Shown here one piece after another: positions 1 to 64,000 of a stretch of 64,000 nucleotides of DNA. The DNA is taken from NCBI GenBank assembly GCA_019218415.1, contig JAHUUL010000003.1, forward strand, positions 186,001 through 250,000, given 5' to 3'. The notes below the pieces were generated by a model. The model was not told the origin of the DNA and searched no databases. It worked only from the letters and a program-made list of their open reading frames with translations. The stretch comes from Dermabacteraceae bacterium TAE3-ERU27 (GTDB taxonomy: Bacteria > Actinomycetota > Actinomycetes > Actinomycetales > Dermabacteraceae). How positions within the stretch are numbered: the first letter of the stretch is position 1; the number at the start of each line of letters is the position of its first letter. The position numbers and the translations under genes are program-made.

Positions 1-30
1 GGAACCCCACTTTGCAATGCCTCGCTGTTC

Positions 31-798
31 CTAGGCGGTTACGCTAGCGCGCTTGCGCCAGAGAACCACCCAGGCGATTGCCCCGAAAACTACTATCAGT
101 GCGCCTTCCACTGACTGCATCGTGGCGATCAACTTGGGCGATACGGGGGCGTTCAGGGAAGAAAGCAAGATGAAGTCCCAGAGCGCGTGCGCCAGGATCA
201 GCGGCTTCAGATTGCGGGTAAGCAGCGCAATCGGCCCCATGGCCAGGCCGAATAGCAGGGTGTGTCCAAGCTGCACCGCGACGCCGGCTACGGGCAGGCC
301 GCCCAGCACGTTTACCGCGTGCAGCAGGCTGAACAGGATTGCGGAGACCAGGGCCGCCAGCAGCGGGTTAGACCTGTTACGCAGCATCCCCTGCAGGATG
401 ACGCCGCGGAACATGGTTTCTTCCGCGTAGCCGACGAGTGCGGTCAGTATGGCGACTATGGCGATGGAAAATAGGGCTTCGCTGTCTGCGTAGAGGGCCG
501 CCGCCACTCCAACCAGGTCGAACGCTTCCAACAGCAGCCAGGGGCTTACCCAGGCATAGGAGGCGGCGGCGGAACTATCCTCGGCGGTTAGCCGCACCCG
601 GGTTTTCTTTGCCGCGAAAGCGGTGTATCCGGCGACAACGACCATCCAGGGCAAGAAGGTGAAGGCGAAATAAGGCGTGGCGTAGGGGACGGCAAAGACA
701 TGGAACGTGACGGCCATGCCCACTCCCATGATGGCTATGTAGCCGATAACCCAGGGAAGCCAGGACTGGCGGGGACGAGACTGTGCAGGAGTGCTCAA
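31..798 (-). CDS. CPBP family intramembrane metalloprotease
   Basis: A 255-residue, strongly hydrophobic protein with about six to eight membrane segments. The family signature is visible: EETMFRG around residues 125-131 (the EExxxR motif), a following FSLLHA segment with the second-motif His, and HALWDF near residue 205. Proteins of the CPBP (CAAX protease and bacteriocin-processing, Abi) family are membrane metal-dependent proteases or immunity proteins; the substrate cannot be told from sequence. The start is a TTG, supported by AAGGA about six bases upstream. It is transcribed divergently from the mycothione reductase gene, with no operon partner inside the window. Confidence 0.8.
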   Translation of the reverse strand: MSTPAQSRPRQSWLPWVIGYIAIMGVGMAVTFHVFAVPYATPYFAFTFLPWMVVVAGYTAFAAKKTRVRLTAEDSSAAASYAWVSPWLLLEAFDLVGVAAALYADSEALFSIAIVAILTALVGYAEETMFRGVILQGMLRNRSNPLLAALVSAILFSLLHAVNVLGGLPVAGVAVQLGHTLLFGLAMGPIALLTRNLKPLILAHALWDFILLSSLNAPVSPKLIATMQSVEGALIVVFGAIAWVVLWRKRASVTA

Positions 799-956
799 AA
801 CTTTTCCTTAGGAGAATAGGTGAAACCTATAGAGAAACGAATATTAGCAGGTCAGGGTGGGGAAAGATGAAATGTTCCTGTGAGTGGACGCTGGGGCTGT
901 AACACTGCTTCCCAGTTCAGCCGCGAGCGGACAGCAAACTCTTACCAGTTATGTAT

Positions 957-977
957 TACCTGGTCAGGTATTAATCT
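957..977 (+). promoter_or_regulatory. Promoter and palindromic operator candidate of mtr
   Basis: TAATCT at 972-977 lies six bases before the ATG at 984, with TTATGT 17 bases further upstream as a weak -35. The spacer contains a perfect inverted repeat, TACCTG-GT-CAGGTA (957-970). No Shine-Dalgarno sequence precedes the ATG, so a leaderless transcript is likely. A repeat between -35 and -10 is well placed for a regulator; which one is unknown. Confidence 0.5.
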
Positions 978-983
978 GGCCGT

Positions 984-2417
984 ATGACCCATTACGACAT
1001 GCTCATCATCGGCACGGGCTCGGGAAATTCCCTCCTGGGGCCTGAGTTTTCCGACAAAAAGATCGCCCTCGTAGAGAAGTCGGTCTTTGGCGGTACCTGC
1101 CTCAACGTTGGCTGCATACCCACCAAAATGTTTGTCTACACGGCCGATCTGGCCGCCACCCCCGGCGAGGCCGGTCGCTTCGGTGTGGACGAAACGCTGG
1201 ACGGCGTGCGCTGGGCAGATGTGCGCGATCGCGTCTTTGGTCGGATTGATCCGATCGCGGCGGCGGGTGAGGAATACCGGGTAAGCAACCCCGATAACGA
1301 CAACGTCACGGTTTATCGCGGCACCGCGCGCTTTACGGGTGAAAAAACCATCGAGGTTACGCTCAACGACGGCGGCACCGCCACGGTCACGGCCGACACC
1401 GTGGTTATCGCGGCGGGGGCGCGCCCGCAGATCCCCGACATCGCTGGCCTGGCCGACGCTAACCCGTTGACCTCAGACAATGTGATGCGCATGGAATCCC
1501 TCCCGGCCAGCATGGCGATCCTCGGCTCCGGTTTCATCGCCGCCGAAATGGCGCACATCTTTGCCTCGCTAGGGGTTGAGGTGACCCTGCTGGCCCGCTC
1601 CGGGGCGCTGCTGCGCGCAGAGGATGCCGACGTCAGCGAAGCCTTCACAAAGCTGGCCCGCGAACGCTTCAACGTGCGCAGCAACTTCTCCACCACCTCC
1701 GTGGTGCGCGATGACGAGGGCGTGAAGATCACGGGGGATACCGTGAATGGCAGCGAAACTATCCGGGTGGAGGAAATCCTGGTCGCTACCGGCCGCACTC
1801 CGAATGGCGATGTGTTGAATGTTGCCGCAGCAGGCATCGACATGACCGACGACGGCCGCGTTGCGGTGGATGAATACCAGCGCGTGCTGGGCGGGGGAGC
1901 GCCGCTCGCAGGCGTTTGGGCTCTCGGGGACGTCTCGTCCCGCTACCAACTCAAGCACGTGGCGAACCACGAGGCGCGAACGGTAAAGCACAACCTTTTA
2001 GTGAAGGACGAAAACGCGCTGCGGGCAAGCGATCACCGCTATGTTCCCCACGCCGTGTTTAGCCACCCCCAGATAGCGGCTGCGGGGATGACCGAAAAGC
2101 AGGCGCGAGAAAGCGGCCGCGAAATCCTGGTGGTCAATCAGCCCTACGCCTCCATCGCCTACGGTTGGGCGATGGAAGACCAGAACGGTTTCGCGAAACT
2201 TGTCGCGGACGCCGAAACCACGGAGCTGCTCGGCGCGCACATCATGGGCCCGCACGCACCCACCCTGATCCAGACTCTGATTCAGGCGATGAGCACCGGG
2301 CAGAGTGCCCGCGATATTGCCGCCACGCAGTACTGGATCCACCCGGCTATGCCGGAACTGCTGGAAAACGCGCTGCTTAACCTCGTAGCGCAGGCCGATG
2401 AACGCGCCGGGGCCTGA
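984..2417 (+). CDS. mtr: Mycothione reductase
   Basis: A 477-residue flavoprotein disulfide reductase that uses NADPH to reduce mycothiol disulfide (mycothione) in the cytoplasm. The N-terminal FAD motif reads IIGTGSGNS, typical of mycothione reductases. The redox-active pair is in GGTCLNVGCIPTK (residues about 37-49). A second dinucleotide fold begins near ILGSGFIAAE (about 178), and the C-terminal dimer domain ends with the catalytic His-Pro pair in YWIHPAMPELLENAL. Length fits the family. The gene stands alone, reads out into a strong hairpin, and starts at an ATG without a Shine-Dalgarno but with a -10 six bases upstream. The MshA-MshB fusion about 20 kb away supports the mycothiol assignment over glutathione or lipoamide substrates. 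Confidence 0.92.
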   Translation: MTHYDMLIIGTGSGNSLLGPEFSDKKIALVEKSVFGGTCLNVGCIPTKMFVYTADLAATPGEAGRFGVDETLDGVRWADVRDRVFGRIDPIAAAGEEYRVSNPDNDNVTVYRGTARFTGEKTIEVTLNDGGTATVTADTVVIAAGARPQIPDIAGLADANPLTSDNVMRMESLPASMAILGSGFIAAEMAHIFASLGVEVTLLARSGALLRAEDADVSEAFTKLARERFNVRSNFSTTSVVRDDEGVKITGDTVNGSETIRVEEILVATGRTPNGDVLNVAAAGIDMTDDGRVAVDEYQRVLGGGAPLAGVWALGDVSSRYQLKHVANHEARTVKHNLLVKDENALRASDHRYVPHAVFSHPQIAAAGMTEKQARESGREILVVNQPYASIAYGWAMEDQNGFAKLVADAETTELLGAHIMGPHAPTLIQTLIQAMSTGQSARDIAATQYWIHPAMPELLENALLNLVAQADERAGA

Positions 2418-2436
2418 CCCCGCACGTCAATAAAAC

Positions 2437-2478
2437 ACTAAAGTGGCGGCCCCCTGAAAAGGGGACCGCCACTTTAGT
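2437..2478. terminator. Bidirectional terminator between mtr and the LCP gene
   Basis: Long hairpin with arms of about 18 bases (ACTAAAGTGGCGG plus a C/G-rich top) around a short loop, bordered by A-rich and T-rich sides. It sits between two convergent genes and can serve both. Confidence 0.85.
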
Positions 2479-2487
2479 TTTATGCCG

Positions 2488-4602
2488 CTACTGGTTGTAG
2501 GCGCTGCTTACCGGGTATTCCTCGGAAGAACCGGGCAGGCAGGACTTGAGAGCCTCTTCCTGGCTAAACGGCTGCTGCTTTTCCGTGGCCGAACCATCGC
2601 CGCCAGTATTTTGAGCACTATCTGCGCCCGGCTTGGCCGGTGCGGCAGGTTTCTCGCTCGGCTGCTCGGCCTTCGGCGTAGCAGGGGCTGCCGGGGCAGC
2701 GGGCTTCTCGGTAGGACCGCCGGTAACGCTGGTTACCTTGGTGGCCTCCATCGATTCCTTAATGGACTGCTGCACCCAGGCGCGAATCTTCTTCTCGTCA
2801 GGCTGATGCGCGGTGTTAAACACGCGCTCGTCCATCGGGAAGCTGAGGAAGCCCCCTTCCTTAACTTTGAGGGCGAGCTGCGCGAAGGCGGGCACCTGAT
2901 CCTGCGCTATGTCCGTTTCGATATTGCGCTCGGTAGCGGTAACAAGAGCAGGGAAAGAGGTGGCGAGGGTGAGCGGGTTCGCTTCCTTGCTGAGCGTGCG
3001 AATCATGCGCTGCTGACGGCAGATGCGGTTGAAGTCGTCCGCCCCCTCGCGAGAGCGTGCGTACCAGAGGGCGTGGTAGCCGTCCAGGTGCTGCCAGCCC
3101 TTCTCGATCCAACCGGTGATCGGGTGGCGATGCCGCGCGCCCGGATCTTTACCGCCGCCGATCGGAATGCGCCTTTCCACCTCAAGGTTTACGCCGCCGA
3201 TCGCGTTTACGACGTCCTCGAAGCCCTTGAGGTTAACCATCGCGTAGTAGTCGATCTTTAGGCCGGTCAGGTTTTCTACCGCCTGTTCGGTGGCGGTGAG
3301 GCCGGGGTTCGGGTCCCCTGGGAAGAGCTGCTTTTCGTCCTCTGCCCAGCTCCAAACCGCGTTAATCATGTTTTCCGGGTTCTTGAAGTAGCCAAAGCCC
3401 TCCGGCCAGCGTTTTGCGGCGGCAGTTCCGGTCGGAAACTTTGGCCGCTGCACGTTACGGGGAATGGAGAAGAGCGCGGTGCGTCCGGTCTTGGTGTCGA
3501 TGGACGCCACCATGATCGTGTCCGGGCGCGTTCCCGTGCGGTCCGCACCGGCATCCTGGCCGAGCAGCAGAACGTTAATGCGCTCCTTCTTCCAGATAGC
3601 TCCCGCCCCGTCCGTTGCCTGGCCGCCGTTCTTACCGCCAAAAACGGTGTCGGAGCCAAGTAGGTGCTGACCCACCCAGAGATAACGGGCACCGGTCGCG
3701 AAGGGCACAAAGGCTATCGTTGCGATCAGCGCGGTGACGACGAGCAGCGCCGTGCGTTCCTTACCGAAGAGGCGTTGCGATAGCCGCTGTTCCCGGCTGG
3801 TCAGAGCAAGCTGCCAGAGCCAAATCAGGCCGCCCACTAGCAGCATGCCGAGGAACAAAATGAGCAGGGTGCGGCTGGTGCCGATGGCGAGCAAGGTGCT
3901 CAGTGAATTGCTGACGATGACGGCGCTCAGCAAAAGGGTGAGCACCAGCAGAACGCTGATTACGGTGAGCGCTAGGCCGACGGTGCGCCGTCTAGTGCGC
4001 AGCAGGCCGGAGCCGGGAAGAATGCCGGAGGCTAGCACCCCCAAGATGGCGCGGCGGAGACTGCCGTCCCTGTGCGGGGGCGTAGTTTCGGACTCTTCTG
4101 TGGCTACTGAGCCAGGAACCGTAACATTCTCGGGCTCTGTCGGCCTGGCCTCCGCAGAAGGCTCTTCCGTGCCGAACGACGCATGCGGCTCTTCAACCGC
4201 GGGGGAGGCTGTTTCTTGCGTTATCTCCCTGGCTGCCCGAAAACTTTCGGCTTCTTCGGAAGCCTGTTGCGGCAGGCTTTCCACCGGCTTCGGTGCGGGC
4301 AAGGGCGAGGAATCGCGGCGTGCGTGCCGTCCGCGGCGAGTGTTCGTGGGAGTGCGAGTTTCCCCGTCGGTGAGGGGAAGTCCGGCTAGCGGGAAGGGGT
4401 CCGCCGGCCACGTACGGGCGGCGGGGTTTACTTCCGTTTCCTGGGCCTTTCCCTGTCGGGGGGCGTCATAGCGCGAATCCTGGCGTACATGCCTGCCGCG
4501 TGCGCGCGGGCGCGGTGCGCCCTGGCGGGCTTCACCACCTGCGCGGCGACGCCGTCCCTTGGGGGAAGAAGTGTCGGGAGAATCCGTCATGAGGGCCATC
4601 AT
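2488..4602 (-). CDS. LytR-CpsA-Psr (LCP) family protein with long N-terminal region
   Basis: A 704-residue membrane protein. Residues 1-180 are hydrophilic and rich in Arg, Pro and Glu. Several hydrophobic segments follow (about 185-310), including VGLALTVISVLLVLTLLL. The LCP catalytic domain starts near INVLLLGQDAG (about 340) and carries TRPDTIMVASID and FSIPRNV, with the Arg and Asp residues that bind the lipid pyrophosphate. The last 90 residues are Pro/Ala/Lys-rich. LCP enzymes transfer polyprenyl-linked glycopolymers onto peptidoglycan outside the cell. The multi-helix N-terminal part is more than the single anchor usual for the family. ATGs occur at 4602, 4599 and 4590; none has a good Shine-Dalgarno, so the start is uncertain by four residues. 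Confidence 0.85.
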   Translation of the reverse strand: MMALMTDSPDTSSPKGRRRRAGGEARQGAPRPRARGRHVRQDSRYDAPRQGKAQETEVNPAARTWPADPFPLAGLPLTDGETRTPTNTRRGRHARRDSSPLPAPKPVESLPQQASEEAESFRAAREITQETASPAVEEPHASFGTEEPSAEARPTEPENVTVPGSVATEESETTPPHRDGSLRRAILGVLASGILPGSGLLRTRRRTVGLALTVISVLLVLTLLLSAVIVSNSLSTLLAIGTSRTLLILFLGMLLVGGLIWLWQLALTSREQRLSQRLFGKERTALLVVTALIATIAFVPFATGARYLWVGQHLLGSDTVFGGKNGGQATDGAGAIWKKERINVLLLGQDAGADRTGTRPDTIMVASIDTKTGRTALFSIPRNVQRPKFPTGTAAAKRWPEGFGYFKNPENMINAVWSWAEDEKQLFPGDPNPGLTATEQAVENLTGLKIDYYAMVNLKGFEDVVNAIGGVNLEVERRIPIGGGKDPGARHRHPITGWIEKGWQHLDGYHALWYARSREGADDFNRICRQQRMIRTLSKEANPLTLATSFPALVTATERNIETDIAQDQVPAFAQLALKVKEGGFLSFPMDERVFNTAHQPDEKKIRAWVQQSIKESMEATKVTSVTGGPTEKPAAPAAPATPKAEQPSEKPAAPAKPGADSAQNTGGDGSATEKQQPFSQEEALKSCLPGSSEEYPVSSAYNQ

Positions 4603-4655
4603 AGGCCGGTTTACCCAGGTCGCACGATAACTACTGCGTAGGCGGTCACACTCGG

Positions 4656-4661
4656 TAGGCT
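4656..4661 (+). promoter_or_regulatory. -10 element of guaB1, leaderless type
   Basis: TAGGCT ends exactly six bases before the ATG at 4668. Transcription would then begin at or next to that ATG, which decides the start against the in-frame ATG at 4662. Confidence 0.5.
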
Positions 4662-4667
4662 ATGGGT

Positions 4668-6143
4668 ATGGAATTTAGCCATCAGCCTCAGCACGATCTC
4701 ACTTACGACGACGTATTTTTCCTACCCTCGCGCTCCAGCGTGCCCTCCCGCTTTAACGTAGACCTATCTTCCGACGACGGCACGGGAACCACGATCCCGC
4801 TGATCGCGGCCAATATGACCGCGGTCTCCGGTCGCCGTATGGCCGAGGTTATGGCTCGCCGCGGCGGCGTCGCTATCCTGCCGCAGGACCTCAGCAATGA
4901 ACGCCTCACCTCCGTCATCCGCTCCCTTAAAGAACGCGACGTGCTGGTAGATAAGGCGCTCACCGTACGCTCGCACGTAACCGTCGGCCAGGTGCGTAGC
5001 CTGCTCCCGAAGCGCCCCCACGGTATAGCCGTAGTAGTAGACGAAAATAACCGCCCGCTCGGCGTGGTGGCGGAGGAAGACCTCGAGGCGCGAGACGCCT
5101 TCACCCAGGTGGGGGATCTCGCCACGCAGAAGGCCCCCACCCTGCGCCGCAGCGACGTTTCCGCGGGCGATCCCTCGCTCTACGTGAACCTGCAGGCAAC
5201 CCATCACGGCCTGGCACTCATCACCAACGATGACGACACCCTGGTCGGCGTGCTCACCGCGAAAGGCGTGGTGCGCAGTTCCATCTACCGCCCGGCCCTG
5301 GACAAGAACGGCGGCTTCCGCATCGGCATCGCGCTCGGCATTAACGGTGACGTTGCGGGCAAGGCGGAAGAATTCATCGCGGCGGGTGCCGACATCCTCG
5401 TGCTCGATACCGCGCACGGGCACCAGGAAAAGATGATCGAGGCTCTCAAGAAGGTGCGCGCCGTGGTCGGCCCGCGCAGCGAGGACCCGAACGACACTAA
5501 CAGCGTGCGCATCGCGGCCGGCAACATCGTCACCGCGGAAGGCGTGCGCGATCTGGTGGCCGCCGGAGCGGACATCCTCAAGGTGGGTGTCGGCCCGGGC
5601 GCCATGTGCACTACCCGCATGCAGACCGGCGTGGGCCGCCCCCAGTTTTCCGCCGTCCTCGACTGCTCCGCCGCCGCGCGCGAAATCGGCGCGCGCGTCT
5701 GGGCCGACGGAGGCGTGCGCCATCCGCGCGACGTCGCCCTGGCCCTCGCCGCCGGTGCCTCCAACGTGATGATCGGTTCATGGTTCGCGGGCACCTACGA
5801 ATCGCCGGGCGAGATGCGCCGCGACGAACGCGGCCGCCTCTACAAGGAAAGCTTCGGCATGGCCTCCAAGCGCGCGGTCAAGCACCGCACCGCCAGCGAG
5901 GACGCCTTCGCGCAGGCGCGCAAGGCGCTGTTCGAGGAGGGCATCTCCACCTCCCGCATGTACCTGCGTCCGGGAGCGGGCAGCGTCGAGGACCTGATCG
6001 ATTCGATCACCGCCGGCGTGCGCTCCTCCTGCACCTACGCGGGGGCGGCGAACCTGGACGAGTTCCGCGACCGCGCCCGCATCGGGCTGCAGAGCGCCTC
6101 CGGCTACGCCGAGGGACGCCCGCTCGATAGTTCCTGGTCCTGA
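4668..6143 (+). CDS. guaB1: GuaB1-type IMP dehydrogenase-family protein, probable GMP reductase
   Basis: A 491-residue IMPDH/GMPR-fold protein. The TIM barrel is interrupted by a CBS-pair region (residues about 95-205, with IAVVVDENNRPLGVV and LALITNDDDTLVGVL). The catalytic loop GPGAMCTTR places the nucleophilic Cys at residue 314, and nucleotide-binding segments such as DILVLDTAHGH and WADGGVRHPRDVALAL are intact. Actinobacterial GuaB1 proteins were long annotated as IMP dehydrogenases, but the mycobacterial member has been reported as a CBS-containing GMP reductase (GMP to IMP, NADPH). I infer that role here, where it would feed purine salvage. The ATG at 4662 is rejected because a -10 lies directly against it. 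galE follows 23 bases downstream. Confidence 0.85.
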   Translation: MEFSHQPQHDLTYDDVFFLPSRSSVPSRFNVDLSSDDGTGTTIPLIAANMTAVSGRRMAEVMARRGGVAILPQDLSNERLTSVIRSLKERDVLVDKALTVRSHVTVGQVRSLLPKRPHGIAVVVDENNRPLGVVAEEDLEARDAFTQVGDLATQKAPTLRRSDVSAGDPSLYVNLQATHHGLALITNDDDTLVGVLTAKGVVRSSIYRPALDKNGGFRIGIALGINGDVAGKAEEFIAAGADILVLDTAHGHQEKMIEALKKVRAVVGPRSEDPNDTNSVRIAAGNIVTAEGVRDLVAAGADILKVGVGPGAMCTTRMQTGVGRPQFSAVLDCSAAAREIGARVWADGGVRHPRDVALALAAGASNVMIGSWFAGTYESPGEMRRDERGRLYKESFGMASKRAVKHRTASEDAFAQARKALFEEGISTSRMYLRPGAGSVEDLIDSITAGVRSSCTYAGAANLDEFRDRARIGLQSASGYAEGRPLDSSWS

Positions 6144-6166
6144 TCCGGAAAGATAGAGTTTTAGCC

Positions 6167-7123
6167 ATGACTACTCTGGTGATTGGCGGAGCCGGGTACA
6201 TCGGCTCCCACGTGGTACGCCTGCTACAGGAACGCGGCGATAAGGTCATCGTCGTAGACGATCTTTCTACCGGTTTCGCCTCCCGTATCGGAGACGCCGA
6301 GCTGCTCGAACTGGATGTCACGCAGCCCGACGCCGCCGAGAAGATGGCTTTCGCGATGCGTAAGTCCGGCGCGGATTCGGTGATCCACTTCGCCGCCCAC
6401 AAGCAGGTGGGCGAGAGCGTTGCGGAACCGATGATGTACTGGCACGACAACATCGCGGGCCTGGCAAACGTGATCAGCGCTGCCCGCACGGCAGAGGTGA
6501 AGAAGGTCGTGTTCTCGTCCTCCGCCGCCGTCTACGGCATGCCCGACGTTGACCTGGTGGAAGAGACCCTCGATCCGAAGCCGATCAACCCCTACGGAGC
6601 CACCAAGTACGTCGGCGAATGGATGCTGGCCGACGCTGAGCGTGCCTACGGCATGCGCACCGTCGGGCTGCGCTACTTTAACGTGGCGGGCGCGGGCTGG
6701 CCGGAACTGGCCGACACCATGGTGATGAACCTGGTGCCGATCATCCTGGACGCGCTCGAAAAGGGCAAAGCCCCGATCGTGTTCGGTGACGACTACCCGA
6801 CCCCGGACGGCACCTGCATCCGCGACTACGTGCACGTGCTCGACCTGGCTCACGCGCACCTGGCGGCGCTCGACTACCTCGACCGCGACGAGCGCGCGCA
6901 CCGCGTATTCAACGTGGGCACCGGCAAGGGCTCCAGCGTGCTCGACGTGATCGAATCGATCGCGCGCGTTAAGGGTATCGAGATCAAGCCGGAGATCGGG
7001 CCGCGCCGCGCGGGCGATCCGGCTCGCCTGATCTGCGCCACCAGCCGCATCGAGGAAGAGATGGGCTGGAAGAGCGATAAGACGCTGGACGACATCGTGC
7101 GTTCGGCCGTCGAAGCCCGCTGA
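6167..7123 (+). CDS. galE: UDP-glucose 4-epimerase
   Basis: A 318-residue extended short-chain dehydrogenase that interconverts UDP-glucose and UDP-galactose with bound NAD. The Rossmann motif GGAGYIGSH is at residues 7-15. The catalytic SSSAAVYG and YGATKYVGEW (Tyr-x-x-x-Lys) follow, and RYFNVAGA and DGTCIRDYVHVLDLA match the sugar-binding half of GalE proteins. Length is normal. It supplies UDP-galactose for envelope glycans as well as the Leloir pathway; no other gal gene is near. TAGAGT (6154-6159) lies seven bases before the ATG, so it may have its own leaderless transcript in addition to read-through from guaB1. Confidence 0.9.
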   Translation: MTTLVIGGAGYIGSHVVRLLQERGDKVIVVDDLSTGFASRIGDAELLELDVTQPDAAEKMAFAMRKSGADSVIHFAAHKQVGESVAEPMMYWHDNIAGLANVISAARTAEVKKVVFSSSAAVYGMPDVDLVEETLDPKPINPYGATKYVGEWMLADAERAYGMRTVGLRYFNVAGAGWPELADTMVMNLVPIILDALEKGKAPIVFGDDYPTPDGTCIRDYVHVLDLAHAHLAALDYLDRDERAHRVFNVGTGKGSSVLDVIESIARVKGIEIKPEIGPRRAGDPARLICATSRIEEEMGWKSDKTLDDIVRSAVEAR

Positions 7124-7142
7124 TTTACGGCAGAGACAACGA

Positions 7143-7180
7143 AGGTCGGGCCGTCGCGCGCAAGCGCGGCGGCCCGACCT
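7143..7180. terminator. Hairpin terminator candidate between galE and ispF
   Basis: Inverted repeat with AGGTCGGGCC/GGCCCGACCT outer arms and a GC-rich inner stem around GCAA, between two convergent genes. T-tracts are weak, so termination is inferred mainly from position and stem strength. Confidence 0.65.
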
Positions 7181-7214
7181 CTACGTTTACGTGCAAGTGC
7201 GCCGGGAGACGGGG

Positions 7215-7712
7215 CTAGGCGCGGGCGAACACGATGGCGGTGGCGATCGCGGCGACGCCCTCGCCGCGACCCGTCAGACCGAGCGAATCTGTTGTGGTGC
7301 CGGAAAGGGAAACCGGTGCGCCGCAAGCCTTGCTCAGGGCCGCTTCTCCCTCGCTGCGGCGCTTTGCCAGCTTGGGCCGGTTGCCGATTACCTGAATGGC
7401 TACGTTGCCGATCTCAAACCCCGCCTCCCGCACCAGACGGGACGCCTCTGCCAACAGGGTAACGCCGGAAGCCCCCGCCAGTTCCGGGCGATCCACCCCG
7501 AAGTGACTGCCCAGATCGCCGATGGCGGCGGCGGTAAACAGCGCGTCGCAGGCGGCGTGCGCGGCAACGTCGGCATCAGAGTGTCCGGCTAGTCCCTGCT
7601 GTCCGGGCCAGTGCAGACCGGCCAGCCACATTTCGCGCGGCGCGTCTGCGGGAGAGAAGGCGTGAACGTCGGTCCCGATGCCGACGCGGGGGAGGGGGAG
7701 CGTTGCAACCAT
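7215..7712 (-). CDS. ispF: 2-C-methyl-D-erythritol 2,4-cyclodiphosphate synthase
   Basis: A 165-residue enzyme of the MEP isoprenoid pathway that cyclises CDP-methylerythritol 2-phosphate to the 2,4-cyclodiphosphate with loss of CMP. The metal site is visible as GTDVHAF (Asp-x-His, residues about 12-18) and a later His in AGHSDADV. The IGDLGSHFG loop and the terminal [18 protein letters not shown] segment are also characteristic. Length is normal. It is divergent from ispD, although in many actinobacteria carD, ispD and ispF lie in one direction; see the finding on the IspD-like gene at 8822-9514. No strong Shine-Dalgarno precedes the ATG. Confidence 0.93.
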
Positions 7713-7764
7713 GCCGCCATTCTTTCATCCGCTGGCTGGCCGATAGCGTTGGCGCGCTAGGATT

Positions 7765-7782
7765 GCGAGCGTGAACGCTCGC
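7765..7782. repeat. Perfect 18-bp palindrome over the ispD start codon
   Basis: GCGAGCGT-GA-ACGCTCGC spans the GTG start of ispD, just after a -10 (TAGGAT, 7758-7763). In a leaderless message it would form a hairpin at the extreme 5' end, or it could be a protein-binding site. Confidence 0.5.
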
Positions 7783-8523
7783 TTACTTCCCCTGCGCCGA
7801 CCCCGACCGACCGTTGCGGATACGGCCGCCATCGTGCTGGCCGGAGGCAGCGGCACGCGGGTGGGGGCAGGAGTGAACAAGGCATTTTTGCAGCTCAAGG
7901 GGCGCACTATCGCGGCCTGGAGCCTAGCCACCATGTCGCGTATCGAACGGCTCGGGCCGCTCGTGTTCGTTGTTCGCCCGGAGGACCGCCAACAGGCGGA
8001 AGAAATGGTGCGCGACGAACTGCCCGGCATCAAGGTGGAGGTCATTCACGGCGGGGCCACGCGTCAGGAGTCGGAGCTGTGCGCGCTGCGCCACCTGGCG
8101 GAACGCATAGACGCGGGCAAGGTGCGTACCGTGCTGATCCACGACGCCGCGCGGCCGCTGGTCAGCCAGGGACTGGTGAACGCGGTAATGCACGCCGCGG
8201 CAGAAACCGGGGGAGCGGTGCCGGGGATCCCCGCCGCAGATCTTTTGCTTAACGCCGACGGCAAATTGGCGCCCGCCGGTGCCGACGGCCAGCTGCTGCG
8301 CGTGCAGACCCCGCAGGGCTTTCGCGCCGCACCGCTACTGGACGCCTACGAGGCGGCGGCGCGGGACGGCTTCAACGGCACCGACACCGCCTCCTGCGCC
8401 GAGGAATACAGTGACCTTGAGGTGACCTGGGTGCGGGGGGAGGATAGAAACTTCAAGATCACCTACGCCCAGGATCTGCTGCTCGCTCAGAACGTTGTGA
8501 ACGCGTTAGGACTAGACAGATGA
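7771..8523 (+). CDS. ispD: 2-C-methyl-D-erythritol 4-phosphate cytidylyltransferase
   Basis: A 250-residue MEP-pathway enzyme that joins CTP and methylerythritol 4-phosphate. All key elements are present: the nucleotide-binding IVLAGGSGTRVG loop with Lys a few residues later (residues about 28-45), the signature IHDAARPL (about 128), RVQTPQGF (about 182), and NFKIT with the late conserved Lys (about 230). It therefore looks fully active, unlike the related protein at 8822-9514. Start is GTG with TAGGAT seven bases upstream and no Shine-Dalgarno. Its stop overlaps the ATG of the next gene (ATGA), so the two are translationally coupled. Confidence 0.93.
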   Translation: MNARLLPLRRPRPTVADTAAIVLAGGSGTRVGAGVNKAFLQLKGRTIAAWSLATMSRIERLGPLVFVVRPEDRQQAEEMVRDELPGIKVEVIHGGATRQESELCALRHLAERIDAGKVRTVLIHDAARPLVSQGLVNAVMHAAAETGGAVPGIPAADLLLNADGKLAPAGADGQLLRVQTPQGFRAAPLLDAYEAAARDGFNGTDTASCAEEYSDLEVTWVRGEDRNFKITYAQDLLLAQNVVNALGLDR

Positions 8524-8825
8524 ATGCCCCGCTGCACCAGAGTCACCTGCGTTGCATCAACTGCAACCTGCCCTCGGAACACGTGGTTATCTACGTCGGG
8601 CGGATTGTTAGCGAGGTCCAGTGCACCAGCTGCGGTGCCCGCACCCGGCTTGACGTGCGCGAAGAGTACCTGCCAGACCTGGGGGAGCGCATAAAGAGCA
8701 AACCCAAAAGGGTCTGGCGGAGGCTCCTGGCCTCCCCGGTAACCCTGATGCGTTCTCTGCCCGCTCACCTGCTCACCAAGCCGCTGCGAATGCTGCGGGA
8801 GATGTGGCTGGTCTGGCGGCGCTAA
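8520..8825 (+). CDS. Small zinc-ribbon protein coupled to ispD
   Basis: A 101-residue protein of unknown function. The N-terminal half has two Cys pairs, CINC (about 12-15) and CTSC (about 36-39), spaced as in a zinc ribbon. The rest is rich in Arg and Lys with hydrophobic residues, ending in MLREMWLVWRR, which could be an amphipathic membrane- or nucleic-acid-contacting helix. The ATG overlaps the ispD stop (ATGA), so translation is coupled. The 3' end overlaps the convergent IspD-like gene by four bases. I do not recognise a family; a function linked to isoprenoid synthesis is only suggested by position. Confidence 0.75.
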   Translation: MNAPLHQSHLRCINCNLPSEHVVIYVGRIVSEVQCTSCGARTRLDVREEYLPDLGERIKSKPKRVWRRLLASPVTLMRSLPAHLLTKPLRMLREMWLVWRR

Positions 8826-9514
8826 CGTGCCGCGTGCGCGGTGTGGCCGAGCGAAATCTCCGCCTGCCACAGGCTGAGCCTGTCTAACACCGGAAAATAG
8901 GCGAACGCCCCCGGCAGGGTGGCTATCTCGGCCCCGGCGGAGGCCAGGGCGTGTATCTCGTCCCAGCCCTCCCCGCGCGCGTCCCGTACCAGGTCTTGCA
9001 AAACCCCGGGAGCGAAGAGGCGCGGCCCCTGCACCACGCCGAGTCGGGAGCGATCGACGTTACGCAACCCGGTCGCGGTGACCTCCTTCACCGAGTCGGT
9101 GACGTCCACCGTCGGCGCAATTGCGGCGCACCTGCCCAGGTGCGGGGCTAGCTCGCTGACGCTGCGCAGCGCCGCAGAATCACAGAGCGCGCGTTCGGCG
9201 TCCACCAGTAGCACGGCCTCGTCTTTTCCGCTCAGGCGCGCGGCCTCGCGCACCGCATTGAGCCGCAGCTCTCCCCGGTCTTTTTGCTGCCAGGTATGAA
9301 CCAGCGCATCGGCGGGTAGGTGGGCGGCAAGCTCGGGGCGGGTCTGCGCGGGCGCAAGCACCGTCACCGAGGAACCGTAAAGATCCCGTGCCGCGCGGTA
9401 AACCCGCGTTAGGGGGCTGACGCCGGATAGTGCGCTAAGGGCAGGGAAAAGTGGAAGGTGTTCGTCGGCGCTCACCTCGGTGAGGACGACGAACACCCTA
9501 AGCGGGTAGGTCAC
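8822..9514 (-). CDS. Degenerate IspD-like protein downstream of carD
   Basis: A 230-residue protein without obvious catalytic motifs that aligns by eye with IspD. LLVDAERAL stands where IspD has LIHDAARPL, VDRSRLGVVQGPRLFAPGVL where IspD has GQLLRVQTPQGFRAAPLL, and the terminal FPVLDRLSLWQAEI where IspD has FKITYAQDLLLAQ. The N-terminal nucleotide loop (LAGGxGxR) is missing, and the conserved late Lys is replaced. The gene starts with GTG six bases after carD on the same strand, exactly where ispD usually lies. I infer a relic or re-purposed cytidylyltransferase; it is an intact reading frame, so not called a pseudogene. A remote glycosyltransferase-A-fold protein of other origin is the alternative. 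Confidence 0.7.
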   Translation of the reverse strand: MTYPLRVFVVLTEVSADEHLPLFPALSALSGVSPLTRVYRAARDLYGSSVTVLAPAQTRPELAAHLPADALVHTWQQKDRGELRLNAVREAARLSGKDEAVLLVDAERALCDSAALRSVSELAPHLGRCAAIAPTVDVTDSVKEVTATGLRNVDRSRLGVVQGPRLFAPGVLQDLVRDARGEGWDEIHALASAGAEIATLPGAFAYFPVLDRLSLWQAEISLGHTAHAAR

Positions 9515-9520
9515 GGAAAG

Positions 9521-10036
9521 TTATTCCGTTTCTTCTTCCTTGGCGGGGACGTCGTGGCAGGCCAGCACGTCGTTGAGGATCTCCTCGGCGCGTGCCTCCT
9601 CTACCTTCTCCGCCAGCGCAAGCTCGGAAACAAGAATCTGGCGCGCCTTGGAAAGCATGCGCTTTTCCCCGGCCGAGAGGCCGCGATCGTGATCTCGGCG
9701 CCACAGGTCGCGCACTACCTCGGCAACCTTGATGACGTCTCCCGAGGCCAGCTTCTCCACGTTTGCCTTATAACGACGCGACCAGTTCGCGGGTTCTTCG
9801 GCATCGGTTTCGCGAAGGACGTCGAAAACCTTCTCCAGGCCGTCCTGGTCGACCACGTCGCGTACGCCCACCATGCCAACGTTGGCTGCGGGTACCTCGA
9901 TCGTGAGATCGCCCTGTGCCACCTTGAGTTTCAGGTAGATCTTTTCTTCGCCCTTAATCACGCGCGTCTTTACTTCTTCGATGCGTGCCGCGCCGTGATG
10001 GGGGTAGACGACGGTTTCGCCGACTTTGAAAGTCAT
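9521..10036 (-). CDS. carD: CarD family RNA polymerase-binding transcription regulator
   Basis: A 171-residue protein. The N-terminal domain (1-60, [20 protein letters not shown]) matches the CarD/CdnL Tudor-like fold that binds the RNA polymerase beta subunit. The helical C-terminal domain (60-150) includes [13 protein letters not shown] with the Trp that contacts the upstream edge of the open promoter bubble. The tail is acidic (KEEETE). CarD stabilises open complexes, particularly at rRNA promoters, and is often essential in actinobacteria. Start ATG is preceded by GAAAGGA. It sits upstream of the IspD-like gene, six bases apart, and divergent from the LpqE-like lipoprotein, as is common around carD. 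Confidence 0.93.
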
Positions 10037-10088
10037 ATGCTTGGTTTCCTTTCGTCCCCATTAGTTTACCACTCTACCTATGTGTTAT

Positions 10089-10100
10089 AATTTCGAAATT
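10089..10100. repeat. AT-rich palindrome between carD and the lipoprotein gene
   Basis: AATTTCGAAATT is a perfect 12-bp palindrome next to TATAAT (10086-10091) within a markedly AT-rich island of an otherwise GC-rich region. It lies about 50 bases upstream of carD on the other strand and is a candidate promoter or regulator site; no regulator can be named. Confidence 0.4.
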
Positions 10101-10230
10101 TTTCGCATTTTGTTGCCTGTGTGCGTATTTTTACGGCGAGGCGTCAGAACAAACGAAATTCCGGTACTCTGGAACGTAGTCCCCGCACGGGCGTAAGACG
10201 AAAGCCCAAAACACGTCAGGAGAAAGCCAA

Positions 10231-10731
10231 ATGCTCACGGTCCGTTCCGCCACGCGCCGCTTCGCCGCGGTTGCGCTGATTGCTACGGCAACCCTCGGTT
10301 TCTCCGGATGCACCTACCTCAACGCCGTGCAGACCAGCGAGTTCTATCAGGCTGCCGACGGCACCAACGCCAACGTGGGCAACGCGGAGCTTCGCAACCT
10401 GGTGCTGATCAGCGCGGGCAAGGGCAAGCCCGCCACCCTGGTGGGCGCGGTGGCAGGGCTTGGCGATGAGCCGGTATCCGTCACCATCACCGGCTCCTAC
10501 GAGGGCAGCAGCGTGTTCACCGCGACCCTCACCGTGCAGCCGCATGAACTGGCCGAGATCGGCTACGTGAGCGGTACGCGAGTGTTTGTTGACAACACGC
10601 CGGTCATCCCCGGCGGTGTCATGACCGTCACCGCCACCGTCGGTTCCGAATCCAAGGAGTTCACGCTCCCCGTAATGTCCAACAAGCTCGATCAATACAA
10701 GAATATCGAGCTGCCGGGCGCGGATAACTAA
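10231..10731 (+). CDS. LpqE-like lipoprotein
   Basis: A 166-residue secreted lipoprotein. The signal peptide has basic residues then VALIATATLGF, and ends in the lipobox FSGC, with the lipidated Cys near residue 26. The mature part resembles a beta-sandwich of the LpqE/copper-chaperone-like type: NAELRNLVLISAGKGKPATLVGAV followed by strands ending in GGVMTVTATV. In mycobacteria lpqE lies beside carD, which supports the assignment, but no metal-binding His/Met cluster is evident. AGGAGA precedes the ATG at good distance. A strong bidirectional terminator follows. Confidence 0.75.
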   Translation: MLTVRSATRRFAAVALIATATLGFSGCTYLNAVQTSEFYQAADGTNANVGNAELRNLVLISAGKGKPATLVGAVAGLGDEPVSVTITGSYEGSSVFTATLTVQPHELAEIGYVSGTRVFVDNTPVIPGGVMTVTATVGSESKEFTLPVMSNKLDQYKNIELPGADN

Positions 10732-10742
10732 AGACTTTTTAT

Positions 10743-10785
10743 ATACGTGTGGGGCCGAGCAAATGATGCTCGGCCCCACACGTAT
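10743..10785. terminator. Bidirectional terminator between the LpqE-like gene and regX3
   Basis: Inverted repeat with 19-base arms (ATACGTGTGGGGCCGAGCA and its complement) around a five-base loop, flanked by T-rich and A-rich tails. Confidence 0.85.
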
Positions 10786-10796
10786 GTGTATATAGA

Positions 10797-11491
10797 TCAG
10801 TGCTCCCGCTTCGGATGCGACATGCGATAGCCCAGGCCGCGCACCGTCTGGAGCAGGGTCGGGTTCTTCGGATCGGCCTCTATCTTGGAGCGCAGGCGCT
10901 TGATATGGACATCCAGGGTCTTGGAATCGCCCACGTAGTGCACTCCCCAGACCCGGTCCAGAATCTGTCCGCGCGTTAGCACCCGGTCCGGGTTACGCAG
11001 AAAAATCTCCAGCAGCTCAAACTCCTTCAGGGGCAGGGTGACCTCCGCGCCGTCCACGGTCAGGCTGTGGCGATCTACGTCCATGCGCAGCCCGCCGACG
11101 GTGAGGACGCTGTCGTCCTCGGCGTTCTGCTCGCCCCCGCGTCGGCGCAGCACCGCCTTGATACGGGCCACCAGCTCGCGCGAGGAATACGGCTTGGTGA
11201 CGTAGTCATCGGCCCCCAGCTCCAGGCCCAGCACCTTATCGAACTCGTCGTCCTTAGCGGTCAGCATGATCACCGGGGTATCCGATACCTTGCGAATCTC
11301 CCGGCAGACGTCGGTGCCGCTCAGCACCGGCAGCATCAGGTCGAGCAAAACCAGGTCTGGGCAGTCCTGCTGGAAACGCTTCAGCCCCTCGCCGCCGTCG
11401 GCCGCGACGCTGACCTGCCAGCCTTCCTTTTCCAGAACGTAGGAAAGTGGATCGGAAAACGAAGATTCGTCCTCCACAATCAAAATCCTGG

Positions 11492-11495
<4 letters not shown>
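10797..11495 (-). CDS. regX3: Phosphate-type response regulator RegX3
   Basis: A 232-residue OmpR/PhoB-class regulator. The receiver domain (1-120) has the acidic pocket ED, the phosphoacceptor Asp in LVLLDLMLP (about 54), Thr in VIMLTAKD, and Lys in DDYVTKPYS. The winged helix (130-230) ends with DVHIKRLRSKIEADPKNPTLLQTVRGLGYRM. Its ATG overlaps the senX3 stop (ATGA), and phoU is divergent just upstream of the pair, the arrangement expected for the SenX3-RegX3 phosphate starvation system. The kinase is translated first. Whether the regulon is strictly phosphate cannot be read from sequence, but the neighbours make it likely. Confidence 0.92.
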
Positions 11496-12688
<1,193 letters not shown>

Positions 12689-12821
12689 AAAAATAGCCTA
12701 CGCGGTAAAGGCTGCCGCAAAAGACAAGTTTCTAAGTGTTTACTCGGGCGAGCCGTAGCGTTAACCGACGGATGTGAGCATTTGGGGGTAGCACCGCTCA
12801 AACCTCTAAAGGAGAACTCCC

Positions 12822-13499
12822 ATGCGCAACGCTTTCAACTCCGACCTCTCGGAGATGCGTGCCAACCTGGTGACAATGTGCCGCACCGTTGCGGAATCGG
12901 TTAGGGACGCTTCGGAAGCGCTTTTCGCGCAGGACCTAGAAAAGGCCGAACGCGTCATCCTGTCCGATCAGGAAATAGACGAAATGCAGATCTCCATCGA
13001 TGAACTGGCAGTTGAGCTGCTCGCCCGCCAGCATCCGGTGGCCACCGACCTGCGTTCCGTGGTGTCGGCCCTGCGCATGAGCGCCAGCCTGGAACGCATG
13101 GGTGACCTCGCCGAACATATCGCGCTGACCACGCGCAGGCGCTACCCCGAACAGGTGATCGCTCCCTGCGCGCAGGACACGGTGCGGCAGATGGCCGCGC
13201 TCGCCCTGCGTGCGGTGGAAGATGCCGCGCAGGTGATCGAAACCCGCGATCTCAAGCTAGCGGCCCTCGTAACCACCCGGGACGAAGAGCTCGATGCCCT
13301 GCGCCAGGATGTGTTCAAGCTGCTCTACGCGGCAGAAAGCACGCTCAGCGTGCAGGACGCGGTGGACCTAACGCTGATCGCGCGCTTCTACGAGCGCCTT
13401 GGCGACCACGCGGTATCGCTGGTGCGCCGCATTGGCTTCCTGGTCACGGGCAGCACGCTGGACCCGCACAGCCCGGCCACAGAGGTAGAGGTCATCTAA
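12822..13499 (+). CDS. phoU: Phosphate signalling regulator PhoU
   Basis: A 225-residue all-helical protein with two PhoU repeats (about 5-95 and 115-205). The metal-binding helices carry acidic/Arg signatures such as LRMSASLERMGDLAEHIA and ARFYERLGDHAVSLVRR. PhoU connects the phosphate ABC transporter with the histidine kinase and prevents activation when phosphate is sufficient. It is divergent from senX3-regX3, which supports a phosphate role. AAAGGAGAACTCCC before the ATG is a textbook ribosome site. No pst genes are in the window. Confidence 0.92.
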   Translation: MRNAFNSDLSEMRANLVTMCRTVAESVRDASEALFAQDLEKAERVILSDQEIDEMQISIDELAVELLARQHPVATDLRSVVSALRMSASLERMGDLAEHIALTTRRRYPEQVIAPCAQDTVRQMAALALRAVEDAAQVIETRDLKLAALVTTRDEELDALRQDVFKLLYAAESTLSVQDAVDLTLIARFYERLGDHAVSLVRRIGFLVTGSTLDPHSPATEVEVI

Positions 13500-13514
13500 A
13501 CGGTTTAGAAAAAT

Positions 13515-13555
13515 CAGCGGGGGCCGCGCACCTTTCGGTACGGCGGCCCCCGCTG
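13515..13555. terminator. Terminator between phoU and the DUF4235 gene
   Basis: CAGCGGGGGCCGC pairs with GCGGCCCCCGCTG around a 15-base loop, followed by a T-rich stretch on the phoU strand. It lies between convergent genes. Confidence 0.75.
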
Positions 13556-13571
13556 CTGTTTGCTTTAGAGA

Positions 13572-13871
13572 TCAGCCCCGGTTAGCGCTGGGGCGACGGT
13601 TCAGGGCGCGGGTAGCGCCCTTCTGCGCGTAGTACTGCAGGGACTGCAAAACGACACCGGAGGCGACGGTCCACAGCAGGATCTTCCACAGGGGGAAGTC
13701 CTCCGGCTCCGTGCCCTCCTTGCGGGCCGCCTTAGCGGCCCCCTTACGGGCGCTATCGGTGGGCGTATCTTCTTTGAAGATCGCACGCCAGCCGGAAGAC
13801 AGCACCTTGTTGCCAAGCGCGGCGGCCCCCATCGAGGCAGCCACGGTCGCGAGTCGCAGAACAGGATTCAT
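13572..13871 (-). CDS. DUF4235 family small membrane protein
   Basis: A 99-residue protein with an N-terminal hydrophobic stretch (LATVAASMGAAALG), a basic and acidic middle, and a second hydrophobic segment (ILLWTVASGVVLQSLQ, about 63-80) before a basic tail. The pattern matches the DUF4235 family of small actinobacterial membrane proteins of unknown function. A longer in-frame start at 13982 would overlap the LCP gene and is rejected: the ATG at 13871 has AAGGAGA ten bases upstream. It is 28 bases after the LCP gene, so co-transcription is likely. Confidence 0.75.
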   Translation of the reverse strand: MNPVLRLATVAASMGAAALGNKVLSSGWRAIFKEDTPTDSARKGAAKAARKEGTEPEDFPLWKILLWTVASGVVLQSLQYYAQKGATRALNRRPSANRG

Positions 13872-13899
13872 GCTTTTCTCCTTACAGCCGCACGCCGCT

Positions 13900-14931
13900 C
13901 TAGGTGCCGGCGTACTGTGAATAGTACGTACCCATTGTGTCGTCTTTGAGGGCTTTTCGCAGAATATCCATGCGTGCCTCATCGGTGCCTACCACGCTCG
14001 CGCCGCCCTTTCCTACCATTGGTTCGCCGTGCGGAACGCTCAGGTAGAAAATGCTCGAGTTACGCAGGTCGCGCAGGCTAAAGATGGTAGAAACCAGGGC
14101 GGAGGTGGTCAGCCCGTCATCAATCGTCAGGTAGGGGCTAAGCTCCGACACCAGGTTATTGATGGCCACCGGATTGGCGAGCGTCTCCGGTTTCAGGGTC
14201 TTGGCGAGGATGGCCTTCAATAGCTCGCGCTGGTTACGGTTGCGCTGGAAATCGCCGTCCGCGTACTGGTAACGCTGACGTACGAATACCAGGGCCTTGG
14301 CGCCGTCCATGTGGTCTACGCCCTTGGTGAAGGTGTATCCCGCAGCCTCGATGGTCTTGGAAACGTTTACGTCCACGCCACCGATCGCGTCCACCATGCC
14401 GGTTATGCCGTGGAAGTCGATCAGCGCCACGTGGTCGATGCGCACGCCGACGTACTGTTCCACGGTCTTAACGGTCAGCGGCACCCCGCCGTAGGCCAGG
14501 GCCGCGTTAATGCGGTCGGTGCCCTTGCCGGGGATGTCAACGTACAGGTCGCGAGGGAACGACATCACGTAGGCCGATTTCTTGTCGGCGCTCACGTGCA
14601 CCAGCATCATCACGTCGGAGCGCTGGCCGAAGACGCCGGAGAGCCTGGCCTCCTCCTCGTCGCGCTTATCGGAACCGAGCAGCAGGTAGTTTTCCCCCTT
14701 GCCCAGGTTTGCCGGGCGCTGCTTTTCTTCTTCCACGCTGGCGATCTTCACGCGGGTAACGCCGTTGTCGAAGTTACGCCACAGGTTCACCAGGTAGAGG
14801 CCGGCCACGCCGCCGATCAGCAGGAAAACGAGGGCGAAAGCGAGCAGCAGCACGCCACGCTTCTTGCGCTTCTTGGGCGGCGGGGGAGAGACCTCTTCGG
14901 CCTCGAAAATATCTAGCGGATTCTCGCTCAT
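13900..14931 (-). CDS. LytR-CpsA-Psr (LCP) family transferase
   Basis: A 343-residue protein of standard LCP architecture: a short cytoplasmic basic segment (PPPPKKRKKR), one membrane anchor (VLLLAFALVFLLIGGVAGLYLV, about 27-48) and an extracellular LCP domain. Catalytic-site residues appear in ENYLLLGSDKRDE, QRSDVMMLVHVSAD, YVMSFPRDLYVDIPGKG and FVRQRYQYADGDFQRNRNQRELL. It attaches glycopolymers to peptidoglycan or a related acceptor; the polymer is unknown. It is a second, much shorter paralogue of the protein at 2488-4602. Its ATG overlaps the trmB stop (ATGA), so the two are coupled. Confidence 0.9.
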   Translation of the reverse strand: MSENPLDIFEAEEVSPPPPKKRKKRGVLLLAFALVFLLIGGVAGLYLVNLWRNFDNGVTRVKIASVEEEKQRPANLGKGENYLLLGSDKRDEEEARLSGVFGQRSDVMMLVHVSADKKSAYVMSFPRDLYVDIPGKGTDRINAALAYGGVPLTVKTVEQYVGVRIDHVALIDFHGITGMVDAIGGVDVNVSKTIEAAGYTFTKGVDHMDGAKALVFVRQRYQYADGDFQRNRNQRELLKAILAKTLKPETLANPVAINNLVSELSPYLTIDDGLTTSALVSTIFSLRDLRNSSIFYLSVPHGEPMVGKGGASVVGTDEARMDILRKALKDDTMGTYYSQYAGT

Positions 14932-15725
14932 ACGTTACTCACTGTCTTACGTAGATAGGTCATATCCCAGACCAGGCGGCCAGCCTCGCGTCCCTTGCGT
15001 TCGAAAGAGGTCAATACGCGGCCGGAAAAACGCGGTGCCCAGCCGGTGAGGGGCATTTCCTCACCGACGGGATCCGCGGCCGTGCCCTCGGGGCGGGGCC
15101 CCTTAGGGTGAGCGTTTTGGAAGTTTGGATGGTTATCCAAGACGCTGCGCATGTGCTGCGCGTAGGCCGCCCAGTCGGTGGCCAAACGCAGGGTGCCGCC
15201 GGCAACAAGGAGCCGGGAAAGTTCGCTCGCGAACTCGGGCTGCACGATGCGGCGCTTATGGTGGCGGGTCTTATGCCACGGGTCGGGCATGAAGATCCAC
15301 ACCTCGCTGAGGCTATTGTCGGGCAGCAGCACGGGAAGCGAATGCTGGGCGTCCAGCTCCACCAGCCGCACGTTCGGCGGCAGGCCCAGCCGTTCCAGCC
15401 GGTCCAGGGTCTGTGCGATGCCGGGGCGGTAAACCTCGAAAGCCAGGAAGTCGCGCTCCGGGTGCTGCGCCGCGGCGTTCGCCACGTTTTCGCCGAGCCC
15501 GGAACCGATCTCCACTGTCAGGGGCGCTTCGCGCCCGAAGATTTCCACCGGGTTTAGGCGCGCATCGGGGTGGGCGGCCGTCTCCCGCACCCCGGAGGGG
15601 ACTCGCAGCACGTAGCGTTCGCTAAGCCGATCCCAGGCGTCCTGGCGGGAACGGGTGAGGCGCGAGCCGCGCCGCACAAAAGAAACTACCGCGCGGCGGC
15701 GTTCGCTGGATTCTTGGTTAGGCAA
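14928..15725 (-). CDS. trmB: tRNA (guanine-N7)-methyltransferase
   Basis: A 265-residue SAM-dependent methyltransferase that makes m7G46 in tRNA. The SAM-binding motif is VEIGSGLGENV (about 72-82), followed by FLAFEVYRPGI, the typical WIFMPDPWHKTRHHKRR substrate-binding stretch and LRLATDWAAYA. The N-terminal 50 residues are basic. The start is a TTG with AACGGAG about ten bases upstream, overlapping the end of the Rieske gene by eight bases. LCP and DUF4235 genes follow on the same strand. Confidence 0.92.
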   Translation of the reverse strand: MPNQESSERRRAVVSFVRRGSRLTRSRQDAWDRLSERYVLRVPSGVRETAAHPDARLNPVEIFGREAPLTVEIGSGLGENVANAAAQHPERDFLAFEVYRPGIAQTLDRLERLGLPPNVRLVELDAQHSLPVLLPDNSLSEVWIFMPDPWHKTRHHKRRIVQPEFASELSRLLVAGGTLRLATDWAAYAQHMRSVLDNHPNFQNAHPKGPRPEGTAADPVGEEMPLTGWAPRFSGRVLTSFERKGREAGRLVWDMTYLRKTVSNV

Positions 15726-16158
15726 GCTGCACCACTCCGTTATTCACACTCAGCTTCACCGGGGGTAGGGGAGCCTTGGCGGGTCCGCCCGTCGGCTTCC
15801 CGGTGGCCGTCTCAAAGGTCGAATGATGGCAGGGGCAGGTCAGGCCGTCGCCGCTGGCCGCCACCACGCACCCCTGATGGGTGCAGTAGGCCGACAGCCC
15901 GCGCACCTCGTCACCGCTACCGCGCACCACAACCACGCGCTCCTTGCCGAAGGCCACCACGCGCGCGCTGTTTTCCGCGATTTCCGAGAGCGGGACGCCG
16001 CCGTCTTTTCCGGCCGCGACCTCGTCAGAAAAACCGCCGTCGGCCGGGCCGCAGCCCGCGAGGATGGCGGCGCCCGCCCCCGTCAGGCCGAGCGCTTTCA
16101 AAACTGTGCGCCGGCGCGCGGCTGCGCCGCAACACGACGAAGACTTGTTATCACGCAT
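15718..16158 (-). CDS. Rieske [2Fe-2S] lipoprotein
   Basis: A 146-residue exported iron-sulfur protein. The N-terminus has a Tat-like RRRTVLKALG segment followed by a lipobox LAGC, so it is probably exported folded and lipid-anchored. Cluster ligands are in CTHQGC and CPCHHS (about 93-98 and 110-115). Comparable small Rieske proteins are annotated in many actinobacteria with unknown partner; it is far shorter than the cytochrome bc1 subunit QcrA and no qcr genes are near. The ATG at 16158 is chosen over GTG at 16164 because TATTCT ends six bases before it. Confidence 0.85.
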   Translation of the reverse strand: MRDNKSSSCCGAAARRRTVLKALGLTGAGAAILAGCGPADGGFSDEVAAGKDGGVPLSEIAENSARVVAFGKERVVVVRGSGDEVRGLSAYCTHQGCVVAASGDGLTCPCHHSTFETATGKPTGGPAKAPLPPVKLSVNNGVVQLA

Positions 16159-16237
16159 GAGCACAGAATATGGCTACCCGGGTGGGCTGCGCCTGACAGT
16201 TAGCCTCTGTGTGAGCGGTTAGTCGCGGTGGGGGCGA

Positions 16238-16804
16238 CTAGACGTCTTCCGCCTTGGTGGTCACCGGGTCCCAGGAAAGGATCCCCTTGGCGCGCCAGCC
16301 GCGCGCCGTCACGGCGTCCTGCGCTTCGCGGCGGTACTGCGGGGTGAGGCGGTCCACGTAGAGCTTGCCGTCAAGGTGATCCACCTCGTGCTGCAGGCAG
16401 CGGGCCAGGGTGCCACCCTCGTCCTCCACCACTACCTCGTTCCCGTCCAGGTCGGTTCCGGTGACGCGGGCCCAGGTGGCGCGGGCGGTCGGGAAGCCCT
16501 CGCCGGGGACGGACAGGCAGCCCTCCCACATGTCCTCTTCCAGGGCTACCGTCGGCCCCTTTTCCAGCACCGGGTTAATGACGTGCCCCTCCTGCAGGCG
16601 GCCCTTGCCGTCGGTGCAGGAATAAACGAACAGGCGCCAGCGGGAACCGACCTGGGTGGCGGCCAGCCCGGCACCGTCGGCCGCCCGGTTGGTTTCGATC
16701 ATGTCCGCCACCAGCTGCCGGATTTCGGGGGTCACCTCCCGCACCTTCTTGGTGCGCTGGCGCAGTGCCTTGTGGCCGATCATGGTGATTTCGCGGGTAG
16801 GCAA
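16238..16804 (-). CDS. def: Peptide deformylase
   Basis: A 188-residue metalloenzyme that removes the formyl group from nascent protein N-termini. All three family motifs are present: GAGLAATQVG (about 45-54), EGCLSVPG (about 95-102) with the metal-binding Cys, and QHEVDHLDG (about 138-146) with the two His ligands and catalytic Glu. The TTG start is preceded by GGAAAGG seven bases upstream; an in-frame ATG seven codons later is possible. A small hairpin (16220-16240) overlaps the stop. No fmt gene is nearby. Confidence 0.93.
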   Translation of the reverse strand: MPTREITMIGHKALRQRTKKVREVTPEIRQLVADMIETNRAADGAGLAATQVGSRWRLFVYSCTDGKGRLQEGHVINPVLEKGPTVALEEDMWEGCLSVPGEGFPTARATWARVTGTDLDGNEVVVEDEGGTLARCLQHEVDHLDGKLYVDRLTPQYRREAQDAVTARGWRAKGILSWDPVTTKAEDV

Positions 16805-16840
16805 TGGACTACCTTTCCAAAAGTATTGACGCTAACCGGC

Positions 16841-17686
16841 CTATTTTCCCACGGCGGCGAGCAAGATTTCACGACTGTAGCGAACCAGGATATCGGTGTG
16901 ACCGGCGTCCTCCACCCGCACCAGCCTGCCCTGCGGCAGCACCTCGGCCAGGGAAAGCGAGGCCGACGGATCGACGGCGGTATCGAGCATGCCCTGGAAA
17001 ACGTGCACGCGGGGAAAATCTATCCGGGAGATGGCCTCAGTCCAATCGTCGGATTCGATGAGGTCTAGCTCGCGAAGATACGCGGCCGGGCCCTGCCGAA
17101 AGGCCGCGATGTTGCCGCGCATGAGGGCGCGCACCCCGTCGCGGCTCGCGCCGTGGCCCAGGGCGGCCGCGGCGGAAAGCAGGCCGCGCAGGCCGGGAAC
17201 GCGCAGGGCGTGACCGGCGGTGCTGTGCAGTTGCCTGCGCCATCCCCGCGGGGCCAGGCGCAGCGGCACCTGGATGTGTTCGGCGGGCGCGACCAGTGAC
17301 GCCCCCAGCAGGGGAACCTCTGGCCGCGAAAGCAGCTCCAGCGCATAGGGCGCGCCCCCCGACCAGGCGGAAACCCCAAAGCGCGTTACCCCCAAGCAGG
17401 AAAGCAGGGAAAACAGCGCATCAACCACCCGCGCAGGGGTGGCCGGGGGGCCGCTTCCCGGCAGCGAACGGCCGTAGCCCGGGCGGGACACGCCGATCAC
17501 CCGCACCCCGAGCGCGGCGGCCTGGCTGGCGAAGAAGCCGACCCCGTCCGCCGCGCCAGGAGTGCCGTGAAAGTGCAGTATCGTCTCCCCGCGGGCCGCC
17601 CCGACCATCTCCCATTCCAGGCAGCCGCCAGCGGGGAGGGCGTGCACGCCGCCGCAGAGGCGGCCGGGAAAATGCGCGGGCAGCAC
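16841..17686 (-). CDS. Alpha/beta-fold hydrolase
   Basis: A 281-residue hydrolase. The oxyanion-hole region reads HFHGTPGAADG (about 40-50), the nucleophile elbow is VSAWSGG (Ser about 104), and the catalytic His is in DAGHTDILV near the C-terminus; the acid is probably the Asp in FQGMLDTAVDPS. Substrate is unknown. No signal peptide, so cytoplasmic. Start is GTG. It lies seven bases after the GH65 gene on the same strand, probably read from the same transcript, although a functional link to glycoside use is not evident. Confidence 0.8.
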   Translation of the reverse strand: MLPAHFPGRLCGGVHALPAGGCLEWEMVGAARGETILHFHGTPGAADGVGFFASQAAALGVRVIGVSRPGYGRSLPGSGPPATPARVVDALFSLLSCLGVTRFGVSAWSGGAPYALELLSRPEVPLLGASLVAPAEHIQVPLRLAPRGWRRQLHSTAGHALRVPGLRGLLSAAAALGHGASRDGVRALMRGNIAAFRQGPAAYLRELDLIESDDWTEAISRIDFPRVHVFQGMLDTAVDPSASLSLAEVLPQGRLVRVEDAGHTDILVRYSREILLAAVGK

Positions 17687-17693
17687 CGGAGGT

Positions 17694-20210
17694 TTAGTCC
17701 TCGCTGATCTCGCCGGGGGCCGGGAAACTGAGCGGGCCGTCCACGTCGGGGACAGTGCTCGTCACCAGCGAACCGTCGGCGCGATGATCGCCGAGGGAAG
17801 GCACCCGGTTCGGGATCTCGTGCAGCAGCGGTCCCTGATCGGCGAGCGCGACCCGCACCTCAGGCCCGGCGATCAGCACCTCTTGCCCGCGCACGCTGAC
17901 CCGCACGGGGGCACCCTCTTCGAGCGCAAAGACGATCTCTTCGCGACGCAGGGTCACCCGGAAGCGGCTGCCGCGCACGGTGAGCGGGAAACGCAGCTCG
18001 GGCCAGGCGGCGGGCAGGCGGGGATCGAACGAGATCTCGCCGTCGTTTTCCCGCATGCCGCCGAAGCCGTGCACCAGGCAGTTCCAAACGCCACCGGCGG
18101 AGGCGATGTGCACACCGTCCGAGGTGTTGTTGTGCAGGTTTGCGAGGTCCACGAACAGGCCCGCGCGGAAGTATTCGAGCGCGAGCTGCTGGTGGCCGAC
18201 CTCCGCCGCGATGATGGACTGCACCACGGCGGAAAGGGTCGAATCGCCGGTCGTGATCGGGTCGTAGTATTCGAAGTCGGCCCGCTTTTCCTCGGCGGTG
18301 AACTCGCCGCTGCGCAGGAACAGCGCCAGCACCACGTCGGCCTGCTTCAGAACCTGGAAGCGGTAGATGACCAGCGGATGGAAGTTAAGCAGCAGCGGCA
18401 GTTTTTCGGCCGGGGTCTGTGCCAGGTCCCAGATCTCCCGCTCCAGGAAGTGTTCGTCCTGCGGGTGAATGCCGAAGGTTTCGTCGAACGGGATCACCAT
18501 GCCGTCGGCGCAGCGCGCCCACTCCGCGATCTCGCGTTCGTCCAGTTCCAAGGCGGCGACAGCGCGGGCGTATGCCTGCGGGTCTTCTTCACGCATGCGC
18601 GTGAACAGATCGGCCGCCCGGCGCAGGTTGTGGCGCGCCATAACGTTGGTGAACAGGTTGTTGTTTACCACCGTCGTGTATTCGTCAGGGCCGGTCACGC
18701 CGTGAATGTGGAAGGCCGCGCCGCCGTTTTGCCGCCAGAAACCGAGGTCGGCCCAGAGACGCGCGGTTTCCGCGAGCACGATCGCGCCGTCACGGAACAT
18801 GAAGTCCCTATCTCCGGTGACATCGGCATACTTGGTGAACGCGTAGGCCACGTCGGCATCGATGTGGTACTGGGCGGTGCCCGCCGCGTAGTAGGCGGAC
18901 GCCTCTTCGCCGTTGATGGTGCGCCAGGGGAATAGCGCGCCGCGCTGGGTCAGATCGCGCGCCCTTTCGCGGGCGTGGTCGAGCAGATTCACGCGGAAAC
19001 GCAGGGCGTTGCGCGCCCAGCCGGGGTTCGTGAAGGTCAAGAACGGTACGACGTACACGTCGGTGTCCCAGAAGTAGTGGCCCTCGTAGCCGGAGCCGGT
19101 CAGCCCCTTTGCGGCCACGCCCTGCTGGTCGGCGCGGGCCGACGCCTGCGCGAGCTGGAACAGGCACCAGCGGGTTGCCTGCTGGTCCGCCTCCTGCTCC
19201 TTCCCCGGCAGCTCGATGTCGCTGCGCAGCCAGAAATCGTCCAGGTATTCGCGCTGCGTCTGTTCGTAGTGCGCGAAGCCCTCTTCGCGCACCCGATCCA
19301 GGGTGCGGCGGCAGCGGTCGAAGAGTTCCCGCACAGGCACGGAGCGGGAGCTGTGGTAGGCCACGGACTTTTGCAGCGTGATCGGTGCGCCCTGCTTACC
19401 GCGAATGCGATACACCTGGCGGCCCTGGTCCTCCGTGGTGTCGGTGATCGTCTCGAACTCGCAGTCGGTGGTGAGCACGTGGTCGGCCCCGACCGCGAGC
19501 GACATGTGGCTGCGGGCGGTGCGCCAGCCGAGCAGCATCCGGCGGGGCGAGTGCCAGTGGGCGCGGGGCAGGAGCACCCGTTCGGTGAACTTGCCGCTCT
19601 TACGCGGATCGAAGCCGGTCTGCGGGGAGTTCGCGTCCGCGAAATCGTCCTTGCTGTCTTGGCGGTTAAGAATCTGGGAGCTGATCACCACGGGGGCGTC
19701 GGCGTCCAGCAGCGTCACCTCGAAGGTGAAAAGCGCCAGGTGGCGCACGGTGAAGGAAACCATGCGGCTGCTGACCACGCGCACTCGGTTGCCGCTCGGG
19801 GTGTGCCAGATGAGTTCCCGCCGCAAGATGCCGTCCCGGAAAGAAAGCACCCGGGAGTATTCGTCGATGTCCGCGAGGGAAAGCAGCAGCGGTTCGTCGT
19901 CCACGTAAAGCTTGATGATCTTCGCGTCGGGCACGTTCACGATCGTCTGCCCGGTGCGGGCAAAACCGAACGCCTCCTCGGCGTGCTTGATATCCCAGGT
20001 TTCGTGGAAGCCGTTGATGAAGGTGCCGTGGTCTACCGCATCGCGGCCCTCCTCCGGGGTTGCGCGCATACCCAGGTAGCCGTTCGAGAGGGCAAATACC
20101 GTCTCGCGGACACCAAGATCGGCGGACTGCGGGGGCCGTGACTCGCGTAGCGCCCACGGATCCAGGGGCAGGTCCTCGCGGCTTACGGGATCACCGGTAA
20201 CAAACCTCAT
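17694..20210 (-). CDS. GH65 alpha-glucoside phosphorylase (maltose, trehalose or kojibiose)
   Basis: An 838-residue glycoside phosphorylase. An N-terminal beta-sandwich (about 1-320) precedes the alpha/alpha barrel, with the catalytic Glu in VTGPDEYTTVVNNN (about 490) and phosphate-site residues further on (SDGVHIASAGGVWN). GH65 enzymes split alpha-glucosides with phosphate to give beta-glucose 1-phosphate and glucose. The upstream gene, overlapping by ATGA, encodes the beta-phosphoglucomutase that consumes this product. Maltose phosphorylase is most plausible given the maltodextrin genes elsewhere in the window, but trehalose or kojibiose cannot be excluded by eye. Confidence 0.88.
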   Translation of the reverse strand: MRFVTGDPVSREDLPLDPWALRESRPPQSADLGVRETVFALSNGYLGMRATPEEGRDAVDHGTFINGFHETWDIKHAEEAFGFARTGQTIVNVPDAKIIKLYVDDEPLLLSLADIDEYSRVLSFRDGILRRELIWHTPSGNRVRVVSSRMVSFTVRHLALFTFEVTLLDADAPVVISSQILNRQDSKDDFADANSPQTGFDPRKSGKFTERVLLPRAHWHSPRRMLLGWRTARSHMSLAVGADHVLTTDCEFETITDTTEDQGRQVYRIRGKQGAPITLQKSVAYHSSRSVPVRELFDRCRRTLDRVREEGFAHYEQTQREYLDDFWLRSDIELPGKEQEADQQATRWCLFQLAQASARADQQGVAAKGLTGSGYEGHYFWDTDVYVVPFLTFTNPGWARNALRFRVNLLDHARERARDLTQRGALFPWRTINGEEASAYYAAGTAQYHIDADVAYAFTKYADVTGDRDFMFRDGAIVLAETARLWADLGFWRQNGGAAFHIHGVTGPDEYTTVVNNNLFTNVMARHNLRRAADLFTRMREEDPQAYARAVAALELDEREIAEWARCADGMVIPFDETFGIHPQDEHFLEREIWDLAQTPAEKLPLLLNFHPLVIYRFQVLKQADVVLALFLRSGEFTAEEKRADFEYYDPITTGDSTLSAVVQSIIAAEVGHQQLALEYFRAGLFVDLANLHNNTSDGVHIASAGGVWNCLVHGFGGMRENDGEISFDPRLPAAWPELRFPLTVRGSRFRVTLRREEIVFALEEGAPVRVSVRGQEVLIAGPEVRVALADQGPLLHEIPNRVPSLGDHRADGSLVTSTVPDVDGPLSFPAPGEISED

Positions 20211-20974
20211 CGGGCGTCCTCCTCATGCGCAGCGGGAACCAGTTCGCCCAGGTCACTCACCACCAGGTCGGCCCCCGCCTCGCGCAGCGTTTCGCCGCCC
20301 ACGCCGCGATCCACCCCGATAACCAGGGCGAAAGGCCCGGCAGCGCCCGCGCGCACGCCGGAGACGGCGTCCTCGACCACCACCGCGCGGGCGGGATCCG
20401 CGCCCAGCAGCTCGGCCGCGTAAACGAAGGTGTCCGGGGCCGGCTTGCCCGGCAGGCCGTGCTCGGCGGCAACCCGCCCGTCCACGATCACCGTGAAGCG
20501 ATCACGCAGACCCGCGGCCGACAACACCTCCGGTGCGTTCTTGGAGGAGGAAACCACCGCCACCGGAGTTTCCTGGCCCAGGCTGTCCAGGAAAGCCACG
20601 GAGCCTGCGTAAGGGGTTACCCCCTCCGCCTCTAGCAGCCGGTGCACCAGGTCGTTTTTGCGATTCCCCAGGCCACAAACGCTCAGGGTCTCGGGGGAAT
20701 CTTCCGGTTCCCCGTCGGGCAGGGAAATCCCGCGCGAAGCCAACAGGGAACGCACGCCGTCGTAGCGCGGCTTGCCGTCGATGTAGGCGAAGTAGTCGTC
20801 ATCCGTGTAAGGCTCGCTCACTCCCGCCGCGCGCAGATAGTCGCTAAACATGCTGCGCCAGGCACGCATGTGGACCTCGGCGGTGGGCGTAAGCACTCCG
20901 TCCAGGTCAAACAGCACGGCGGAGAACTCGCTCGGATCGAAAACGGTCATTGCTGCGTTATCTGAGGTGCGCAT
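20207..20974 (-). CDS. pgmB: Beta-phosphoglucomutase (HAD superfamily)
   Basis: A 255-residue HAD phosphotransferase that converts beta-glucose 1-phosphate to glucose 6-phosphate. The nucleophile motif is LFDLDGVLTPTAEVH (first Asp about residue 21), motif II VVSSSKN, the Lys/Gly loop GKPAPDTFVYAAELLG, and the metal-binding VVVEDAVSGVRAG. It is first in a two-gene unit with the GH65 phosphorylase (ATGA overlap). No Shine-Dalgarno; TAGACT lies six bases upstream of the ATG, so the transcript is probably leaderless. Confidence 0.9.
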   Translation of the reverse strand: MRTSDNAAMTVFDPSEFSAVLFDLDGVLTPTAEVHMRAWRSMFSDYLRAAGVSEPYTDDDYFAYIDGKPRYDGVRSLLASRGISLPDGEPEDSPETLSVCGLGNRKNDLVHRLLEAEGVTPYAGSVAFLDSLGQETPVAVVSSSKNAPEVLSAAGLRDRFTVIVDGRVAAEHGLPGKPAPDTFVYAAELLGADPARAVVVEDAVSGVRAGAAGPFALVIGVDRGVGGETLREAGADLVVSDLGELVPAAHEEDAR

Positions 20975-21049
20975 CCCCCCAGTCTAGGGAAGTCGCGCCA
21001 CCAGCGACAGCGCCCGTGACACCGGGCGTGTTACACGTGACTAGGGCGG

Positions 21050-23068
21050 TTACTGGCCGCGAATCCCCGCCCGGCCCACCACATCCTGCACCTGCCCGCC
21101 GACGTGCCGCACCCGCACCACGGGCAGCCCGGAGGCGGTAAACGACTCAAGCACGGTAAGTTGCGTGCGGTAAGCATCCAGCGCCTGCAACATCTGCGGC
21201 GCGGTCTCCGGTAGTTCGCGCCAGGCGAAAGAACGCTTGGCCCCGGCCGGAAGCGCGGGGAGCACACGCGGCGCGTCGGCATCGGCAACATAGTTTTCTT
21301 CCGAGGCGAACTCGAAACATGCCACCCCGGTCTGGGCGCAGGCCGCGCGGGAAACCTCGTGCATGCGCACGTGATCCGGGTGCCCGTAGGTGCCCGCCAT
21401 GTCGTAAGAAAGCACCGCTCCGGGAGAAACCCTATCGATAAGATCGGCCAGCGCCGCCTCCGCCAGGCAACGCTCCCGGGCGGTCAAGGCGTCCTCGGTG
21501 ACGTCCAGCGCGGGACCGGCCACGCCGTCGCTAATCCAGCGCATGCCGGAATCCCGGAAGATCATGTCGTCCCCGCCCAGCATGTACTGCTGGCTGATCC
21601 CCAGCGCCTTAACCGAGGCGGCCAGCTCGTCGGCCCGCACCTGCTCCAGGGGGCGCTCATCGCCGGGAGCGATAGCCCCCGGCACAACCTCGCCGCGCTC
21701 ACCCCTGGTGGCGGTCACCAACGAAACCTCTATCCCGAGGGAAACCAGGTAAGCGATGAGGGGAGCGGTCGCCAGCGCCTCATCGTCGGGGTGCGCGTGC
21801 ACCACCATCACGCTGCGCCTGCTGGTCAGGTAAGCCCACGGATCGCCCGGCAGGGCGGTCTTAGCAAGCGAAGCGTAAACATCGCTCAACCGGGCGGCGG
21901 ACTGCTCCCAGGTGTGGCGGCAGGCCGCCTCACGAGCGGCAGCGCACGCCTGTGCGTAACGCTGCGGATCGCTTAACAGGGTGCAGATCTCATGCGCCCA
22001 CACGTCGGGATCGCGCGTGGTCAGCAGCGCGCCGGAAGAATCAATCGCCTCTGCCAGGCCACCCGCGCAGCGCCAACCGGCCACGGGAACGCCCGAGGCC
22101 TGCGATTCCAGGGCCACCAAACCGAAAGTCTCTGACCAGCTGGGGGCCAAGAACATCGCCGCGCCGCGCATAAGCTCCGCGAGCTGCTGGCGCGAACAGG
22201 CATTTTGCCAGCTCACCGCGTCGGCAAGGCCCAGCTCAAGGGCGCGCTCACGCAGCTGGGCCGGGAACTCGGCGAAGTCGTCAGAAGCCTCTCCCGCCAA
22301 CACCAAACGCATCTCAGGGAACGACTCCCGCACCCGTGCCAGCACCTCCAGCGCCAGATCGGGTCCCTTTAACGGCTGCAGGCGGGCAGCGAACATCAGG
22401 TACGGCTGCGCGGGCCGCTCCTCGCCCTTAGCCAGCGGCCTAAACAGTTCCACGTCCACCCCCGGACGCACCACCCGGATGCGGCTCGGGCACACGCCGT
22501 AACGTTCGTGAATGGTGCGCCGCTCCGCCTCCGAAACCGCCACCACCAGGTCAGATTCGCGTGCCGACAGGCGCTCGCCGGCGATGCGGCCCGGAGACTC
22601 CGCGGGCTCACCGCCGCTCAGCGAGGTTTCCTCGGCCGGGGCGGCCACGGAGTGGAACGACTGCACGTGCGGCACGCCCAAGCGCTTCGCCACGGGCAGC
22701 GCCGCCACGCCGCTGAACCAGTGATGAGAATGGATCAGGGTGGGAAGCGCGTCTGCGCCGGGGCCGTCATAAAACTCCTGCAGGGCACGCCCGAACGGCT
22801 CGATGGCCTGCTCCATCTCGCTCTTCGGCAGCGGCGCCGCGGGCCCTCCCGGGAGACGGATCAGGCGCACGTTAGCGCTCACTGACTCGACATCGGGAGA
22901 ATCTGCATCGCTGCGCCGGGTAAACATGTCCACCGCGATCCCCAGTTCTCCCAGGGCCTGCGCGGTGTGCTTGAGCACCACGTTCATACCCCCGGCGTCC
23001 GCGCGGCCCGGTTCGGCCAGCGGCGAGGTGTGCAAAGAGATCAAAGCGATGCGTTCAGGCGAAGACAT
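21050..23068 (-). CDS. mshA-mshB: Fused mycothiol glycosyltransferase-deacetylase (MshA-MshB)
   Basis: A 672-residue two-domain protein. Residues 1-400 match MshA, a GT-B retaining glycosyltransferase that joins UDP-GlcNAc and inositol 3-phosphate: ALISLHTSPLAEPGRADAGG at the N-terminus, HSHHWFSG (about 113-120), FAARLQPLKGPDL and the EX7E region SETFGLVALES (312-322). Residues about 415-672 match the PIG-L/MshB zinc deacetylase: VHAHPDDEAL (about 423-432) and GTYGHPDHV (about 559-567) hold the metal ligands and catalytic Asp. The two are normally separate genes acting at steps one and three of mycothiol synthesis. The second domain could instead be an Mca-type amidase, a close relative. TACCAT lies six bases before the ATG (leaderless type). 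Confidence 0.88.
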   Translation of the reverse strand: MSSPERIALISLHTSPLAEPGRADAGGMNVVLKHTAQALGELGIAVDMFTRRSDADSPDVESVSANVRLIRLPGGPAAPLPKSEMEQAIEPFGRALQEFYDGPGADALPTLIHSHHWFSGVAALPVAKRLGVPHVQSFHSVAAPAEETSLSGGEPAESPGRIAGERLSARESDLVVAVSEAERRTIHERYGVCPSRIRVVRPGVDVELFRPLAKGEERPAQPYLMFAARLQPLKGPDLALEVLARVRESFPEMRLVLAGEASDDFAEFPAQLRERALELGLADAVSWQNACSRQQLAELMRGAAMFLAPSWSETFGLVALESQASGVPVAGWRCAGGLAEAIDSSGALLTTRDPDVWAHEICTLLSDPQRYAQACAAAREAACRHTWEQSAARLSDVYASLAKTALPGDPWAYLTSRRSVMVVHAHPDDEALATAPLIAYLVSLGIEVSLVTATRGERGEVVPGAIAPGDERPLEQVRADELAASVKALGISQQYMLGGDDMIFRDSGMRWISDGVAGPALDVTEDALTARERCLAEAALADLIDRVSPGAVLSYDMAGTYGHPDHVRMHEVSRAACAQTGVACFEFASEENYVADADAPRVLPALPAGAKRSFAWRELPETAPQMLQALDAYRTQLTVLESFTASGLPVVRVRHVGGQVQDVVGRAGIRGQ

Positions 23069-23127
23069 GCCTTCATGGTACTTTTCCCGAATGCCGCAAA
23101 ATAAGGAAAGCGCTCGCGGAGGCCGTC

Positions 23128-23793
23128 ATGCGGCGTGTTAGCGGGCTGTGCGCAGCCATTTTTGTGATGCTTACCGCCCTCCAGGCGAGCGGTTACGCGG
23201 ATCGCTGGGACGGCCCCGCCGCTACCTGGTTTGCCGCCGAGCGGGCGCCGGAGGCAACCCACATCCTGCGCGCGCTCACCGCGATAGGAGAAATGAGTAC
23301 CCTCACCTGGCTCACCGTGGCGGCCTGCGCGGCGCTGTTCGCCTCCGGGATGCTCGATTCGGAACTGGCGCGCGGCGCAAAGGACGCGGGCATCTTCGCG
23401 GGAGCCATGATCGCCCTGTCGGCCCTCATGTTCTCCCTAAAAGCTATATTCGCGCGCCCCCGCCCACCGCGCGCGCTGGCCCTGCTGGAAGCCCCGCAAA
23501 CCTTCTCCTACCCCTCCGGGCACGCCACCATGACCACCTTCTGGTGCTGCCTGGTAATCCTGTTCCTGTTCCTGCGCGCCTCGCGCCGCGCGGCGCTGAT
23601 GGGAACCGTGCTGCTGGCACCGCTCGCTGTTCTAGTCGCATTTTCCCGCCCCTACCTCGGCGTGCACTGGGTGAGCGACATCCTCGCGGGAACGGCCCTC
23701 GCGCTCGCCGGGGGCCTCTTGACGGCAGACCTAATATGTAAACGTGACGTGCGACGATACGAGCAAAAGCGGCCCGCTGACCACCTCGCCTAG
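23128..23793 (+). CDS. PAP2 family membrane phosphatase
   Basis: A 221-residue membrane protein with about six helices. The three phosphatase motifs are intact: KAIFARPRP (about 109-117), YPSGH (about 131-135) and SRPYLGVHWVSD (about 173-184), with the catalytic His pair. Such proteins dephosphorylate lipid phosphates (phosphatidic acid, undecaprenyl pyrophosphate) at the outer membrane face. The N-terminus looks like a signal anchor. GGAGG precedes the ATG. It is divergent from the MshA-MshB gene. The 3' end overlaps the MFS gene by 50 bases and contains the likely promoter for it. Confidence 0.85.
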   Translation: MRRVSGLCAAIFVMLTALQASGYADRWDGPAATWFAAERAPEATHILRALTAIGEMSTLTWLTVAACAALFASGMLDSELARGAKDAGIFAGAMIALSALMFSLKAIFARPRPPRALALLEAPQTFSYPSGHATMTTFWCCLVILFLFLRASRRAALMGTVLLAPLAVLVAFSRPYLGVHWVSDILAGTALALAGGLLTADLICKRDVRRYEQKRPADHLA

Positions 23794-25111
23794 CTATCCG
23801 CCGGGCACGTCGCCGGGGAACGGCGGGAGCGCCGCCGTGAAAGGCGGGGTGTGGGGAAACTACGTAGACCAGATCCACATTTTCCTGCCCGTGGTGGCCA
23901 TCGCCCCCGCGCTCAGCACCCTGATCGGGAACGGGGACAAACCGGGCCAGATCGATCCCTCCTTTACCGCCTGGGTGATCGCCGCGACCCTGCTCGGTAG
24001 GCCCGTCGGCTCCCTCATCTTCGGGCGGATAGCCGACGCCACCTCCCGCACCGCCACCACCCAGATAGCCATCGCCGGTACCGCCCTGTGCACCCTCGGC
24101 ATGGCGCTCCTTCCGCCCGGCCCCGCCGCGGCCGTGCTGCTCCTCCTGCTGCGTTTCCTCGCCGGGGTGTTTTTGGCGGGCGAATACAGCGCCGCGATAC
24201 CGCTCGCGATGGAATGGGCGCGCCCCAACCGGCGCGGGTTTTTCTCCGGCCTGATCATGGCCATGGCACCCTGGGCGCAGGCCAGCATCGCCGGGGCCAC
24301 CCTGCTGGGGCTCTGGTGGCTCGGCCCCCAGCAGTATGCCGCCTGGGGGTGGCGGGTGATCTTCGCTGCAGGCGCCGCGGGCTCCCTGACCATGCTCTTC
24401 TACTACCGCAGGCACGTTAGCGATCAACCCGCGGCAAAACCCGCCGGGCCGCGCCCCGGCATGCGGGAGCTCTTCTTCGGCCGTCTGCGCCGCCCCTTCT
24501 GGCTCACCTTCGCCCTCATGAGCGGCCTGTGGCTGATGACGCAGATGGTCGCCATTCTCATCGTCTCCCGCCTGCGCAGCGACGGCGGCTGGGACGGGGA
24601 GACGGTATCCCTCATCATGCTGGTGGCCTCCATCGGGCAGGCGCTGGCCATGTCGGTCACCGGGCACCTCTCCACCCTCACCGGCAGGCGCGTCTTCTTC
24701 CTCGGCTGGGCCGGGCTAGCGCTGCTGGGAGGACCGCTCATGTGGCTGCTCGCGCTACAGGCGAGCACGCCGCTGCAGGCCGCGCTGGCCGTGCTCGGGC
24801 TGCAGGTGCTGACCGTGCCCGCCTACGGGCCGGTGGGGGCGTACCTGAACGAGCGCTTCCCGCGCGCAGTCCGCGCCACCGGATACGGCGCGGCCTACAG
24901 CACCTCCATCGTGCTCCCCGCCCTCTACGTGATCTACCTGCCCTGGATAGAAGGATTGGTGGGGCGCACCGCCGCCCCCATGCTGGTGATCGCCGCAGGG
25001 GCGCTGCTGATGGGGGTTGCTGCCGCGTTCGGGCCTCGGCTAGGCAGGGACGAAATTGACCGGCCGCTAGATGCGGTGGCCGATGAAAGCTGGCGCGGAG
25101 AGTCGGCGTGA
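23744..25111 (+). CDS. MFS transporter, metabolite:H+ symporter-like, in a thi gene cluster
   Basis: A 455-residue transporter with about 12 membrane helices. It carries the loop motif GSLIFGRIADATSR (about 87-100) after helix 2, and a long hydrophilic N-terminus. The helix pattern (LRFLAGVFLAGEYSAAIPLAMEWARPNRRG) resembles the metabolite:H+ symporter branch. Its stop overlaps thiM (GTGA), so import of a thiamine precursor (thiazole or pyrimidine) is a reasonable inference. Two starts are possible: GTG at 23744, with TAATAT six bases upstream, and GTG at 23837, with GGGAG seven bases upstream. I chose the first because it explains the well-placed -10; the second would avoid overlap with the PAP2 gene. 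Confidence 0.82.
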   Translation: MTCDDTSKSGPLTTSPSYPPGTSPGNGGSAAVKGGVWGNYVDQIHIFLPVVAIAPALSTLIGNGDKPGQIDPSFTAWVIAATLLGRPVGSLIFGRIADATSRTATTQIAIAGTALCTLGMALLPPGPAAAVLLLLLRFLAGVFLAGEYSAAIPLAMEWARPNRRGFFSGLIMAMAPWAQASIAGATLLGLWWLGPQQYAAWGWRVIFAAGAAGSLTMLFYYRRHVSDQPAAKPAGPRPGMRELFFGRLRRPFWLTFALMSGLWLMTQMVAILIVSRLRSDGGWDGETVSLIMLVASIGQALAMSVTGHLSTLTGRRVFFLGWAGLALLGGPLMWLLALQASTPLQAALAVLGLQVLTVPAYGPVGAYLNERFPRAVRATGYGAAYSTSIVLPALYVIYLPWIEGLVGRTAAPMLVIAAGALLMGVAAAFGPRLGRDEIDRPLDAVADESWRGESA

Positions 25112-25938
25112 ACGGGACGGCGGAGAAAACGCGGCTGCTAGGCGAATGTGCGCGAGCGCTGAGCGCGCTCAGGGAAGCCGCCCCGTTAATCCACTGCCCG
25201 TCGGCCTCACCCACCATGCCGCTGGTGGCGAACGTGCTCTTGGCCTGCGGCGCGCGCCCCATGATGACGCACAGCAAGGCCGAAGCCCCGGCCCTCACCC
25301 CGCATTCCGCCGCGCTGCTGGTAAACCTGGGCGTGCTCGCGGCGGACGGGCCGCAGACCCTGCGGGCGTGCGTCGCCGCCGCCCGCGAAAAGGGCCTGCC
25401 GTGGGTGCTAGACCCGGCCGCGATCGGCGCTGCCCCGGTGCGCACCCCGCTGGCCTTTTCGCTGCTGCGAAACGGCCCCGCGCTGGTGCGCGCGAACGCG
25501 TCCGAAACCATCACCCTGGCGGGAGGGACAGGCGGAGGCAGCGGACCGGACACCACCCGTGAGGTGGCCGACGCGGCAGCGGCGGCGTGCCGTCTGGCAA
25601 AACTGACCGGGGCGGTGGTGGCGGTTTCCGGCAAGCAGGATCTGATAACCGACGGCTCCCGCGTTGCTCGCGTGTCGCACGGTAGCGAACTGCTACCGCT
25701 AGTCACCGGCACCGGCTGCTCCCTCGGGGCGCTCACCGCCGCCCTCGCGGCGGTTGCGGAGCCGTTCACGGCGGCGCTCACGGCTACGCTCTGGTTCACC
25801 CGCGCCGCCGAGAGAGCGCAGGCGTGGGCCGCAGGGCCGGGCACCTTCGTGCCGCACCTGCTGGACGCCCTGCACGAGCTAAACCCAGACGGCCTTTGCC
25901 GTGACGCCCGGCTAGAAATCACCAGGGAGGAATCGTGA
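25108..25938 (+). CDS. thiM: Hydroxyethylthiazole kinase
   Basis: A 276-residue ribokinase-fold enzyme that phosphorylates 4-methyl-5-hydroxyethylthiazole in thiamine salvage. Recognisable parts are ALREAAPLIHCPSASPTM near the N-terminus, PWVLDPAAIGA (about 100), LVRANASETITLAGG with the Asn-Ala-Ser-Glu nucleotide motif (about 130), and LLPLVTGTGCSLGALTAA (about 193-210) with the catalytic Cys. Translation is coupled to both neighbours by GTGA overlaps. thiD is absent, so HMP phosphorylation must be encoded elsewhere. I see no TPP riboswitch before the cluster. Confidence 0.92.
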   Translation: MNGTAEKTRLLGECARALSALREAAPLIHCPSASPTMPLVANVLLACGARPMMTHSKAEAPALTPHSAALLVNLGVLAADGPQTLRACVAAAREKGLPWVLDPAAIGAAPVRTPLAFSLLRNGPALVRANASETITLAGGTGGGSGPDTTREVADAAAAACRLAKLTGAVVAVSGKQDLITDGSRVARVSHGSELLPLVTGTGCSLGALTAALAAVAEPFTAALTATLWFTRAAERAQAWAAGPGTFVPHLLDALHELNPDGLCRDARLEITREES

Positions 25939-26612
25939 AAGAAACCGTGCGCGTAAGGAAAAATAGCGCTGACCTGTGGGTGAGCCACTGCTACCTGGTG
26001 ACGTCCGGCACCGGCGAACGAACCGTCGCCACCGCGCGCAGCGCCGCGCGGGCGGGCGCGGACGTGGTGCAGGTGCGGGCCAAGCAGTTGGAGGCCCGCG
26101 CGCTCTATGCGCTCACCGAACAGATCGCGCGCGCCGTGGCGGAGGTATCGCCCCGCACCCGCGTCGTGGTGGACGACCGGGTGGACGTGGCGGCCGCGGC
26201 CATGCGCGCCGGGCTGCACGTGCACGGCGTGCACGTCGGACAGGACGACCTGCCGCCCCGCGCCGCCCGCGAGCTGCTCGGCCCAGAGGCCCTGATCGGA
26301 CTCACCACCGGCACCCTGGAACTGGTGCGCGCAGCCGAGGCGGACGCCGACGTGCTCGACTATCTAGGTGCGGGCCCCTACCGGCCCACGCCCACAAAGG
26401 ACTCCGGCAGGCCCCCGCTCGGGGTGACGGGATACCCGCCGCTGGTCGCCGCCAGCAGCCTGCCGCTAGTCGCCATCGGTGACGTCAGGTTGGAGGACGT
26501 GAGCGAACTCAGCACCACCGGCATAGCGGCGGTGGCGATGGTGCGAGAGGTGATGTCGGCCCCGGATCCCGGCGCGGTAGTCACCGGCGTGCAAAGCGCC
26601 TGGCGCGCGTGA
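25935..26612 (+). CDS. thiE: Thiamine phosphate synthase
   Basis: A 225-residue TIM-barrel enzyme coupling HMP pyrophosphate with thiazole phosphate to thiamine phosphate. The pyrophosphate/magnesium site is visible in ADVVQVRAKQLEA (about 39-51) and VVVDDRVDVAAAA (about 75-87). GVHVGQDDLPPRAAR (about 98) and DVLDYLGAGPYRPTPTK (about 139-155) are family hallmarks, and VAIGDVRLEDVSELSTTGIAAVAMV closes the barrel. GTG start within the thiM stop (GTGA). The first 15 residues may not belong to the fold. Confidence 0.92.
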   Translation: MKETVRVRKNSADLWVSHCYLVTSGTGERTVATARSAARAGADVVQVRAKQLEARALYALTEQIARAVAEVSPRTRVVVDDRVDVAAAAMRAGLHVHGVHVGQDDLPPRAARELLGPEALIGLTTGTLELVRAAEADADVLDYLGAGPYRPTPTKDSGRPPLGVTGYPPLVAASSLPLVAIGDVRLEDVSELSTTGIAAVAMVREVMSAPDPGAVVTGVQSAWRA

Positions 26613-26625
26613 CAGACTTACCGGC

Positions 26626-27669
26626 ATGAGTGAATTCGCTGGCATGAGCGCCGCCGCCCCCGTTCTGGTCACCGGAGCCACCGGGTACGTGGCGAGCTGG
26701 ATCGTAAACGACCTGCTCCGTGACGGCTATACCGTGCACGCCGCCGTGCGGGATCCGGAAAACACCGCCAAGGTGGCGCACCTGCAAAAACTCGCTGAAC
26801 AGCATCCCGGCACGCTGCGGCTGTTTCAGGCCGACCTGCTGGCCCCCGGCAGCTACCGGGAAGCGATGGCGGGGTGCGAGGTGGTTATGCACACCGCGTC
26901 CCCGTTCACCAGCAAAATCAGCGATCCGCAAAAGGACCTGGTAGACCCGGCCCTGGAGGGCACCCGCAACGTGCTTGCGTCGGTGAACGAAACCCCGAGC
27001 GTGCGCCGCGTGGTGCTCACCAGCTCCATCGCTGCCATGTTCACCGAAGCCGCAGAACTGCCGGACGGACTACTCACTCCGGACCGCTGGAACGGCAGCG
27101 CCACGCTGGACTACCAGCCCTACTACCTTTCCAAGCGGCTCGCGGAGCAGGAAGCCTGGCGGATTGCGGGGGAGCAGGAGCGGTGGGACCTGGTCACCAT
27201 CCACCCCTCGCTGGTGATCGGCCCCGCCCTTTCCGCGCACCCGACCTCGGAGAGCTTCGGCATCGTGAAAGAGCTGGGCAGCGGGAAGCTGCGCTTTGGC
27301 GCGCCCCAGCTCGCGCTCAGCCTGGTGGACGTGCGCGACGTCGCCGCTGCGCACCTGGCCGCCGCGCAGAGGCCGCAGGCGCACGGGCGCTACATCGTTT
27401 CGGGCAGCGATAGCGATCTGCTCGGGATTGGGCTGGCTTTGCAGGCAAAATACGGGGACGATTATCCGCTGCCACGCGGTCCGCTGCCCGCCTGGTTGTT
27501 TAATCTGCTGGCGCCCCTGGCCGGGGTGGAGCGCCGCTTCGCGCGCGGTAACGTCGGCAAGCGCCTCGTCTGTGACACCTCGCGAAGCCGCGAAGAGCTG
27601 GGCCTGACCTACCGCAGCACCGCGCGCGCCCTGGAGGAAATGTTCCCGCAGGCGCTGGACTTTAACTAG
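26626..27669 (+). CDS. NAD(P)-dependent extended SDR (dihydroflavonol-reductase-like)
   Basis: A 347-residue extended short-chain dehydrogenase. LVTGATGYVASW (about 14-25) is the nucleotide-binding motif, AAVRDPEN supports NADP preference, VVLTSSIAAMF holds the catalytic Ser, and YYLSKRLAE the Tyr-x-x-x-Lys pair (about 166). Sequence style fits the dihydroflavonol reductase/cinnamoyl-CoA reductase branch, which in bacteria acts on varied aldehydes or ketones. Thirteen bases after thiE, so possibly co-transcribed, but no thiamine role is evident. It converges on the C2 protease gene. Confidence 0.82.
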   Translation: MSEFAGMSAAAPVLVTGATGYVASWIVNDLLRDGYTVHAAVRDPENTAKVAHLQKLAEQHPGTLRLFQADLLAPGSYREAMAGCEVVMHTASPFTSKISDPQKDLVDPALEGTRNVLASVNETPSVRRVVLTSSIAAMFTEAAELPDGLLTPDRWNGSATLDYQPYYLSKRLAEQEAWRIAGEQERWDLVTIHPSLVIGPALSAHPTSESFGIVKELGSGKLRFGAPQLALSLVDVRDVAAAHLAAAQRPQAHGRYIVSGSDSDLLGIGLALQAKYGDDYPLPRGPLPAWLFNLLAPLAGVERRFARGNVGKRLVCDTSRSREELGLTYRSTARALEEMFPQALDFN

Positions 27670-27682
27670 ACGGCCACTTTAA

Positions 27683-28516
27683 TTAGGCCGCCGCCGCGAG
27701 CCAGACGTGCCAGCGGCCGCTGGCCGTTTGCGGGTCGAAGCTGGGGCGATAGCGGCTACGCGCCGCCGGGCCGTGCGGATTAAGCAGACCAACGTCGCCG
27801 CCGGAGGCCCTTTCTACCGCGTAAACGTGCGCGGGCACGAGCGCGCTGCCGGGCAACGTAAAGAGCGGGTTGGTCATTACCGTGATAGCGGCGCCCGCCC
27901 GCAGCGCGGCGGCAAAATCTTCGCTGACCGGCAGGCGGGGAGTCTTTCTGTCCCTGACCCGTTTCCCCGTCAGCAGGCTCAGCCCGCCCGCCGGAGTGTC
28001 GGCCCAGATGGCCGACGGCCTGCCCCGAAACGCCTTGAGTAGCGCGGCCTCGGCGATGCTTACCCCGCCGGGAGCGGCGGAACTCAGCGAGCCATCGCTG
28101 TTTTGATAGCGGGTGAGTGCACCGCGCAGCGGCAGCTCGTCGGCGCCGACGCGGATCGTGTGCGGGCGCAGCCTGCGGCGCGGGCCGGGAAGCGGCAGGT
28201 GCAGGCGCACCTCCCAGGCTGGGAGGTTGCCCCGCCCCGGAACCTCGCTGAAGAGGGCCGCCGCGTCGCGGGGGCGGGAGCGGCTGAGCGCCAAAAATGC
28301 GGCCAGGAACCAGCAGTTGCCCGTCGGACCCTGCTCTACGTGCTGCGCGGCCAGGGCGGCGGGGGAGAGGTCTATCCCCGCCGGGTCCCAATTTGGGTGT
28401 GCGGCGAGGAACGGCCCGTTAAGAGCGGCGAGCGTGACCGGTCGGCGCACGGGATCGGCCAGCCGCTCCACGCCGTTTACCAGGCGCGAAAGTGGCGGAT
28501 GGGTAGCCGGGTACAT
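27683..28516 (-). CDS. Calpain-like (family C2) cysteine protease
   Basis: A 277-residue protein with a complete calpain-type catalytic set. The nucleophile is Cys68 in QGPTGNCWFLAA (the GNCWF box), His230 is in PAHVYAVE and Asn246 in LLNPHG, in the order and spacing of the calpain core. There is no EF-hand or C2-like domain and no signal peptide, so it would be a minimal, possibly cytoplasmic or non-classically exported, protease. Bacterial members are poorly studied. I chose the ATG at 28516 (AAAGG upstream) over the longer frame at 28585. It ends 13 bases from the convergent SDR gene and has no operon partner. Confidence 0.75.
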   Translation of the reverse strand: MYPATHPPLSRLVNGVERLADPVRRPVTLAALNGPFLAAHPNWDPAGIDLSPAALAAQHVEQGPTGNCWFLAAFLALSRSRPRDAAALFSEVPGRGNLPAWEVRLHLPLPGPRRRLRPHTIRVGADELPLRGALTRYQNSDGSLSSAAPGGVSIAEAALLKAFRGRPSAIWADTPAGGLSLLTGKRVRDRKTPRLPVSEDFAAALRAGAAITVMTNPLFTLPGSALVPAHVYAVERASGGDVGLLNPHGPAARSRYRPSFDPQTASGRWHVWLAAAA

Positions 28517-28622
28517 GCTCGGTGGCCGCCTTTCTAGGTATTTGCTAACCGAAGAATACAGCCCCCACATTGTGGCGCTGCACACAGATGCTCCGGACGG
28601 GAATAAAGCCCCCTAGGCATTA

Positions 28623-28643
28623 GTTGAGTCTAGTGAACTCAAG
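28623..28643. promoter_or_regulatory. HAIR operator 1 (HspR site) of dnaK
   Basis: GTTGAGT-N7-ACTCAAG differs from the HAIR consensus CTTGAGT-N7-ACTCAAG at one base. It lies about 17 bases upstream of the -35 of the dnaK promoter; hspR is the last gene of this cluster, so the loop is autoregulatory. Confidence 0.88.
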
Positions 28644-28659
28644 TTTAGTGAGGTTCACG

Positions 28660-28688
28660 TTGACAGGTCGGCGGCTCCTCGGTGTACT
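28660..28688 (+). promoter_or_regulatory. dnaK operon promoter
   Basis: TTGACA (28660-28665), 17-base spacer, TGTACT (28683-28688): a sigma-70-type promoter flanked by two HspR sites. The untranslated leader to the dnaK ATG would be about 120 bases. Confidence 0.75.
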
Positions 28689-28707
28689 TGAGTCGAGCCC
28701 GCTCAGG
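28687..28707. promoter_or_regulatory. HAIR operator 2 overlapping the dnaK -10
   Basis: CTTGAGT-N7-GCTCAGG: the left half is a perfect HAIR half-site and the right half matches at five of seven positions. It covers the last bases of the -10 and the start point, a position that would block initiation. Confidence 0.75.
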
Positions 28708-28813
28708 GCGGACGGCTAGAGGGGCCGCCACGAACCGGAGCGGAGCCATAAAGACTTCCCGTGGCCGCACGGCCCCGGATGAGGATCGTCAGATCCGGAA
28801 AGGACGAACAGAT

Positions 28814-30655
28814 ATGTCTCGAGTAGTAGGTATTGACCTCGGAACCACCAACTCCTGCGTTGCGGTACTGGAGGGCGGCGAACCCACCGTTATCGCTAAC
28901 GCGGAAGGCCTGCGCACCACCCCGTCGGTGGTCGCATTCTCTAAGTCTGGCGAGGTGCTTGCCGGTGAGGTAGCAAAGCGCCAGGCGGTCACCAACGTTG
29001 ACCGCACCATCTCGTCCGTAAAGCGTCACATGGGCACCGACTGGACCATGACCGTGGACGACAAGAAGTACACCCCGCAGGAGATCTCCGCCCGCATCCT
29101 CGGCAAGCTCAAGCGCGACGCCGAGGCATACCTGGGCGAGACCGTAACCGACGCGGTTATCACCGTCCCGGCCTACTTCAACGACTCCGAGCGTCAGGCC
29201 ACCAAGGACGCCGGTCAGATCGCCGGCCTGAACGTGCTGCGCATCATCAACGAGCCGACCGCTGCGGCCCTCGCCTACGGCCTCGAAAAGGGCAAGGAAG
29301 ACGAGCGCATCCTGGTATTCGACCTGGGTGGCGGCACCTTCGACGTCTCCCTGCTCGAGGTCTCCAAGGACGAGGACGGCTTCGCCACCATCCAGGTGCA
29401 GGCCACCGCTGGTGACAACCGACTGGGCGGCGACGACTGGGATCAGCGCATCGTTGACTGGCTGGTTGAGCAGATCAAGGCCGAGTCCGGCGTGGACGTC
29501 ACCGGCGCCAAGATGACCATGCAGCGCCTGCGTGAAGAGGCGGAGAAGGCCAAGAAGGAACTCTCCTCCGCTTCCAGCACCAACATTTCGCTGCCGTTCA
29601 TCGCGCAGAACGAGGAAGGCCCCGTGAGCCTCGAGTTCACCCTCAGCCGTCCCAAGTTCGAGTCCATGACCTCCGACCTGATCGAGCGCACCAAGGCGCC
29701 GTTCCACCAGGTCATCAAGGACGCGGGCGTCAAGGTGAGCGACATCGACCACGTTGTGCTGGTCGGCGGTTCCACCCGTATGCCGGCCGTCACCGAGGTA
29801 GTTAAGCAGCTCACCGGTGGCAAGGAGCCCAACAAGGGTGTAAACCCGGACGAGGTAGTGGCAGTCGGTGCCGCCCTGCAGGCCGCCGTCATCAAGGGCG
29901 ACCGCAAGGACGTGCTGCTGATGGACGTCACCCCGCTTTCCCTCGGAATCGAAACCAAGGGCGGCGTGATGACCAAGCTGATCGAGCGCAACTCCGCGAT
30001 CCCGACCAAGACCTCCGAGGTGTTCTCGACCGCTGACGACAACCAGCCGTCGGTCGCCATCCAGGTCTTCCAGGGCGAGCGCCAGTTCACCCGCGACAAC
30101 AAGCTGCTCGGCACCTTCGAGCTGACCGGCATCGCCCCGGCTCCGCGCGGTATCCCGCAGATCGAGGTTACCTTCGACATCGACTCGAACGGCATCGTGC
30201 ACGTCACCGCTAAGGACCGCGGCACCGGCAACGAGCAGTCCATCCAGATCACCGGCGGTTCCGCCCTCTCCGAAGAGGACATCGAGCGCATGATCAAGGA
30301 CGCCGAGGCCCACGCCGCAGAGGACGAGGAGCGCCGCAAGAACGCCGACGCCCGCAACACCCTCGAACAGCTGGCCTACCAGGGCGAGAAGCTGCTCAAG
30401 GACAACGGCAACAAGGTGCCGGACGCTGACAAGGCAACCGCCGAGGACGCGATCAAGGAGGCCAAGGAGGTTCTTGCGAACGCCGAGGCCAGCACCGAGG
30501 AACTGGAGGCCGCTCGCGATAAGTTGAACGAGCAGCTGCAGAAGGTGGGCACCGCGATCTACTCGCAGCAGGCCGCCGAGGGCCAGGAAGCCCCCGCAGC
30601 CGACGACGATGACGTGGTGGATGCCGAGATCGTGGACGACGAGGAAACCAAGTGA
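28814..30655 (+). CDS. dnaK: Chaperone DnaK (Hsp70)
   Basis: A 613-residue Hsp70 that binds exposed hydrophobic segments in an ATP-driven cycle with DnaJ and GrpE. The ATPase domain opens with [13 protein letters not shown] (about 6-18), followed by [36 protein letters not shown] and [13 protein letters not shown]. The substrate domain starts about residue 385 ([18 protein letters not shown]), and the helical lid ends in an acidic tail ([14 protein letters not shown]). The longer frame starting at 28682 is rejected: the ATG at 28814 has GGAAAGGA upstream and exact family alignment. Expression is under HspR through the two HAIR sites upstream. grpE overlaps by GTGA. Confidence 0.97.
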
Positions 30656-31338
30656 CCTCGCCCGCCAACGAAAACGCCCACGAGGGGGAGGAGAAGCTCG
30701 GCTTCTCCTTCACCGACAAGCGCAAGGTGGACCCGGAAAGCGGCAGCGTTCGCGAATCCGGGTCCGCCCCGGCGGGGCAGGGTGAAGCGGCTGCCGCGGA
30801 GCCTACCGACTCGTTTGAGCGCGAAGCCGAGGAAATGATCGCCGCCGAACGCGCCAAGCAGGAGGCCAACACCGACGCTCCCGCCGAAGAACAGGAGGCC
30901 GACGAAGTCGCGCAGCTGCGCGCCAAGCTGGCCGAACTGGAGGAGGAGCGCCGCCGCGATCAGGCCGAGTATGTGAACTCGCGCCGCCGCATCGAGGCAG
31001 CCGCCCAGCTGCGCACCGAACAGGCCGTCGGCAGTGTGCTGACCTCACTGGTGTCCGTGCTGGACGACATCGACCGCGGGCGCGCCCACGGCGAACTGTC
31101 GGAGGATAGCGCGTTCTACCCGGTGGCCAACAAGCTCGTGGACACCCTGGCCAAGCACGGCCTGACCCGCTTCGGGGAGGTCGGGGACGAATTCGATCCC
31201 ACCCTGCACGAGGCGCTCATGCACGAAAGCGACGAGGAAGCGGAAACCACCACCGTGGCCAGCGTCCTCCAAGCCGGATACATGCTGAAGGAGCGCGTAC
31301 TGCGCCCGGCCCGTGTGGCCACGAAAGGCCCGCAGTAG
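30652..31338 (+). CDS. grpE: Nucleotide exchange factor GrpE
   Basis: A 228-residue cofactor that releases ADP from DnaK. The N-terminal 90 residues are acidic and low in complexity. A long coiled coil follows (about 85-125, [29 protein letters not shown]), then the beta domain ending with [26 protein letters not shown], the GrpE signature. GTG start overlapping the dnaK stop. In place of a longer gap, a GC hairpin separates it from dnaJ. Confidence 0.95.
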
Positions 31339-31374
31339 CCGCGAATCGTTAATGACGATCCGCTAAACACCTGT

Positions 31375-31408
31375 TTCGCCCCGCCGTGCACAAGCCCGGC
31401 GGGGCGAA
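31375..31408. terminator. Intercistronic hairpin between grpE and dnaJ
   Basis: TTCGCCCCGCCG pairs with CGGCGGGGCGAA. No T-tract follows, so it may stop part of the transcripts or stabilise the upstream message rather than fully terminate. Confidence 0.5.
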
Positions 31409-31455
31409 CACAAAAATAGACTTTTACAGAAATACCAAAAGCGAGGAGAACCGCT

Positions 31456-32442
31456 ATGTCGAGCCAAGACTGGCTAAACAAAGACTTCTACGCGGTCCTC
31501 GGAGTAGCCAAGGACGCGAGCGCCGACGAAATCAAAAAGGCGTACCGCAAGAAAGCCAAGGAGCTACACCCGGACCGTCACCCCGACGATCCGCAGGCGG
31601 AAGAACGTTTCAAGGCCATCGGTGAGGCCTATGCCGTGCTGAAAGACGCCGAACAGCGCCAGCAGTACGACGCGATCCGCGCCATGGGCGCGGGCGGCGC
31701 GCGTTTCGCCTCCGGTCCCGGCGGCGGAGGTGCCGGCTTCGAGGACATCTTCGGTGCCATGTTCAACGGCCAGGGAGCCGGCGGCATGCGCTTCGAGCAG
31801 TCCGGAGGCGGCTTCTCCAACATCTTCGACATGTTCGGGGGCGGCGGAGGCTTCCCCGGCGGGGCCAGTGGACCGTTCCCCGGTGCCCGGCCCGAACCGG
31901 GCGAGGACATCACCACCTCCACCAGCCTGTCCTTCGCGGAGGCCGTAAACGGGCGCGAGCTGCGTATCACCGTCGGCTCCCGCACCGTCAAGGCGCGCAT
32001 CCCGGCGGGCGTGCAGGACGGCCAGAAGATTCGCCTGCGCGGCAAGGGCAAGCCCGGCAGCGGCGGCGCTCCTGCGGGCGATCTCATCATCAAGGTGAAG
32101 GTGGCCAAGCACCCCGTCTGGTCGCTCGAAGCGGGCAACCTCTGCCTGAACGTGCCGATCACGTTCCCCGAGGCGGTGCTCGGCGCAACCGTGCGCATCC
32201 CGCTGCTGGACGGCTCCCACGTGAGCGTCAAGGTCCCCGCGGGCAGCCAGTCGGGCAAGGTCATGCGCCTCAAGGGCAAGGGCCTAAAGACTGCCAAGGG
32301 ACAGGGCGACCTGCTGTTGACGCTCCAGGTGGCCGTGCCCGAAGAACTGGGCGAGTCCGCGCGAGAGGCGCTTGCGGCATACGCCGAGGCGACCGCCGGA
32401 CAGGACCCGCGCGCGGGCCTGGACGAAGCGGCAGCGCTCTAA
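31456..32442 (+). CDS. dnaJ: DnaJ family co-chaperone lacking the zinc-finger domain
   Basis: A 328-residue Hsp40. The J-domain (4-70) holds the His-Pro-Asp motif in LHPDRHPDDPQAEERF. A Gly/Phe-rich segment (about 80-145) leads directly to two beta-barrel substrate domains (about 150-310, SLSFAEAVNGRELRITV and NVPITFPEAVLGATVRIP). The CxxCxGxG zinc repeats of classic DnaJ are absent; the only Cys is in NLCLNV. It is therefore a class B (CbpA-like) protein occupying the dnaJ position of the operon. GCGAGGAGAACCGCT precedes the ATG. Confidence 0.92.
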   Translation: MSSQDWLNKDFYAVLGVAKDASADEIKKAYRKKAKELHPDRHPDDPQAEERFKAIGEAYAVLKDAEQRQQYDAIRAMGAGGARFASGPGGGGAGFEDIFGAMFNGQGAGGMRFEQSGGGFSNIFDMFGGGGGFPGGASGPFPGARPEPGEDITTSTSLSFAEAVNGRELRITVGSRTVKARIPAGVQDGQKIRLRGKGKPGSGGAPAGDLIIKVKVAKHPVWSLEAGNLCLNVPITFPEAVLGATVRIPLLDGSHVSVKVPAGSQSGKVMRLKGKGLKTAKGQGDLLLTLQVAVPEELGESAREALAAYAEATAGQDPRAGLDEAAAL

Positions 32443-32451
32443 TCACAGGCT

Positions 32452-32480
32452 CGGCGCGCCCCGAAACAGCGGGCGCGCCG
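32452..32480. terminator. Hairpin between dnaJ and hspR
   Basis: CGGCGCGCCC and GGGCGCGCCG form a stem around CGAAACAGC minus the paired bases. There is no clear T-tract, so partial termination or message stabilisation is as likely as full termination. Confidence 0.45.
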
Positions 32481-32512
32481 GGCTGTAACGCATCGATGTA
32501 AGGAGAAAACAG

Positions 32513-32944
32513 GTGAGCATAGACGAACACGCACCCCTGTTCGTGATCTCCGTGGCCGCCGAACTGGCCGGTATGCATCCGCAAACCCTGCGCACCTATG
32601 ACCGGCTCGGCATAGTTTCGCCCTCGCGCGCCTCGGGACGCGGTAGGCGCTACTCCGCGCGCAACATTGCCCAGCTGCGCCAGGTGCAGCAGCTATCGCA
32701 GGAAGAAGGCATAAATCTCGCCGGGATCAAACGCATCCTGGAACTGGAAAGCCAGGTAGCGCAGCTAAATACGCAGCTGGCTGCCGCGCAGGCGCACATC
32801 GCGGAAACGGCCGGCAGGGCCGTGCCGACCCGCCGCGTATTCGCCACCAGCCAGGAGGGCGAGATCACCGCGCTGCGGCAGGGGCAGCGTCCCCGCCGTT
32901 CCGTGAACGGCTCCGGGGCGCTGGTGGTGTGGCGTCCCCGCTAG
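32513..32944 (+). CDS. hspR: Heat-shock repressor HspR
   Basis: A 143-residue MerR-family repressor of the dnaK operon. The winged helix-turn-helix is the family hallmark VISVAAELAGMHPQTLRTYDRLGIV (about 11-35), followed by RGRRYSARNIAQLRQVQQLSQEEGINLAGI and a coiled coil (about 80-105). HspR binds HAIR repeats, usually with DnaK as co-repressor; two such sites are upstream of dnaK at 28623-28643 and 28687-28707. Start GTG follows AAGGAGAAAACAG. The C-terminal 40 residues are basic and not conserved. A weak hairpin (32926-32958) overlaps the stop. Confidence 0.95.
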   Translation: MSIDEHAPLFVISVAAELAGMHPQTLRTYDRLGIVSPSRASGRGRRYSARNIAQLRQVQQLSQEEGINLAGIKRILELESQVAQLNTQLAAAQAHIAETAGRAVPTRRVFATSQEGEITALRQGQRPRRSVNGSGALVVWRPR

Positions 32945-32989
32945 GCAAGCGCCACACCCCGCTACCCGTGTGAGAACGTAACGCGCGGG

Positions 32990-32995
32990 TAACAT
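32990..32995 (+). promoter_or_regulatory. -10 element of the first ATP-grasp gene, leaderless type
   Basis: TAACAT ends seven bases before the ATG at 33003, and no Shine-Dalgarno is present. It suggests that the ligase-racemase pair is transcribed apart from the heat-shock operon. Confidence 0.45.
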
Positions 32996-33002
32996 AGGGG
33001 CT

Positions 33003-34271
33003 ATGTCTGTTACAGCCCCCCAGCAGTTGCGAGAGCGCTTCACCCCCGTAGTAGTCGGCGGAGATATCGGTGCCTACTCCCTGGCCCGCGCGTTCCATGA
33101 GGCATACGGGATAAAAACCGTCGTCGTCTCCAAGCTGCAGGGCTGGCACGTCAGCGACTCCGCGATCATCGAAAACGTTTCCTGCCCCGATCCGTTCAGT
33201 GCCGACGCGCTGCTGCCGGTGCTGCGGGAACTGGAAAATACCCGCCCCGGCAAGTTCCTGCTGCTCGGTTCCGCTGACGCCACGGTGAAGGCGATCATCG
33301 GCGCGCGGGAGGGACTCTCGGAACGCTGGCTAGCGCCCTACGTTGATATGGAAACGTTCCGGGCGGGCACCGAAAAGCAGAACTTCACCCGGCTTTGCCA
33401 GGACCTCGGGGTGGACCACCCCGCCACCGTAGTGGTCGATCTGGGTAGCGACGGGCCGCTGCCGGAGTCGGTGCCGTTCGCCTTCCCCGTGATCGCGAAA
33501 CCGGCCGAGGTTTCCGAATGGAAGCGCGCGGACTTCCCCGGCAAACAGAAGGTGCACACCGTAGCCTCGCTACCCGAGCTGCGTCAGCTGCTGACCACCA
33601 TTCGCGGGGCAGGTTATCGCGAGAGCATCATCGTGCAGGACATGATTCCCGGCGATGACCAGAACATGCGTATCCTGACCTGCTACTGCGACGAAAAATC
33701 GCGGGTACGTTTCGCCTCCTACGGTCGCACCCTGCTGGAGGAGCACAGCCCCGGCGCGATCGGCAACCCGGCCGCGATCGTCACCGACGTCAACCCCGAG
33801 GTGGTGGCGCAGGCGCAGAAGCTGGTGAGCGCGCTCGGCTGGACCGGGTATGCGAACTTCGACCTGAAGTACGACCCGCGCGATGGTAAGACCAAGTTCT
33901 TCGAGCTGAACCCGCGCCTGGGTCGCTCCAACTATTACGTCACCGCAGGCGGCAATAACCCTGTCACCTACTACGTGCGAGAGCTGATCGAGGGCACGCT
34001 GGAAGATAGCGACTCGCTGCTGCAGGAGCAGGAGGTGGCGCTCTACACCGTGGTGCCGGTGGCGCTGGTAAAGCACTACACGACCTTGCCGGACGCGAAG
34101 CGCCAGCTGGCGGCGGCCCGCAAGAACGTGAAGAACCCGCTCATCTACCGGGGCGTTGAGAAAAGCCCGAAGCGCTGGGCGTACATCGCGTTGGCGATGG
34201 CGAACTACGTTAAGAAGTTCCGCCGCTACTACCGCCCCCAGCCCGACGCTGGCGAGCACGGTAACGCCTGA
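33003..34271 (+). CDS. ATP-grasp ligase 1, D-aspartate ligase-like
   Basis: A 422-residue carboxylate-amine ligase. The N-terminal Rossmann-like domain opens with FTPVVVGGDIGAYSLARAFH (about 14-33), characteristic of the family that includes the Enterococcus faecium D-aspartate ligase. The ATP-grasp core has PVIAKPAEVSEW (about 163), a strand IIVQDMIPGDDQN (about 209) and the metal-binding YANFDLKYDP and FFELNPRLGRSNYY (about 281-320). Such enzymes activate a D-amino acid carboxylate and join it to the side-chain amine of the stem-peptide diamino acid. The aspartate racemase gene begins one base after its stop, strongly suggesting D-Asp as substrate. A paralogue lies at 35105-36343. Confidence 0.85.
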   Translation: MSVTAPQQLRERFTPVVVGGDIGAYSLARAFHEAYGIKTVVVSKLQGWHVSDSAIIENVSCPDPFSADALLPVLRELENTRPGKFLLLGSADATVKAIIGAREGLSERWLAPYVDMETFRAGTEKQNFTRLCQDLGVDHPATVVVDLGSDGPLPESVPFAFPVIAKPAEVSEWKRADFPGKQKVHTVASLPELRQLLTTIRGAGYRESIIVQDMIPGDDQNMRILTCYCDEKSRVRFASYGRTLLEEHSPGAIGNPAAIVTDVNPEVVAQAQKLVSALGWTGYANFDLKYDPRDGKTKFFELNPRLGRSNYYVTAGGNNPVTYYVRELIEGTLEDSDSLLQEQEVALYTVVPVALVKHYTTLPDAKRQLAAARKNVKNPLIYRGVEKSPKRWAYIALAMANYVKKFRRYYRPQPDAGEHGNA

Positions 34272-34272
34272 G

Positions 34273-35040
34273 ATGGACGGTAAGGTTTTCCCCGGCGAGG
34301 GTTTCGTCGGCGTGCTCGGCGGGGTCGGCCCCGCCGCCACCGCGCTGTTCATGGACCTGCTGGTGCGGGCCACCGACAGCGACACCGACCAGGGCCACAT
34401 CAACGCGCTCGTCACCCAGCACGCGGGCGTGCCGGACCGCACCGCGCACATCCTCAACCCGGCAGGCAGCGCCGACCCGGGCCCGGTGCTGGCCGCCGAC
34501 GCCCGTTTCCTGGAGCGGGCCGGGGCCGAGTTCCTGGTGCTGCCCTGCAACACTGCCCACCACTACAGCGAGGCGATCGAGTCCGGCATTGGCATCGAGC
34601 TGGTCAGCATCGTCGCCGCCACCGCCGAGGCCGCCCGCGAGGCGGCGGGGCCGGTCGGTAAGGTCGCGATCTTCGCGACCGAGGGCAACATCAACGCCGG
34701 TGTTTACCAGGACGCGCTCGACTCCCTGGCGGTCGGCCACCTGGTGCCGGACGCGGCCACGCAGGCGGCCGTGAACGAGCTGATCTACGACCAGGTGAAG
34801 GCGGGCAGGCCGGTAGATAACGAACTGTTCCTGTCGGCCCTGCGCACCGTCTCCGGGCAGGGTGCCGACGCCGTGATCCTGGGCTGCACCGAGCTGTCGG
34901 TGATCTACGACCGGGAGGGTTACCGGGCCGAAAACCTGGCCCGCGCCGCGCGCGGCCTGCCGTTCCTGGTCGATTCCCTCAGTGCGCTGGTGCGCGCCAC
35001 CGTCGCCCGCGCCGGGAAGCCCCTGCGCCCCGGTTTTTGA
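34273..35040 (+). CDS. Aspartate/glutamate racemase family protein, probable aspartate racemase
   Basis: A 255-residue cofactor-independent racemase. GVLGGVGPAATALFMDLL at the N-terminus is of the aspartate racemase type and not MurI. The two catalytic cysteines are Cys92 in LPCNTAHHY and Cys205 in ILGCTELSV, so L/D interconversion of aspartate is expected. I use the ATG at 34273, one base after the ligase stop; a longer frame from 34156 would overlap the ligase. Its output, D-Asp, is the substrate proposed for the adjacent ATP-grasp enzyme, as in the paired racemase and ligase of enterococci. D-glutamate supply is an alternative role. Confidence 0.88.
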   Translation: MDGKVFPGEGFVGVLGGVGPAATALFMDLLVRATDSDTDQGHINALVTQHAGVPDRTAHILNPAGSADPGPVLAADARFLERAGAEFLVLPCNTAHHYSEAIESGIGIELVSIVAATAEAAREAAGPVGKVAIFATEGNINAGVYQDALDSLAVGHLVPDAATQAAVNELIYDQVKAGRPVDNELFLSALRTVSGQGADAVILGCTELSVIYDREGYRAENLARAARGLPFLVDSLSALVRATVARAGKPLRPGF

Positions 35041-35054
35041 CCTGGTTTTATCGA

Positions 35055-35099
35055 TACGAAAAGGCCCGGCGGATAACTTTTCCGCCGGGCCTTTTCGTA
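35055..35099. terminator. Bidirectional terminator between the racemase and ATP-grasp 2
   Basis: TACGAAAAGGCCCGGCGGA pairs over 19 bases with TCCGCCGGGCCTTTTCGTA around a seven-base loop. A-rich and T-rich arms make it effective in both directions between convergent genes. Confidence 0.92.
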
Positions 35100-35104
35100 C
35101 CTAC

Positions 35105-36343
35105 CTAGAAGCCGGTCTCGGTCGGCTTCGGGTAATGCTTCAGGAACTTGCGCACGTGGTTGGCGGCCTTCGCCAGGCCATGGAACTGCATCCACGCGCC
35201 CTCCTTGCGGTACAGCCACGGGTTCACGGTGCGCTTGCGCGCCACCCGCTTAACCCACTTGCGCTTTTCCGGGTCCAGCACATAGCGCATCAGCAGGGTC
35301 TTCGGCACGATCGTGTACAGCACCTCGTCGATGCCCACCACCGGCTCGCGGCGGCGACCGTAGATCGCGTCGTCGGCCACGAACTCGGCGACGTTCGCGC
35401 CCGCCCCGGTCACGTAGTAGCTATTACGGCCGATGCGCGGGTTCACCTCGAAGAAGTGCTGCTTACCCGTGCGCGGGTCCTCCTTCACATCAAAGTTCGC
35501 GAAGCCGACGTAGTCGGTCGCGTCCAGGATGCGGCGCGCCTGCTCCAGCGTGTCCGGGAACGTCGTGGAGATCATCGCGGCCGGGCGGCCCAGCGCGTCC
35601 GGGGTGTGCTCCTCCAGCAGCACGGCTGCGCTGGCCAGCAGCGTCACCTCGCCGTGCGAATCACGGTAGGCGGTCACGGAACGCATCGTGGTGTCGTCGC
35701 CCGGGATCAGCTCCTGCACCACGAAACGGTCGCGGAAGCCAGCGCCGTGCAGGCGGGAGGCCAGGTCGGCCAGCTCGTCGGCGGAGGAGATGAAGTAGAC
35801 CTTCTTCTTCCCAGCCATGCGGATGTTCACGTGCGGGGTGCTCACCGCGGGCTTCGCCACCACCGGGTAGGGCAGGTCCAGGCCGTCCACGGCGGGCAGG
35901 CTGCCGTCGCGGAATTCCAGCACCTCAGTGCGGGGCGTGTCGATCTCCAGCTCCCGGCACAGCCGCGCAAACTCGGCCTTGTCCGACAGCTCCTGCACCG
36001 ACTCCAGGGTGGGGATGCGGATCTCGTAGTGCTGATCGAGCACCTCGCGGTTGCGGGCGATGAACTCGACATCGCCGTCCGTGTTGCACAGCAGCAGCGC
36101 CTTGCGCCCGGCCGGGCGCTGCCCGGCGACCTCCGTCAGGGCCGACAGCCAGGCGGCATCGTCGGCACCCGCCGGAACGTCCTTCACGGTGCAGGTGATG
36201 GAGCGAGCGAACGGCTCCGGGGCGGCGATGGCCACCACGGTGCTAACGATGCCGTAGCGCTCGTGGAAGGCCCGGGTGAGGGCGTAAATGCCCAGCCCGG
36301 AACCGATGAACACAACGTCGAAGGGGGCGTCGGTGCCTGTCAC
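35105..36343 (-). CDS. ATP-grasp ligase 2, paralogue of ligase 1
   Basis: A 412-residue carboxylate-amine ligase of the same family as ligase 1, recognisable from FDVVFIGSGLGIYALTRAFHE (about 8-28), PVVAKPAVSTPHV, FVVQELIPGDDTT and the metal site FANFDVKEDPRTG and FFEVNPRIGRNSYYV (about 283-322). Differences are concentrated in the N-terminal half and in the 220-260 region that would shape the amino acid pocket, so a different donor or acceptor is likely. Start GTG is preceded by GCAGGAG. asnB is 48 bases upstream on the same strand, so the two are probably co-transcribed. Confidence 0.83.
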   Translation of the reverse strand: MTGTDAPFDVVFIGSGLGIYALTRAFHERYGIVSTVVAIAAPEPFARSITCTVKDVPAGADDAAWLSALTEVAGQRPAGRKALLLCNTDGDVEFIARNREVLDQHYEIRIPTLESVQELSDKAEFARLCRELEIDTPRTEVLEFRDGSLPAVDGLDLPYPVVAKPAVSTPHVNIRMAGKKKVYFISSADELADLASRLHGAGFRDRFVVQELIPGDDTTMRSVTAYRDSHGEVTLLASAAVLLEEHTPDALGRPAAMISTTFPDTLEQARRILDATDYVGFANFDVKEDPRTGKQHFFEVNPRIGRNSYYVTGAGANVAEFVADDAIYGRRREPVVGIDEVLYTIVPKTLLMRYVLDPEKRKWVKRVARKRTVNPWLYRKEGAWMQFHGLAKAANHVRKFLKHYPKPTETGF

Positions 36344-36391
36344 TGTAAAACTCCTGCGGGTAGGTGCTGGCGGCGAAAGCTGCGGCTGGTT

Positions 36392-38233
36392 TTAGCGCTT
36401 AACGAAGAACTCGTCGTGCCACACCAGGAAGCAGTAGATCGACCAGATCCGCTTCATGTAGCCGTCCACGCCGCTGCGGTGAATCTCAAGCATGTTCAGG
36501 ATGTGCTCGCGGTTGAAGAACTCGGCGGCCGTGTCGCTCGCGAACAGATCGCGCACCGTGCTGAAGTACGGCTCCTGGCGCAGCCAGTCGTTCAGCGGCA
36601 CCGGGAAGCCCAGCTTCTTCTTGTTCGCGGTACGCTCCGGAATCTCCGCCAGGGCGGTGCGGCGCAGCGCGATCTTGGTGTTTTCCTTGGTGACGCGGAA
36701 ACGCGAGGGGATCTTGCGGGCCACGTCGAACACGCGCAGATCCAGGAACGGCACGCGCAGCTCCAGAGAATGCGCCATCGACATCTTGTCGGCCTTCTGC
36801 AGAATGTCGTAAAGCATCCAGGTGTGGATATCGACGTGCTGCATCTGCGTCACATCGTCCATGTCCGCCACCTCGTCAAACAGGGGCCGCACGCGCTCGG
36901 CGGTGCTGGGGGCCGCGATCGGCTTGGCCAGCACCTGCTCGCGCTCGGTGGGGGAGAACACGTAGTTGTTGCGGAAGAACCGCTCCGGCAGCGGCTGCGC
37001 GTTACGCAGCAGGAAGCGCTTGCCACGGAAATCGGGCAGCTTCTTCGCGACCGCCGCCACGGCCTTGCGGATAGGTGCCGGGACCTTTTGATAGGGGGCG
37101 TAATCGATCGGTTCGCGGTACTGGTTGTAGCCGCCGAACAGTTCGTCGGCGCCCTCGCCGGAAACCACTACCTTGACCTGCTTCGCGGCCTCCTCGGTAA
37201 GGAAGAACAGGGGCAGGGCCGACGGGTTCGGCAACGGCTCGTCCATCAGGTACTGGATGCGCGGCACTGCGTTGAACGTTTCGTCCGCGCCGATCTCGCG
37301 CTCGTGAAACTCGGCACCGATCTTCTGCGCAAAATCGCGGGCGTAGGAAAGCTCGCTGTACTTCTGTTCGGCATAGCCGACGGAGAACGCCTTGATCTTG
37401 TTGCCGGTCTTCGTCATCTCCTTGGTGATGTAGGAGCTGTCGATACCGGAAGACAGGAAGCAGCCCACCTCGACGTCGGCCACCTGGTGGGCCTCCACGG
37501 AGTCCTCCACCACGTTCTGGATCTCGCGGGTCCAGTGCGTGAGGTCCTTCGTTTCGTCCGGGCTGAAACGCAGCGAATGGTAGCGGCTGACCCGCATTTC
37601 GCTGCCGTTGAAGGTGAAGCATTCGCCGCCCAGCAGCTTCTTGACGCCCTTGAACAGGGTTTCGTTGCTCGGGATGTACTCGAACGAAAGGTAGTCGGGC
37701 AGGACGTCGGTGTTTACTTCCTTTACGAAGTTCGGCTGCGGCAGGAACGCCTTCACCTCGGAACCGAAGATCAGTTTGTCGCCGTTGTGCTGGTAGTAGA
37801 ACGGCTTGATGCCGAACGGATCGCGGGCGCCGAACAGGGTGCGGGTTTCGGTGTTCCAAATGACGAAAGCGAACATGCCGCGCAGGCGCTGCAGTACGTC
37901 CTCGCCCCAGGTTTCGTAACCGCGCAGAATGACTTCGGTATCGGAACCGGTGCGGAACTCGTGGCCCGCCGCGATTAGTTCTTCGCGCAGCTCACGGTAG
38001 TTATAGATTTCGCCGTTAAAGCAGATCACGCGCTTGGCATCGTCGCTCACGATCGGCTGGTGGCCGTGGCTGAGGTCAATGATGGAAAGGCGGCGGAAAC
38101 CGAGCGCCACGTCATCATCGATGAAGTAACCGTCCGAGTCCGGGCCGCGGTGGATGATCTCCGTGGCCATGGCCTCGATAACGGGGCGCTTATCGCCGAT
38201 GGAGGGGTCAACAAAACCTGCGAAACCGCACAT
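36392..38233 (-). CDS. asnB: AsnB-type glutamine amidotransferase, probably peptidoglycan-amidating
   Basis: A 613-residue enzyme with the asparagine synthetase B layout. The mature N-terminal Cys2 (MCGFAGF) is the glutaminase nucleophile; FRRLSIIDL, FNGEIYNY and TGSDTEV complete this domain (1-200). The synthetase domain has the ATP loop FLSSGIDSS and VVSGEGADELFGGYNQYREP. It is most similar by eye to Bacillus subtilis AsnB and corynebacterial LtsA, including VDIHTWMLYDILQKADKM and KKLGFPVP; those amidate a peptidoglycan carboxylate. With the racemase and ligases, amidation of a cross-bridge D-Asp or stem residue is inferred. Free asparagine synthesis is the alternative. The start is moved to 38233 so that Cys follows Met; AAAGGA lies upstream. 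Confidence 0.88.
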   Translation of the reverse strand: MCGFAGFVDPSIGDKRPVIEAMATEIIHRGPDSDGYFIDDDVALGFRRLSIIDLSHGHQPIVSDDAKRVICFNGEIYNYRELREELIAAGHEFRTGSDTEVILRGYETWGEDVLQRLRGMFAFVIWNTETRTLFGARDPFGIKPFYYQHNGDKLIFGSEVKAFLPQPNFVKEVNTDVLPDYLSFEYIPSNETLFKGVKKLLGGECFTFNGSEMRVSRYHSLRFSPDETKDLTHWTREIQNVVEDSVEAHQVADVEVGCFLSSGIDSSYITKEMTKTGNKIKAFSVGYAEQKYSELSYARDFAQKIGAEFHEREIGADETFNAVPRIQYLMDEPLPNPSALPLFFLTEEAAKQVKVVVSGEGADELFGGYNQYREPIDYAPYQKVPAPIRKAVAAVAKKLPDFRGKRFLLRNAQPLPERFFRNNYVFSPTEREQVLAKPIAAPSTAERVRPLFDEVADMDDVTQMQHVDIHTWMLYDILQKADKMSMAHSLELRVPFLDLRVFDVARKIPSRFRVTKENTKIALRRTALAEIPERTANKKKLGFPVPLNDWLRQEPYFSTVRDLFASDTAAEFFNREHILNMLEIHRSGVDGYMKRIWSIYCFLVWHDEFFVKR

Positions 38234-38304
38234 GCGTACACGGGTCCTTTCTACGTGCAAAGCCACGGCACAAGCCGGGTAATCGTCACCAAACCTACCA
38301 GAAA

Positions 38305-38330
38305 GGCCCCCGCCAAAAACGGCGGGGGCC
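38305..38330 (-). terminator. Terminator after the GH13 gene
   Basis: GGCCCCCGCC and GGCGGGGGCC form a perfect ten-base stem with a six-base loop, followed on the minus strand by TTTCTGG. It ends the maltodextrin unit before asnB. Confidence 0.75.
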
Positions 38331-38335
38331 ATCCG

Positions 38336-39979
38336 TTAAAGCTCGGGTGTGAGCCATACTGCGCAGTTGCCGGGAATGGTCCCGGAGCTCTCCTCCACGG
38401 GGGAGGAGGAGAGCGCAATGCGGGTGTTTTCCAGTCCCAGTGCCGACAGCGCCAGCGGCTTATCCGCCAGGTTGATCACCACGGTGACAGCCCCGAGGGA
38501 AAAGACCAGCGTGTCCTCTCCCGTCTCGCGTAGCGCAAACTCCTGTTCGCCCAGCTTCAGCTCGCGGCGCAGCGCGATGGCGGCGCGATACATCTCGAAC
38601 GTGGAACCGGGAACCCCCACCTGCAGGTCTGCGGCACGCTCGCCGTAGCTGGCGGGCTGGGGCAGCCAGGATTTGCCGGTTTCGCTGAACCCGTATGCCG
38701 GTGCGTCGTGCTGCCAGGCCATCGGCACGCGGCAGCCGTCGCGGCCGGGAACCCCGGCGCGCTTGTGCGCCGGGTCCTCGCGCAGCTCGTCCGGGATGTC
38801 GGCCACCTCTTCCAGGCCGAGTTCCTCCCCCTGGTAAAGGTAGGCGGAACCGGGCAGGGAAAGCATCGCCAGGCTGACGGCGCGGGCGCGGCGCAGGCCC
38901 AGTTCGCGGTCGGCGGCGGGTTCGTCGCGCGAAAGCCCCTCACCGAACTTGTAATCCGGGGCGTAACCGTAACGGGTAACGTGGCGGATCACGTCGTGGT
39001 TGGAAAGCACCCAGGTGTTGGAACCGTTTACCTCGCGGGAAAGCTGCATGGGCTTTTCGATCGCGTCCCGCAGCAGGTGCTTGTCCCAGCGGGCCAGCAG
39101 GAACGAGAAGTTGAACGCCTGGTGCAGCTCGTCGGGCCGAATGTAGAGGGGCATCCGGTGGCGGGGGGCGCAGCATTCCGCGACCAGCACCCGATCGCCG
39201 GGGTATTCGTTGATGATCTTGCGCCAGTCACGGTAAATCTCGTGCACGCCGTCCTGATCGAAGTACGGGGGAGCCTTCTCGGAATCGAGGGAAAGCAGGC
39301 CCTTGGCGTTAACCTCGGTGTCGGGCAGGCCCTCGGCCTTGATCATGCCGTGGGCGACGTCGATGCGCATGCCGGCCACCCCGCGATCCAGCCAGAAACG
39401 CAGGATGCCGCGGAACATCTCCCGCACCTTCGGGTTCTCCCAGTTCCAGTCGGGCTGGCTGGTATCGAACAGGTGCAGACACCACTGGCCGTAGCTGCCG
39501 TCGGCCTCTTTCACCCTGGTCCAGGCGTCGCCGTGGAAGATGGACTCCCAGTTGTTCGGGGGCAGTTCACCGTTTTCGCCGCGCCCCTCGCGGAACATGA
39601 ACATTTCGCGCTCGGGGGAGCCGGGAGCGGCAGCGAGCGCCTTCTGGAACAGGGGGTGCTCGGAGGAACAGTGGTTCGGCACCAGGTCAATGATGATCCG
39701 GATGTTTCGTTCCTTGGCGCGGGCCAGCATCTCGTCGAAGTCGGCCAGCGTGCCGAAGCGGGGATCGACGTCGCAGTAGTCGGCCACGTCGTAGCCGCCG
39801 TCGTTTTGCGGGGAGGTGAAGAACGGGGACAGCCAGATCGCGTCGACCCCGAGCTTTTCCAGATGGTCTAGGCGGGAGGTGATTCCCTTCAGATCTCCCA
39901 TGCCGTCGCCGTTCGCGTCGGCGAAGGAACGGGGGTAGACCTGATATACGACGGCGTCACGCCACCAGGGGGCAGTCAT
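38336..39979 (-). CDS. GH13 alpha-glucosidase (oligo-1,6-glucosidase-like)
   Basis: A 547-residue glycoside hydrolase that cleaves glucose from short alpha-glucans in the cytoplasm. The four GH13 regions are visible: IIIDLVPNHCS (region I), GMRIDVAHGM with the nucleophile Asp (about residue 205), VLVAECCAP with the acid/base Glu (about 265) and VLSNHDVIRH with the transition-state Asp. The opening WWRDAVVYQVYPRSFADANGDGMGDLKGI is typical of the oligo-1,6-glucosidase/alpha-glucosidase group. Trehalose 6-phosphate hydrolase is less likely since the importer is an ABC system. GTG at 39991 is possible; the ATG at 39979 has AAAGG upstream. Confidence 0.88.
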   Translation of the reverse strand: MTAPWWRDAVVYQVYPRSFADANGDGMGDLKGITSRLDHLEKLGVDAIWLSPFFTSPQNDGGYDVADYCDVDPRFGTLADFDEMLARAKERNIRIIIDLVPNHCSSEHPLFQKALAAAPGSPEREMFMFREGRGENGELPPNNWESIFHGDAWTRVKEADGSYGQWCLHLFDTSQPDWNWENPKVREMFRGILRFWLDRGVAGMRIDVAHGMIKAEGLPDTEVNAKGLLSLDSEKAPPYFDQDGVHEIYRDWRKIINEYPGDRVLVAECCAPRHRMPLYIRPDELHQAFNFSFLLARWDKHLLRDAIEKPMQLSREVNGSNTWVLSNHDVIRHVTRYGYAPDYKFGEGLSRDEPAADRELGLRRARAVSLAMLSLPGSAYLYQGEELGLEEVADIPDELREDPAHKRAGVPGRDGCRVPMAWQHDAPAYGFSETGKSWLPQPASYGERAADLQVGVPGSTFEMYRAAIALRRELKLGEQEFALRETGEDTLVFSLGAVTVVINLADKPLALSALGLENTRIALSSSPVEESSGTIPGNCAVWLTPEL

Positions 39980-40033
39980 TACAGCAAACACCTTTCGGTA
40001 TCGATTGAGTTTTGCTTGCGGCCAATAAATGAC

Positions 40034-40060
40034 GGCGCCCCCGAACTTTCCGGGGGCGCC
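40034..40060 (-). terminator. Hairpin between malG and the GH13 gene
   Basis: GGCGCCCCCG pairs with CGGGGGCGCC around AACTTTC, then an AT-rich run. It probably lowers read-through from malEFG into the glucosidase gene. Confidence 0.65.
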
Positions 40061-40081
40061 GCTGCGATAGTTTCGGCGTCC

Positions 40082-40984
40082 TCAGCCCTTTACGGCACCG
40101 GCGGTGGAGCCACCGACGATGTAACGCTGCAGGTACTGGAAGAGTGCAATCACGGGAACCATGGTCATCACGGCACCCGCGGCGAACACGCCCAGGTTGT
40201 TGGACTTATCGCCGGAGAGCAGGCCGTATAGGCCGATCGCCAGGGTTTTCAGGTTGTCATCCTTGAGCAGCAGGGAGCCGAGCAGGAACTCGCTGATCAC
40301 GCCCACGAACGAAAGCAGCAGCGTGGTGGCGATGATCGGCTTCATGGCGGGCAGCAGGATGATGTAGAAGGTCTGCCAGTGGGTGCAGCCGTCCAGGGTG
40401 GCGGCCTCGTCCAGCTCCTTCGGCACGGTGTCGAAGAAGCCCTTGATGAGCCACACCTGGCCGAGCGAACCGCCCAGCAGCACCAGCACGTAGCCGGTCA
40501 GGGTGTTCAGGCCGACGGCGGGTACCGCCTCGCCGATCTGGGAAATCATGATGTAGATGGCGATCATGGACAGGATCGCGGGGAACATCATGATCAGCAG
40601 CAGGGCGAGCATGCCGCCACGGCGCCCCTTGAAGCGGAAACGGCTGAACGCGTAGGCCGCGAGCAGGGAGGTGAACACCTGGATCACGGCGACCACGGTG
40701 CAGACGATGACCGTGTTCAGGTACCAGCGCAAGAACGGGCCGCGCTTGCCCGACAGCAGCTCCGTGTAGTTATCGAACGAAATCTGCTTCGGGATCAGCG
40801 AGGTCGTAGAGACACTGCCGAGCGGGTTCAGCGAGGCGGAGATGACGTAGAGAATCGGGAACGCCGCGAAAATCAGCGCCAGGATTCCGACGATGTGCCG
40901 CCAGCCGACCTCCTTGAACCAGTGGGAGGTGAAAGGCTTCAGTTCCTTCGTGGTCACGGGACCGGTGGAAGCGTTGTTCGACAT
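40082..40984 (-). CDS. malG: Maltodextrin ABC transporter permease MalG
   Basis: A 300-residue inner-membrane permease with about six helices. The EAA loop that docks the ATPase reads ELDEAATLDGCTHWQTFYIILLPAMKP (about 191-217), followed by ATTLLLSFVGVISEFLLG. It pairs with MalF, 14 bases upstream, to import maltose or maltodextrins delivered by the lipoprotein MalE. No MalK gene is present, so a shared sugar ATPase (MsiK-type) encoded elsewhere is expected. Confidence 0.92.
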   Translation of the reverse strand: MSNNASTGPVTTKELKPFTSHWFKEVGWRHIVGILALIFAAFPILYVISASLNPLGSVSTTSLIPKQISFDNYTELLSGKRGPFLRWYLNTVIVCTVVAVIQVFTSLLAAYAFSRFRFKGRRGGMLALLLIMMFPAILSMIAIYIMISQIGEAVPAVGLNTLTGYVLVLLGGSLGQVWLIKGFFDTVPKELDEAATLDGCTHWQTFYIILLPAMKPIIATTLLLSFVGVISEFLLGSLLLKDDNLKTLAIGLYGLLSGDKSNNLGVFAAGAVMTMVPVIALFQYLQRYIVGGSTAGAVKG

Positions 40985-40998
40985 GGGTCCGGTCCTTC

Positions 40999-42585
40999 CT
41001 AGTTGACGTCTTCGAGGGTCTTAGTTAAACGGAACTGCATGGCAGCCAGCACGCCCGTCAGGACGAACAGGGCCACGGAGACGGCGGCAGCGAAGCCGAA
41101 GTCCTGCCCGGAACCGCCGAACGCGATGCGGTAGATCATCGAGATCAGAATGTCCGTGCCGCCGCGCACGTACTCTCCGGGCGGGAACGGGCCGCCGTCG
41201 GTGAGCAGCTTGATCGCGTTGAAGTTGTTGAAGTTGAACGCGAAGGAGGCGACCAGCAGGGGAGCCACCGAGACCAGCAGCAGCGGGGTGATCACCTTGA
41301 CCGTGGTCTGGAAGCGCGAGGCACCGTCGATGCGGGCGGCCTCACGCACGTCGTTCGGAATCGACTGGAGCGCACCGGTGCAGACGATGAACATGTAGGG
41401 GAAGCCCATCCACAGGTTCGTCAGCAGCACGGCCACCTTTGCCCAGGTCGGATCGCCCAGCCAGTTGATGTTCAGGTGGGTTACCTGGTTGATTAGGCCG
41501 AAGTCGCGGTTGTAGAAGCTGGACCAGACCAGCAGGGCGATGAAGCCCGGCACCGCGTAGGGCAGCAGCAGGAAGGAACGGTAGAGGCGACGCCCCTTAA
41601 TGCGCTCATCGTTCAGCACCAGCGCCAGGAACAGGCCCAGGACGAAGGTGAGGAACACCGAACCGAAGGCGAACACCAGGGTCCAGGCGAAGGCCTTCAG
41701 GAACTGGCCGCCGATAGCGGAGTTCGTGAACAGGCGCTTGTAGTTATCGAAACCGACGTTCTGCAGCCAGGACTGGGCGAAGGCGCGGGAACCGTCGGCC
41801 TTCACGAAGTATTCCTGGCCGTCGATCTTGCCGACCTTGTAAACCTCGCCGTTAGTGAGGTTCTTGATGCTGTCGGTGTCCTTGTCGTAAACCAGCGACT
41901 TGGTGCCGGCGAAAGCCTGGTTCGTACCGAGGGGACGGATCGCGGTGTTCTCGTTTACCTCGACCGACGCATCGTTTTGCAGGGTCTGGTAGATACTGTT
42001 TACCTCGCGCGGGGTAAGGATCTTTTCACCCTTTTCCACCCCGACGATGCGGTTGTTTTCCACCTTCACGTCGCTCGCCGTGATCGGCTCCAGCTTTTCT
42101 CCCACCTCGCCGCGGAAGAGCTGCTCGGTCTTCGGATCTACCAGGTAGAACACGAAAGGCCCCGCCTCGGTGCTGCCCTTGGTGGCAACCGTCAGGTTGT
42201 AGCGCGGGGAATCCGCCGCCTGCTGCACCGAGTTGCCGGTGATGGCGGTGATCGCCTGCTCCTTGGTGCCGCGCGAGCCGTCGCCGAAGTTGGTGAACGA
42301 GTAGGTGACGGTCAGCAGGATCGGCGAGATCAGGAAGATCACCAGCAGGGCGGTGCCGGGGAAGAGGTACTTACCGGGAATGAAACGCTTCGTGGAGTAA
42401 AGCACGAAGATTGCAACCGTGGTGGCGATGACGATTGCCACCCAGGTCCACAGCTTGAGAGCGAAGAGGACGGGAAGGATGTAGAGCGCGCTCGCGAGTA
42501 CCGTGCCTAGGAGGATGACCTTGACGAGGATGCCGGTGAGCGTAGTCGAGCGTTCGCGCTGCGCGGATTGCTGCTGGGCTGACAT
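40999..42585 (-). CDS. malF: Maltodextrin ABC transporter permease MalF
   Basis: A 528-residue permease with about eight helices and a large extracellular insertion (about 115-275, containing TVATKGSTEAGPFVFYLVDP), corresponding to the P2 loop of MalF that contacts the binding protein. The EAA motif is DVREAARIDGASRFQTTVKVITPLLL (about 420). The start is set at the ATG 42585 (GAAAGG upstream) and not at the frame's first codon (42651), which runs into the hairpin after malE. MalF and MalG form the channel of the importer. Confidence 0.92.
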   Translation of the reverse strand: MSAQQQSAQRERSTTLTGILVKVILLGTVLASALYILPVLFALKLWTWVAIVIATTVAIFVLYSTKRFIPGKYLFPGTALLVIFLISPILLTVTYSFTNFGDGSRGTKEQAITAITGNSVQQAADSPRYNLTVATKGSTEAGPFVFYLVDPKTEQLFRGEVGEKLEPITASDVKVENNRIVGVEKGEKILTPREVNSIYQTLQNDASVEVNENTAIRPLGTNQAFAGTKSLVYDKDTDSIKNLTNGEVYKVGKIDGQEYFVKADGSRAFAQSWLQNVGFDNYKRLFTNSAIGGQFLKAFAWTLVFAFGSVFLTFVLGLFLALVLNDERIKGRRLYRSFLLLPYAVPGFIALLVWSSFYNRDFGLINQVTHLNINWLGDPTWAKVAVLLTNLWMGFPYMFIVCTGALQSIPNDVREAARIDGASRFQTTVKVITPLLLVSVAPLLVASFAFNFNNFNAIKLLTDGGPFPPGEYVRGGTDILISMIYRIAFGGSGQDFGFAAAVSVALFVLTGVLAAMQFRLTKTLEDVN

Positions 42586-42618
42586 GGCGGCGTTGCCTTT
42601 CACGGAAGAACGGATGGT

Positions 42619-42652
42619 GGTGGGGGCGTGCCGCCTGCGGCACGCCCCCACC
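42619..42652 (-). terminator. Strong stem-loop between malE and malF
   Basis: GGTGGGGGCGTGCCGC and its exact complement form a 16-base stem with a two-base loop directly after malE. It is suited to hold back transcription or protect the malE message so that the binding protein is made in excess. Confidence 0.8.
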
Positions 42653-42659
42653 CGTTAGA

Positions 42660-43952
42660 TCACTTGATCTTGGAGGAGATTTCCTTGCCTGCGGACTCCA
42701 TGGTGGACTTCGGGTCCGCGCCGCCAACGATGTTGGACTCGGCCTGTCCCAGCGGGCCCCAGATCTCCGCCATGGCGGGGATCGCGGGCATCGGGGAGGC
42801 GTTCTCGGCCAGCTTCGCGAACTGGACGATCTCCGGGTGGTCGGCGGCGAGCTTCTGCTGCAGCTCCAGGTTCACCGGGGGCAGCTCGTTCACCGGGAAC
42901 ATGGCCTCCGCGATCTCCGGGGAGGAGGCAACGTCGTTCACGAACTGGCTGGCGAAGCCGGCGTTCTTGCCCTTGCTGGCAACGTAGAAAGCGTTGACGC
43001 CAGCGAACGGCATGGCCTTCTGCATACCCGCGAAGCCGGGGATCTCCACTACCGCGTAGTTGATGCCGGCCTTCTTGACGTCGGCCAGGGCCCAGGGGCC
43101 GGAGACGAGGTAAGCGGACTTGCCGTCAGCGAACAGCGCGATCGAGTTGTCGCCGGTGATGGAGGTCTTGAGGACGCCCTCCTTGCCGAGCTGCGACATC
43201 TTCTCGCCAGCGTTGATGGAGCCTTCCTTGCCCACGCCGACGTCCTTGGGGTCAAGCACGCCGTTCTTCTCGCCGAACAGGTAACCGCCCGCGGAGGTGT
43301 AGAGGGGCTCCATGTGGTAGGCGTCGCCCTTTTCGCCGACGGGCAGGGAGAGGACGTTCTCTGCGACCTTGCCGCCCTTGCCCTTCTTCGCGGCTTCGAT
43401 CATCTCTTCGATGGTCTTGGGGGCCTCGTTCTCGGTCAGGTCCTTGTTCACGTAGAGAGCCAGGGTCTCGACGGCGTAGGGAACACCGTAGGTCTGGTTT
43501 TCGTAGGTGACGGCGGAAATGCCGATGGGGGCGTTCTTGGTGGCTGCGTCGGCGGGGAGCTGCACGGGCGAAATCGCGCCGTTGCGCACCAGGTTGCCGA
43601 TCCAGTCGTGGGCAGCAACCAGGATGTCCGGGCCATTGCCGGCCTGGTTAGCGGTGATGAAGTTCGGCTGCAGGTCTACCGCAACGGTCTGCACGGCAAC
43701 CTTGACGCCGTTCTTCTCGCCCCACTTGGCGGCGGGCTCCTTCAGCGAAGCCGCCTTCTTCTCGTCGGCCCAAATGACGAGGTCCGCGTTTGCGTCGCGG
43801 ACGGGGCTTGCCTCTTTATCGTCCTGCTTGCCTTCCGCAGGCTTGGCTTCGCCCTTGGGCTCTGCCTTCTTCTCTTCGCCGCAGGCGGCAAGAGTGAGGG
43901 CGGCACCGGAAGCGGCGGCCATGGACAGGAAGGTCTTACGACGGATCAGCAC
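42660..43952 (-). CDS. malE: Maltodextrin-binding lipoprotein MalE
   Basis: A 430-residue solute-binding lipoprotein. The signal peptide (IRRKTFLSMAAASGAALTLAAC) ends with a lipobox and Cys near residue 25, followed by a Lys/Glu-rich linker. The mature region has family-1 sugar-binding features: ADLVIWADEKKAASL, GNGPDILVAAHDWIGNLVRNG (about 125), YGVPYAVETLALYVNKDL and ADGKSAYLVSGPWA. The GTG start at 43952 with AAAGGAG upstream is chosen over the longer frame at 44069. It is first in malE-malF-malG, divergent from the LacI regulator. Confidence 0.92.
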   Translation of the reverse strand: MLIRRKTFLSMAAASGAALTLAACGEEKKAEPKGEAKPAEGKQDDKEASPVRDANADLVIWADEKKAASLKEPAAKWGEKNGVKVAVQTVAVDLQPNFITANQAGNGPDILVAAHDWIGNLVRNGAISPVQLPADAATKNAPIGISAVTYENQTYGVPYAVETLALYVNKDLTENEAPKTIEEMIEAAKKGKGGKVAENVLSLPVGEKGDAYHMEPLYTSAGGYLFGEKNGVLDPKDVGVGKEGSINAGEKMSQLGKEGVLKTSITGDNSIALFADGKSAYLVSGPWALADVKKAGINYAVVEIPGFAGMQKAMPFAGVNAFYVASKGKNAGFASQFVNDVASSPEIAEAMFPVNELPPVNLELQQKLAADHPEIVQFAKLAENASPMPAIPAMAEIWGPLGQAESNIVGGADPKSTMESAGKEISSKIK

Positions 43953-44007
43953 CGTAGTTCTCCTTTGTCGAGGGAATGCAGGGGCGCCGTTGCAGCCCCG
44001 CTGTTTT

Positions 44008-44040
44008 TGACTGTAAGTCAGAAAAGGTCCCTTGCGCAAG
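44008..44040. promoter_or_regulatory. Operator region between malE and the LacI-type gene
   Basis: Two palindromes: TGACT-gta-AGTCA (44008-44020) and CTTGCGCAAG (44031-44040). The second has the central CG and half-site size typical of LacI-family operators, so it is the best candidate for the adjacent regulator. Confidence 0.6.
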
Positions 44041-44130
44041 AATGCGTAAATTTTTATCGAAGTCTGCAAGTTTTGCTGGTAGATTTCGTTTCATAGAGAC
44101 CGATTGTGGGTTCGAAGAGGAGGTCCCAAG

Positions 44131-45132
44131 ATGAAGGTCCGGTTGGCCGACATTGCGCGCGAAGCGGCGGTCAGTGAAGCCACCGTATCCCGTGTGCTCA
44201 ATGGCAAACCGGGCGTTACGGAGGAGACGCGCAGGCTCGTGGTGAGCGTCGCGGCGCGTCTCGGTAGGGATACTTCTTCTGTCTATGCCCACAGTGAGGA
44301 CATCGTGGGCATCCTGGCCCCCGATCTTACGAACCCCATATTCCCGCAGATGATTAGCGCCATCGATGACGAGCTGGCGGCGCGGGGCATGAGTAGCATG
44401 ATCGTGGCGCGCGCGTTTAGCGTGGAACGCGAACGCGACGCCTTGGAGAGTCTGGTGGCGGCGGGCGCCTGCGGGTTGATCGTGCTCTCGGGGCATCACG
44501 CAAACTCGCTCTCCCCGGTGGACCACTACCGCCTGCTGCTGGAGCGCGGCGTGCGCCTGGCCTACATCAACGGGCGTCGTGAAAACCTTTCGGGAACCTT
44601 TATTTCCGTAGATGAAACGTATGCCGTTTCTGCGGCCGTGGAGCACCTCGCTGCGCTCGGGCACCGCAGCGTTGGCCTGGCCGTGGGCGACGAACACACC
44701 TATCCCGTACGGGAAAAGACCCGCGCGTTCAACGAACTCATAGAGCGTGGGAACACCCCGGCGAAGCAGATCGCTTACACGGACTTCAGCCACGAGGGTG
44801 GCTTCCAGGCCGCGCTAGAGCTGGTGCGGCGCGGTTGCACCGGCATCCTCTGCGGCAGTGACGTGATGGCCCTCGGGGTGATCGAGGGGGCGGCCAGCAT
44901 GGGGCTGCGCGTACCGGGCGATATTTCCGTGGTCGGCTTCGACGACATCGCGTTCGGCCGCTACACCTCGCCCGCCCTGACCACCATCAGGCAGCCGGTG
45001 CCGGTGATCGCGCGCGCGGCGGTAAACGCGGTTATCGCGACCGACACCGAGGACCGGCGCGCGCCGCGCGCCGACATCCTGGTGCGTCCCGAACTGGTGG
45101 TGCGCGGCTCCACAGCCCCGCCCGCCGATTAA
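44131..45132 (+). CDS. malR: LacI family transcriptional regulator of the mal genes
   Basis: A 333-residue repressor. The helix-turn-helix and hinge are canonical: KVRLADIAREAAVSEATVSRVLNGKPGVTEETR (residues 2-34) with a hinge helix ending near VSVAARLG. The ligand domain matches periplasmic-binding folds (VGILAPDLTNPIFPQMI, GFDDIAFGRYTSPALTTIRQP). Divergent from malE, so it very likely represses malEFG and possibly itself; maltose or maltodextrin should be the inducer. The start is moved to 44131, where GAGGAGGTCCC gives a strong ribosome site. The symbol is by context. Confidence 0.88.
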   Translation: MKVRLADIAREAAVSEATVSRVLNGKPGVTEETRRLVVSVAARLGRDTSSVYAHSEDIVGILAPDLTNPIFPQMISAIDDELAARGMSSMIVARAFSVERERDALESLVAAGACGLIVLSGHHANSLSPVDHYRLLLERGVRLAYINGRRENLSGTFISVDETYAVSAAVEHLAALGHRSVGLAVGDEHTYPVREKTRAFNELIERGNTPAKQIAYTDFSHEGGFQAALELVRRGCTGILCGSDVMALGVIEGAASMGLRVPGDISVVGFDDIAFGRYTSPALTTIRQPVPVIARAAVNAVIATDTEDRRAPRADILVRPELVVRGSTAPPAD

Positions 45133-45175
45133 CCGCGAGCGGGGGCGGCAAAGCCGCGGCGTTTTGGTGGCCGAA

Positions 45176-45925
45176 TTAATCCGTTTCGGGGGCAACCATC
45201 ACGTAGTCGCCGTCGGCCACGATCCGGGTGCGGACACCGTAGGTTTCGTGCAACACGTCCGGCACCAGGACCTCGTGAGGGGTGCCCTGGGCGATCAACC
45301 TGCCGCCCGAAAGCACGGCGATGCGGTCGCAGAAGCGCGCCGCCAGGTTGAGGTCGTGCAGGGCCACCACGGCTAGTTTTTGCTCGTCCGCCCTGCAGAT
45401 CTGACGCACCCGCGAAAGCACGGAAACCTGGTGGTGCAGGTCCAGTGCGCTCGTCGGTTCGTCGAGCAGCATCAGGTTAGGATCGCGCACCAGGGTTTGG
45501 GCGAGGGCCACCATCTGCCGCTGGCCGCCCGAGAGATGCCCCAGCAGGCGGTCGGCCAAATGCCCCACGCCGAGGTCGCGCAGCACGTGCCAGGCCCGCT
45601 CCACGTCGGCCCTGCCGGTGTGCCAGGACATGCCCCGCCGCGACGCCGCGAGCACGGATTCGAGCGCGGTCAGGGAAGCATCGCCCGGCAACCCCTGGGG
45701 CATATAGCCGAGCTGTTCCAGCAGTTCCTTGCCGTGTGCGCCCCGGTAGCTGACCCAGCCGCTGTGCCTGCGCAGCTGCGCCAGACAGGTGACCAGGGTG
45801 GACTTGCCCGAGCCGTTCGGCCCGAGCAGGCCCACCAGCTGGCCGCCGGCGAATTCCAGCGAAAGTTCATCGAGCACGAGGCGTCGGCCATAGCTGAAAG
45901 AGAGGGACTCTACCTTGAGGGTCAT
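45176..45925 (-). CDS. Iron-type ABC transporter ATP-binding protein (FecE-like)
   Basis: A 249-residue ATPase. Walker A is GLLGPNGSGKSTLV (about 33-46), the Q-loop is in GYMPQGLPG, the signature LSGGQRQMVALAQTLVRD (about 131-148), Walker B LMLLDEPTSALDL and the H-loop VALHDLNLAARFCD. The sequence style is that of siderophore, heme and B12 importers. Its start overlaps the permease stop, so the three genes form one operon. It converges on the LacI-type gene. Confidence 0.9.
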   Translation of the reverse strand: MTLKVESLSFSYGRRLVLDELSLEFAGGQLVGLLGPNGSGKSTLVTCLAQLRRHSGWVSYRGAHGKELLEQLGYMPQGLPGDASLTALESVLAASRRGMSWHTGRADVERAWHVLRDLGVGHLADRLLGHLSGGQRQMVALAQTLVRDPNLMLLDEPTSALDLHHQVSVLSRVRQICRADEQKLAVVALHDLNLAARFCDRIAVLSGGRLIAQGTPHEVLVPDVLHETYGVRTRIVADGDYVMVAPETD

Positions 45926-47016
45926 GCCGCCCCCTTCAGCGCGCTACGGTGACACTGCAGCAGGATGCTCAGGAACACGGGGACGCCGACCAGCGCGGTC
46001 ACGATTCCCACGGGCAGCGCCACGCCCGGAACCAGTAACTGACTGGCAACGTGCGCCCCGCTTAGCAGCGCCGCCCCCGTGAGCAGCGAAGCGGGGATCA
46101 GAAAACGCTGATCCTCGCCCACCAGGGAACGGGCTATGTGCGGGCCAACCAGACCGATGAAGCCGATGATGCCGACGAACGCGACCGACAGTGCGGCGAG
46201 AACGGAAACCCCGACCAGCGTCCAGGAACGCACGGCGGAAATGTTCACGCCCATCGCGGCGGCGCGGGAATCCCCGAGGGTGATGGCGGTTAGCCGCCAG
46301 CCGTTAATCCAAAACAGGGGGGTGGCGACCAGCAGCGCCAGCCCCACCGTGTAGACGGCGGGCCAGGTGCCGCGCATGGTGGAGCCCATGGACCAGAAAA
46401 CGATCTGCTGCAGGCTCTCCGTGGTGGCGCGGTACTGCATGAGCGCGAGCAGCGCCTGGCAGGTAAACACCAGCGCTATGCCGAGCAGCACCACCGTTTC
46501 CTTGGTGACGCTACGCATGCGCGCTACCGCCGCGATGATGCCGGAGGCCCCGAGCGCCGCGACCGTGGCCGCCACCGGCAGCGTGAAATGCGGAATCACG
46601 GGTAGCGCGATGCCGGTCACGATCATGACGGAGGCGCCCAGCGCGGCGGCCGCGGAGATGCCGAGCGTGAAAGGCTCCGCCAGCGGGTTGTTCAGGATCG
46701 TCTGCATCTGCATTCCCGCGAGGGAAAGGGCCGCGCCGACCAGCATTGCGATTAACGCCGGGGGCAGGCGCAGGTTGTTCATGACAGTGGCCAGCTGGGA
46801 GTCCTCGCCGGGATTGAGCAGGCCGTGCACGACCTCGCCGAAGGTATACGGGATCGGCCCCACCGTCAGCGAATAAACGAAAACTACCGCGACGACCGCG
46901 GCCAGGGCGAACAGAATGCCCACCCTGACCGTGGTGCGGCGCCGATAGGCCAGGTAAGCGCCGTGGGCGTCACCGGCCTGCGGCTGCGCGGCAGCGGAGG
47001 TATCCGCTGCCGACAT
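45922..47016 (-). CDS. FecCD-family ABC transporter permease
   Basis: A 364-residue permease with about ten membrane helices. Recognisable are TFGEVVHGLLNPGEDSQLATVMNNLRLPPAL (about 75-105), PLAEPFTLGISAAAALGA and FVGIIGFIGLVGPHIARSLVGEDQRFLIP, the hallmarks of siderophore permeases. The N-terminal 30 residues are hydrophilic. One permease gene implies a homodimeric channel. Its ATG overlaps the stop of the substrate-binding protein gene. Confidence 0.9.
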   Translation of the reverse strand: MSAADTSAAAQPQAGDAHGAYLAYRRRTTVRVGILFALAAVVAVVFVYSLTVGPIPYTFGEVVHGLLNPGEDSQLATVMNNLRLPPALIAMLVGAALSLAGMQMQTILNNPLAEPFTLGISAAAALGASVMIVTGIALPVIPHFTLPVAATVAALGASGIIAAVARMRSVTKETVVLLGIALVFTCQALLALMQYRATTESLQQIVFWSMGSTMRGTWPAVYTVGLALLVATPLFWINGWRLTAITLGDSRAAAMGVNISAVRSWTLVGVSVLAALSVAFVGIIGFIGLVGPHIARSLVGEDQRFLIPASLLTGAALLSGAHVASQLLVPGVALPVGIVTALVGVPVFLSILLQCHRSALKGAA

Positions 47017-48206
47017 TAGCGGATGCCGGTGATGAATACGCCGGATGCCTTCCAGGGAAGGTACTTATCGTTGAACTCTTCCCAGTTCTTGTTCGGATCG
47101 AGGTCCTTGAACACCTCCGGGTGCTGCCACTTGGCGAACGCCTGGAACGCGACGAAGTTGAACGGTGCATCGTAGAACTGGTGGTAGACGCCGAACACGT
47201 TGCGTTCGGTGAACGCCTTCAGCTTGTCGAAGCCGGGCTGCTTCTGCAGATCCTCCAGGCTCTTCTTGGCCGACGCCTCGCTTGCCTGGTAGCCCAGGTG
47301 CACGTAGCTGGTCTGTGCCTTCTCGTTGATCTTGAGCGAGCCCCACTCGCCGCCGGTGGCGATGATGTTGGTCGGGTTGGAGGCGATGATCTGCTCCGGG
47401 GTGAGCACGCCGCTGTCGCCCTCGAGCAGCGGATCGGCGATGTTATCGCCGCCGGTCGCGGTGACGACCAGGCCCAGGTTCGCCTTGGAGAAGGTGGCGC
47501 AGGCGGGAGCCAGGCCGGGGGCGCGCCAGAGGAAGGTGGTCGGCTTCTTCTCTACCTTCTTCGCGGCCTCCAGGAGCGGATCCACAGCCTGCTTGTAGTA
47601 GGCGGCGAACTCCTTGGCCTGATCGCGGCGGTTGCAGACTGCCGCGATCAGATCCACGCTCTTGAGGGTGTTCTCAAGGGGGTTCTCGCGGAAGTCGGTC
47701 ACGACGTAGGGAAGCTTCGCGGCGTCCATCTTCTCTACCAGGCCGTTCTTCTGGCCCGCGTGGTAGGCGTCGAGGGTGAACAGGATCGCGTCCGGCTTGA
47801 AGCTGAGCAGGGATTCGACGGTCAGGTCGCCCTTGTGCACGGAGCCGATGGTGGGGATGTCTTTCACCTCGGGGTGTACCTCGAGCAGCTTCGCGTAGAT
47901 GTCGCCCGCGGCGCGCTGCAGGTCCTGGCCCCAGGCCACGATGTTCTCGGTCGGGTTTTCCTTGTTCAGGAACAGCAGGGAGTAAATGTGGCGGGACTCG
48001 CCGAGTACGATGCGGGTCGGCTGCTTAGCGAACTTGACCTCGCGGCCGGCGATGTCGGTGAGGGTGAAGCCCTCGCCCGAATCGGCGCTGCCTGCGGACT
48101 GCTTAGCGGCGGAGTCGGCCTTCTTGTCGGAGGTCTTATCGTTGCCGCAGGCGGCCAGGCCGACTGCGAGAGCGGGGGCGGAGAAAAGTAGCGTACGGCG
48201 GCGCAT
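47016..48206 (-). CDS. Iron-siderophore or heme-type ABC substrate-binding lipoprotein
   Basis: A 396-residue exported lipoprotein. Signal peptide LLFSAPALAVGLAACG with lipobox LAAC is followed by a charged linker and the binding fold from FTLTDIAGREVKFAKQPTRIVL (about 50). The helical backbone between lobes and pieces such as SLLSFKPDAILFT and LTPEQIIASNPTNIIATGG match the type III (BtuF/FhuD-like) binding proteins. The ligand cannot be decided; an iron-regulator-type box upstream favours an iron chelate or heme. AAGGAAAC precedes the ATG. Confidence 0.88.
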   Translation of the reverse strand: MRRRTLLFSAPALAVGLAACGNDKTSDKKADSAAKQSAGSADSGEGFTLTDIAGREVKFAKQPTRIVLGESRHIYSLLFLNKENPTENIVAWGQDLQRAAGDIYAKLLEVHPEVKDIPTIGSVHKGDLTVESLLSFKPDAILFTLDAYHAGQKNGLVEKMDAAKLPYVVTDFRENPLENTLKSVDLIAAVCNRRDQAKEFAAYYKQAVDPLLEAAKKVEKKPTTFLWRAPGLAPACATFSKANLGLVVTATGGDNIADPLLEGDSGVLTPEQIIASNPTNIIATGGEWGSLKINEKAQTSYVHLGYQASEASAKKSLEDLQKQPGFDKLKAFTERNVFGVYHQFYDAPFNFVAFQAFAKWQHPEVFKDLDPNKNWEEFNDKYLPWKASGVFITGIR

Positions 48207-48243
48207 CGTTAAGTTTCCTTGCTTTAAACGAATCTGGTTGTGT

Positions 48244-48319
48244 GTCGCCCCGGCGCGGGATCGGCGGTGCCTATGCCTGCGGTCGGGTCCGGGGCCGTGC
48301 CGGGGACCTACGGGGCGAC
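48244..48319 (-). other. Structured leader before the iron-transporter operon
   Basis: GTCGCCCCG (48244-48252) pairs perfectly with CGGGGCGAC (48311-48319), enclosing a GC-rich region with further pairing possibilities. It would lie in the untranslated leader of the operon on the minus strand. I recognise no known riboswitch family in it; an attenuator or processing structure is possible. Confidence 0.45.
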
Positions 48320-48339
48320 GCCAGTTAGGTTATGTCCGA

Positions 48340-48358
48340 TAAGGGAAGGCTTGCCTTT
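48340..48358. promoter_or_regulatory. DtxR/IdeR-type operator candidate
   Basis: The 19 bases (core AAGGCTTGCC) match the DtxR consensus TTAGGTTAGSCTAACCTAA at 12 positions in each orientation. Nearby TTAGGTTA (48325-48332) repeats a perfect half-site. Located about 135 bases upstream of the binding-protein gene, it would make the operon iron-repressed. Confidence 0.6.
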
Positions 48359-48410
48359 GTCTGTTTAATATTTCACTACGCACCCGTTACTTACCCGGTA
48401 GTCTTGTGCC

Positions 48411-49481
48411 GTGAACCACGAGATTTCTCAGGATAGTTACGCACAGGCGCTGAAGCGCAGCCAGAAGATCGAACAGGCACTGGCCGAAAAGCCGGAGCAG
48501 TTCCGAGTGTTGTCGGGGGATAGGCCCACCGGTTCCCTCCACATCGGGCACTACTTCGGCACCCTCAAGAATCGCGTTAGGTTGCAAAACCTCGGGGTTG
48601 ATACCTGGGTGCTTGTGGCCGATTACCAGGTGATTACCGACCGCGAGGTGCTCGGCGACGTGCGCGGTAACGTGCTGCAGCTGCTCACCGACTACCTGGC
48701 TACGGGCCTGGATCCGGAAAAGACCACTATCTTCACCCACTCCGCCGTGCCCGCCCTGAATCAGCTCATGCTGCCGTTCCTATCGCTGGTAAGCGCCCCC
48801 GAGCTGGAGCGCAACCCCACGGTGAAGGCGGAAATGCAGGCTGCGGGCAAGACCGCGCTGGGTGGCCTGCTGCTCACCTATCCGGTGCACCAGGCGGCCG
48901 ACATCCTGTTCTGCCACGGCAACCTGGTTCCCGTCGGTAAGGATCAGCTCCCGCACATCGAGCAGACCCGCCTGATCGCGCGCCGCTTCAATGAGCGCTA
49001 CGCGGGCGGGGAGAATTACTTCCCCGAGCCCGACGCCCTGCTGACCCGCACCCCGGTGATCCTGGGGCTGGACGGCGACAAGATGAGCAAGTCCCGCAAC
49101 AACACCGTCATGCTGCGCATGACCGAGGCGGAGACGGCCAAGCAGATCAAGCGGGCCAAGACCGATTCGGATCGCAACATCACCTACGATCCCGAGAACC
49201 GTCCCGAGGTGGCCAACCTGCTCACCATCGCCGCGGAATGCCTGGAGCGCACCCCCGAAAGCATCGCGGAGGAGATCGGCGATAAGGGCGCGGGAACCCT
49301 GAAAATGCTGTGCGCCGACGCGCTGAACGCGCACCTGGCCCCGATCCGCGCCCGCCGCGCGGAGCTGGAAAATAACCCCGATTACCTGCTGAGCGTGCTG
49401 CGGGCAGGCAACGAGCGCGCCAACGAAGAGGCGAACCGTACCCTCGCGGCCGTGCGCGAGCACATGGGAATGGTCTACTAG
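48411..49481 (+). CDS. trpS: Tryptophanyl-tRNA synthetase
   Basis: A 356-residue class I aminoacyl-tRNA synthetase. The ATP site HIGH motif appears in [15 protein letters not shown] (about 30-44) and the KMSKS motif in [12 protein letters not shown] (about 219-230). [10 protein letters not shown] and [26 protein letters not shown] match tryptophan-specific enzymes. Length is typical. GTG start with TAGTCT (48399-48404) six bases upstream and no Shine-Dalgarno, so leaderless translation is likely. No trp operon leader or T-box is seen. Confidence 0.95.
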
Positions 49482-49499
49482 GCGCAGGTTTAGTTTTGC

Positions 49500-49527
49500 G
49501 GTGGCCCCGGCGTTTGCCGGGGCCACC
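49500..49527 (+). terminator. Terminator after trpS
   Basis: GGTGGCCCCGGC pairs with GCCGGGGCCACC around a four-base loop 18 bases after the stop codon, with only a short T-rich tail. Confidence 0.75.
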
Positions 49528-49693
49528 CTTGCGTTATCCGCCTTTGGCTGGCTGCGAAATTAGCCACAGGAGGGGAGTGAGCGGCTGGAAGAGTGCTGCG
49601 AAACCGCCTAGTCTAAAGAAGAACTTGGCAAGCCCAAAAGGAAAACTTTGGCAGGGTTGGCTGGTAGGCACTTTCCGAAGAAGGAGACACGTC

Positions 49694-50623
49694 ATGGTCA
49701 TTTACAACAACGTCAGCGAACTGGTCGGCCGCACCCCGCTGGTGCGCCTGAACCACCTGCCCGCGGACGTGGTCGCAAACGTCGTCGCAAAGCTTGAGTT
49801 CTACAACCCCGCGAACTCCGTCAAGGATCGCATTGCGGTGGCCATGATCGATGCCGCCGAGAAGTCGGGGCAGCTCAAGCCGGGCGGTGCGATCGTGGAA
49901 GGCACGAGCGGTAACACCGGTATCGCGCTGGCCATGGTCGGCACCTCGCGCGGCTACAAGGTCACCCTGACCATGCCCGAATCCATGTCCAAGGAACGCC
50001 GGGCCCTGCTGCGCGCGTTCGGCGCCGAACTGGTGCTCACCGAGGCCGCCAAGGGCATGCGCGGCGCGGTGGAAAAGGCGAACGAGATCGCCGAGACCAC
50101 CGGCGCGGTCAAGATGAGCCAGTTCGCGAACCAGGCGAACCAGGCCATCCATCGGGTCACCACCGCGCAGGAGATCTGGAGCGACACCGAAGGCCAGGTA
50201 GATGTGCTGGTGGCGGGCGTCGGCACCGGCGGCACCATCACCGGCGTGGGGAATGCGCTCAAGGAACGCAAGAGCGATCTGCGGGTGGTGGCGGTGGAAC
50301 CGGCGGAATCCCCGATCCTCAGCGGCGGCAAGCCCGGCCCGCACAAGATCCAGGGCATCGGCGCGAACTTTGTTCCCGAGGTGCTGGATACCGAGATTTA
50401 TGACGAGGTAATCCCGGTCGCGGGGGCCGACGCCATGGAGCGCGCCCGCGTCACCGCGCGCACCGAGGGGCTGCTCGTGGGGATCTCCTCCGGCGCGGCG
50501 CTGGAGGCCGCAATCGCCGTCGGTCGCCGCCCCGAGATGAAAGACAAAACCATCGTGGTTATTATTCCTTCGTTCGGGGAACGCTATCTGTCCACCGAGC
50601 TTTATGCCGAATACATGGACTGA
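49694..50623 (+). CDS. cysK: Cysteine synthase A (O-acetylserine sulfhydrylase)
   Basis: A 309-residue PLP enzyme that makes cysteine from O-acetylserine and sulfide. The PLP Lys is in [16 protein letters not shown] (about Lys 43), the substrate loop is [12 protein letters not shown], the phosphate-binding Gly loop is [13 protein letters not shown], and [13 protein letters not shown] is a CysK hallmark. The long frame from 49496 is rejected because the ATG at 49694 has AAGGAG eight bases upstream. cysE overlaps its end by 20 bases, so the two are made together; cysteine also feeds mycothiol. Confidence 0.94.
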
Positions 50624-51197
50624 CCCATTGCTTAAAATCCTGCGCCACCTGCGCGAAGATGTTGCGAACGCGCGCCGCCACGACCCGGCGGCGCGCTCGT
50701 TCGCGGAGATCGTGCTGACCTATCCGGGGCTGCACGCCATCTGGATGCACAGGCTCAATCACCGCCTCTGGCGTGCGCGCTTTCCCGGCAAGTTTTTGGC
50801 GCGCTGCCTCTCGCAGCTCACCCGCTCGCTGACCGGAATCGAAATACACCCCGGGGCGCGGATCGGCCGCAGGTTCTTCATCGATCACGGCATGGGCGTG
50901 GTGATCGGAGAAACGGCGGAGGTCGGCGACGACGTCATGCTTTATCACGGCGTCACGCTGGGCGGGCGCAGCCTGAAGCACGTGAAGCGGCATCCCACCG
51001 TCGGCGATGGCGTGGTGATCGGGGCGGGCGCGCGCGTGCTCGGCCCCATCAACGTCGGTTGCCACGCAAAGATCGGGGCCAACGCCGTCGTGGTGAAGGA
51101 CGTTCCCGCCGGAGCCACCGCCATCGGTATTCCCGCCAGTAATCGCCTACCCGCAGATCGGGTGGCGGAATGCACGGATCCGGCCCTCTGGATATAG
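50604..51197 (+). CDS. cysE: Serine O-acetyltransferase
   Basis: A 197-residue left-handed beta-helix acetyltransferase that makes O-acetylserine from serine and acetyl-CoA. The hexapeptide repeats run from about residue 75 ([43 protein letters not shown]), with the catalytic His-Gly and acidic residues in FIDHGMG. The N-terminal helices ([18 protein letters not shown]) are of the short, actinobacterial type. The ATG at 50604 overlaps cysK by 20 bases; no distinct ribosome site is visible and coupling is likely. Confidence 0.9.
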
Positions 51198-51206
51198 GCT
51201 CTTTGG

Positions 51207-53660
51207 GTGCCTGTAACAGCCCGCGCCCTCTGGCTGCTGCCAGACCTGATAGCGCTTCCCGCAGACCTTCCCGCGCCCGCCAACCTGGAGGCCCCCGGGG
51301 CTAGCTACCCGCTGACCCCGCTGGGCGACCTGCCCGCGAACGTGGCGGCGCGCCACCCGCACCTGGCCGGTTACAGGGCCTATGCCGTGTCGGCGCCCGC
51401 AGCGGAACTGGTGCGCACCGGCCCCCTGCGGGTAGGGGATGAGGCCTTGCAGATCGGGCCGCTCCTGGACGCCCTCTATCCTGCCGCACCGACCCGCAGC
51501 TACGGGCCCGTGCGCGAAGCGGGCGGCATGCGCGTGCGCCTTTGGGCACCGACGGCCCGTGCGGTTAGCCTGCTGACGCTACCGGAGGCGGAGCTTGGCC
51601 GCGCCAAGCCGCGCGTGCAGGAAATGCGCCGCGAGGCAGACGGCAGCTACCTTTCGGAGCCGTTGCCCGTCGGGGACGCCTACCGATTCCGTATCGTGCG
51701 GCAGTCGCACGTGAGCGGCGAGGTAGAGACGGTTGAGGTGAGCGATCCCTATAGCGTCGGCCTTAGCGCGGACTCGCGCTGGTCGGTGGCGCTCGACCTC
51801 GCGGACCCCGCCCTGGCGCCTGCCGGGTGGTGCACCCACCCGGCACCAAAGCTGCGCGATACGTCGGCCATGACCGCCTATGAACTGCACATCCGCGACT
51901 TTTCGCGCGACGATGAAAGTGTGCCCGCAGCCCTGCGCGGAAGCTACCTGGCATTCACCGAAACAGGTAGCAATGGCATGCGCCACCTGCGGGAACTGGC
52001 AGAAGCCGGTATGAACACCGTGCACCTGCTGCCCGGCTACGACATCGCGAGCATCCCTCCCACACCCCTGCGCGTAAGCTCGGAGGCGCTGGCCGCGCAC
52101 GGCCCCGCCTCCCGCGCGCAGCAGGACGCCATCGCGCGGGTGCGCGATAGCGACGCCTTCAACTGGGGCTACGACCCGCGCCACTGGGCCGTGCCCTGCG
52201 GTGCCTACTGCGCGGGGGACGAACCTCCCGCCGCCGCCCGGCGCGTGCGCGAAACCCGGGAAATGGTGGCGGCACTGCACGCAGCGGGCCTGCGCGTGGT
52301 GTGCGACGTCGTTTTCAACCATACTTTCGCGGCGGGAAACCACCCGGATGCGGTGCTGGATAGGGTGCTTCCCGGCTACTACCACCGGCTCGACGCAGAC
52401 GGAAACATAGAGCAGTCCACCTGCATGAACAACACCGCCACGGAACGCGCGATGGCCGCGCACCTGGTGCGTTATGCCTGCCGCCTCTGGGCCGATGCCT
52501 ACCGGGTGGACGGTTTCAGGTTTGACCTGATGGGGCACATGCCCGCCGCGCTGCTAGAGCAGATCGTGGCCGACCTCGGCCCCGAAAAGACCGTTTACGG
52601 CGAGGGCTGGAACTTCGGGGAGGTGGCCGACGGCCGCCAGTTCGTGCAGGCCAGCCAGTTCGGCCTGGCCGGGAGCGGCATCGCGACCTTCTCCGACCGC
52701 CTGCGCGACGGCGTGCGCGGGGGAGGCCCGAGCGACGCCGACCCGACTATCCAGGGCTACGGCAGCGGCGCTTTTTCGCACCCCGCGCGCGGCACGGGAG
52801 AAAAAGACATCGCGCTCCTGCGGGCCTGGATCGCGGCGGGCCTGGCCGGAAACCTGGCCGATGCGCGGGTGCCGTACGGCGGCAAAGACGTGCCCGCCCG
52901 CGAAATTGACTACAACGGCCAGCCCTGCGGCTACGCACGCCACATTTGCGACACCGTGAACTATGTGGACGCGCACGATAACGAAACCCTCTGGGACGCG
53001 CTCACCCTGAAGCTGCCCGCCGAGGCGGAAATGGCTGACAGGATCCGCCTGAACACCCTCTGCCTGGCGCTTGCCACCTGGGGCCAGGCGGCCTCCCTCT
53101 GGCACGCCGGGGCGGAGCTTTTGCGCTCCAAATCGCTTGACCGCAACTCCTACGACTCGGGGGACTGGTTCAACCGTTACGACGTGACCTGGGCGGATAA
53201 CGGCTTCGCGCGCGGCCTGCCGCCGGCCTGGGACAACGAGGAACGCTGGCGCTACATGGCACCGCTGCTAGCGCGGGAAGAACTGCGGCCCACACCGGAA
53301 CAGGTGCGCCATGCCCGCGACTGTGCGCTCGATGTGCTGCGCACGCTGCGGGAGGTGCCGCAGCTCAGGCTCGGCAGCGCCGAAAAGGTACTGGCCAGGG
53401 TCAGCTTCCTGCAAACCCCGCCGGAGCTACTGGTGATGCGGATAGCGGCAGATAGCGCGCGCGGCGAGGCCGATGCCTATCTGACCTGCAACGTTTCCGC
53501 TCGGGAGACGCCCCTGCAACTCCCCGCGTCGGCCATGCTCTGCAGTTCCCTGCGCGGCGGCGCGGACCCGCGCTACCGGGAACTACGCCCCGCGCAACCG
53601 GTTTCCGGAGTGCGTGAATGGCGGCTGCCCCCGCTGAGCGCACTCGTTTTCGTCGGCTAA
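51207..53660 (+). CDS. pulA: Pullulanase/limit dextrinase-type GH13 debranching enzyme
   Basis: An 817-residue enzyme that hydrolyses alpha-1,6 branches of pullulan or limit dextrin. An N-terminal beta-sandwich region (about 95-185, VRLWAPTARAVSLL) precedes the GH13 barrel. The pullulanase type I sequence YELHIRDFS is at about 227, region I DVVFNHTF (about 370), the nucleophile Asp is in GFRFDLMGHMP (about 438), the acid/base Glu in VYGEGWNFGE (about 465) and the stabiliser Asp in VDAHDNETLWD (about 588). No signal peptide, so it acts inside the cell on imported or stored glucan. GTG start with TAGGCT six bases upstream, overlapping the cysE stop. Confidence 0.9.
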   Translation: MPVTARALWLLPDLIALPADLPAPANLEAPGASYPLTPLGDLPANVAARHPHLAGYRAYAVSAPAAELVRTGPLRVGDEALQIGPLLDALYPAAPTRSYGPVREAGGMRVRLWAPTARAVSLLTLPEAELGRAKPRVQEMRREADGSYLSEPLPVGDAYRFRIVRQSHVSGEVETVEVSDPYSVGLSADSRWSVALDLADPALAPAGWCTHPAPKLRDTSAMTAYELHIRDFSRDDESVPAALRGSYLAFTETGSNGMRHLRELAEAGMNTVHLLPGYDIASIPPTPLRVSSEALAAHGPASRAQQDAIARVRDSDAFNWGYDPRHWAVPCGAYCAGDEPPAAARRVRETREMVAALHAAGLRVVCDVVFNHTFAAGNHPDAVLDRVLPGYYHRLDADGNIEQSTCMNNTATERAMAAHLVRYACRLWADAYRVDGFRFDLMGHMPAALLEQIVADLGPEKTVYGEGWNFGEVADGRQFVQASQFGLAGSGIATFSDRLRDGVRGGGPSDADPTIQGYGSGAFSHPARGTGEKDIALLRAWIAAGLAGNLADARVPYGGKDVPAREIDYNGQPCGYARHICDTVNYVDAHDNETLWDALTLKLPAEAEMADRIRLNTLCLALATWGQAASLWHAGAELLRSKSLDRNSYDSGDWFNRYDVTWADNGFARGLPPAWDNEERWRYMAPLLAREELRPTPEQVRHARDCALDVLRTLREVPQLRLGSAEKVLARVSFLQTPPELLVMRIAADSARGEADAYLTCNVSARETPLQLPASAMLCSSLRGGADPRYRELRPAQPVSGVREWRLPPLSALVFVG

Positions 53661-53664
53661 GCGC

Positions 53665-54495
53665 TCACCATTCTTCGTGGCTGCGCGAGTCCCAGGCGTG
53701 CTCCTCGCCCAGGGCCAGCGCCGCGAGATCGCTGCGGTCGGCGTCGCTCAGGCTAAAGCCCCACAGATCCAGGTTCTGTTTGCGGCGCTCGGCGGAGGAC
53801 GACTTCGGGATAACCACGATGTTTTGCTCGATCGACCAGCGCAGCGCCACCTGGGACGGGGTGACGCCGTGCCTGCGCGCCACCTTTTCCAGGGGGATCT
53901 GCCCCGGCAGCCCCTCGCGCACCCCGAGCGGGCCCCAGGCCTGCGTCACGATGCCGTGCTCGCGGTGGAATGCCACCGCCTCGCTGCGCGGCAGCACGGG
54001 GGAGAGCTGGATCTGGTTTAGCTGCGGCCATTCCCCGCTCTCGGCGTGCAGCAGCGCAAGCTGTTCGGGACGGAAATTTGAGGTACCGACGCTACGCACC
54101 AGGCCCTCCTCGCGCAGGCGCAGCATTTCCAGCCAGGTTTCCACGAACAACCCGCGAGACGGGTTCGGCCAGTGAATGAGCAGAATATCTATGTAATCGA
54201 GCGCGAGCCTGCGCAGCGATTCCCTGACCCCGCGCGTGGTCGCCCCGCGCCCCTGGTCCCCGCCCGCCACCTTGGTGGTGACAAGCACCTGCTCCCTGGG
54301 CAGGCCGCTTCGGCGCATGCCCTCGCCCACCGCGGCCTCGTTGCCGTACTGCGCGGCGGTGTCGAGTAGGCGATACCCCTCCGCCAGGGCCGCCGCTATC
54401 TCGCGTGCGCCCGCGTCGCCGCGCAGCCCGTAGGTGCCGAGCCCGATCAGCGGCAGGGAGGTGCCGTCGCGTAAAAAGACTTCTCGCTCCGTCAT
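53665..54495 (-). CDS. Aldo-keto reductase
   Basis: A 276-residue NADPH-dependent carbonyl reductase of the AKR5-like group. Catalytic residues are Asp in YRLLDTAAQYGNEAAVG (with Tyr), Lys in VLVTTKVAG and His in IDILLIHWPNP (about 106-116). The NADP-binding end IPKSSSAERRKQNLDLWGFSL is complete. Commonly called 2,5-diketo-D-gluconate reductase but substrate breadth is large and the true one unknown. AGGAGAGG precedes the ATG. It is convergent with pulA, five bases apart. Confidence 0.9.
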   Translation of the reverse strand: MTEREVFLRDGTSLPLIGLGTYGLRGDAGAREIAAALAEGYRLLDTAAQYGNEAAVGEGMRRSGLPREQVLVTTKVAGGDQGRGATTRGVRESLRRLALDYIDILLIHWPNPSRGLFVETWLEMLRLREEGLVRSVGTSNFRPEQLALLHAESGEWPQLNQIQLSPVLPRSEAVAFHREHGIVTQAWGPLGVREGLPGQIPLEKVARRHGVTPSQVALRWSIEQNIVVIPKSSSAERRKQNLDLWGFSLSDADRSDLAALALGEEHAWDSRSHEEW

Positions 54496-54530
54496 ATGCC
54501 AACCTCTCCTACGGTTTGCTTTAAAAAGGA

Positions 54531-55061
54531 TTACTCCCGGGGCTGCGCGGCGGAGGGCTGCAGCGGACGCTCCATCAGGAACTGCTGCTTGCCAAACTCC
54601 TCCAGGCCCTTGCGCACCTCGAAACCCAGGCGCTTCAACAGGTGCACGCTGCGCTTATTGTGAGACTGGGTGATGGCGATAATGCGTTCGTCCTCGAGCT
54701 CGCGCGCCGCCCAGGCCAGCATGTGCTGGCACGCCTCCGCCGCGTAACCGCGCCCCTCGTTTTCGGACAGCAGCGCGTAACTCAGTTCCAGTTCGCCCCG
54801 GTCGTAGCTGAGGGTGAGGGAGCCAAGCATTTCGTCGCTCTGCTTATCGCAGATGATCCACTGCCCCCAGGTCAGCCCGAGCGGAGAAAGCTTCAGCGCC
54901 TGCAGCGAGGCATGCTCCAACGCACCCCCCATGTAGAGGCGGGTGTGCGGGTCGGTATGGAGCCGAATATTGGTTTCCCGGTCGCGTTCCGCAGGAGGTC
55001 TAATCCTGAGGCGATCGGTTTCCACCACAACGGGCCATTCACTAGTTCCCTCGCGTGCCAC
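54531..55061 (-). CDS. GNAT family N-acetyltransferase
   Basis: A 176-residue acetyltransferase of the RimJ/RimL-like group: VVETDRLRIRPPAERD at the N-terminus, the acetyl-CoA loop ENEGRGYAAEACQHMLAWA (about 109-127) and the closing ITQSHNKRSVHLLKRLGFEVRKGL. Substrate unknown (small molecule or protein N-terminus). The GTG start at 55061 has TAGGCT seven bases upstream and no Shine-Dalgarno. No operon partner. Confidence 0.85.
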   Translation of the reverse strand: MAREGTSEWPVVVETDRLRIRPPAERDRETNIRLHTDPHTRLYMGGALEHASLQALKLSPLGLTWGQWIICDKQSDEMLGSLTLSYDRGELELSYALLSENEGRGYAAEACQHMLAWAARELEDERIIAITQSHNKRSVHLLKRLGFEVRKGLEEFGKQQFLMERPLQPSAAQPRE

Positions 55062-55247
55062 AACCGGTAGCCTAGCGTGCCTGATTCCCGGTGTCTTTAC
55101 CGGTTTTGTCAGCTTTTCCTCGCGTTTTATCCCGTTACGGGGGGCGCGGACGCGAAGTTGTCATTCACACACCCAAACCCGCGCTAGAGTAGGAGCCAGT
55201 TCACATCCAGCCCCGATGGTGGGGCCGCTAGCCGAAACGGAGACGCC

Positions 55248-56381
55248 ATGGTGAACGCCGCCGCAGGGCCAGGCAAAGAGACCCCGCTCGCTAAGGTGCA
55301 CGCGCAGCTAGGAGCAACTTTCACGGATTTCGCGGGATGGCAGATGCCCGTCCGCTACACCTCCGATCTGGAGGAACACCGCGCCGTCAGGGAGAGGGCC
55401 GGAATCTTCGATCTCAGCCACATGGGAGAGATCCGGGTGCGCGGTAGCGAGGCCGGACAGGCGCTCGATTACGCGCTCGCCGGGGCGATCTCGGCGATGC
55501 CGAACGGCCGCGCCAAGTACACGCTGCTGCTCACCCCCGAGGGCGGGGTAATCGACGATCTGATCGTCTACCGCCTCGCCGAAGACGACTACCTGGTGGT
55601 GGCTAACGCCTCCAACGCCGATACCGACTTCGCCACCCTGCGCGAACGCGCCGCAGGATTCGCCGCCACGGTGAGCGACGAATCCGCGCAGACCGCGCTG
55701 ATCGCGGTGCAGGGACCGGACAGCGAAGACATCGTGACCCGCGCGCTCGCAGCTGTGGGGAGCACGCTCACGGCCGCAGAGATCTCTGCCCTCGGCTACT
55801 ACCGTTTCCTGGCCGGAACCTACGCCGACGCGCCGCTCCTGCTCGCGCGTACCGGCTACACGGGGGAGGACGGCTTCGAGCTTTACGTCCCCGTCGCCCT
55901 CGCGGAAAACCTGTGGCAGCTGCTCACGGAACACGGCGGGGAAACCCTCGTACCCTGCGGCCTAGCCTGCCGCGACACGCTGCGCCTGGAAGCGGGCATG
56001 CCCCTTTACGGGCACGAACTGAACACGCAAACCCTGCCTGCGCAGGCCGGTCTGGGACGGGTGGTCAACTACAAGACCAAGGGCGATTTCGTCGGCCGCG
56101 CCGCGCTGGAAGGTGCCGACACCTCCGGGCTGCCGGTGCTGGTCGGCCTGCGCGCTGACGGCCGCCGCGCCGGTCGCGCCGGGTATGCGGTGCAGACCCC
56201 GCAGGGCGAGGCGATTGGCGAAGTCACCTCGGGTGCGCTTTCACCGACCCTCGGCTACCCCATCGCCATGGCCTACGTGACTGCGGAGCACGCGCAGGCG
56301 GGCACCGAGGTCGCGATCGACGTGCGCGGGAAGGCGCTTCCGGCCACCGTCGTGGCGCTGCCCTTCTACTCCCGCGGTTAA
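55248..56381 (+). CDS. gcvT: Glycine cleavage system T protein (aminomethyltransferase)
   Basis: A 377-residue folate enzyme that transfers the methylene group from the H-protein aminomethyl arm to tetrahydrofolate, releasing ammonia. FTDFAGWQMPVRY (about 24-36), FDLSHMGEIRVRG with the catalytic-site residues, GYTGEDGFELYVP and CRDTLRLEAGMPLYGHEL are family motifs. GGAG precedes the ATG. Upstream, TAGAGT (55185-55190) would give a leader of about 50 bases holding a small hairpin (GCCCC/GGGGC, 55210-55225), but I do not recognise a glycine riboswitch. It is first in gcvT-gcvH-gcvP; the L protein is elsewhere. Confidence 0.94.
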   Translation: MVNAAAGPGKETPLAKVHAQLGATFTDFAGWQMPVRYTSDLEEHRAVRERAGIFDLSHMGEIRVRGSEAGQALDYALAGAISAMPNGRAKYTLLLTPEGGVIDDLIVYRLAEDDYLVVANASNADTDFATLRERAAGFAATVSDESAQTALIAVQGPDSEDIVTRALAAVGSTLTAAEISALGYYRFLAGTYADAPLLLARTGYTGEDGFELYVPVALAENLWQLLTEHGGETLVPCGLACRDTLRLEAGMPLYGHELNTQTLPAQAGLGRVVNYKTKGDFVGRAALEGADTSGLPVLVGLRADGRRAGRAGYAVQTPQGEAIGEVTSGALSPTLGYPIAMAYVTAEHAQAGTEVAIDVRGKALPATVVALPFYSRG

Positions 56382-56420
56382 GACAGCAAACAGCACAAAA
56401 CGTTATTCAAGGAGCAAAAA

Positions 56421-56798
56421 ATGCACGAACTGGTTGCGGACTACCGCTATTCCACCGACCACGAATGGGCCGTCACCGACGGCGAAGTGACCACCGTCGG
56501 CGTCACCGCTTTCGCCGCGCAGCAGCTGGGGGACGTCGTCTACGTCGAGCTTCCCGCCGTTGGCGACACCGTGACCGCGGGGGAGGTGATGGGCGAGGTC
56601 GAATCGACCAAGAGCGTCTCCGATCTGCTCAGCCCCGTCAGCGGCGAGGTAATCGAGGTGAACCAGGATGTTGTGGACAGCCCCGAGATGGTGAACGAGG
56701 ACCCGTTCCACGCCGCCTGGCTGGTGAAGGTAGCCTGCGGCGAACTGCCGGCGGAGCTACTTAGCGTTGACGATTATCGCGCGCTGATCGGTGAGTGA
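56421..56798 (+). CDS. gcvH: Glycine cleavage system H protein
   Basis: A 125-residue lipoyl carrier. The lipoylated Lys is in [18 protein letters not shown] (about residue 62), inside the standard biotinyl/lipoyl sandwich beginning [10 protein letters not shown]. It shuttles the aminomethyl group between GcvP, GcvT and Lpd. AAGGAGCAAAAA precedes the ATG; gcvP starts three bases after its stop. Confidence 0.95.
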
Positions 56799-56801
56799 AG
56801 T

Positions 56802-59723
56802 ATGGCTAGCCACGAAGAAAAGTTCCTAAGCCGGCACGTCGGCCCGCGCCCCGCCCAGCAGGAACAGATGCTGGCCGCCCTCGGCCTGCGCAGCCTCGAC
56901 GAACTGTTGGAAAAGGCCGTCCCGGGAAGCATCCTGCTCGATGCCGACGCCCCCTCGCTCCTGCCGCAGCCGGTGGGGGAGGACGCCGCGCTCGCCGAAC
57001 TGCGCGCTATCGCGGGCCGCAACCGGCTGCGCCGCCCCCTGCTCGGGCAGGGCTATTACGGGACCCGCACGCCGCACGTGATCGTGCGTAACGTGATCGA
57101 AAATCCCGCCTGGTACACGTCCTACACCCCCTACCAGCCCGAAATCTCGCAGGGCAGGCTGGAAGCGCTGCTGAACTTCCAGACGATGGTTTCCGACCTG
57201 ACGGCCCTTCCCGTGGCGAACTCGTCCCTGCTGGACGAGGCCACGGCGGCGGCCGAGGCAATGCTGTTGGCGCGGCGAGCGGCGCGCGGCAACAAGTCCG
57301 CTCGTTTCCTGCTCGATAGCGACGTTTTCCCCGCCACCGAGGCCGTCATGCGGGCACGCGCCGAGGCGGTCGGGATCGAACTGGTAAGCGCCGACCTCAG
57401 CGACCCCGAAACCCTGAGCCGCGAACTGGCCGCCGGCGCGTTCGGCGTGCTCGCGCAATACCCGGCGGCGTCGGGCCGCGTCTGGGACCCGGCACCGGTC
57501 ATCGCCGCAGCCCACGAGGCCGGGGCGCAGGCCGTAATCGCCGCCGATCTGCTGGCGCTCACCCTGCTGCGCGCCCCCGGCGAGATGGGGGCAGACATCG
57601 CGGTTGGCTCCACCCAGCGTTTCGGGGTGCCGCTCGGCTACGGCGGGCCCCACGCCGGATACATGTCGGTGCGCTCCGGCCTGGAACGCCAGATCCCCGG
57701 TCGACTGGTCGGCGTTTCCCGCGACGCGGAGGGGCGTGACGCCCTGCGCCTGGCGCTGCAAACCAGGGAGCAGCACATTCGCCGCGACAAGGCGACCAGC
57801 AACATCTGCACCGCGCAGGTGCTGCTCGCGGTCGTGGCTTCGATGTACGCGGTTTATCACGGCCCCGAGGGGCTGCGCGGTATCGCACGCGGTGTCGCGG
57901 AACGCACCGTGCTGCTGGCCGAGCTCCTGCGCCTGGGCGGTTTCACGCCGCTGCACGCAAACTTCTTCGACACCCTGCGCGTGAGCGTGCCGGGCCGTGC
58001 AGACGAACTGGTGGCAGTCGCCGCCGACGCGGGCTACCTGCTGCTGCGCGTGAGCGACGACGAGGTGGGCATCTCCCTGGACGAGACCGTCACGGAGGCC
58101 GAGGTGCGCGAGCTCGCGGAACTCATCGTCTCCCTGGGAGAGGTAGACGCCCTGAGCGATGCCGAACAGGCCCCGGAAACCTACCTGGCCTGGGAGGACG
58201 AACTCAATCGCGAAAGCGATTTCCTCACCCACCCGGTGTTCAACAGCTACCGCAGCGAGACCGCGATGATGCGCTACCTGCGCCGCCTCAGCGACATGGA
58301 CTTCGCGCTGGATCGCGGCATGATTCCGCTCGGTTCCTGCACCATGAAGCTGAACGCCGCGGTGGAAATGAACGCCCTCACCTGGCCGGAATTCTCCGGC
58401 CTGCACCCGCTCGCGCCCGCCGAGGACGCCGCCGGATACAGGGAGCTGACCCGTCAGCTCGAGTCCTGGCTGGCCGACGTCACCGGCTACGACACCGTGT
58501 CCCTGCAGCCGAACGCTGGCAGCCAGGGAGAATACGCGGGGCTGCTGGCGATCCGCGCCTACCACCGCGAACGCGGCGATGGGCAGCGCGATGTCTGCCT
58601 GGTGCCCGCCAGCGCCCACGGCACCAACGCGGCCTCCGCCGTGCTGGCGGGGCTGCGGGTGGTGGTCGTCGCCTCTGACGAACAGGGCAACATCGACGTG
58701 GACGATCTGCGCGCCAAGCTGGAAAAGCACGGCAGCGAACTCGCCGCGATCATGATTACCTACCCCTCCACCCACGGCGTCTACGAGGCGCGGGTGCGCG
58801 AGGTATGCGAGCTGGTGCACGCCTCGGGCGGCCAGGTTTACGTGGACGGCGCGAACCTGAACGCGCTGCTCGAGGTGGCGCGCCCCGGCGAGTTCGGCGG
58901 CGACGTTTCCCACCTGAACCTGCACAAGACCTTTTGCATCCCGCACGGCGGTGGCGGCCCCGGCGTCGGCCCGGTGGCGGCGAAGGCGCACCTGGCCCCC
59001 TACCTGCCCGGGCATCCGGCGGCGGCAGACGCCAGCCACCCGCTCGCGGACGGCGGGGAAGTGGTGCACGGCGGGCCGCCGGTGGCGCAGGCCGCCTACG
59101 GCTCCGCATCGGTGCTGCCGATCCCGTGGATGTACGTGCGCATGATGGGTGCCGAGGGGCTGCGTTACGCCACCGCGTCGGCAGTGCTGGCCGCTAACTA
59201 CGTGGCGCACCGGCTCTCCGAGCGTTTCGACATCCTCTACCGGGGGGCGAACTCGCTGGTGGCCCACGAATGCATCGTGGATCTACGCGAATGGAGCAAA
59301 CGCACCCATATCAGCGTGGACGATGTGGCCAAGCGCCTGATCGACTACGGCTTCCACGCCCCCACCATGTCGTTCCCCGTCGCGGGCACCCTGATGGTGG
59401 AGCCGACGGAATCGGAGGACCTCGCGGAACTGGATCGTTTCTGCGAGGCCATGCTGGCTATCGCCGACGAAGCCGAAAAGGTCGCGGCGGGTGAATGGCC
59501 GGTGGACGACAACCCGCTGGTTAACGCCCCGCACACCGCGCGCTGCGCGGTCGCGGGGGAGTGGCCCCACCCTTACACCAGGGAAGAGGCTGTCTACCCG
59601 GCGGGAGAGGGCGCGGTGCGCGGCAAGTACTGGCCTCCGGTGCGCCGCGTCGATAACGCCTACGGCGATAGGAACCTGGCCTGCTCCTGCCCGTCCCCGG
59701 AGGCGTTCGCCGAAAGCGAGTAG
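56802..59723 (+). CDS. gcvP: Glycine dehydrogenase (decarboxylating), P protein
   Basis: A 973-residue PLP enzyme that decarboxylates glycine and passes the aminomethyl group to GcvH. It is the fused (single-chain) form: an N-terminal half ([16 protein letters not shown] start; [15 protein letters not shown]) and a C-terminal half with the PLP Lys in [21 protein letters not shown] (about Lys 711). [20 protein letters not shown] and [20 protein letters not shown] bind the cofactor. Length is normal. A hairpin terminator follows. Confidence 0.96.
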
Positions 59724-59730
59724 CGGAGAG

Positions 59731-59765
59731 CTGGCTCACGCAAACAAACGCTGGGCGTGAGCCAG
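59731..59765 (+). terminator. Terminator after gcvP
   Basis: CTGGCTCACGC pairs with GCGTGAGCCAG around a 13-base A-rich loop, eight bases after the gcvP stop. Confidence 0.75.
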
Positions 59766-59793
59766 TTCACCGGTTTGTGGTGCAAAAACCCTG

Positions 59794-59814
59794 TTCGAGA
59801 ACGATTATTGATTA
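59794..59814. promoter_or_regulatory. Zur-type operator candidate before znuA
   Basis: The stretch with core GAGAACGATTATTGATT resembles Zur boxes of the form TGAAAACGATTATCA, though imperfectly. It overlaps the start of a -10 candidate TAGGAT (59813-59818), about 60 bases before the znuA ATG, so binding would block transcription. Confidence 0.5.
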
Positions 59815-59878
59815 GGATTGCGGGTAGACAGAGGGCGACCATCAGGCCGCTGCCGCATACGATCACAGGAGTGAGACG

Positions 59879-60853
59879 ATGACTTCGCCTACCCCCAACT
59901 TCACCCGCCGCACATTCGCGCTCGGAGCGCTCGGCCTGGGCGCCGCCGGGCTGCTGAGCGCCTGCTCCGGTAAGGAAGAAAAGAAGCCCGCCGCAAGCGG
60001 TAAGCCCGCCATGGACAAGCAGGAAGAAAAGCAGGGCGCGGCGAACGCGAAGCTGCCCGGCGTCTTTGCTTCCACCATCGTCTGGGGATCTGTTGCGCAG
60101 GCCGTCGGCGGCGAATATGCCAAGGTGACCTCCGCTATCGAGCGGGCCGACCAGGACCCGCACGATTACGAGCCGTCGGCCCGCCAGCTGGCGGACGCCA
60201 AGGAAGCCAGCATCGTGCTGCTTAACGGCGGCGGCTACGACGACTGGGTACTGAAGATGGCCTCCGATTCCGCCGTGCGGATCGACGCCGTGACCGTCTC
60301 CGGACTGAAGAAGCCGGGCGAAGAAGAGTTCAACGAACACGTTTTTTACGACGTCGACACCGTGGAAAAGGTGGCCCGTGACATCGCCAAGGCGCTTTCC
60401 GACCAGGCCCCCGAACACAAGGCCGAGTACGAACAGAACGCAGAAGCGTTCGTCGGCTCCCTGGCATCGGTGCGCGCAAACATGAAGAAGTTTGCCGACG
60501 AACACAAGGGGCTGACCGCGCTCGCCACCGAGCCCGTGGTGGGCTACCTGCTCGAAGACCTCGGCATCGAGGACGTCACCCCGGAAGAGTTCGTTGAACA
60601 GTCCGAGACCGAGGCCGGTGTTTCCGCTGCGGTCGCGCAGCAGGCCGTCACCCTGATCCGCGACGGCAAGGTAAAGATCCTGGTGCTCAACGCCCAGACC
60701 GAAGACGCCACCTCTGACACCCTGCTGAAGGCCGCCACCGAGAAGAAGGTGCCCGTGGCGAAGGTTTACGAGACCTTCCCCGACGGCGTGACCACCTACC
60801 AGGCCTTCCTGGAGGGTGCGGTTAAGCAGATCACGGACGCGGCTTCCGTCTAG
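59879..60853 (+). CDS. znuA: Zinc/manganese ABC transporter substrate-binding lipoprotein
   Basis: A 324-residue cluster A-I binding protein. It has a Tat-like start (RRTFALGALGLGAAGLL) and lipobox LSAC, followed by a charged Lys/Glu linker. Metal ligands are His in DPHDYEPSARQ (about 95), a second His in FNEHVFYDVDT (about 154) and an acidic residue in YETFPDG. The usual third His position reads ATEPVVGYLLEDLG, with Glu in its place. No His-rich loop is present. Zinc is inferred from the neighbouring genes and possible Zur box; manganese is also possible. Confidence 0.85.
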   Translation: MTSPTPNFTRRTFALGALGLGAAGLLSACSGKEEKKPAASGKPAMDKQEEKQGAANAKLPGVFASTIVWGSVAQAVGGEYAKVTSAIERADQDPHDYEPSARQLADAKEASIVLLNGGGYDDWVLKMASDSAVRIDAVTVSGLKKPGEEEFNEHVFYDVDTVEKVARDIAKALSDQAPEHKAEYEQNAEAFVGSLASVRANMKKFADEHKGLTALATEPVVGYLLEDLGIEDVTPEEFVEQSETEAGVSAAVAQQAVTLIRDGKVKILVLNAQTEDATSDTLLKAATEKKVPVAKVYETFPDGVTTYQAFLEGAVKQITDAASV

Positions 60854-61722
60854 TGAACACCGTCCTGGCGTCTTTCACTGACGCACGCTGCGGTTACGGC
60901 TCCCGTGACCTGTGGCAGAACCTCAACCTGTCCCTGCAACGCGGGGAGTTCGTGGCCGTCCTCGGCCCCAACGGGGCCGGTAAAACCACGATTCTGCGCG
61001 CCCTCCTCGGGGAGGTAGCGCTCAAGTCGGGCAGCGTCACGATTACGCCGGGCACCCGGATCGGCTACGTCCCCCAGGCTCGCCAGGAAGCCCCGCCCGC
61101 GCCGCTGCGCGGGCGAGACCTGGTGGGCCTGGGCGTGGACGGTGCCCGCTACGGTATTACCCTCAGCCCTAAGCTACGCAGGGAGAAACGCGAAAGGGTT
61201 TACGCCGCCCTCGCGGAGGTCGGCGCGCTCGGCTACGCCGACGCCCCCATCACCATGCTTTCGGGCGGGGAAATGCAGCGGCTCAGAATGGCGCAGGCGC
61301 TCGTCGGCAACCCCGATCTGCTGCTTTGCGACGAACCGCTCGCCAGCCTAGACGTCGGTCACCAGAGCGTGCTTAGCCGGGTTGTCGGCACGCGCGCTAA
61401 GAACGGCACCGGCGTGTTGTTCGTTTCCCACGAAATAACCCCCGTTCTGCCCTACGTGGACCGTGTGGTGTACGTGGCGCGCGGCAGCGCCCGTATCGGC
61501 ACGGTGGACGAGGTGATGCGCTCCGACGTGCTCAGCGATCTGTACGGCCAGAAAGTTGAGGTCATTCGGCACGCGGGCGCGCTGCTGGTGCTGACCGACG
61601 ACGGCCTGCGTCACGACGAACACGATTCGCACGCCCACCCGTTCGAGGACCCCTGCGAAATCCCGGGCGCACCAGCGCCGGATGCGGGGTTAAGCCGCGA
61701 CAGCGACAAGGAGCGGCAGTGA
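60853..61722 (+). CDS. znuC: Zinc/manganese ABC transporter ATP-binding protein
   Basis: A 289-residue ATPase: Walker A VLGPNGAGKTTIL (about 37-49), Q-loop GYVPQARQE, signature MLSGGEMQRLRMAQALVGN (about 135-153), Walker B LLLCDEPLASLDV and H-loop VLFVSHEI. The C-terminal 50 residues are rich in His, Asp and Glu (HDEHDSHAHPFED), a possible metal-sensing or metal-binding tail. GTG start overlaps the znuA stop by one base; znuB overlaps by GTGA. Confidence 0.9.
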   Translation: MNTVLASFTDARCGYGSRDLWQNLNLSLQRGEFVAVLGPNGAGKTTILRALLGEVALKSGSVTITPGTRIGYVPQARQEAPPAPLRGRDLVGLGVDGARYGITLSPKLRREKRERVYAALAEVGALGYADAPITMLSGGEMQRLRMAQALVGNPDLLLCDEPLASLDVGHQSVLSRVVGTRAKNGTGVLFVSHEITPVLPYVDRVVYVARGSARIGTVDEVMRSDVLSDLYGQKVEVIRHAGALLVLTDDGLRHDEHDSHAHPFEDPCEIPGAPAPDAGLSRDSDKERQ

Positions 61723-62600
61723 CCCTGCTAGAGATACTGCACCAGATCATCAATTTCGACGACGTTTCGCGGCTGCTGCCCGTCGTCAGCTCCAGCCTGC
61801 TCGCGGGGGCGCTGCTCGGCGTCGCGGCGGGCATGATCGGCCCGATGGTGCTATCGCGCGACCTCAGCTTCGCCGTGCACGGCATTAGCGAACTCTCGTT
61901 CGCCGGGGCCGGTATCGCGTTGTTCCTCGGTTGGTCCGTCTCGGCGGGAAGCATCCTCGGCTCCGTGGCGGCCGCCGTGCTGCTGTCGGCCATGGGGGTG
62001 CGCGCCAGGCAAAGAAACTCTGTCATAGGTATTTTTTTGCCCTTCGGCCTCGGCGTCGGCATGCTGTTTTTGGCTCTCTATCGCGGGCGCACCTCAAACA
62101 AGTTCAGCCTGCTCACCGGGCAGATCGTCTCCGTGGATACGCAGGACGTGGGCGTGCTGGTCGCGATCACCGCGGGCGTCATCGTGATGACCCTGATCCT
62201 CGGTAAACCCATGTGGTACGCGGCGGTTGATCCCGTCTCCGCCCGCGTGCACGGAGTACCGACGCGTGCCCTCAGCCTGCTCTTCATGGTCGTGCTGGGC
62301 CTGGTCTCGGCGATGGCCGTGCAGCTGGTGGGCGCCCTGCTGGTGATGAGCCTGCTGATCACCCCCGCGGCGGCGGCCGCGCGAGTGAGCGCTCGGCCTA
62401 TCATGCAGATCGGTCTGTCGGTGCTTTTCGCGGTGGTCTCTGCCGTGGGCGGCATCATTCTTTCCCTCGGCCCAGGCATGCCGATCAGCCCCTACGTGAC
62501 CAGCGTTTCGTTCCTGATCTACCTGATCTGCTGGGGCATCGGCGGCCTGCGTGTGAAGCGGGGCTGGGGGCGGCGCGAGGTAGCGGCGGCTCCCGCCTAA
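61719..62600 (+). CDS. znuB: Zinc/manganese ABC transporter permease
   Basis: A 293-residue permease with about eight helices. GALLGVAAGMIGPMVLSRDLSFAVHGISELSFAGAG (about 30-65) and AVQLVGALLVMSLLITPAAAA (about 204-224) are the conserved cores of the ZnuB/MntB family. GTG start within the znuC stop. It converges on the VIT1-type gene, 37 bases away, with no clear terminator between them. Confidence 0.9.
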   Translation: MTLLEILHQIINFDDVSRLLPVVSSSLLAGALLGVAAGMIGPMVLSRDLSFAVHGISELSFAGAGIALFLGWSVSAGSILGSVAAAVLLSAMGVRARQRNSVIGIFLPFGLGVGMLFLALYRGRTSNKFSLLTGQIVSVDTQDVGVLVAITAGVIVMTLILGKPMWYAAVDPVSARVHGVPTRALSLLFMVVLGLVSAMAVQLVGALLVMSLLITPAAAAARVSARPIMQIGLSVLFAVVSAVGGIILSLGPGMPISPYVTSVSFLIYLICWGIGGLRVKRGWGRREVAAAPA

Positions 62601-62637
62601 AGGGTTCCCGCTGGGCGCTTGCCGCCTATCCGATGGA

Positions 62638-63810
62638 TCAGCCGATGGCGGTGCCGAACAGCAGCCCCAGGCAATAGGTGGCCCCGGCCGCCGCCATGCC
62701 GATCGCGAGCTGGCGCAGCGCCCGCGCGAGCGGGGGAGCGCCCGAAAGCAGACCCACCACCGCGCCGGTCAGCATGAGCGCGCCGCCCACCAGGGCGAGC
62801 GCGAACACCAGCGCCGCCGTGCCGCTCATGCCGAACAGGAACGGCACCACCGGCAGGAACGCACCGGAGGCGAAGAACAGGAACGAACTTAGCGCGGCGG
62901 TGGCACCGGAGCCGACCTCCTCCGTGGCTTGCGCGGCCAGCGCCGCATCCTCATGCAGGGTGGCGCGGCCCGCCATCACCAGATCGGCCTTCGCCTGCGC
63001 CTCCGTTTCCGACATGCCGCGCGCCCGGTAGACCAGGGTCAGTTCGTTTTCGTTCAGGTCCAGGTCATCGACGGCGCGGGAGGCGCGCGGGTCGGTTGCC
63101 GAGGCCTCGAGCAGTTCGCGCTGGGACGCCACCGAGACGTACTCCCCGGCCGCCATCGAGAACGCCCCGGCGAGCAGCCCGGCCAGGCCCGACGCCAGCA
63201 GATAGCCGCTGGCCACGCCAGTTCCCGCCATGCCCATCACGAGCGAGAGGTTCGATACCAGGCCGTCGTTCATGCCGAACACGGCGGCGCGGAAGTTTCC
63301 GGAAAGGCGCGAACGACCCTTCGCGGCCAGGCCGCGCACCACCTCACCGTGGATCTTTTCGTCGGCCGCCATCTGCCGGGTGGCGTTCTCGTCGGCCTCA
63401 TAGGGGGAGCGGTCCTCGGCGCGCTGCAGCAGCACCAGCACGAACAGGGGGCCGAACAGGCGCAGCAGCAGGCGGTAGCGGCGCAGCTTCCCGGCGACGG
63501 ACGGCTCCGGGCTGGCATGCTCGCCCAGCAGCCGCCGCCAGTGGTTTTCGTGGCGGCTCTCCGCGTCCGCTATCGCCAGCAGGATCGCCCTGTCCTCGCC
63601 GCTCAGCCGGGCGGCGAACTCCCGGTAGATGCTGGCCTCCGCGATCTCGTCGGCCAGGTAGCCGCGCCAGCGGGAGATCTGCGCCCGGGTGGGGGCGGGG
63701 ACAGGTGCGGGAGAGTCGTTCACCCTGACATTGTTCCCGACCTGGCGCGTCGAGGCTAGAGAGGGGGTGGGCCCGGTGAACGACGTCTCCTGTGGAAGCC
63801 GCTCGCTCAT
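62638..63810 (-). CDS. Ferritin-like/VIT1 fusion protein, iron or manganese exporter
   Basis: A 390-residue protein. The N-terminal 45 residues are not conserved. A ferritin-like four-helix domain follows (about 45-170) with metal ligands in EIAEASIYREFA and ADAESRHENHW. The C-terminal VIT1/CCC1 domain (about 175-390) has SGNFRAAVFGMNDGLVSNLSLVMGMAGTG and GEYVSVASQRELLEA, the signature of vacuolar iron transporter-like proteins. Such fusions move Fe2+ or Mn2+ out of the cytoplasm in bacteria. The ATG at 63810 has no ribosome site; GTG at 63723 (AACAAT six bases upstream) is a plausible alternative and would drop 29 residues. Confidence 0.85.
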   Translation of the reverse strand: MSERLPQETSFTGPTPSLASTRQVGNNVRVNDSPAPVPAPTRAQISRWRGYLADEIAEASIYREFAARLSGEDRAILLAIADAESRHENHWRRLLGEHASPEPSVAGKLRRYRLLLRLFGPLFVLVLLQRAEDRSPYEADENATRQMAADEKIHGEVVRGLAAKGRSRLSGNFRAAVFGMNDGLVSNLSLVMGMAGTGVASGYLLASGLAGLLAGAFSMAAGEYVSVASQRELLEASATDPRASRAVDDLDLNENELTLVYRARGMSETEAQAKADLVMAGRATLHEDAALAAQATEEVGSGATAALSSFLFFASGAFLPVVPFLFGMSGTAALVFALALVGGALMLTGAVVGLLSGAPPLARALRQLAIGMAAAGATYCLGLLFGTAIG

Positions 63811-63829
63811 GGGGTGGGGTCACCGTGGT

Positions 63830-63965
63830 TACGTCTGGGTGCACAAACCGTCTGTTATCCCCACCCCCTTCACGTTTAGGTGCACTAGACGCTGCGAAAA
63901 GGGGGTTTAAGCCACGCAAAGTGCACCCAGGTGTAAGGCGCAACCAAAAGTGCACCCAAATGTAA
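63830..63965. repeat. Four-copy repeat AGTGCACCYARRYGTA at the window edge
   Basis: Four copies of a 16-base element, at 63830-63845 and 63872-63886 on the minus strand and 63920-63936 and 63949-63965 on the plus strand. TGCACC is constant in all, and the right half is variable but partly complementary (GGTGTA, AATGTA, GACGTA, AACGTG). They lie upstream of the VIT1-type gene and before whatever begins past the window; GTG at 63982 with GGGAG upstream could start a further gene, too short to call. Confidence 0.7.
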
Positions 63966-64000
63966 AAAGGGAGTGTGCGAGGTGGCCAGAGGGAGGGGGC

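Follow-up and report, generated by a model that had tools for sequence, protein, structure and literature searches.

Peptidoglycan bridge types are a long-standing classification trait of actinobacteria, and the two-residue bridges carried on meso-DAP have the formulae D-Asp-D-Glu and D-Glu-D-Glu. Bridges of D-Asp and of D-Glu are said to be made by ATP-grasp ligases (PMC2922099), and Asl (Aslfm of Enterococcus faecium, AslA of Lactococcus lactis) and RacD are described as attaching D-Asp as a side chain at position 3 (PMC4155827). A locus of Dermabacteraceae bacterium TAE3-ERU27, lying in a window of 64,000 nucleotides (the whole stretch of DNA analysed), resembles this system in that an ATP-grasp ligase and an aspartate racemase are encoded together, with a D-Asp side chain predicted at position 3. 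It differs in its predicted acceptor, meso-DAP and not L-Lys, and in possessing a further ligase, of Glu type, to add another residue. Another comparison is with the A4-type walls (L-Orn-D-Asp or L-Orn-D-Glu) of Cellulomonas and its relatives, where the same two ligase clades occur and the Asp clade is again partnered by this racemase; there, however, a single ligase of the family is present in 73 of 76 Cellulomonas-genus genomes, whereas two are present in 43 of 44 Dermabacteraceae genomes.

Our analysis indicates that the locus probably serves to build the bridge between peptide stems in a meso-DAP wall of the A4-gamma type, in which Lig1 and Rac add D-Asp and Lig2 then adds D-Glu, with relatives carrying a type T cassette (see below) making D-Glu-D-Glu instead.

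Gene content and the two ligase clades

Coordinates and strands bear out the first-pass annotation in placing four genes in two converging pairs, here listed with the neighbouring features:

32513..32944, + strand: hspR-type MerR regulator (PF13411, 1.2e-16)
33003..34271, + strand: Lig1, ATP-grasp ligase, Asp clade, 422 aa, predicted to ligate D-aspartate to the diamino acid at position 3 (fold model, clade, co-occurrence, C. flavigena ortholog)
34273..35040, + strand: Rac, Asp/Glu-superfamily racemase, predicted D-Asp supplier (PF01177, 9.2e-35; TIGR00035)
35059..35095, no strand: 15-bp hairpin between the converging genes (sequence read by eye)
35105..36343, - strand: Lig2, ATP-grasp ligase of the Glu clade, 412 aa, predicted to add D-Glu as second residue (fold model, tree placement, clade-specific residues)
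36392..38233, - strand: AsnB-type glutamine amidotransferase, 613 aa, ATG at 38233 (MCGFAG; PF00733, PF13537, TIGR01536)
38336..39991, - strand: alpha-amylase family gene, the landmark to the right of the cassette (PF00128, 1.6e-100)

The hspR-type gene, which closes a dnaK-grpE-dnaJ-hspR run, is the left landmark of the cassette site, lies outside the cassette and adjoins both R and T cassettes in relatives; an amylase-like flank protein occurs in 36 of 42 family loci. The hairpin is perhaps a two-way terminator; it is absent from the list of a pattern scan in which terminators, like promoter-like sites, numbered no more than expected by chance.

Both catalytic cysteines ascribed earlier to the racemase are present, as C92 (PCNTA) and C205 (GCTEL), and its ATG does follow the Lig1 stop by a single base; in 12 of 21 relative loci (L034-L054, with automatically chosen starts) the corresponding genes overlap by 4 bases. 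Both motifs recur in 92 of 94 ligase-linked racemases, repeats of one genome counted, so that an aspartate-type racemase with two catalytic-type cysteines is encoded with a ligase, as in the Asl-RacD system.

Lig1 and Lig2 are 37% identical and are the only two members of their family found in the host genome, in agreement with the earlier call of a paralogous second ligase. Pfam and NCBIfam give them generic ATP-grasp matches only, with no Pfam match for Lig1 at 0.001 and a sole Pfam match for Lig2 (CPSase_L_D2) barely above its cut-off; they are likened to Aslfm and AslA by fold and gene pairing. The AlphaFold models are confident (pLDDT 93.7 for Lig1, 93.8 for Lig2) and match ATP-grasp enzymes in the PDB, among them the L-amino acid ligase 3vot, D-Ala-D-Ala ligase, PylC and PurK, at 12-18% identity and TM-scores of about 0.4-0.6 on the query, so that the models assign both proteins an ATP-grasp carboxylate-amine ligase fold. 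A PDB sequence search with Lig1 returned carbamoyl-phosphate synthase only, and its function is therefore not readable from those matches.

In the ligase tree, Lig2 falls in the Glu clade together with the sole ligases of racemase-less Cellulomonas genomes, a placement obtained with 64 hand-picked rows; one ligase tree was built by a quick method. Eleven positions separate the Asp and Glu clades, whose sets after clustering held 48 of 105 Asp rows (L055 and L271 left out) and 95 of 201 Glu rows; the comparison of clade-specific residues, which include S309/N307 and W280/Y278, used 94 of the 95 Glu rows (L270 dropped), and alignments A2 and A3 held 50 of 143 and 45 of 95 clustered rows. The divergent ligases of two Cellulomonas-genus genomes without this racemase (G317, G377) lie on the Asp side, on a long branch. 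With Lig2 in the other clade from Lig1, the earlier suggestion that a second ligase points to a bridge longer than one residue gains support, and Lig2 is predicted to transfer D-Glu to the precursor.

Computation shows which genes are present, their folds and clades, their co-occurrence and the alternation of cassettes at a single site; the scheme that we infer from this for each substrate, the order of addition and the role of AsnB runs as follows. Rac would convert L-Asp to D-Asp, which Lig1, by analogy with AslA, would activate with ATP as beta-aspartyl phosphate and join to the free amino group of the precursor meso-DAP. Lig2 would then attach D-Glu, supplied by MurI, to the D-Asp, yielding meso-DAP-D-Asp-D-Glu, and AsnB may amidate a free carboxylate of the product. 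In type T relatives, a second Glu-type ligase would replace the D-Asp half, giving D-Glu-D-Glu.

Genotype and reported wall chemistry

The host MurE carries a DNPR motif, which we take to be the mark of meso-DAP. The host is a member of the Dermabacteraceae, and not of the Actinomycetaceae in which the first-pass annotation would have sought comparisons, with a MurE whose sequence fits a meso-DAP A4-gamma wall; the nearest named genome at the locus, among the best 80 of 154 confirmed places, is 'Dermabacteraceae bacterium TAE3-ERU5' (L160), whose record is near-identical to the host locus. Meso-DAP A4-gamma variants are reported only from Brachybacterium, Devriesea and Dermabacter in the accessible part of PMC4062624. 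A search of the host genome (98% complete) for the FemAB family (PF02388), our criterion for a FemABX tRNA-dependent bridge, gave no match.

Among 44 Dermabacteraceae genomes, the site holds a type R cassette (Lig1, racemase and a Lig2-type ligase) in 22, a type T cassette (two Lig2-like ligases) in 21 and an odd arrangement in one (G042); in the 21 T genomes and in G042, the locus has neither a Lig1-type ligase nor Rac. In the genus Cellulomonas, 20 of 76 genomes carry a Lig1-type ligase and exactly these 20 also carry the racemase; the other 56 have no such pair. One of the carriers is C. flavigena (G333), and the wall of strain 134T contains ornithine and a D-Asp bridge according to PMC3035266. 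This co-occurrence, together with the C. flavigena pair, supports the earlier reading of a D-Asp cross-bridge module with its racemase.

In the proposed comparison of gene neighbourhoods with known wall types, C. flavigena and three Brachybacterium species, one of them by its probable genome, agree and two others disagree. The descriptions consulted report no Asp for B. vulturis, which has a T cassette (G035), Asp for B. avium, whose probable genome (G003) has an R cassette, and DAP, Ala and Glu, with no Gly given, for the murein of B. faecium, which has a T cassette with two Glu-type ligases (G008). At odds with their genotypes, in PMC10581053, which gives composition without chirality or bridge sequence, are B. 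equifaecis, with an R cassette (L152) and DAP, Ala and Glu only by TLC, and B. nesterenkovii, tabulated with Asp and carrying a T cassette and a single PF01177 match (L137, G017). A Glu-type locus is found in Pengzhenrongella frigida (L164), and two other species of that genus have L-Orn-D-Glu walls. The literature searched contained no wall analysis of the host and no paper linking these ligases to these walls, and the parts consulted of PMC8983266 (B. epidermidis) and PMC6113628 gave no Dermabacteraceae bridge data.

Several further observations, together with the Asp-side placement of the G317 and G377 ligases, count against our preferred reading. Three Dermabacter genomes combine Lig1 and Rac with a second ligase of T1 type at another genomic position, and five T genomes have another Asp/Glu-type racemase elsewhere, in a scan that covered 10 of 11 fetched stretches (L296 left out). 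Cellulosimicrobium cellulans walls contain D-Asp, and locus L173 of this species has a Glu-type ligase only.

Alternative roles for AsnB, Lig2 and the racemase

The AsnB protein scores 504 bits against TIGR01536 (cut-off 267), combines an N-terminal Cys2 (glutaminase) with an Asn_synthase domain, and is the only PF00733 protein in the host genome. It shares this AsnB-type architecture with the wall amidotransferases AsnH, AsnB1 and LtsA, to which it is likened by architecture, its place at the locus being common to 4 of 44 family genomes; the special resemblance to wall-amidating AsnB and LtsA put forward earlier is thus a putative one. AsnB is a candidate for amidating either the bridge or meso-DAP. 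A bridge of D-Asn, the stronger of the first-pass readings, in which AsnB would amidate the D-Asp residue supplied by Lig1 on the model of AsnH in Lactococcus lactis (PMC4155827), is a tentative possibility and compatible with our preferred reading: AsnB and Lig2 share a strand, with AsnB 48 bases upstream, and, counting the host, 4 of the 22 R genomes have an ortholog of at least 65% identity at this position. In the remaining 18, however, no AsnB above 39% identity is present anywhere in the genome, and AsnB1 amidation of meso-DAP is an equal precedent in the same source. As host's only PF00733 protein, with an ortholog at so few R loci, AsnB could equally amidate meso-DAP or make L-Asn; because it is not a constant neighbour, D-Asn was set aside as the main reading.

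It is rather unlikely that Lig1 and Rac make a one-residue D-Asp bridge while Lig2 adds something other than D-Glu, for example a glycine attached to the alpha-carboxyl group of D-Glu in the stem. Wall analyses of B. vulturis and B. avium do report Gly, and 19 of the 20 Cellulomonas-genus genomes with Lig1 and Rac lack a second ligase of the family (the exception is G363), which makes Lig2 dispensable for a D-Asp bridge. Lig2 nevertheless clusters with ligases from genomes whose walls contain D-Glu in the cases considered here, and B. faecium has two such ligases, yet the Gly-free murein composition described above.

That Rac is a cysteate racemase (CuyB), with the ligases acting on a soluble sulfonate or peptide and not on the wall, is highly improbable. 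In its favour, the window racemase exceeds the NF052483 cut-off (201 bits against 190); it was set aside because the racemase of C. flavigena, which adjoins a Lig1-type ligase and whose species reportedly has a D-Asp bridge, passes the cut-off with a higher score of 246 bits. With the L048 racemase at 189.7, just under the cut-off, we do not take the CuyB label as specific.

Alternation of R and T cassettes at one site

We return to the two-residue bridge and to the alternation of R and T cassettes at a single chromosomal site, an observation that goes beyond what the first-pass annotation claimed. In a flank tree built from 42 loci, of which 15 were less than half filled, the R/T label changes 10 times, with at least 6 changes forced, and in one close R/T pair the flanks are 87-93% identical. 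Another flank tree comprised 36 of 43 loci, and the Brachybacterium locus comparison 31 of 35, the right flanks of L042, L043, L045 and L047 being too short. A single origin of each architecture, traced along the flanks, was rejected as a misfit with the trees. From these sequence comparisons, the two cassettes appear to have replaced each other at this site on repeated occasions. We see about an even chance that recombination between the conserved flanks has repeatedly swapped whole cassettes, also between species, and so changed walls from D-Asp-D-Glu to D-Glu-D-Glu bridges or back; diversifying selection by lysins, bacteriocins or lysozyme may lie behind such swaps.

With two ligase clades and one racemase, the bridge type should be predictable from the genotype, and the apparent exchange of cassettes would offer genetic access to a classical wall trait. 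If the repeated exchange at one site is true, the bridge trait moves between species; and if cassettes are indeed swapped, wall type in this family would be a horizontally acquired trait and not a lineage marker.

Gene content of the cassette and its host

The first-pass annotation had described a four-gene module that includes a racemase with two catalytic-type cysteines, and all four genes were recovered where it had put them, with both cysteines present.

Lig1: 33003-34271, plus strand, ATP-grasp ligase
Rac: 34273-35040, plus strand, Asp/Glu-superfamily racemase matching PF01177/TIGR00035, with C92 and C205
Lig2: 35105-36343, minus strand, ATP-grasp ligase
AsnB: 36392-38233, minus strand, AsnB-type glutamine amidotransferase

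The cassette is bounded by a dnaK-grpE-dnaJ-hspR run on one side (dnaK, grpE and dnaJ being named from sequence reading) and by an alpha-amylase gene on the other. Matches of the ligases were to generic ATP-grasp families only: Lig1 had no Pfam match at 0.001, Lig2 matched CPSase_L_D2 at 21.1 bits (cut-off 19.8), and NCBIfam scores of both lay far under cut-off. Their AlphaFold models are confident (pLDDT 93.7 for Lig1, 93.8 for Lig2) and resemble, at low identity, ATP-grasp enzymes including L-amino acid ligase, D-Ala-D-Ala ligase, PylC and PurK. The host genome (1,998,373 bases, 37 contigs) encodes a MurE with the DNPR motif, one PF00733 protein and, besides Rac, one MurI-type glutamate racemase; no FemAB protein was found in it. 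In a second strain, Dermabacteraceae bacterium TAE3-ERU5 (L160), the four cassette proteins are 98-99% identical to those of the host.

AsnB orthologs of at least 65% identity adjoin Lig2 in 4 of 44 family genomes (two of the host genus, Devriesea and one Dermabacter MAG); G042 has an AsnB-type match at 40%, and the remaining genomes have matches of 39% or less or none, with 34 of 44 giving any match, some merely partial. Amidation of D-Asp by AsnH and of meso-DAP by AsnB1 both have precedent (PMC4155827), and we give AsnB an even chance of being a wall amidase.

Two cassettes in Dermabacteraceae

The family set of 44 genomes (35 of them under genus label g2) is mostly Brachybacterium, plus Dermabacter, Devriesea and Helcobacillus. 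Type R, in which a Lig2-type ligase faces Lig1 and Rac, occurs in 22 genomes, and type T, with two tandem Lig2-like ligases (T1 and T2) and without Lig1 and Rac, in 21; G042 has a single ligase, nearest to T2. With hspR on the left, the order is Lig1> Rac> <Lig2 in type R and <T2 <T1 in type T. The type R count includes three Dermabacter genomes (L077, L078, L079) in which Lig1 and Rac adjoin hspR and a T1-like second ligase lies elsewhere, one genome (G030) with its second ligase on a different contig, and one (G027) whose Lig2-type gene is broken into several pieces (L054, 7310-8528), possibly through an assembly error.

A PF01177 search of the 44 genomes found Rac in all 22 type R genomes. 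A single match, presumed to be MurI (an identity checked by family model in the host), occurs in 14 of the 21 type T genomes. Five of the other seven (G011, G013, G014, G031, G032) carry a racemase above the TIGR00035 cut-off whose best model, though under its own cut-off, is PRK10200, which we take to be YgeA-type; two (G002, G019) carry other PF01177 members. Some type T genomes may therefore have an Asp racemase, with the Rac of the cassette absent from them. Against the cysteate racemase (CuyB) model NF052483 (cut-off 190 bits), the racemases of those five genomes score 105-121 bits and that of the window 201 bits. At loci L290-L295, five type T genomes and Devriesea each encode an additional racemase of Asp/Glu type that has no relation to the cassette. 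NF052483 also covers the racemases at window 34273-35040 and L239 4325-5056, that of Cellulomonas flavigena included; this automatic name is probably misleading, C. flavigena having a reported D-Asp bridge.

Ligase clades, racemase partnership and wall chemistry

In a quick tree built from 64 ligases, one split is supported (97). It separates an Asp clade of 20 rows (support 86), to which Lig1 and its C. flavigena counterpart belong, from a Glu clade of 42 rows that includes Lig2, T1, T2, the sole ligases of Cellulomonas genomes in which the racemase Rac is absent, and partner ligases from some genomes carrying Lig1 and Rac. The G317 and G377 ligases form a long two-row branch on the Asp side, and both genomes are without this racemase; this divergent ligase pair (L271 and L270, respectively) is 31-35% identical to Lig1. 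Eleven positions distinguish 48 Asp-clade rows from 94 Glu-clade rows, each clade being more than 85% fixed for its own residue; they include (Lig1/Lig2 numbering) S90/N87, I224/S222, R236/T234, W280/Y278, S309/N307 and E327/D325.

Among 76 genomes of the Cellulomonas genus, a Lig1-type ligase (48-51% to Lig1) occurs in 20. Each of these 20 also encodes the racemase, at 54-100% identity to the C. flavigena protein; the best racemase match in the other 56 is 40% or less. The two genes are adjacent at all 20 Lig1-type loci in the fetched stretches, and no racemase lies next to the ligase at 10 Glu-type loci of single-contig genomes. One ligase of the Lig1/Lig2 family is present in 73 of the 76 genomes and two in G363, G364 and G365; the last, a 2.5 Mb genome, has two tandem Glu-type ligases (L269, 3508-6023), perhaps for a two-residue bridge. 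Of 20 Lig1-like loci drawn from Cellulomonas and other families, 15 have the racemase no more than 1.5 kb away and five do not. Two of the five were followed: G153 has the racemase divergently and farther away, and G266 has none within about 3.5 kb. The same holds, outside these five, for G211. In G266 and G211, which are from another family (L275 and L274), an Asp-clade ligase adjoins a Glu-clade ligase, with no racemase in the fetched stretch. Genus g14 (L090, L094, L095, L097, L098) shows a tandem Glu-type ligase, Asp-type ligase and racemase, an order absent from the Dermabacteraceae set.

T1 and the R-type Lig2 form a single clade in both trees (99) and share place and direction at the site, so the alternating part is T2 versus Lig1 with Rac. 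From this alternation and the clade placement, the predicted bridges are D-Asp then D-Glu for type R and D-Glu then D-Glu for type T. Lig1 and Rac are very probably the D-Asp half of the cassette; Lig2 is fairly likely to be a D-Glu ligase. Relevant bridge formulae are meso-DAP-D-Asp-D-Glu and meso-DAP-D-Glu2. According to PMC4062624, meso-DAP A4-gamma walls come in three variants, in Brachybacterium, Devriesea and Dermabacter; PMC8878594 tabulates L-Orn-D-Glu and L-Orn-D-Asp for near relatives.

Published wall data of relatives speak partly for and partly against this prediction. C. flavigena 134T, with ornithine and a D-Asp bridge (PMC3035266), carries the Lig1-type ligase and racemase pair (G333). 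B. vulturis, described without Asp, is type T (G035), and G003, probably B. avium, a species described with Asp (both PMC6090031), is type R. B. faecium, with a murein of DAP, Ala and Glu of type A4-gamma (PMC3035206), is type T (G008); two Pengzhenrongella species have L-Orn-D-Glu (PMC11165906), and in P. frigida the locus is of the Glu type. Contrary to the prediction, B. equifaecis, given without Asp and without Gly, is type R (L152), and B. nesterenkovii, tabulated with Asp (both PMC10581053), is type T (L137).

Probable cassette exchange in place

The hspR-side flanks of B. vulturis (T) and the probable B. avium (R) are 87% identical over 4.8 kb, and their amylase-side flanks 88 and 93%; across the cassettes, only short or weak matches (70-79%) appear. 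Flank identity between G023 (R) and G009 (T) is 86-90%, and 78% in one more stretch. Conversely, in G003 versus G023 (both R), the cassettes are 85% identical and the hspR-side flanks 77-79%, the amylase-side flank being 86% close to the cassette and 79% farther out. Among the 465 pairs formed by 31 Brachybacterium loci, mean hspR-side identity is similar for all three kinds of pair, as listed here with the other values.

Mean flank identity and aligned cassette share, 465 pairs
hspR-side identity: R/R 75.5%, T/T 76.5%, R/T 75.5%
Aligned share of cassette length: R/R 90%, T/T 98%, R/T 28%
Right flank (zeros entered where that flank differs): R/R 81, T/T 61, R/T 67

On a tree of 42 loci built from up to five flank proteins per locus (15 of the 42 rows under half filled), 10 changes of the R/T label are required, six or more of them forced by supported branches; shuffled labels needed 14.3, and 6 of 500 shuffles were as low as 10. 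The two types are therefore clustered on the tree, yet the label appears to have switched many times; the flanks may themselves recombine. A tree of HspR only (36 loci) gives nine changes, at least four forced. In a ligase tree, by contrast, the Lig1-type ligases of Dermabacteraceae form one clade (23 rows, 100).

We conclude that the locus is probably a cassette for D-Asp/D-Glu bridges. It would be a variant of known systems of the Asl-RacD kind, with an unexpected trait in its apparently repeated exchange at a fixed site.
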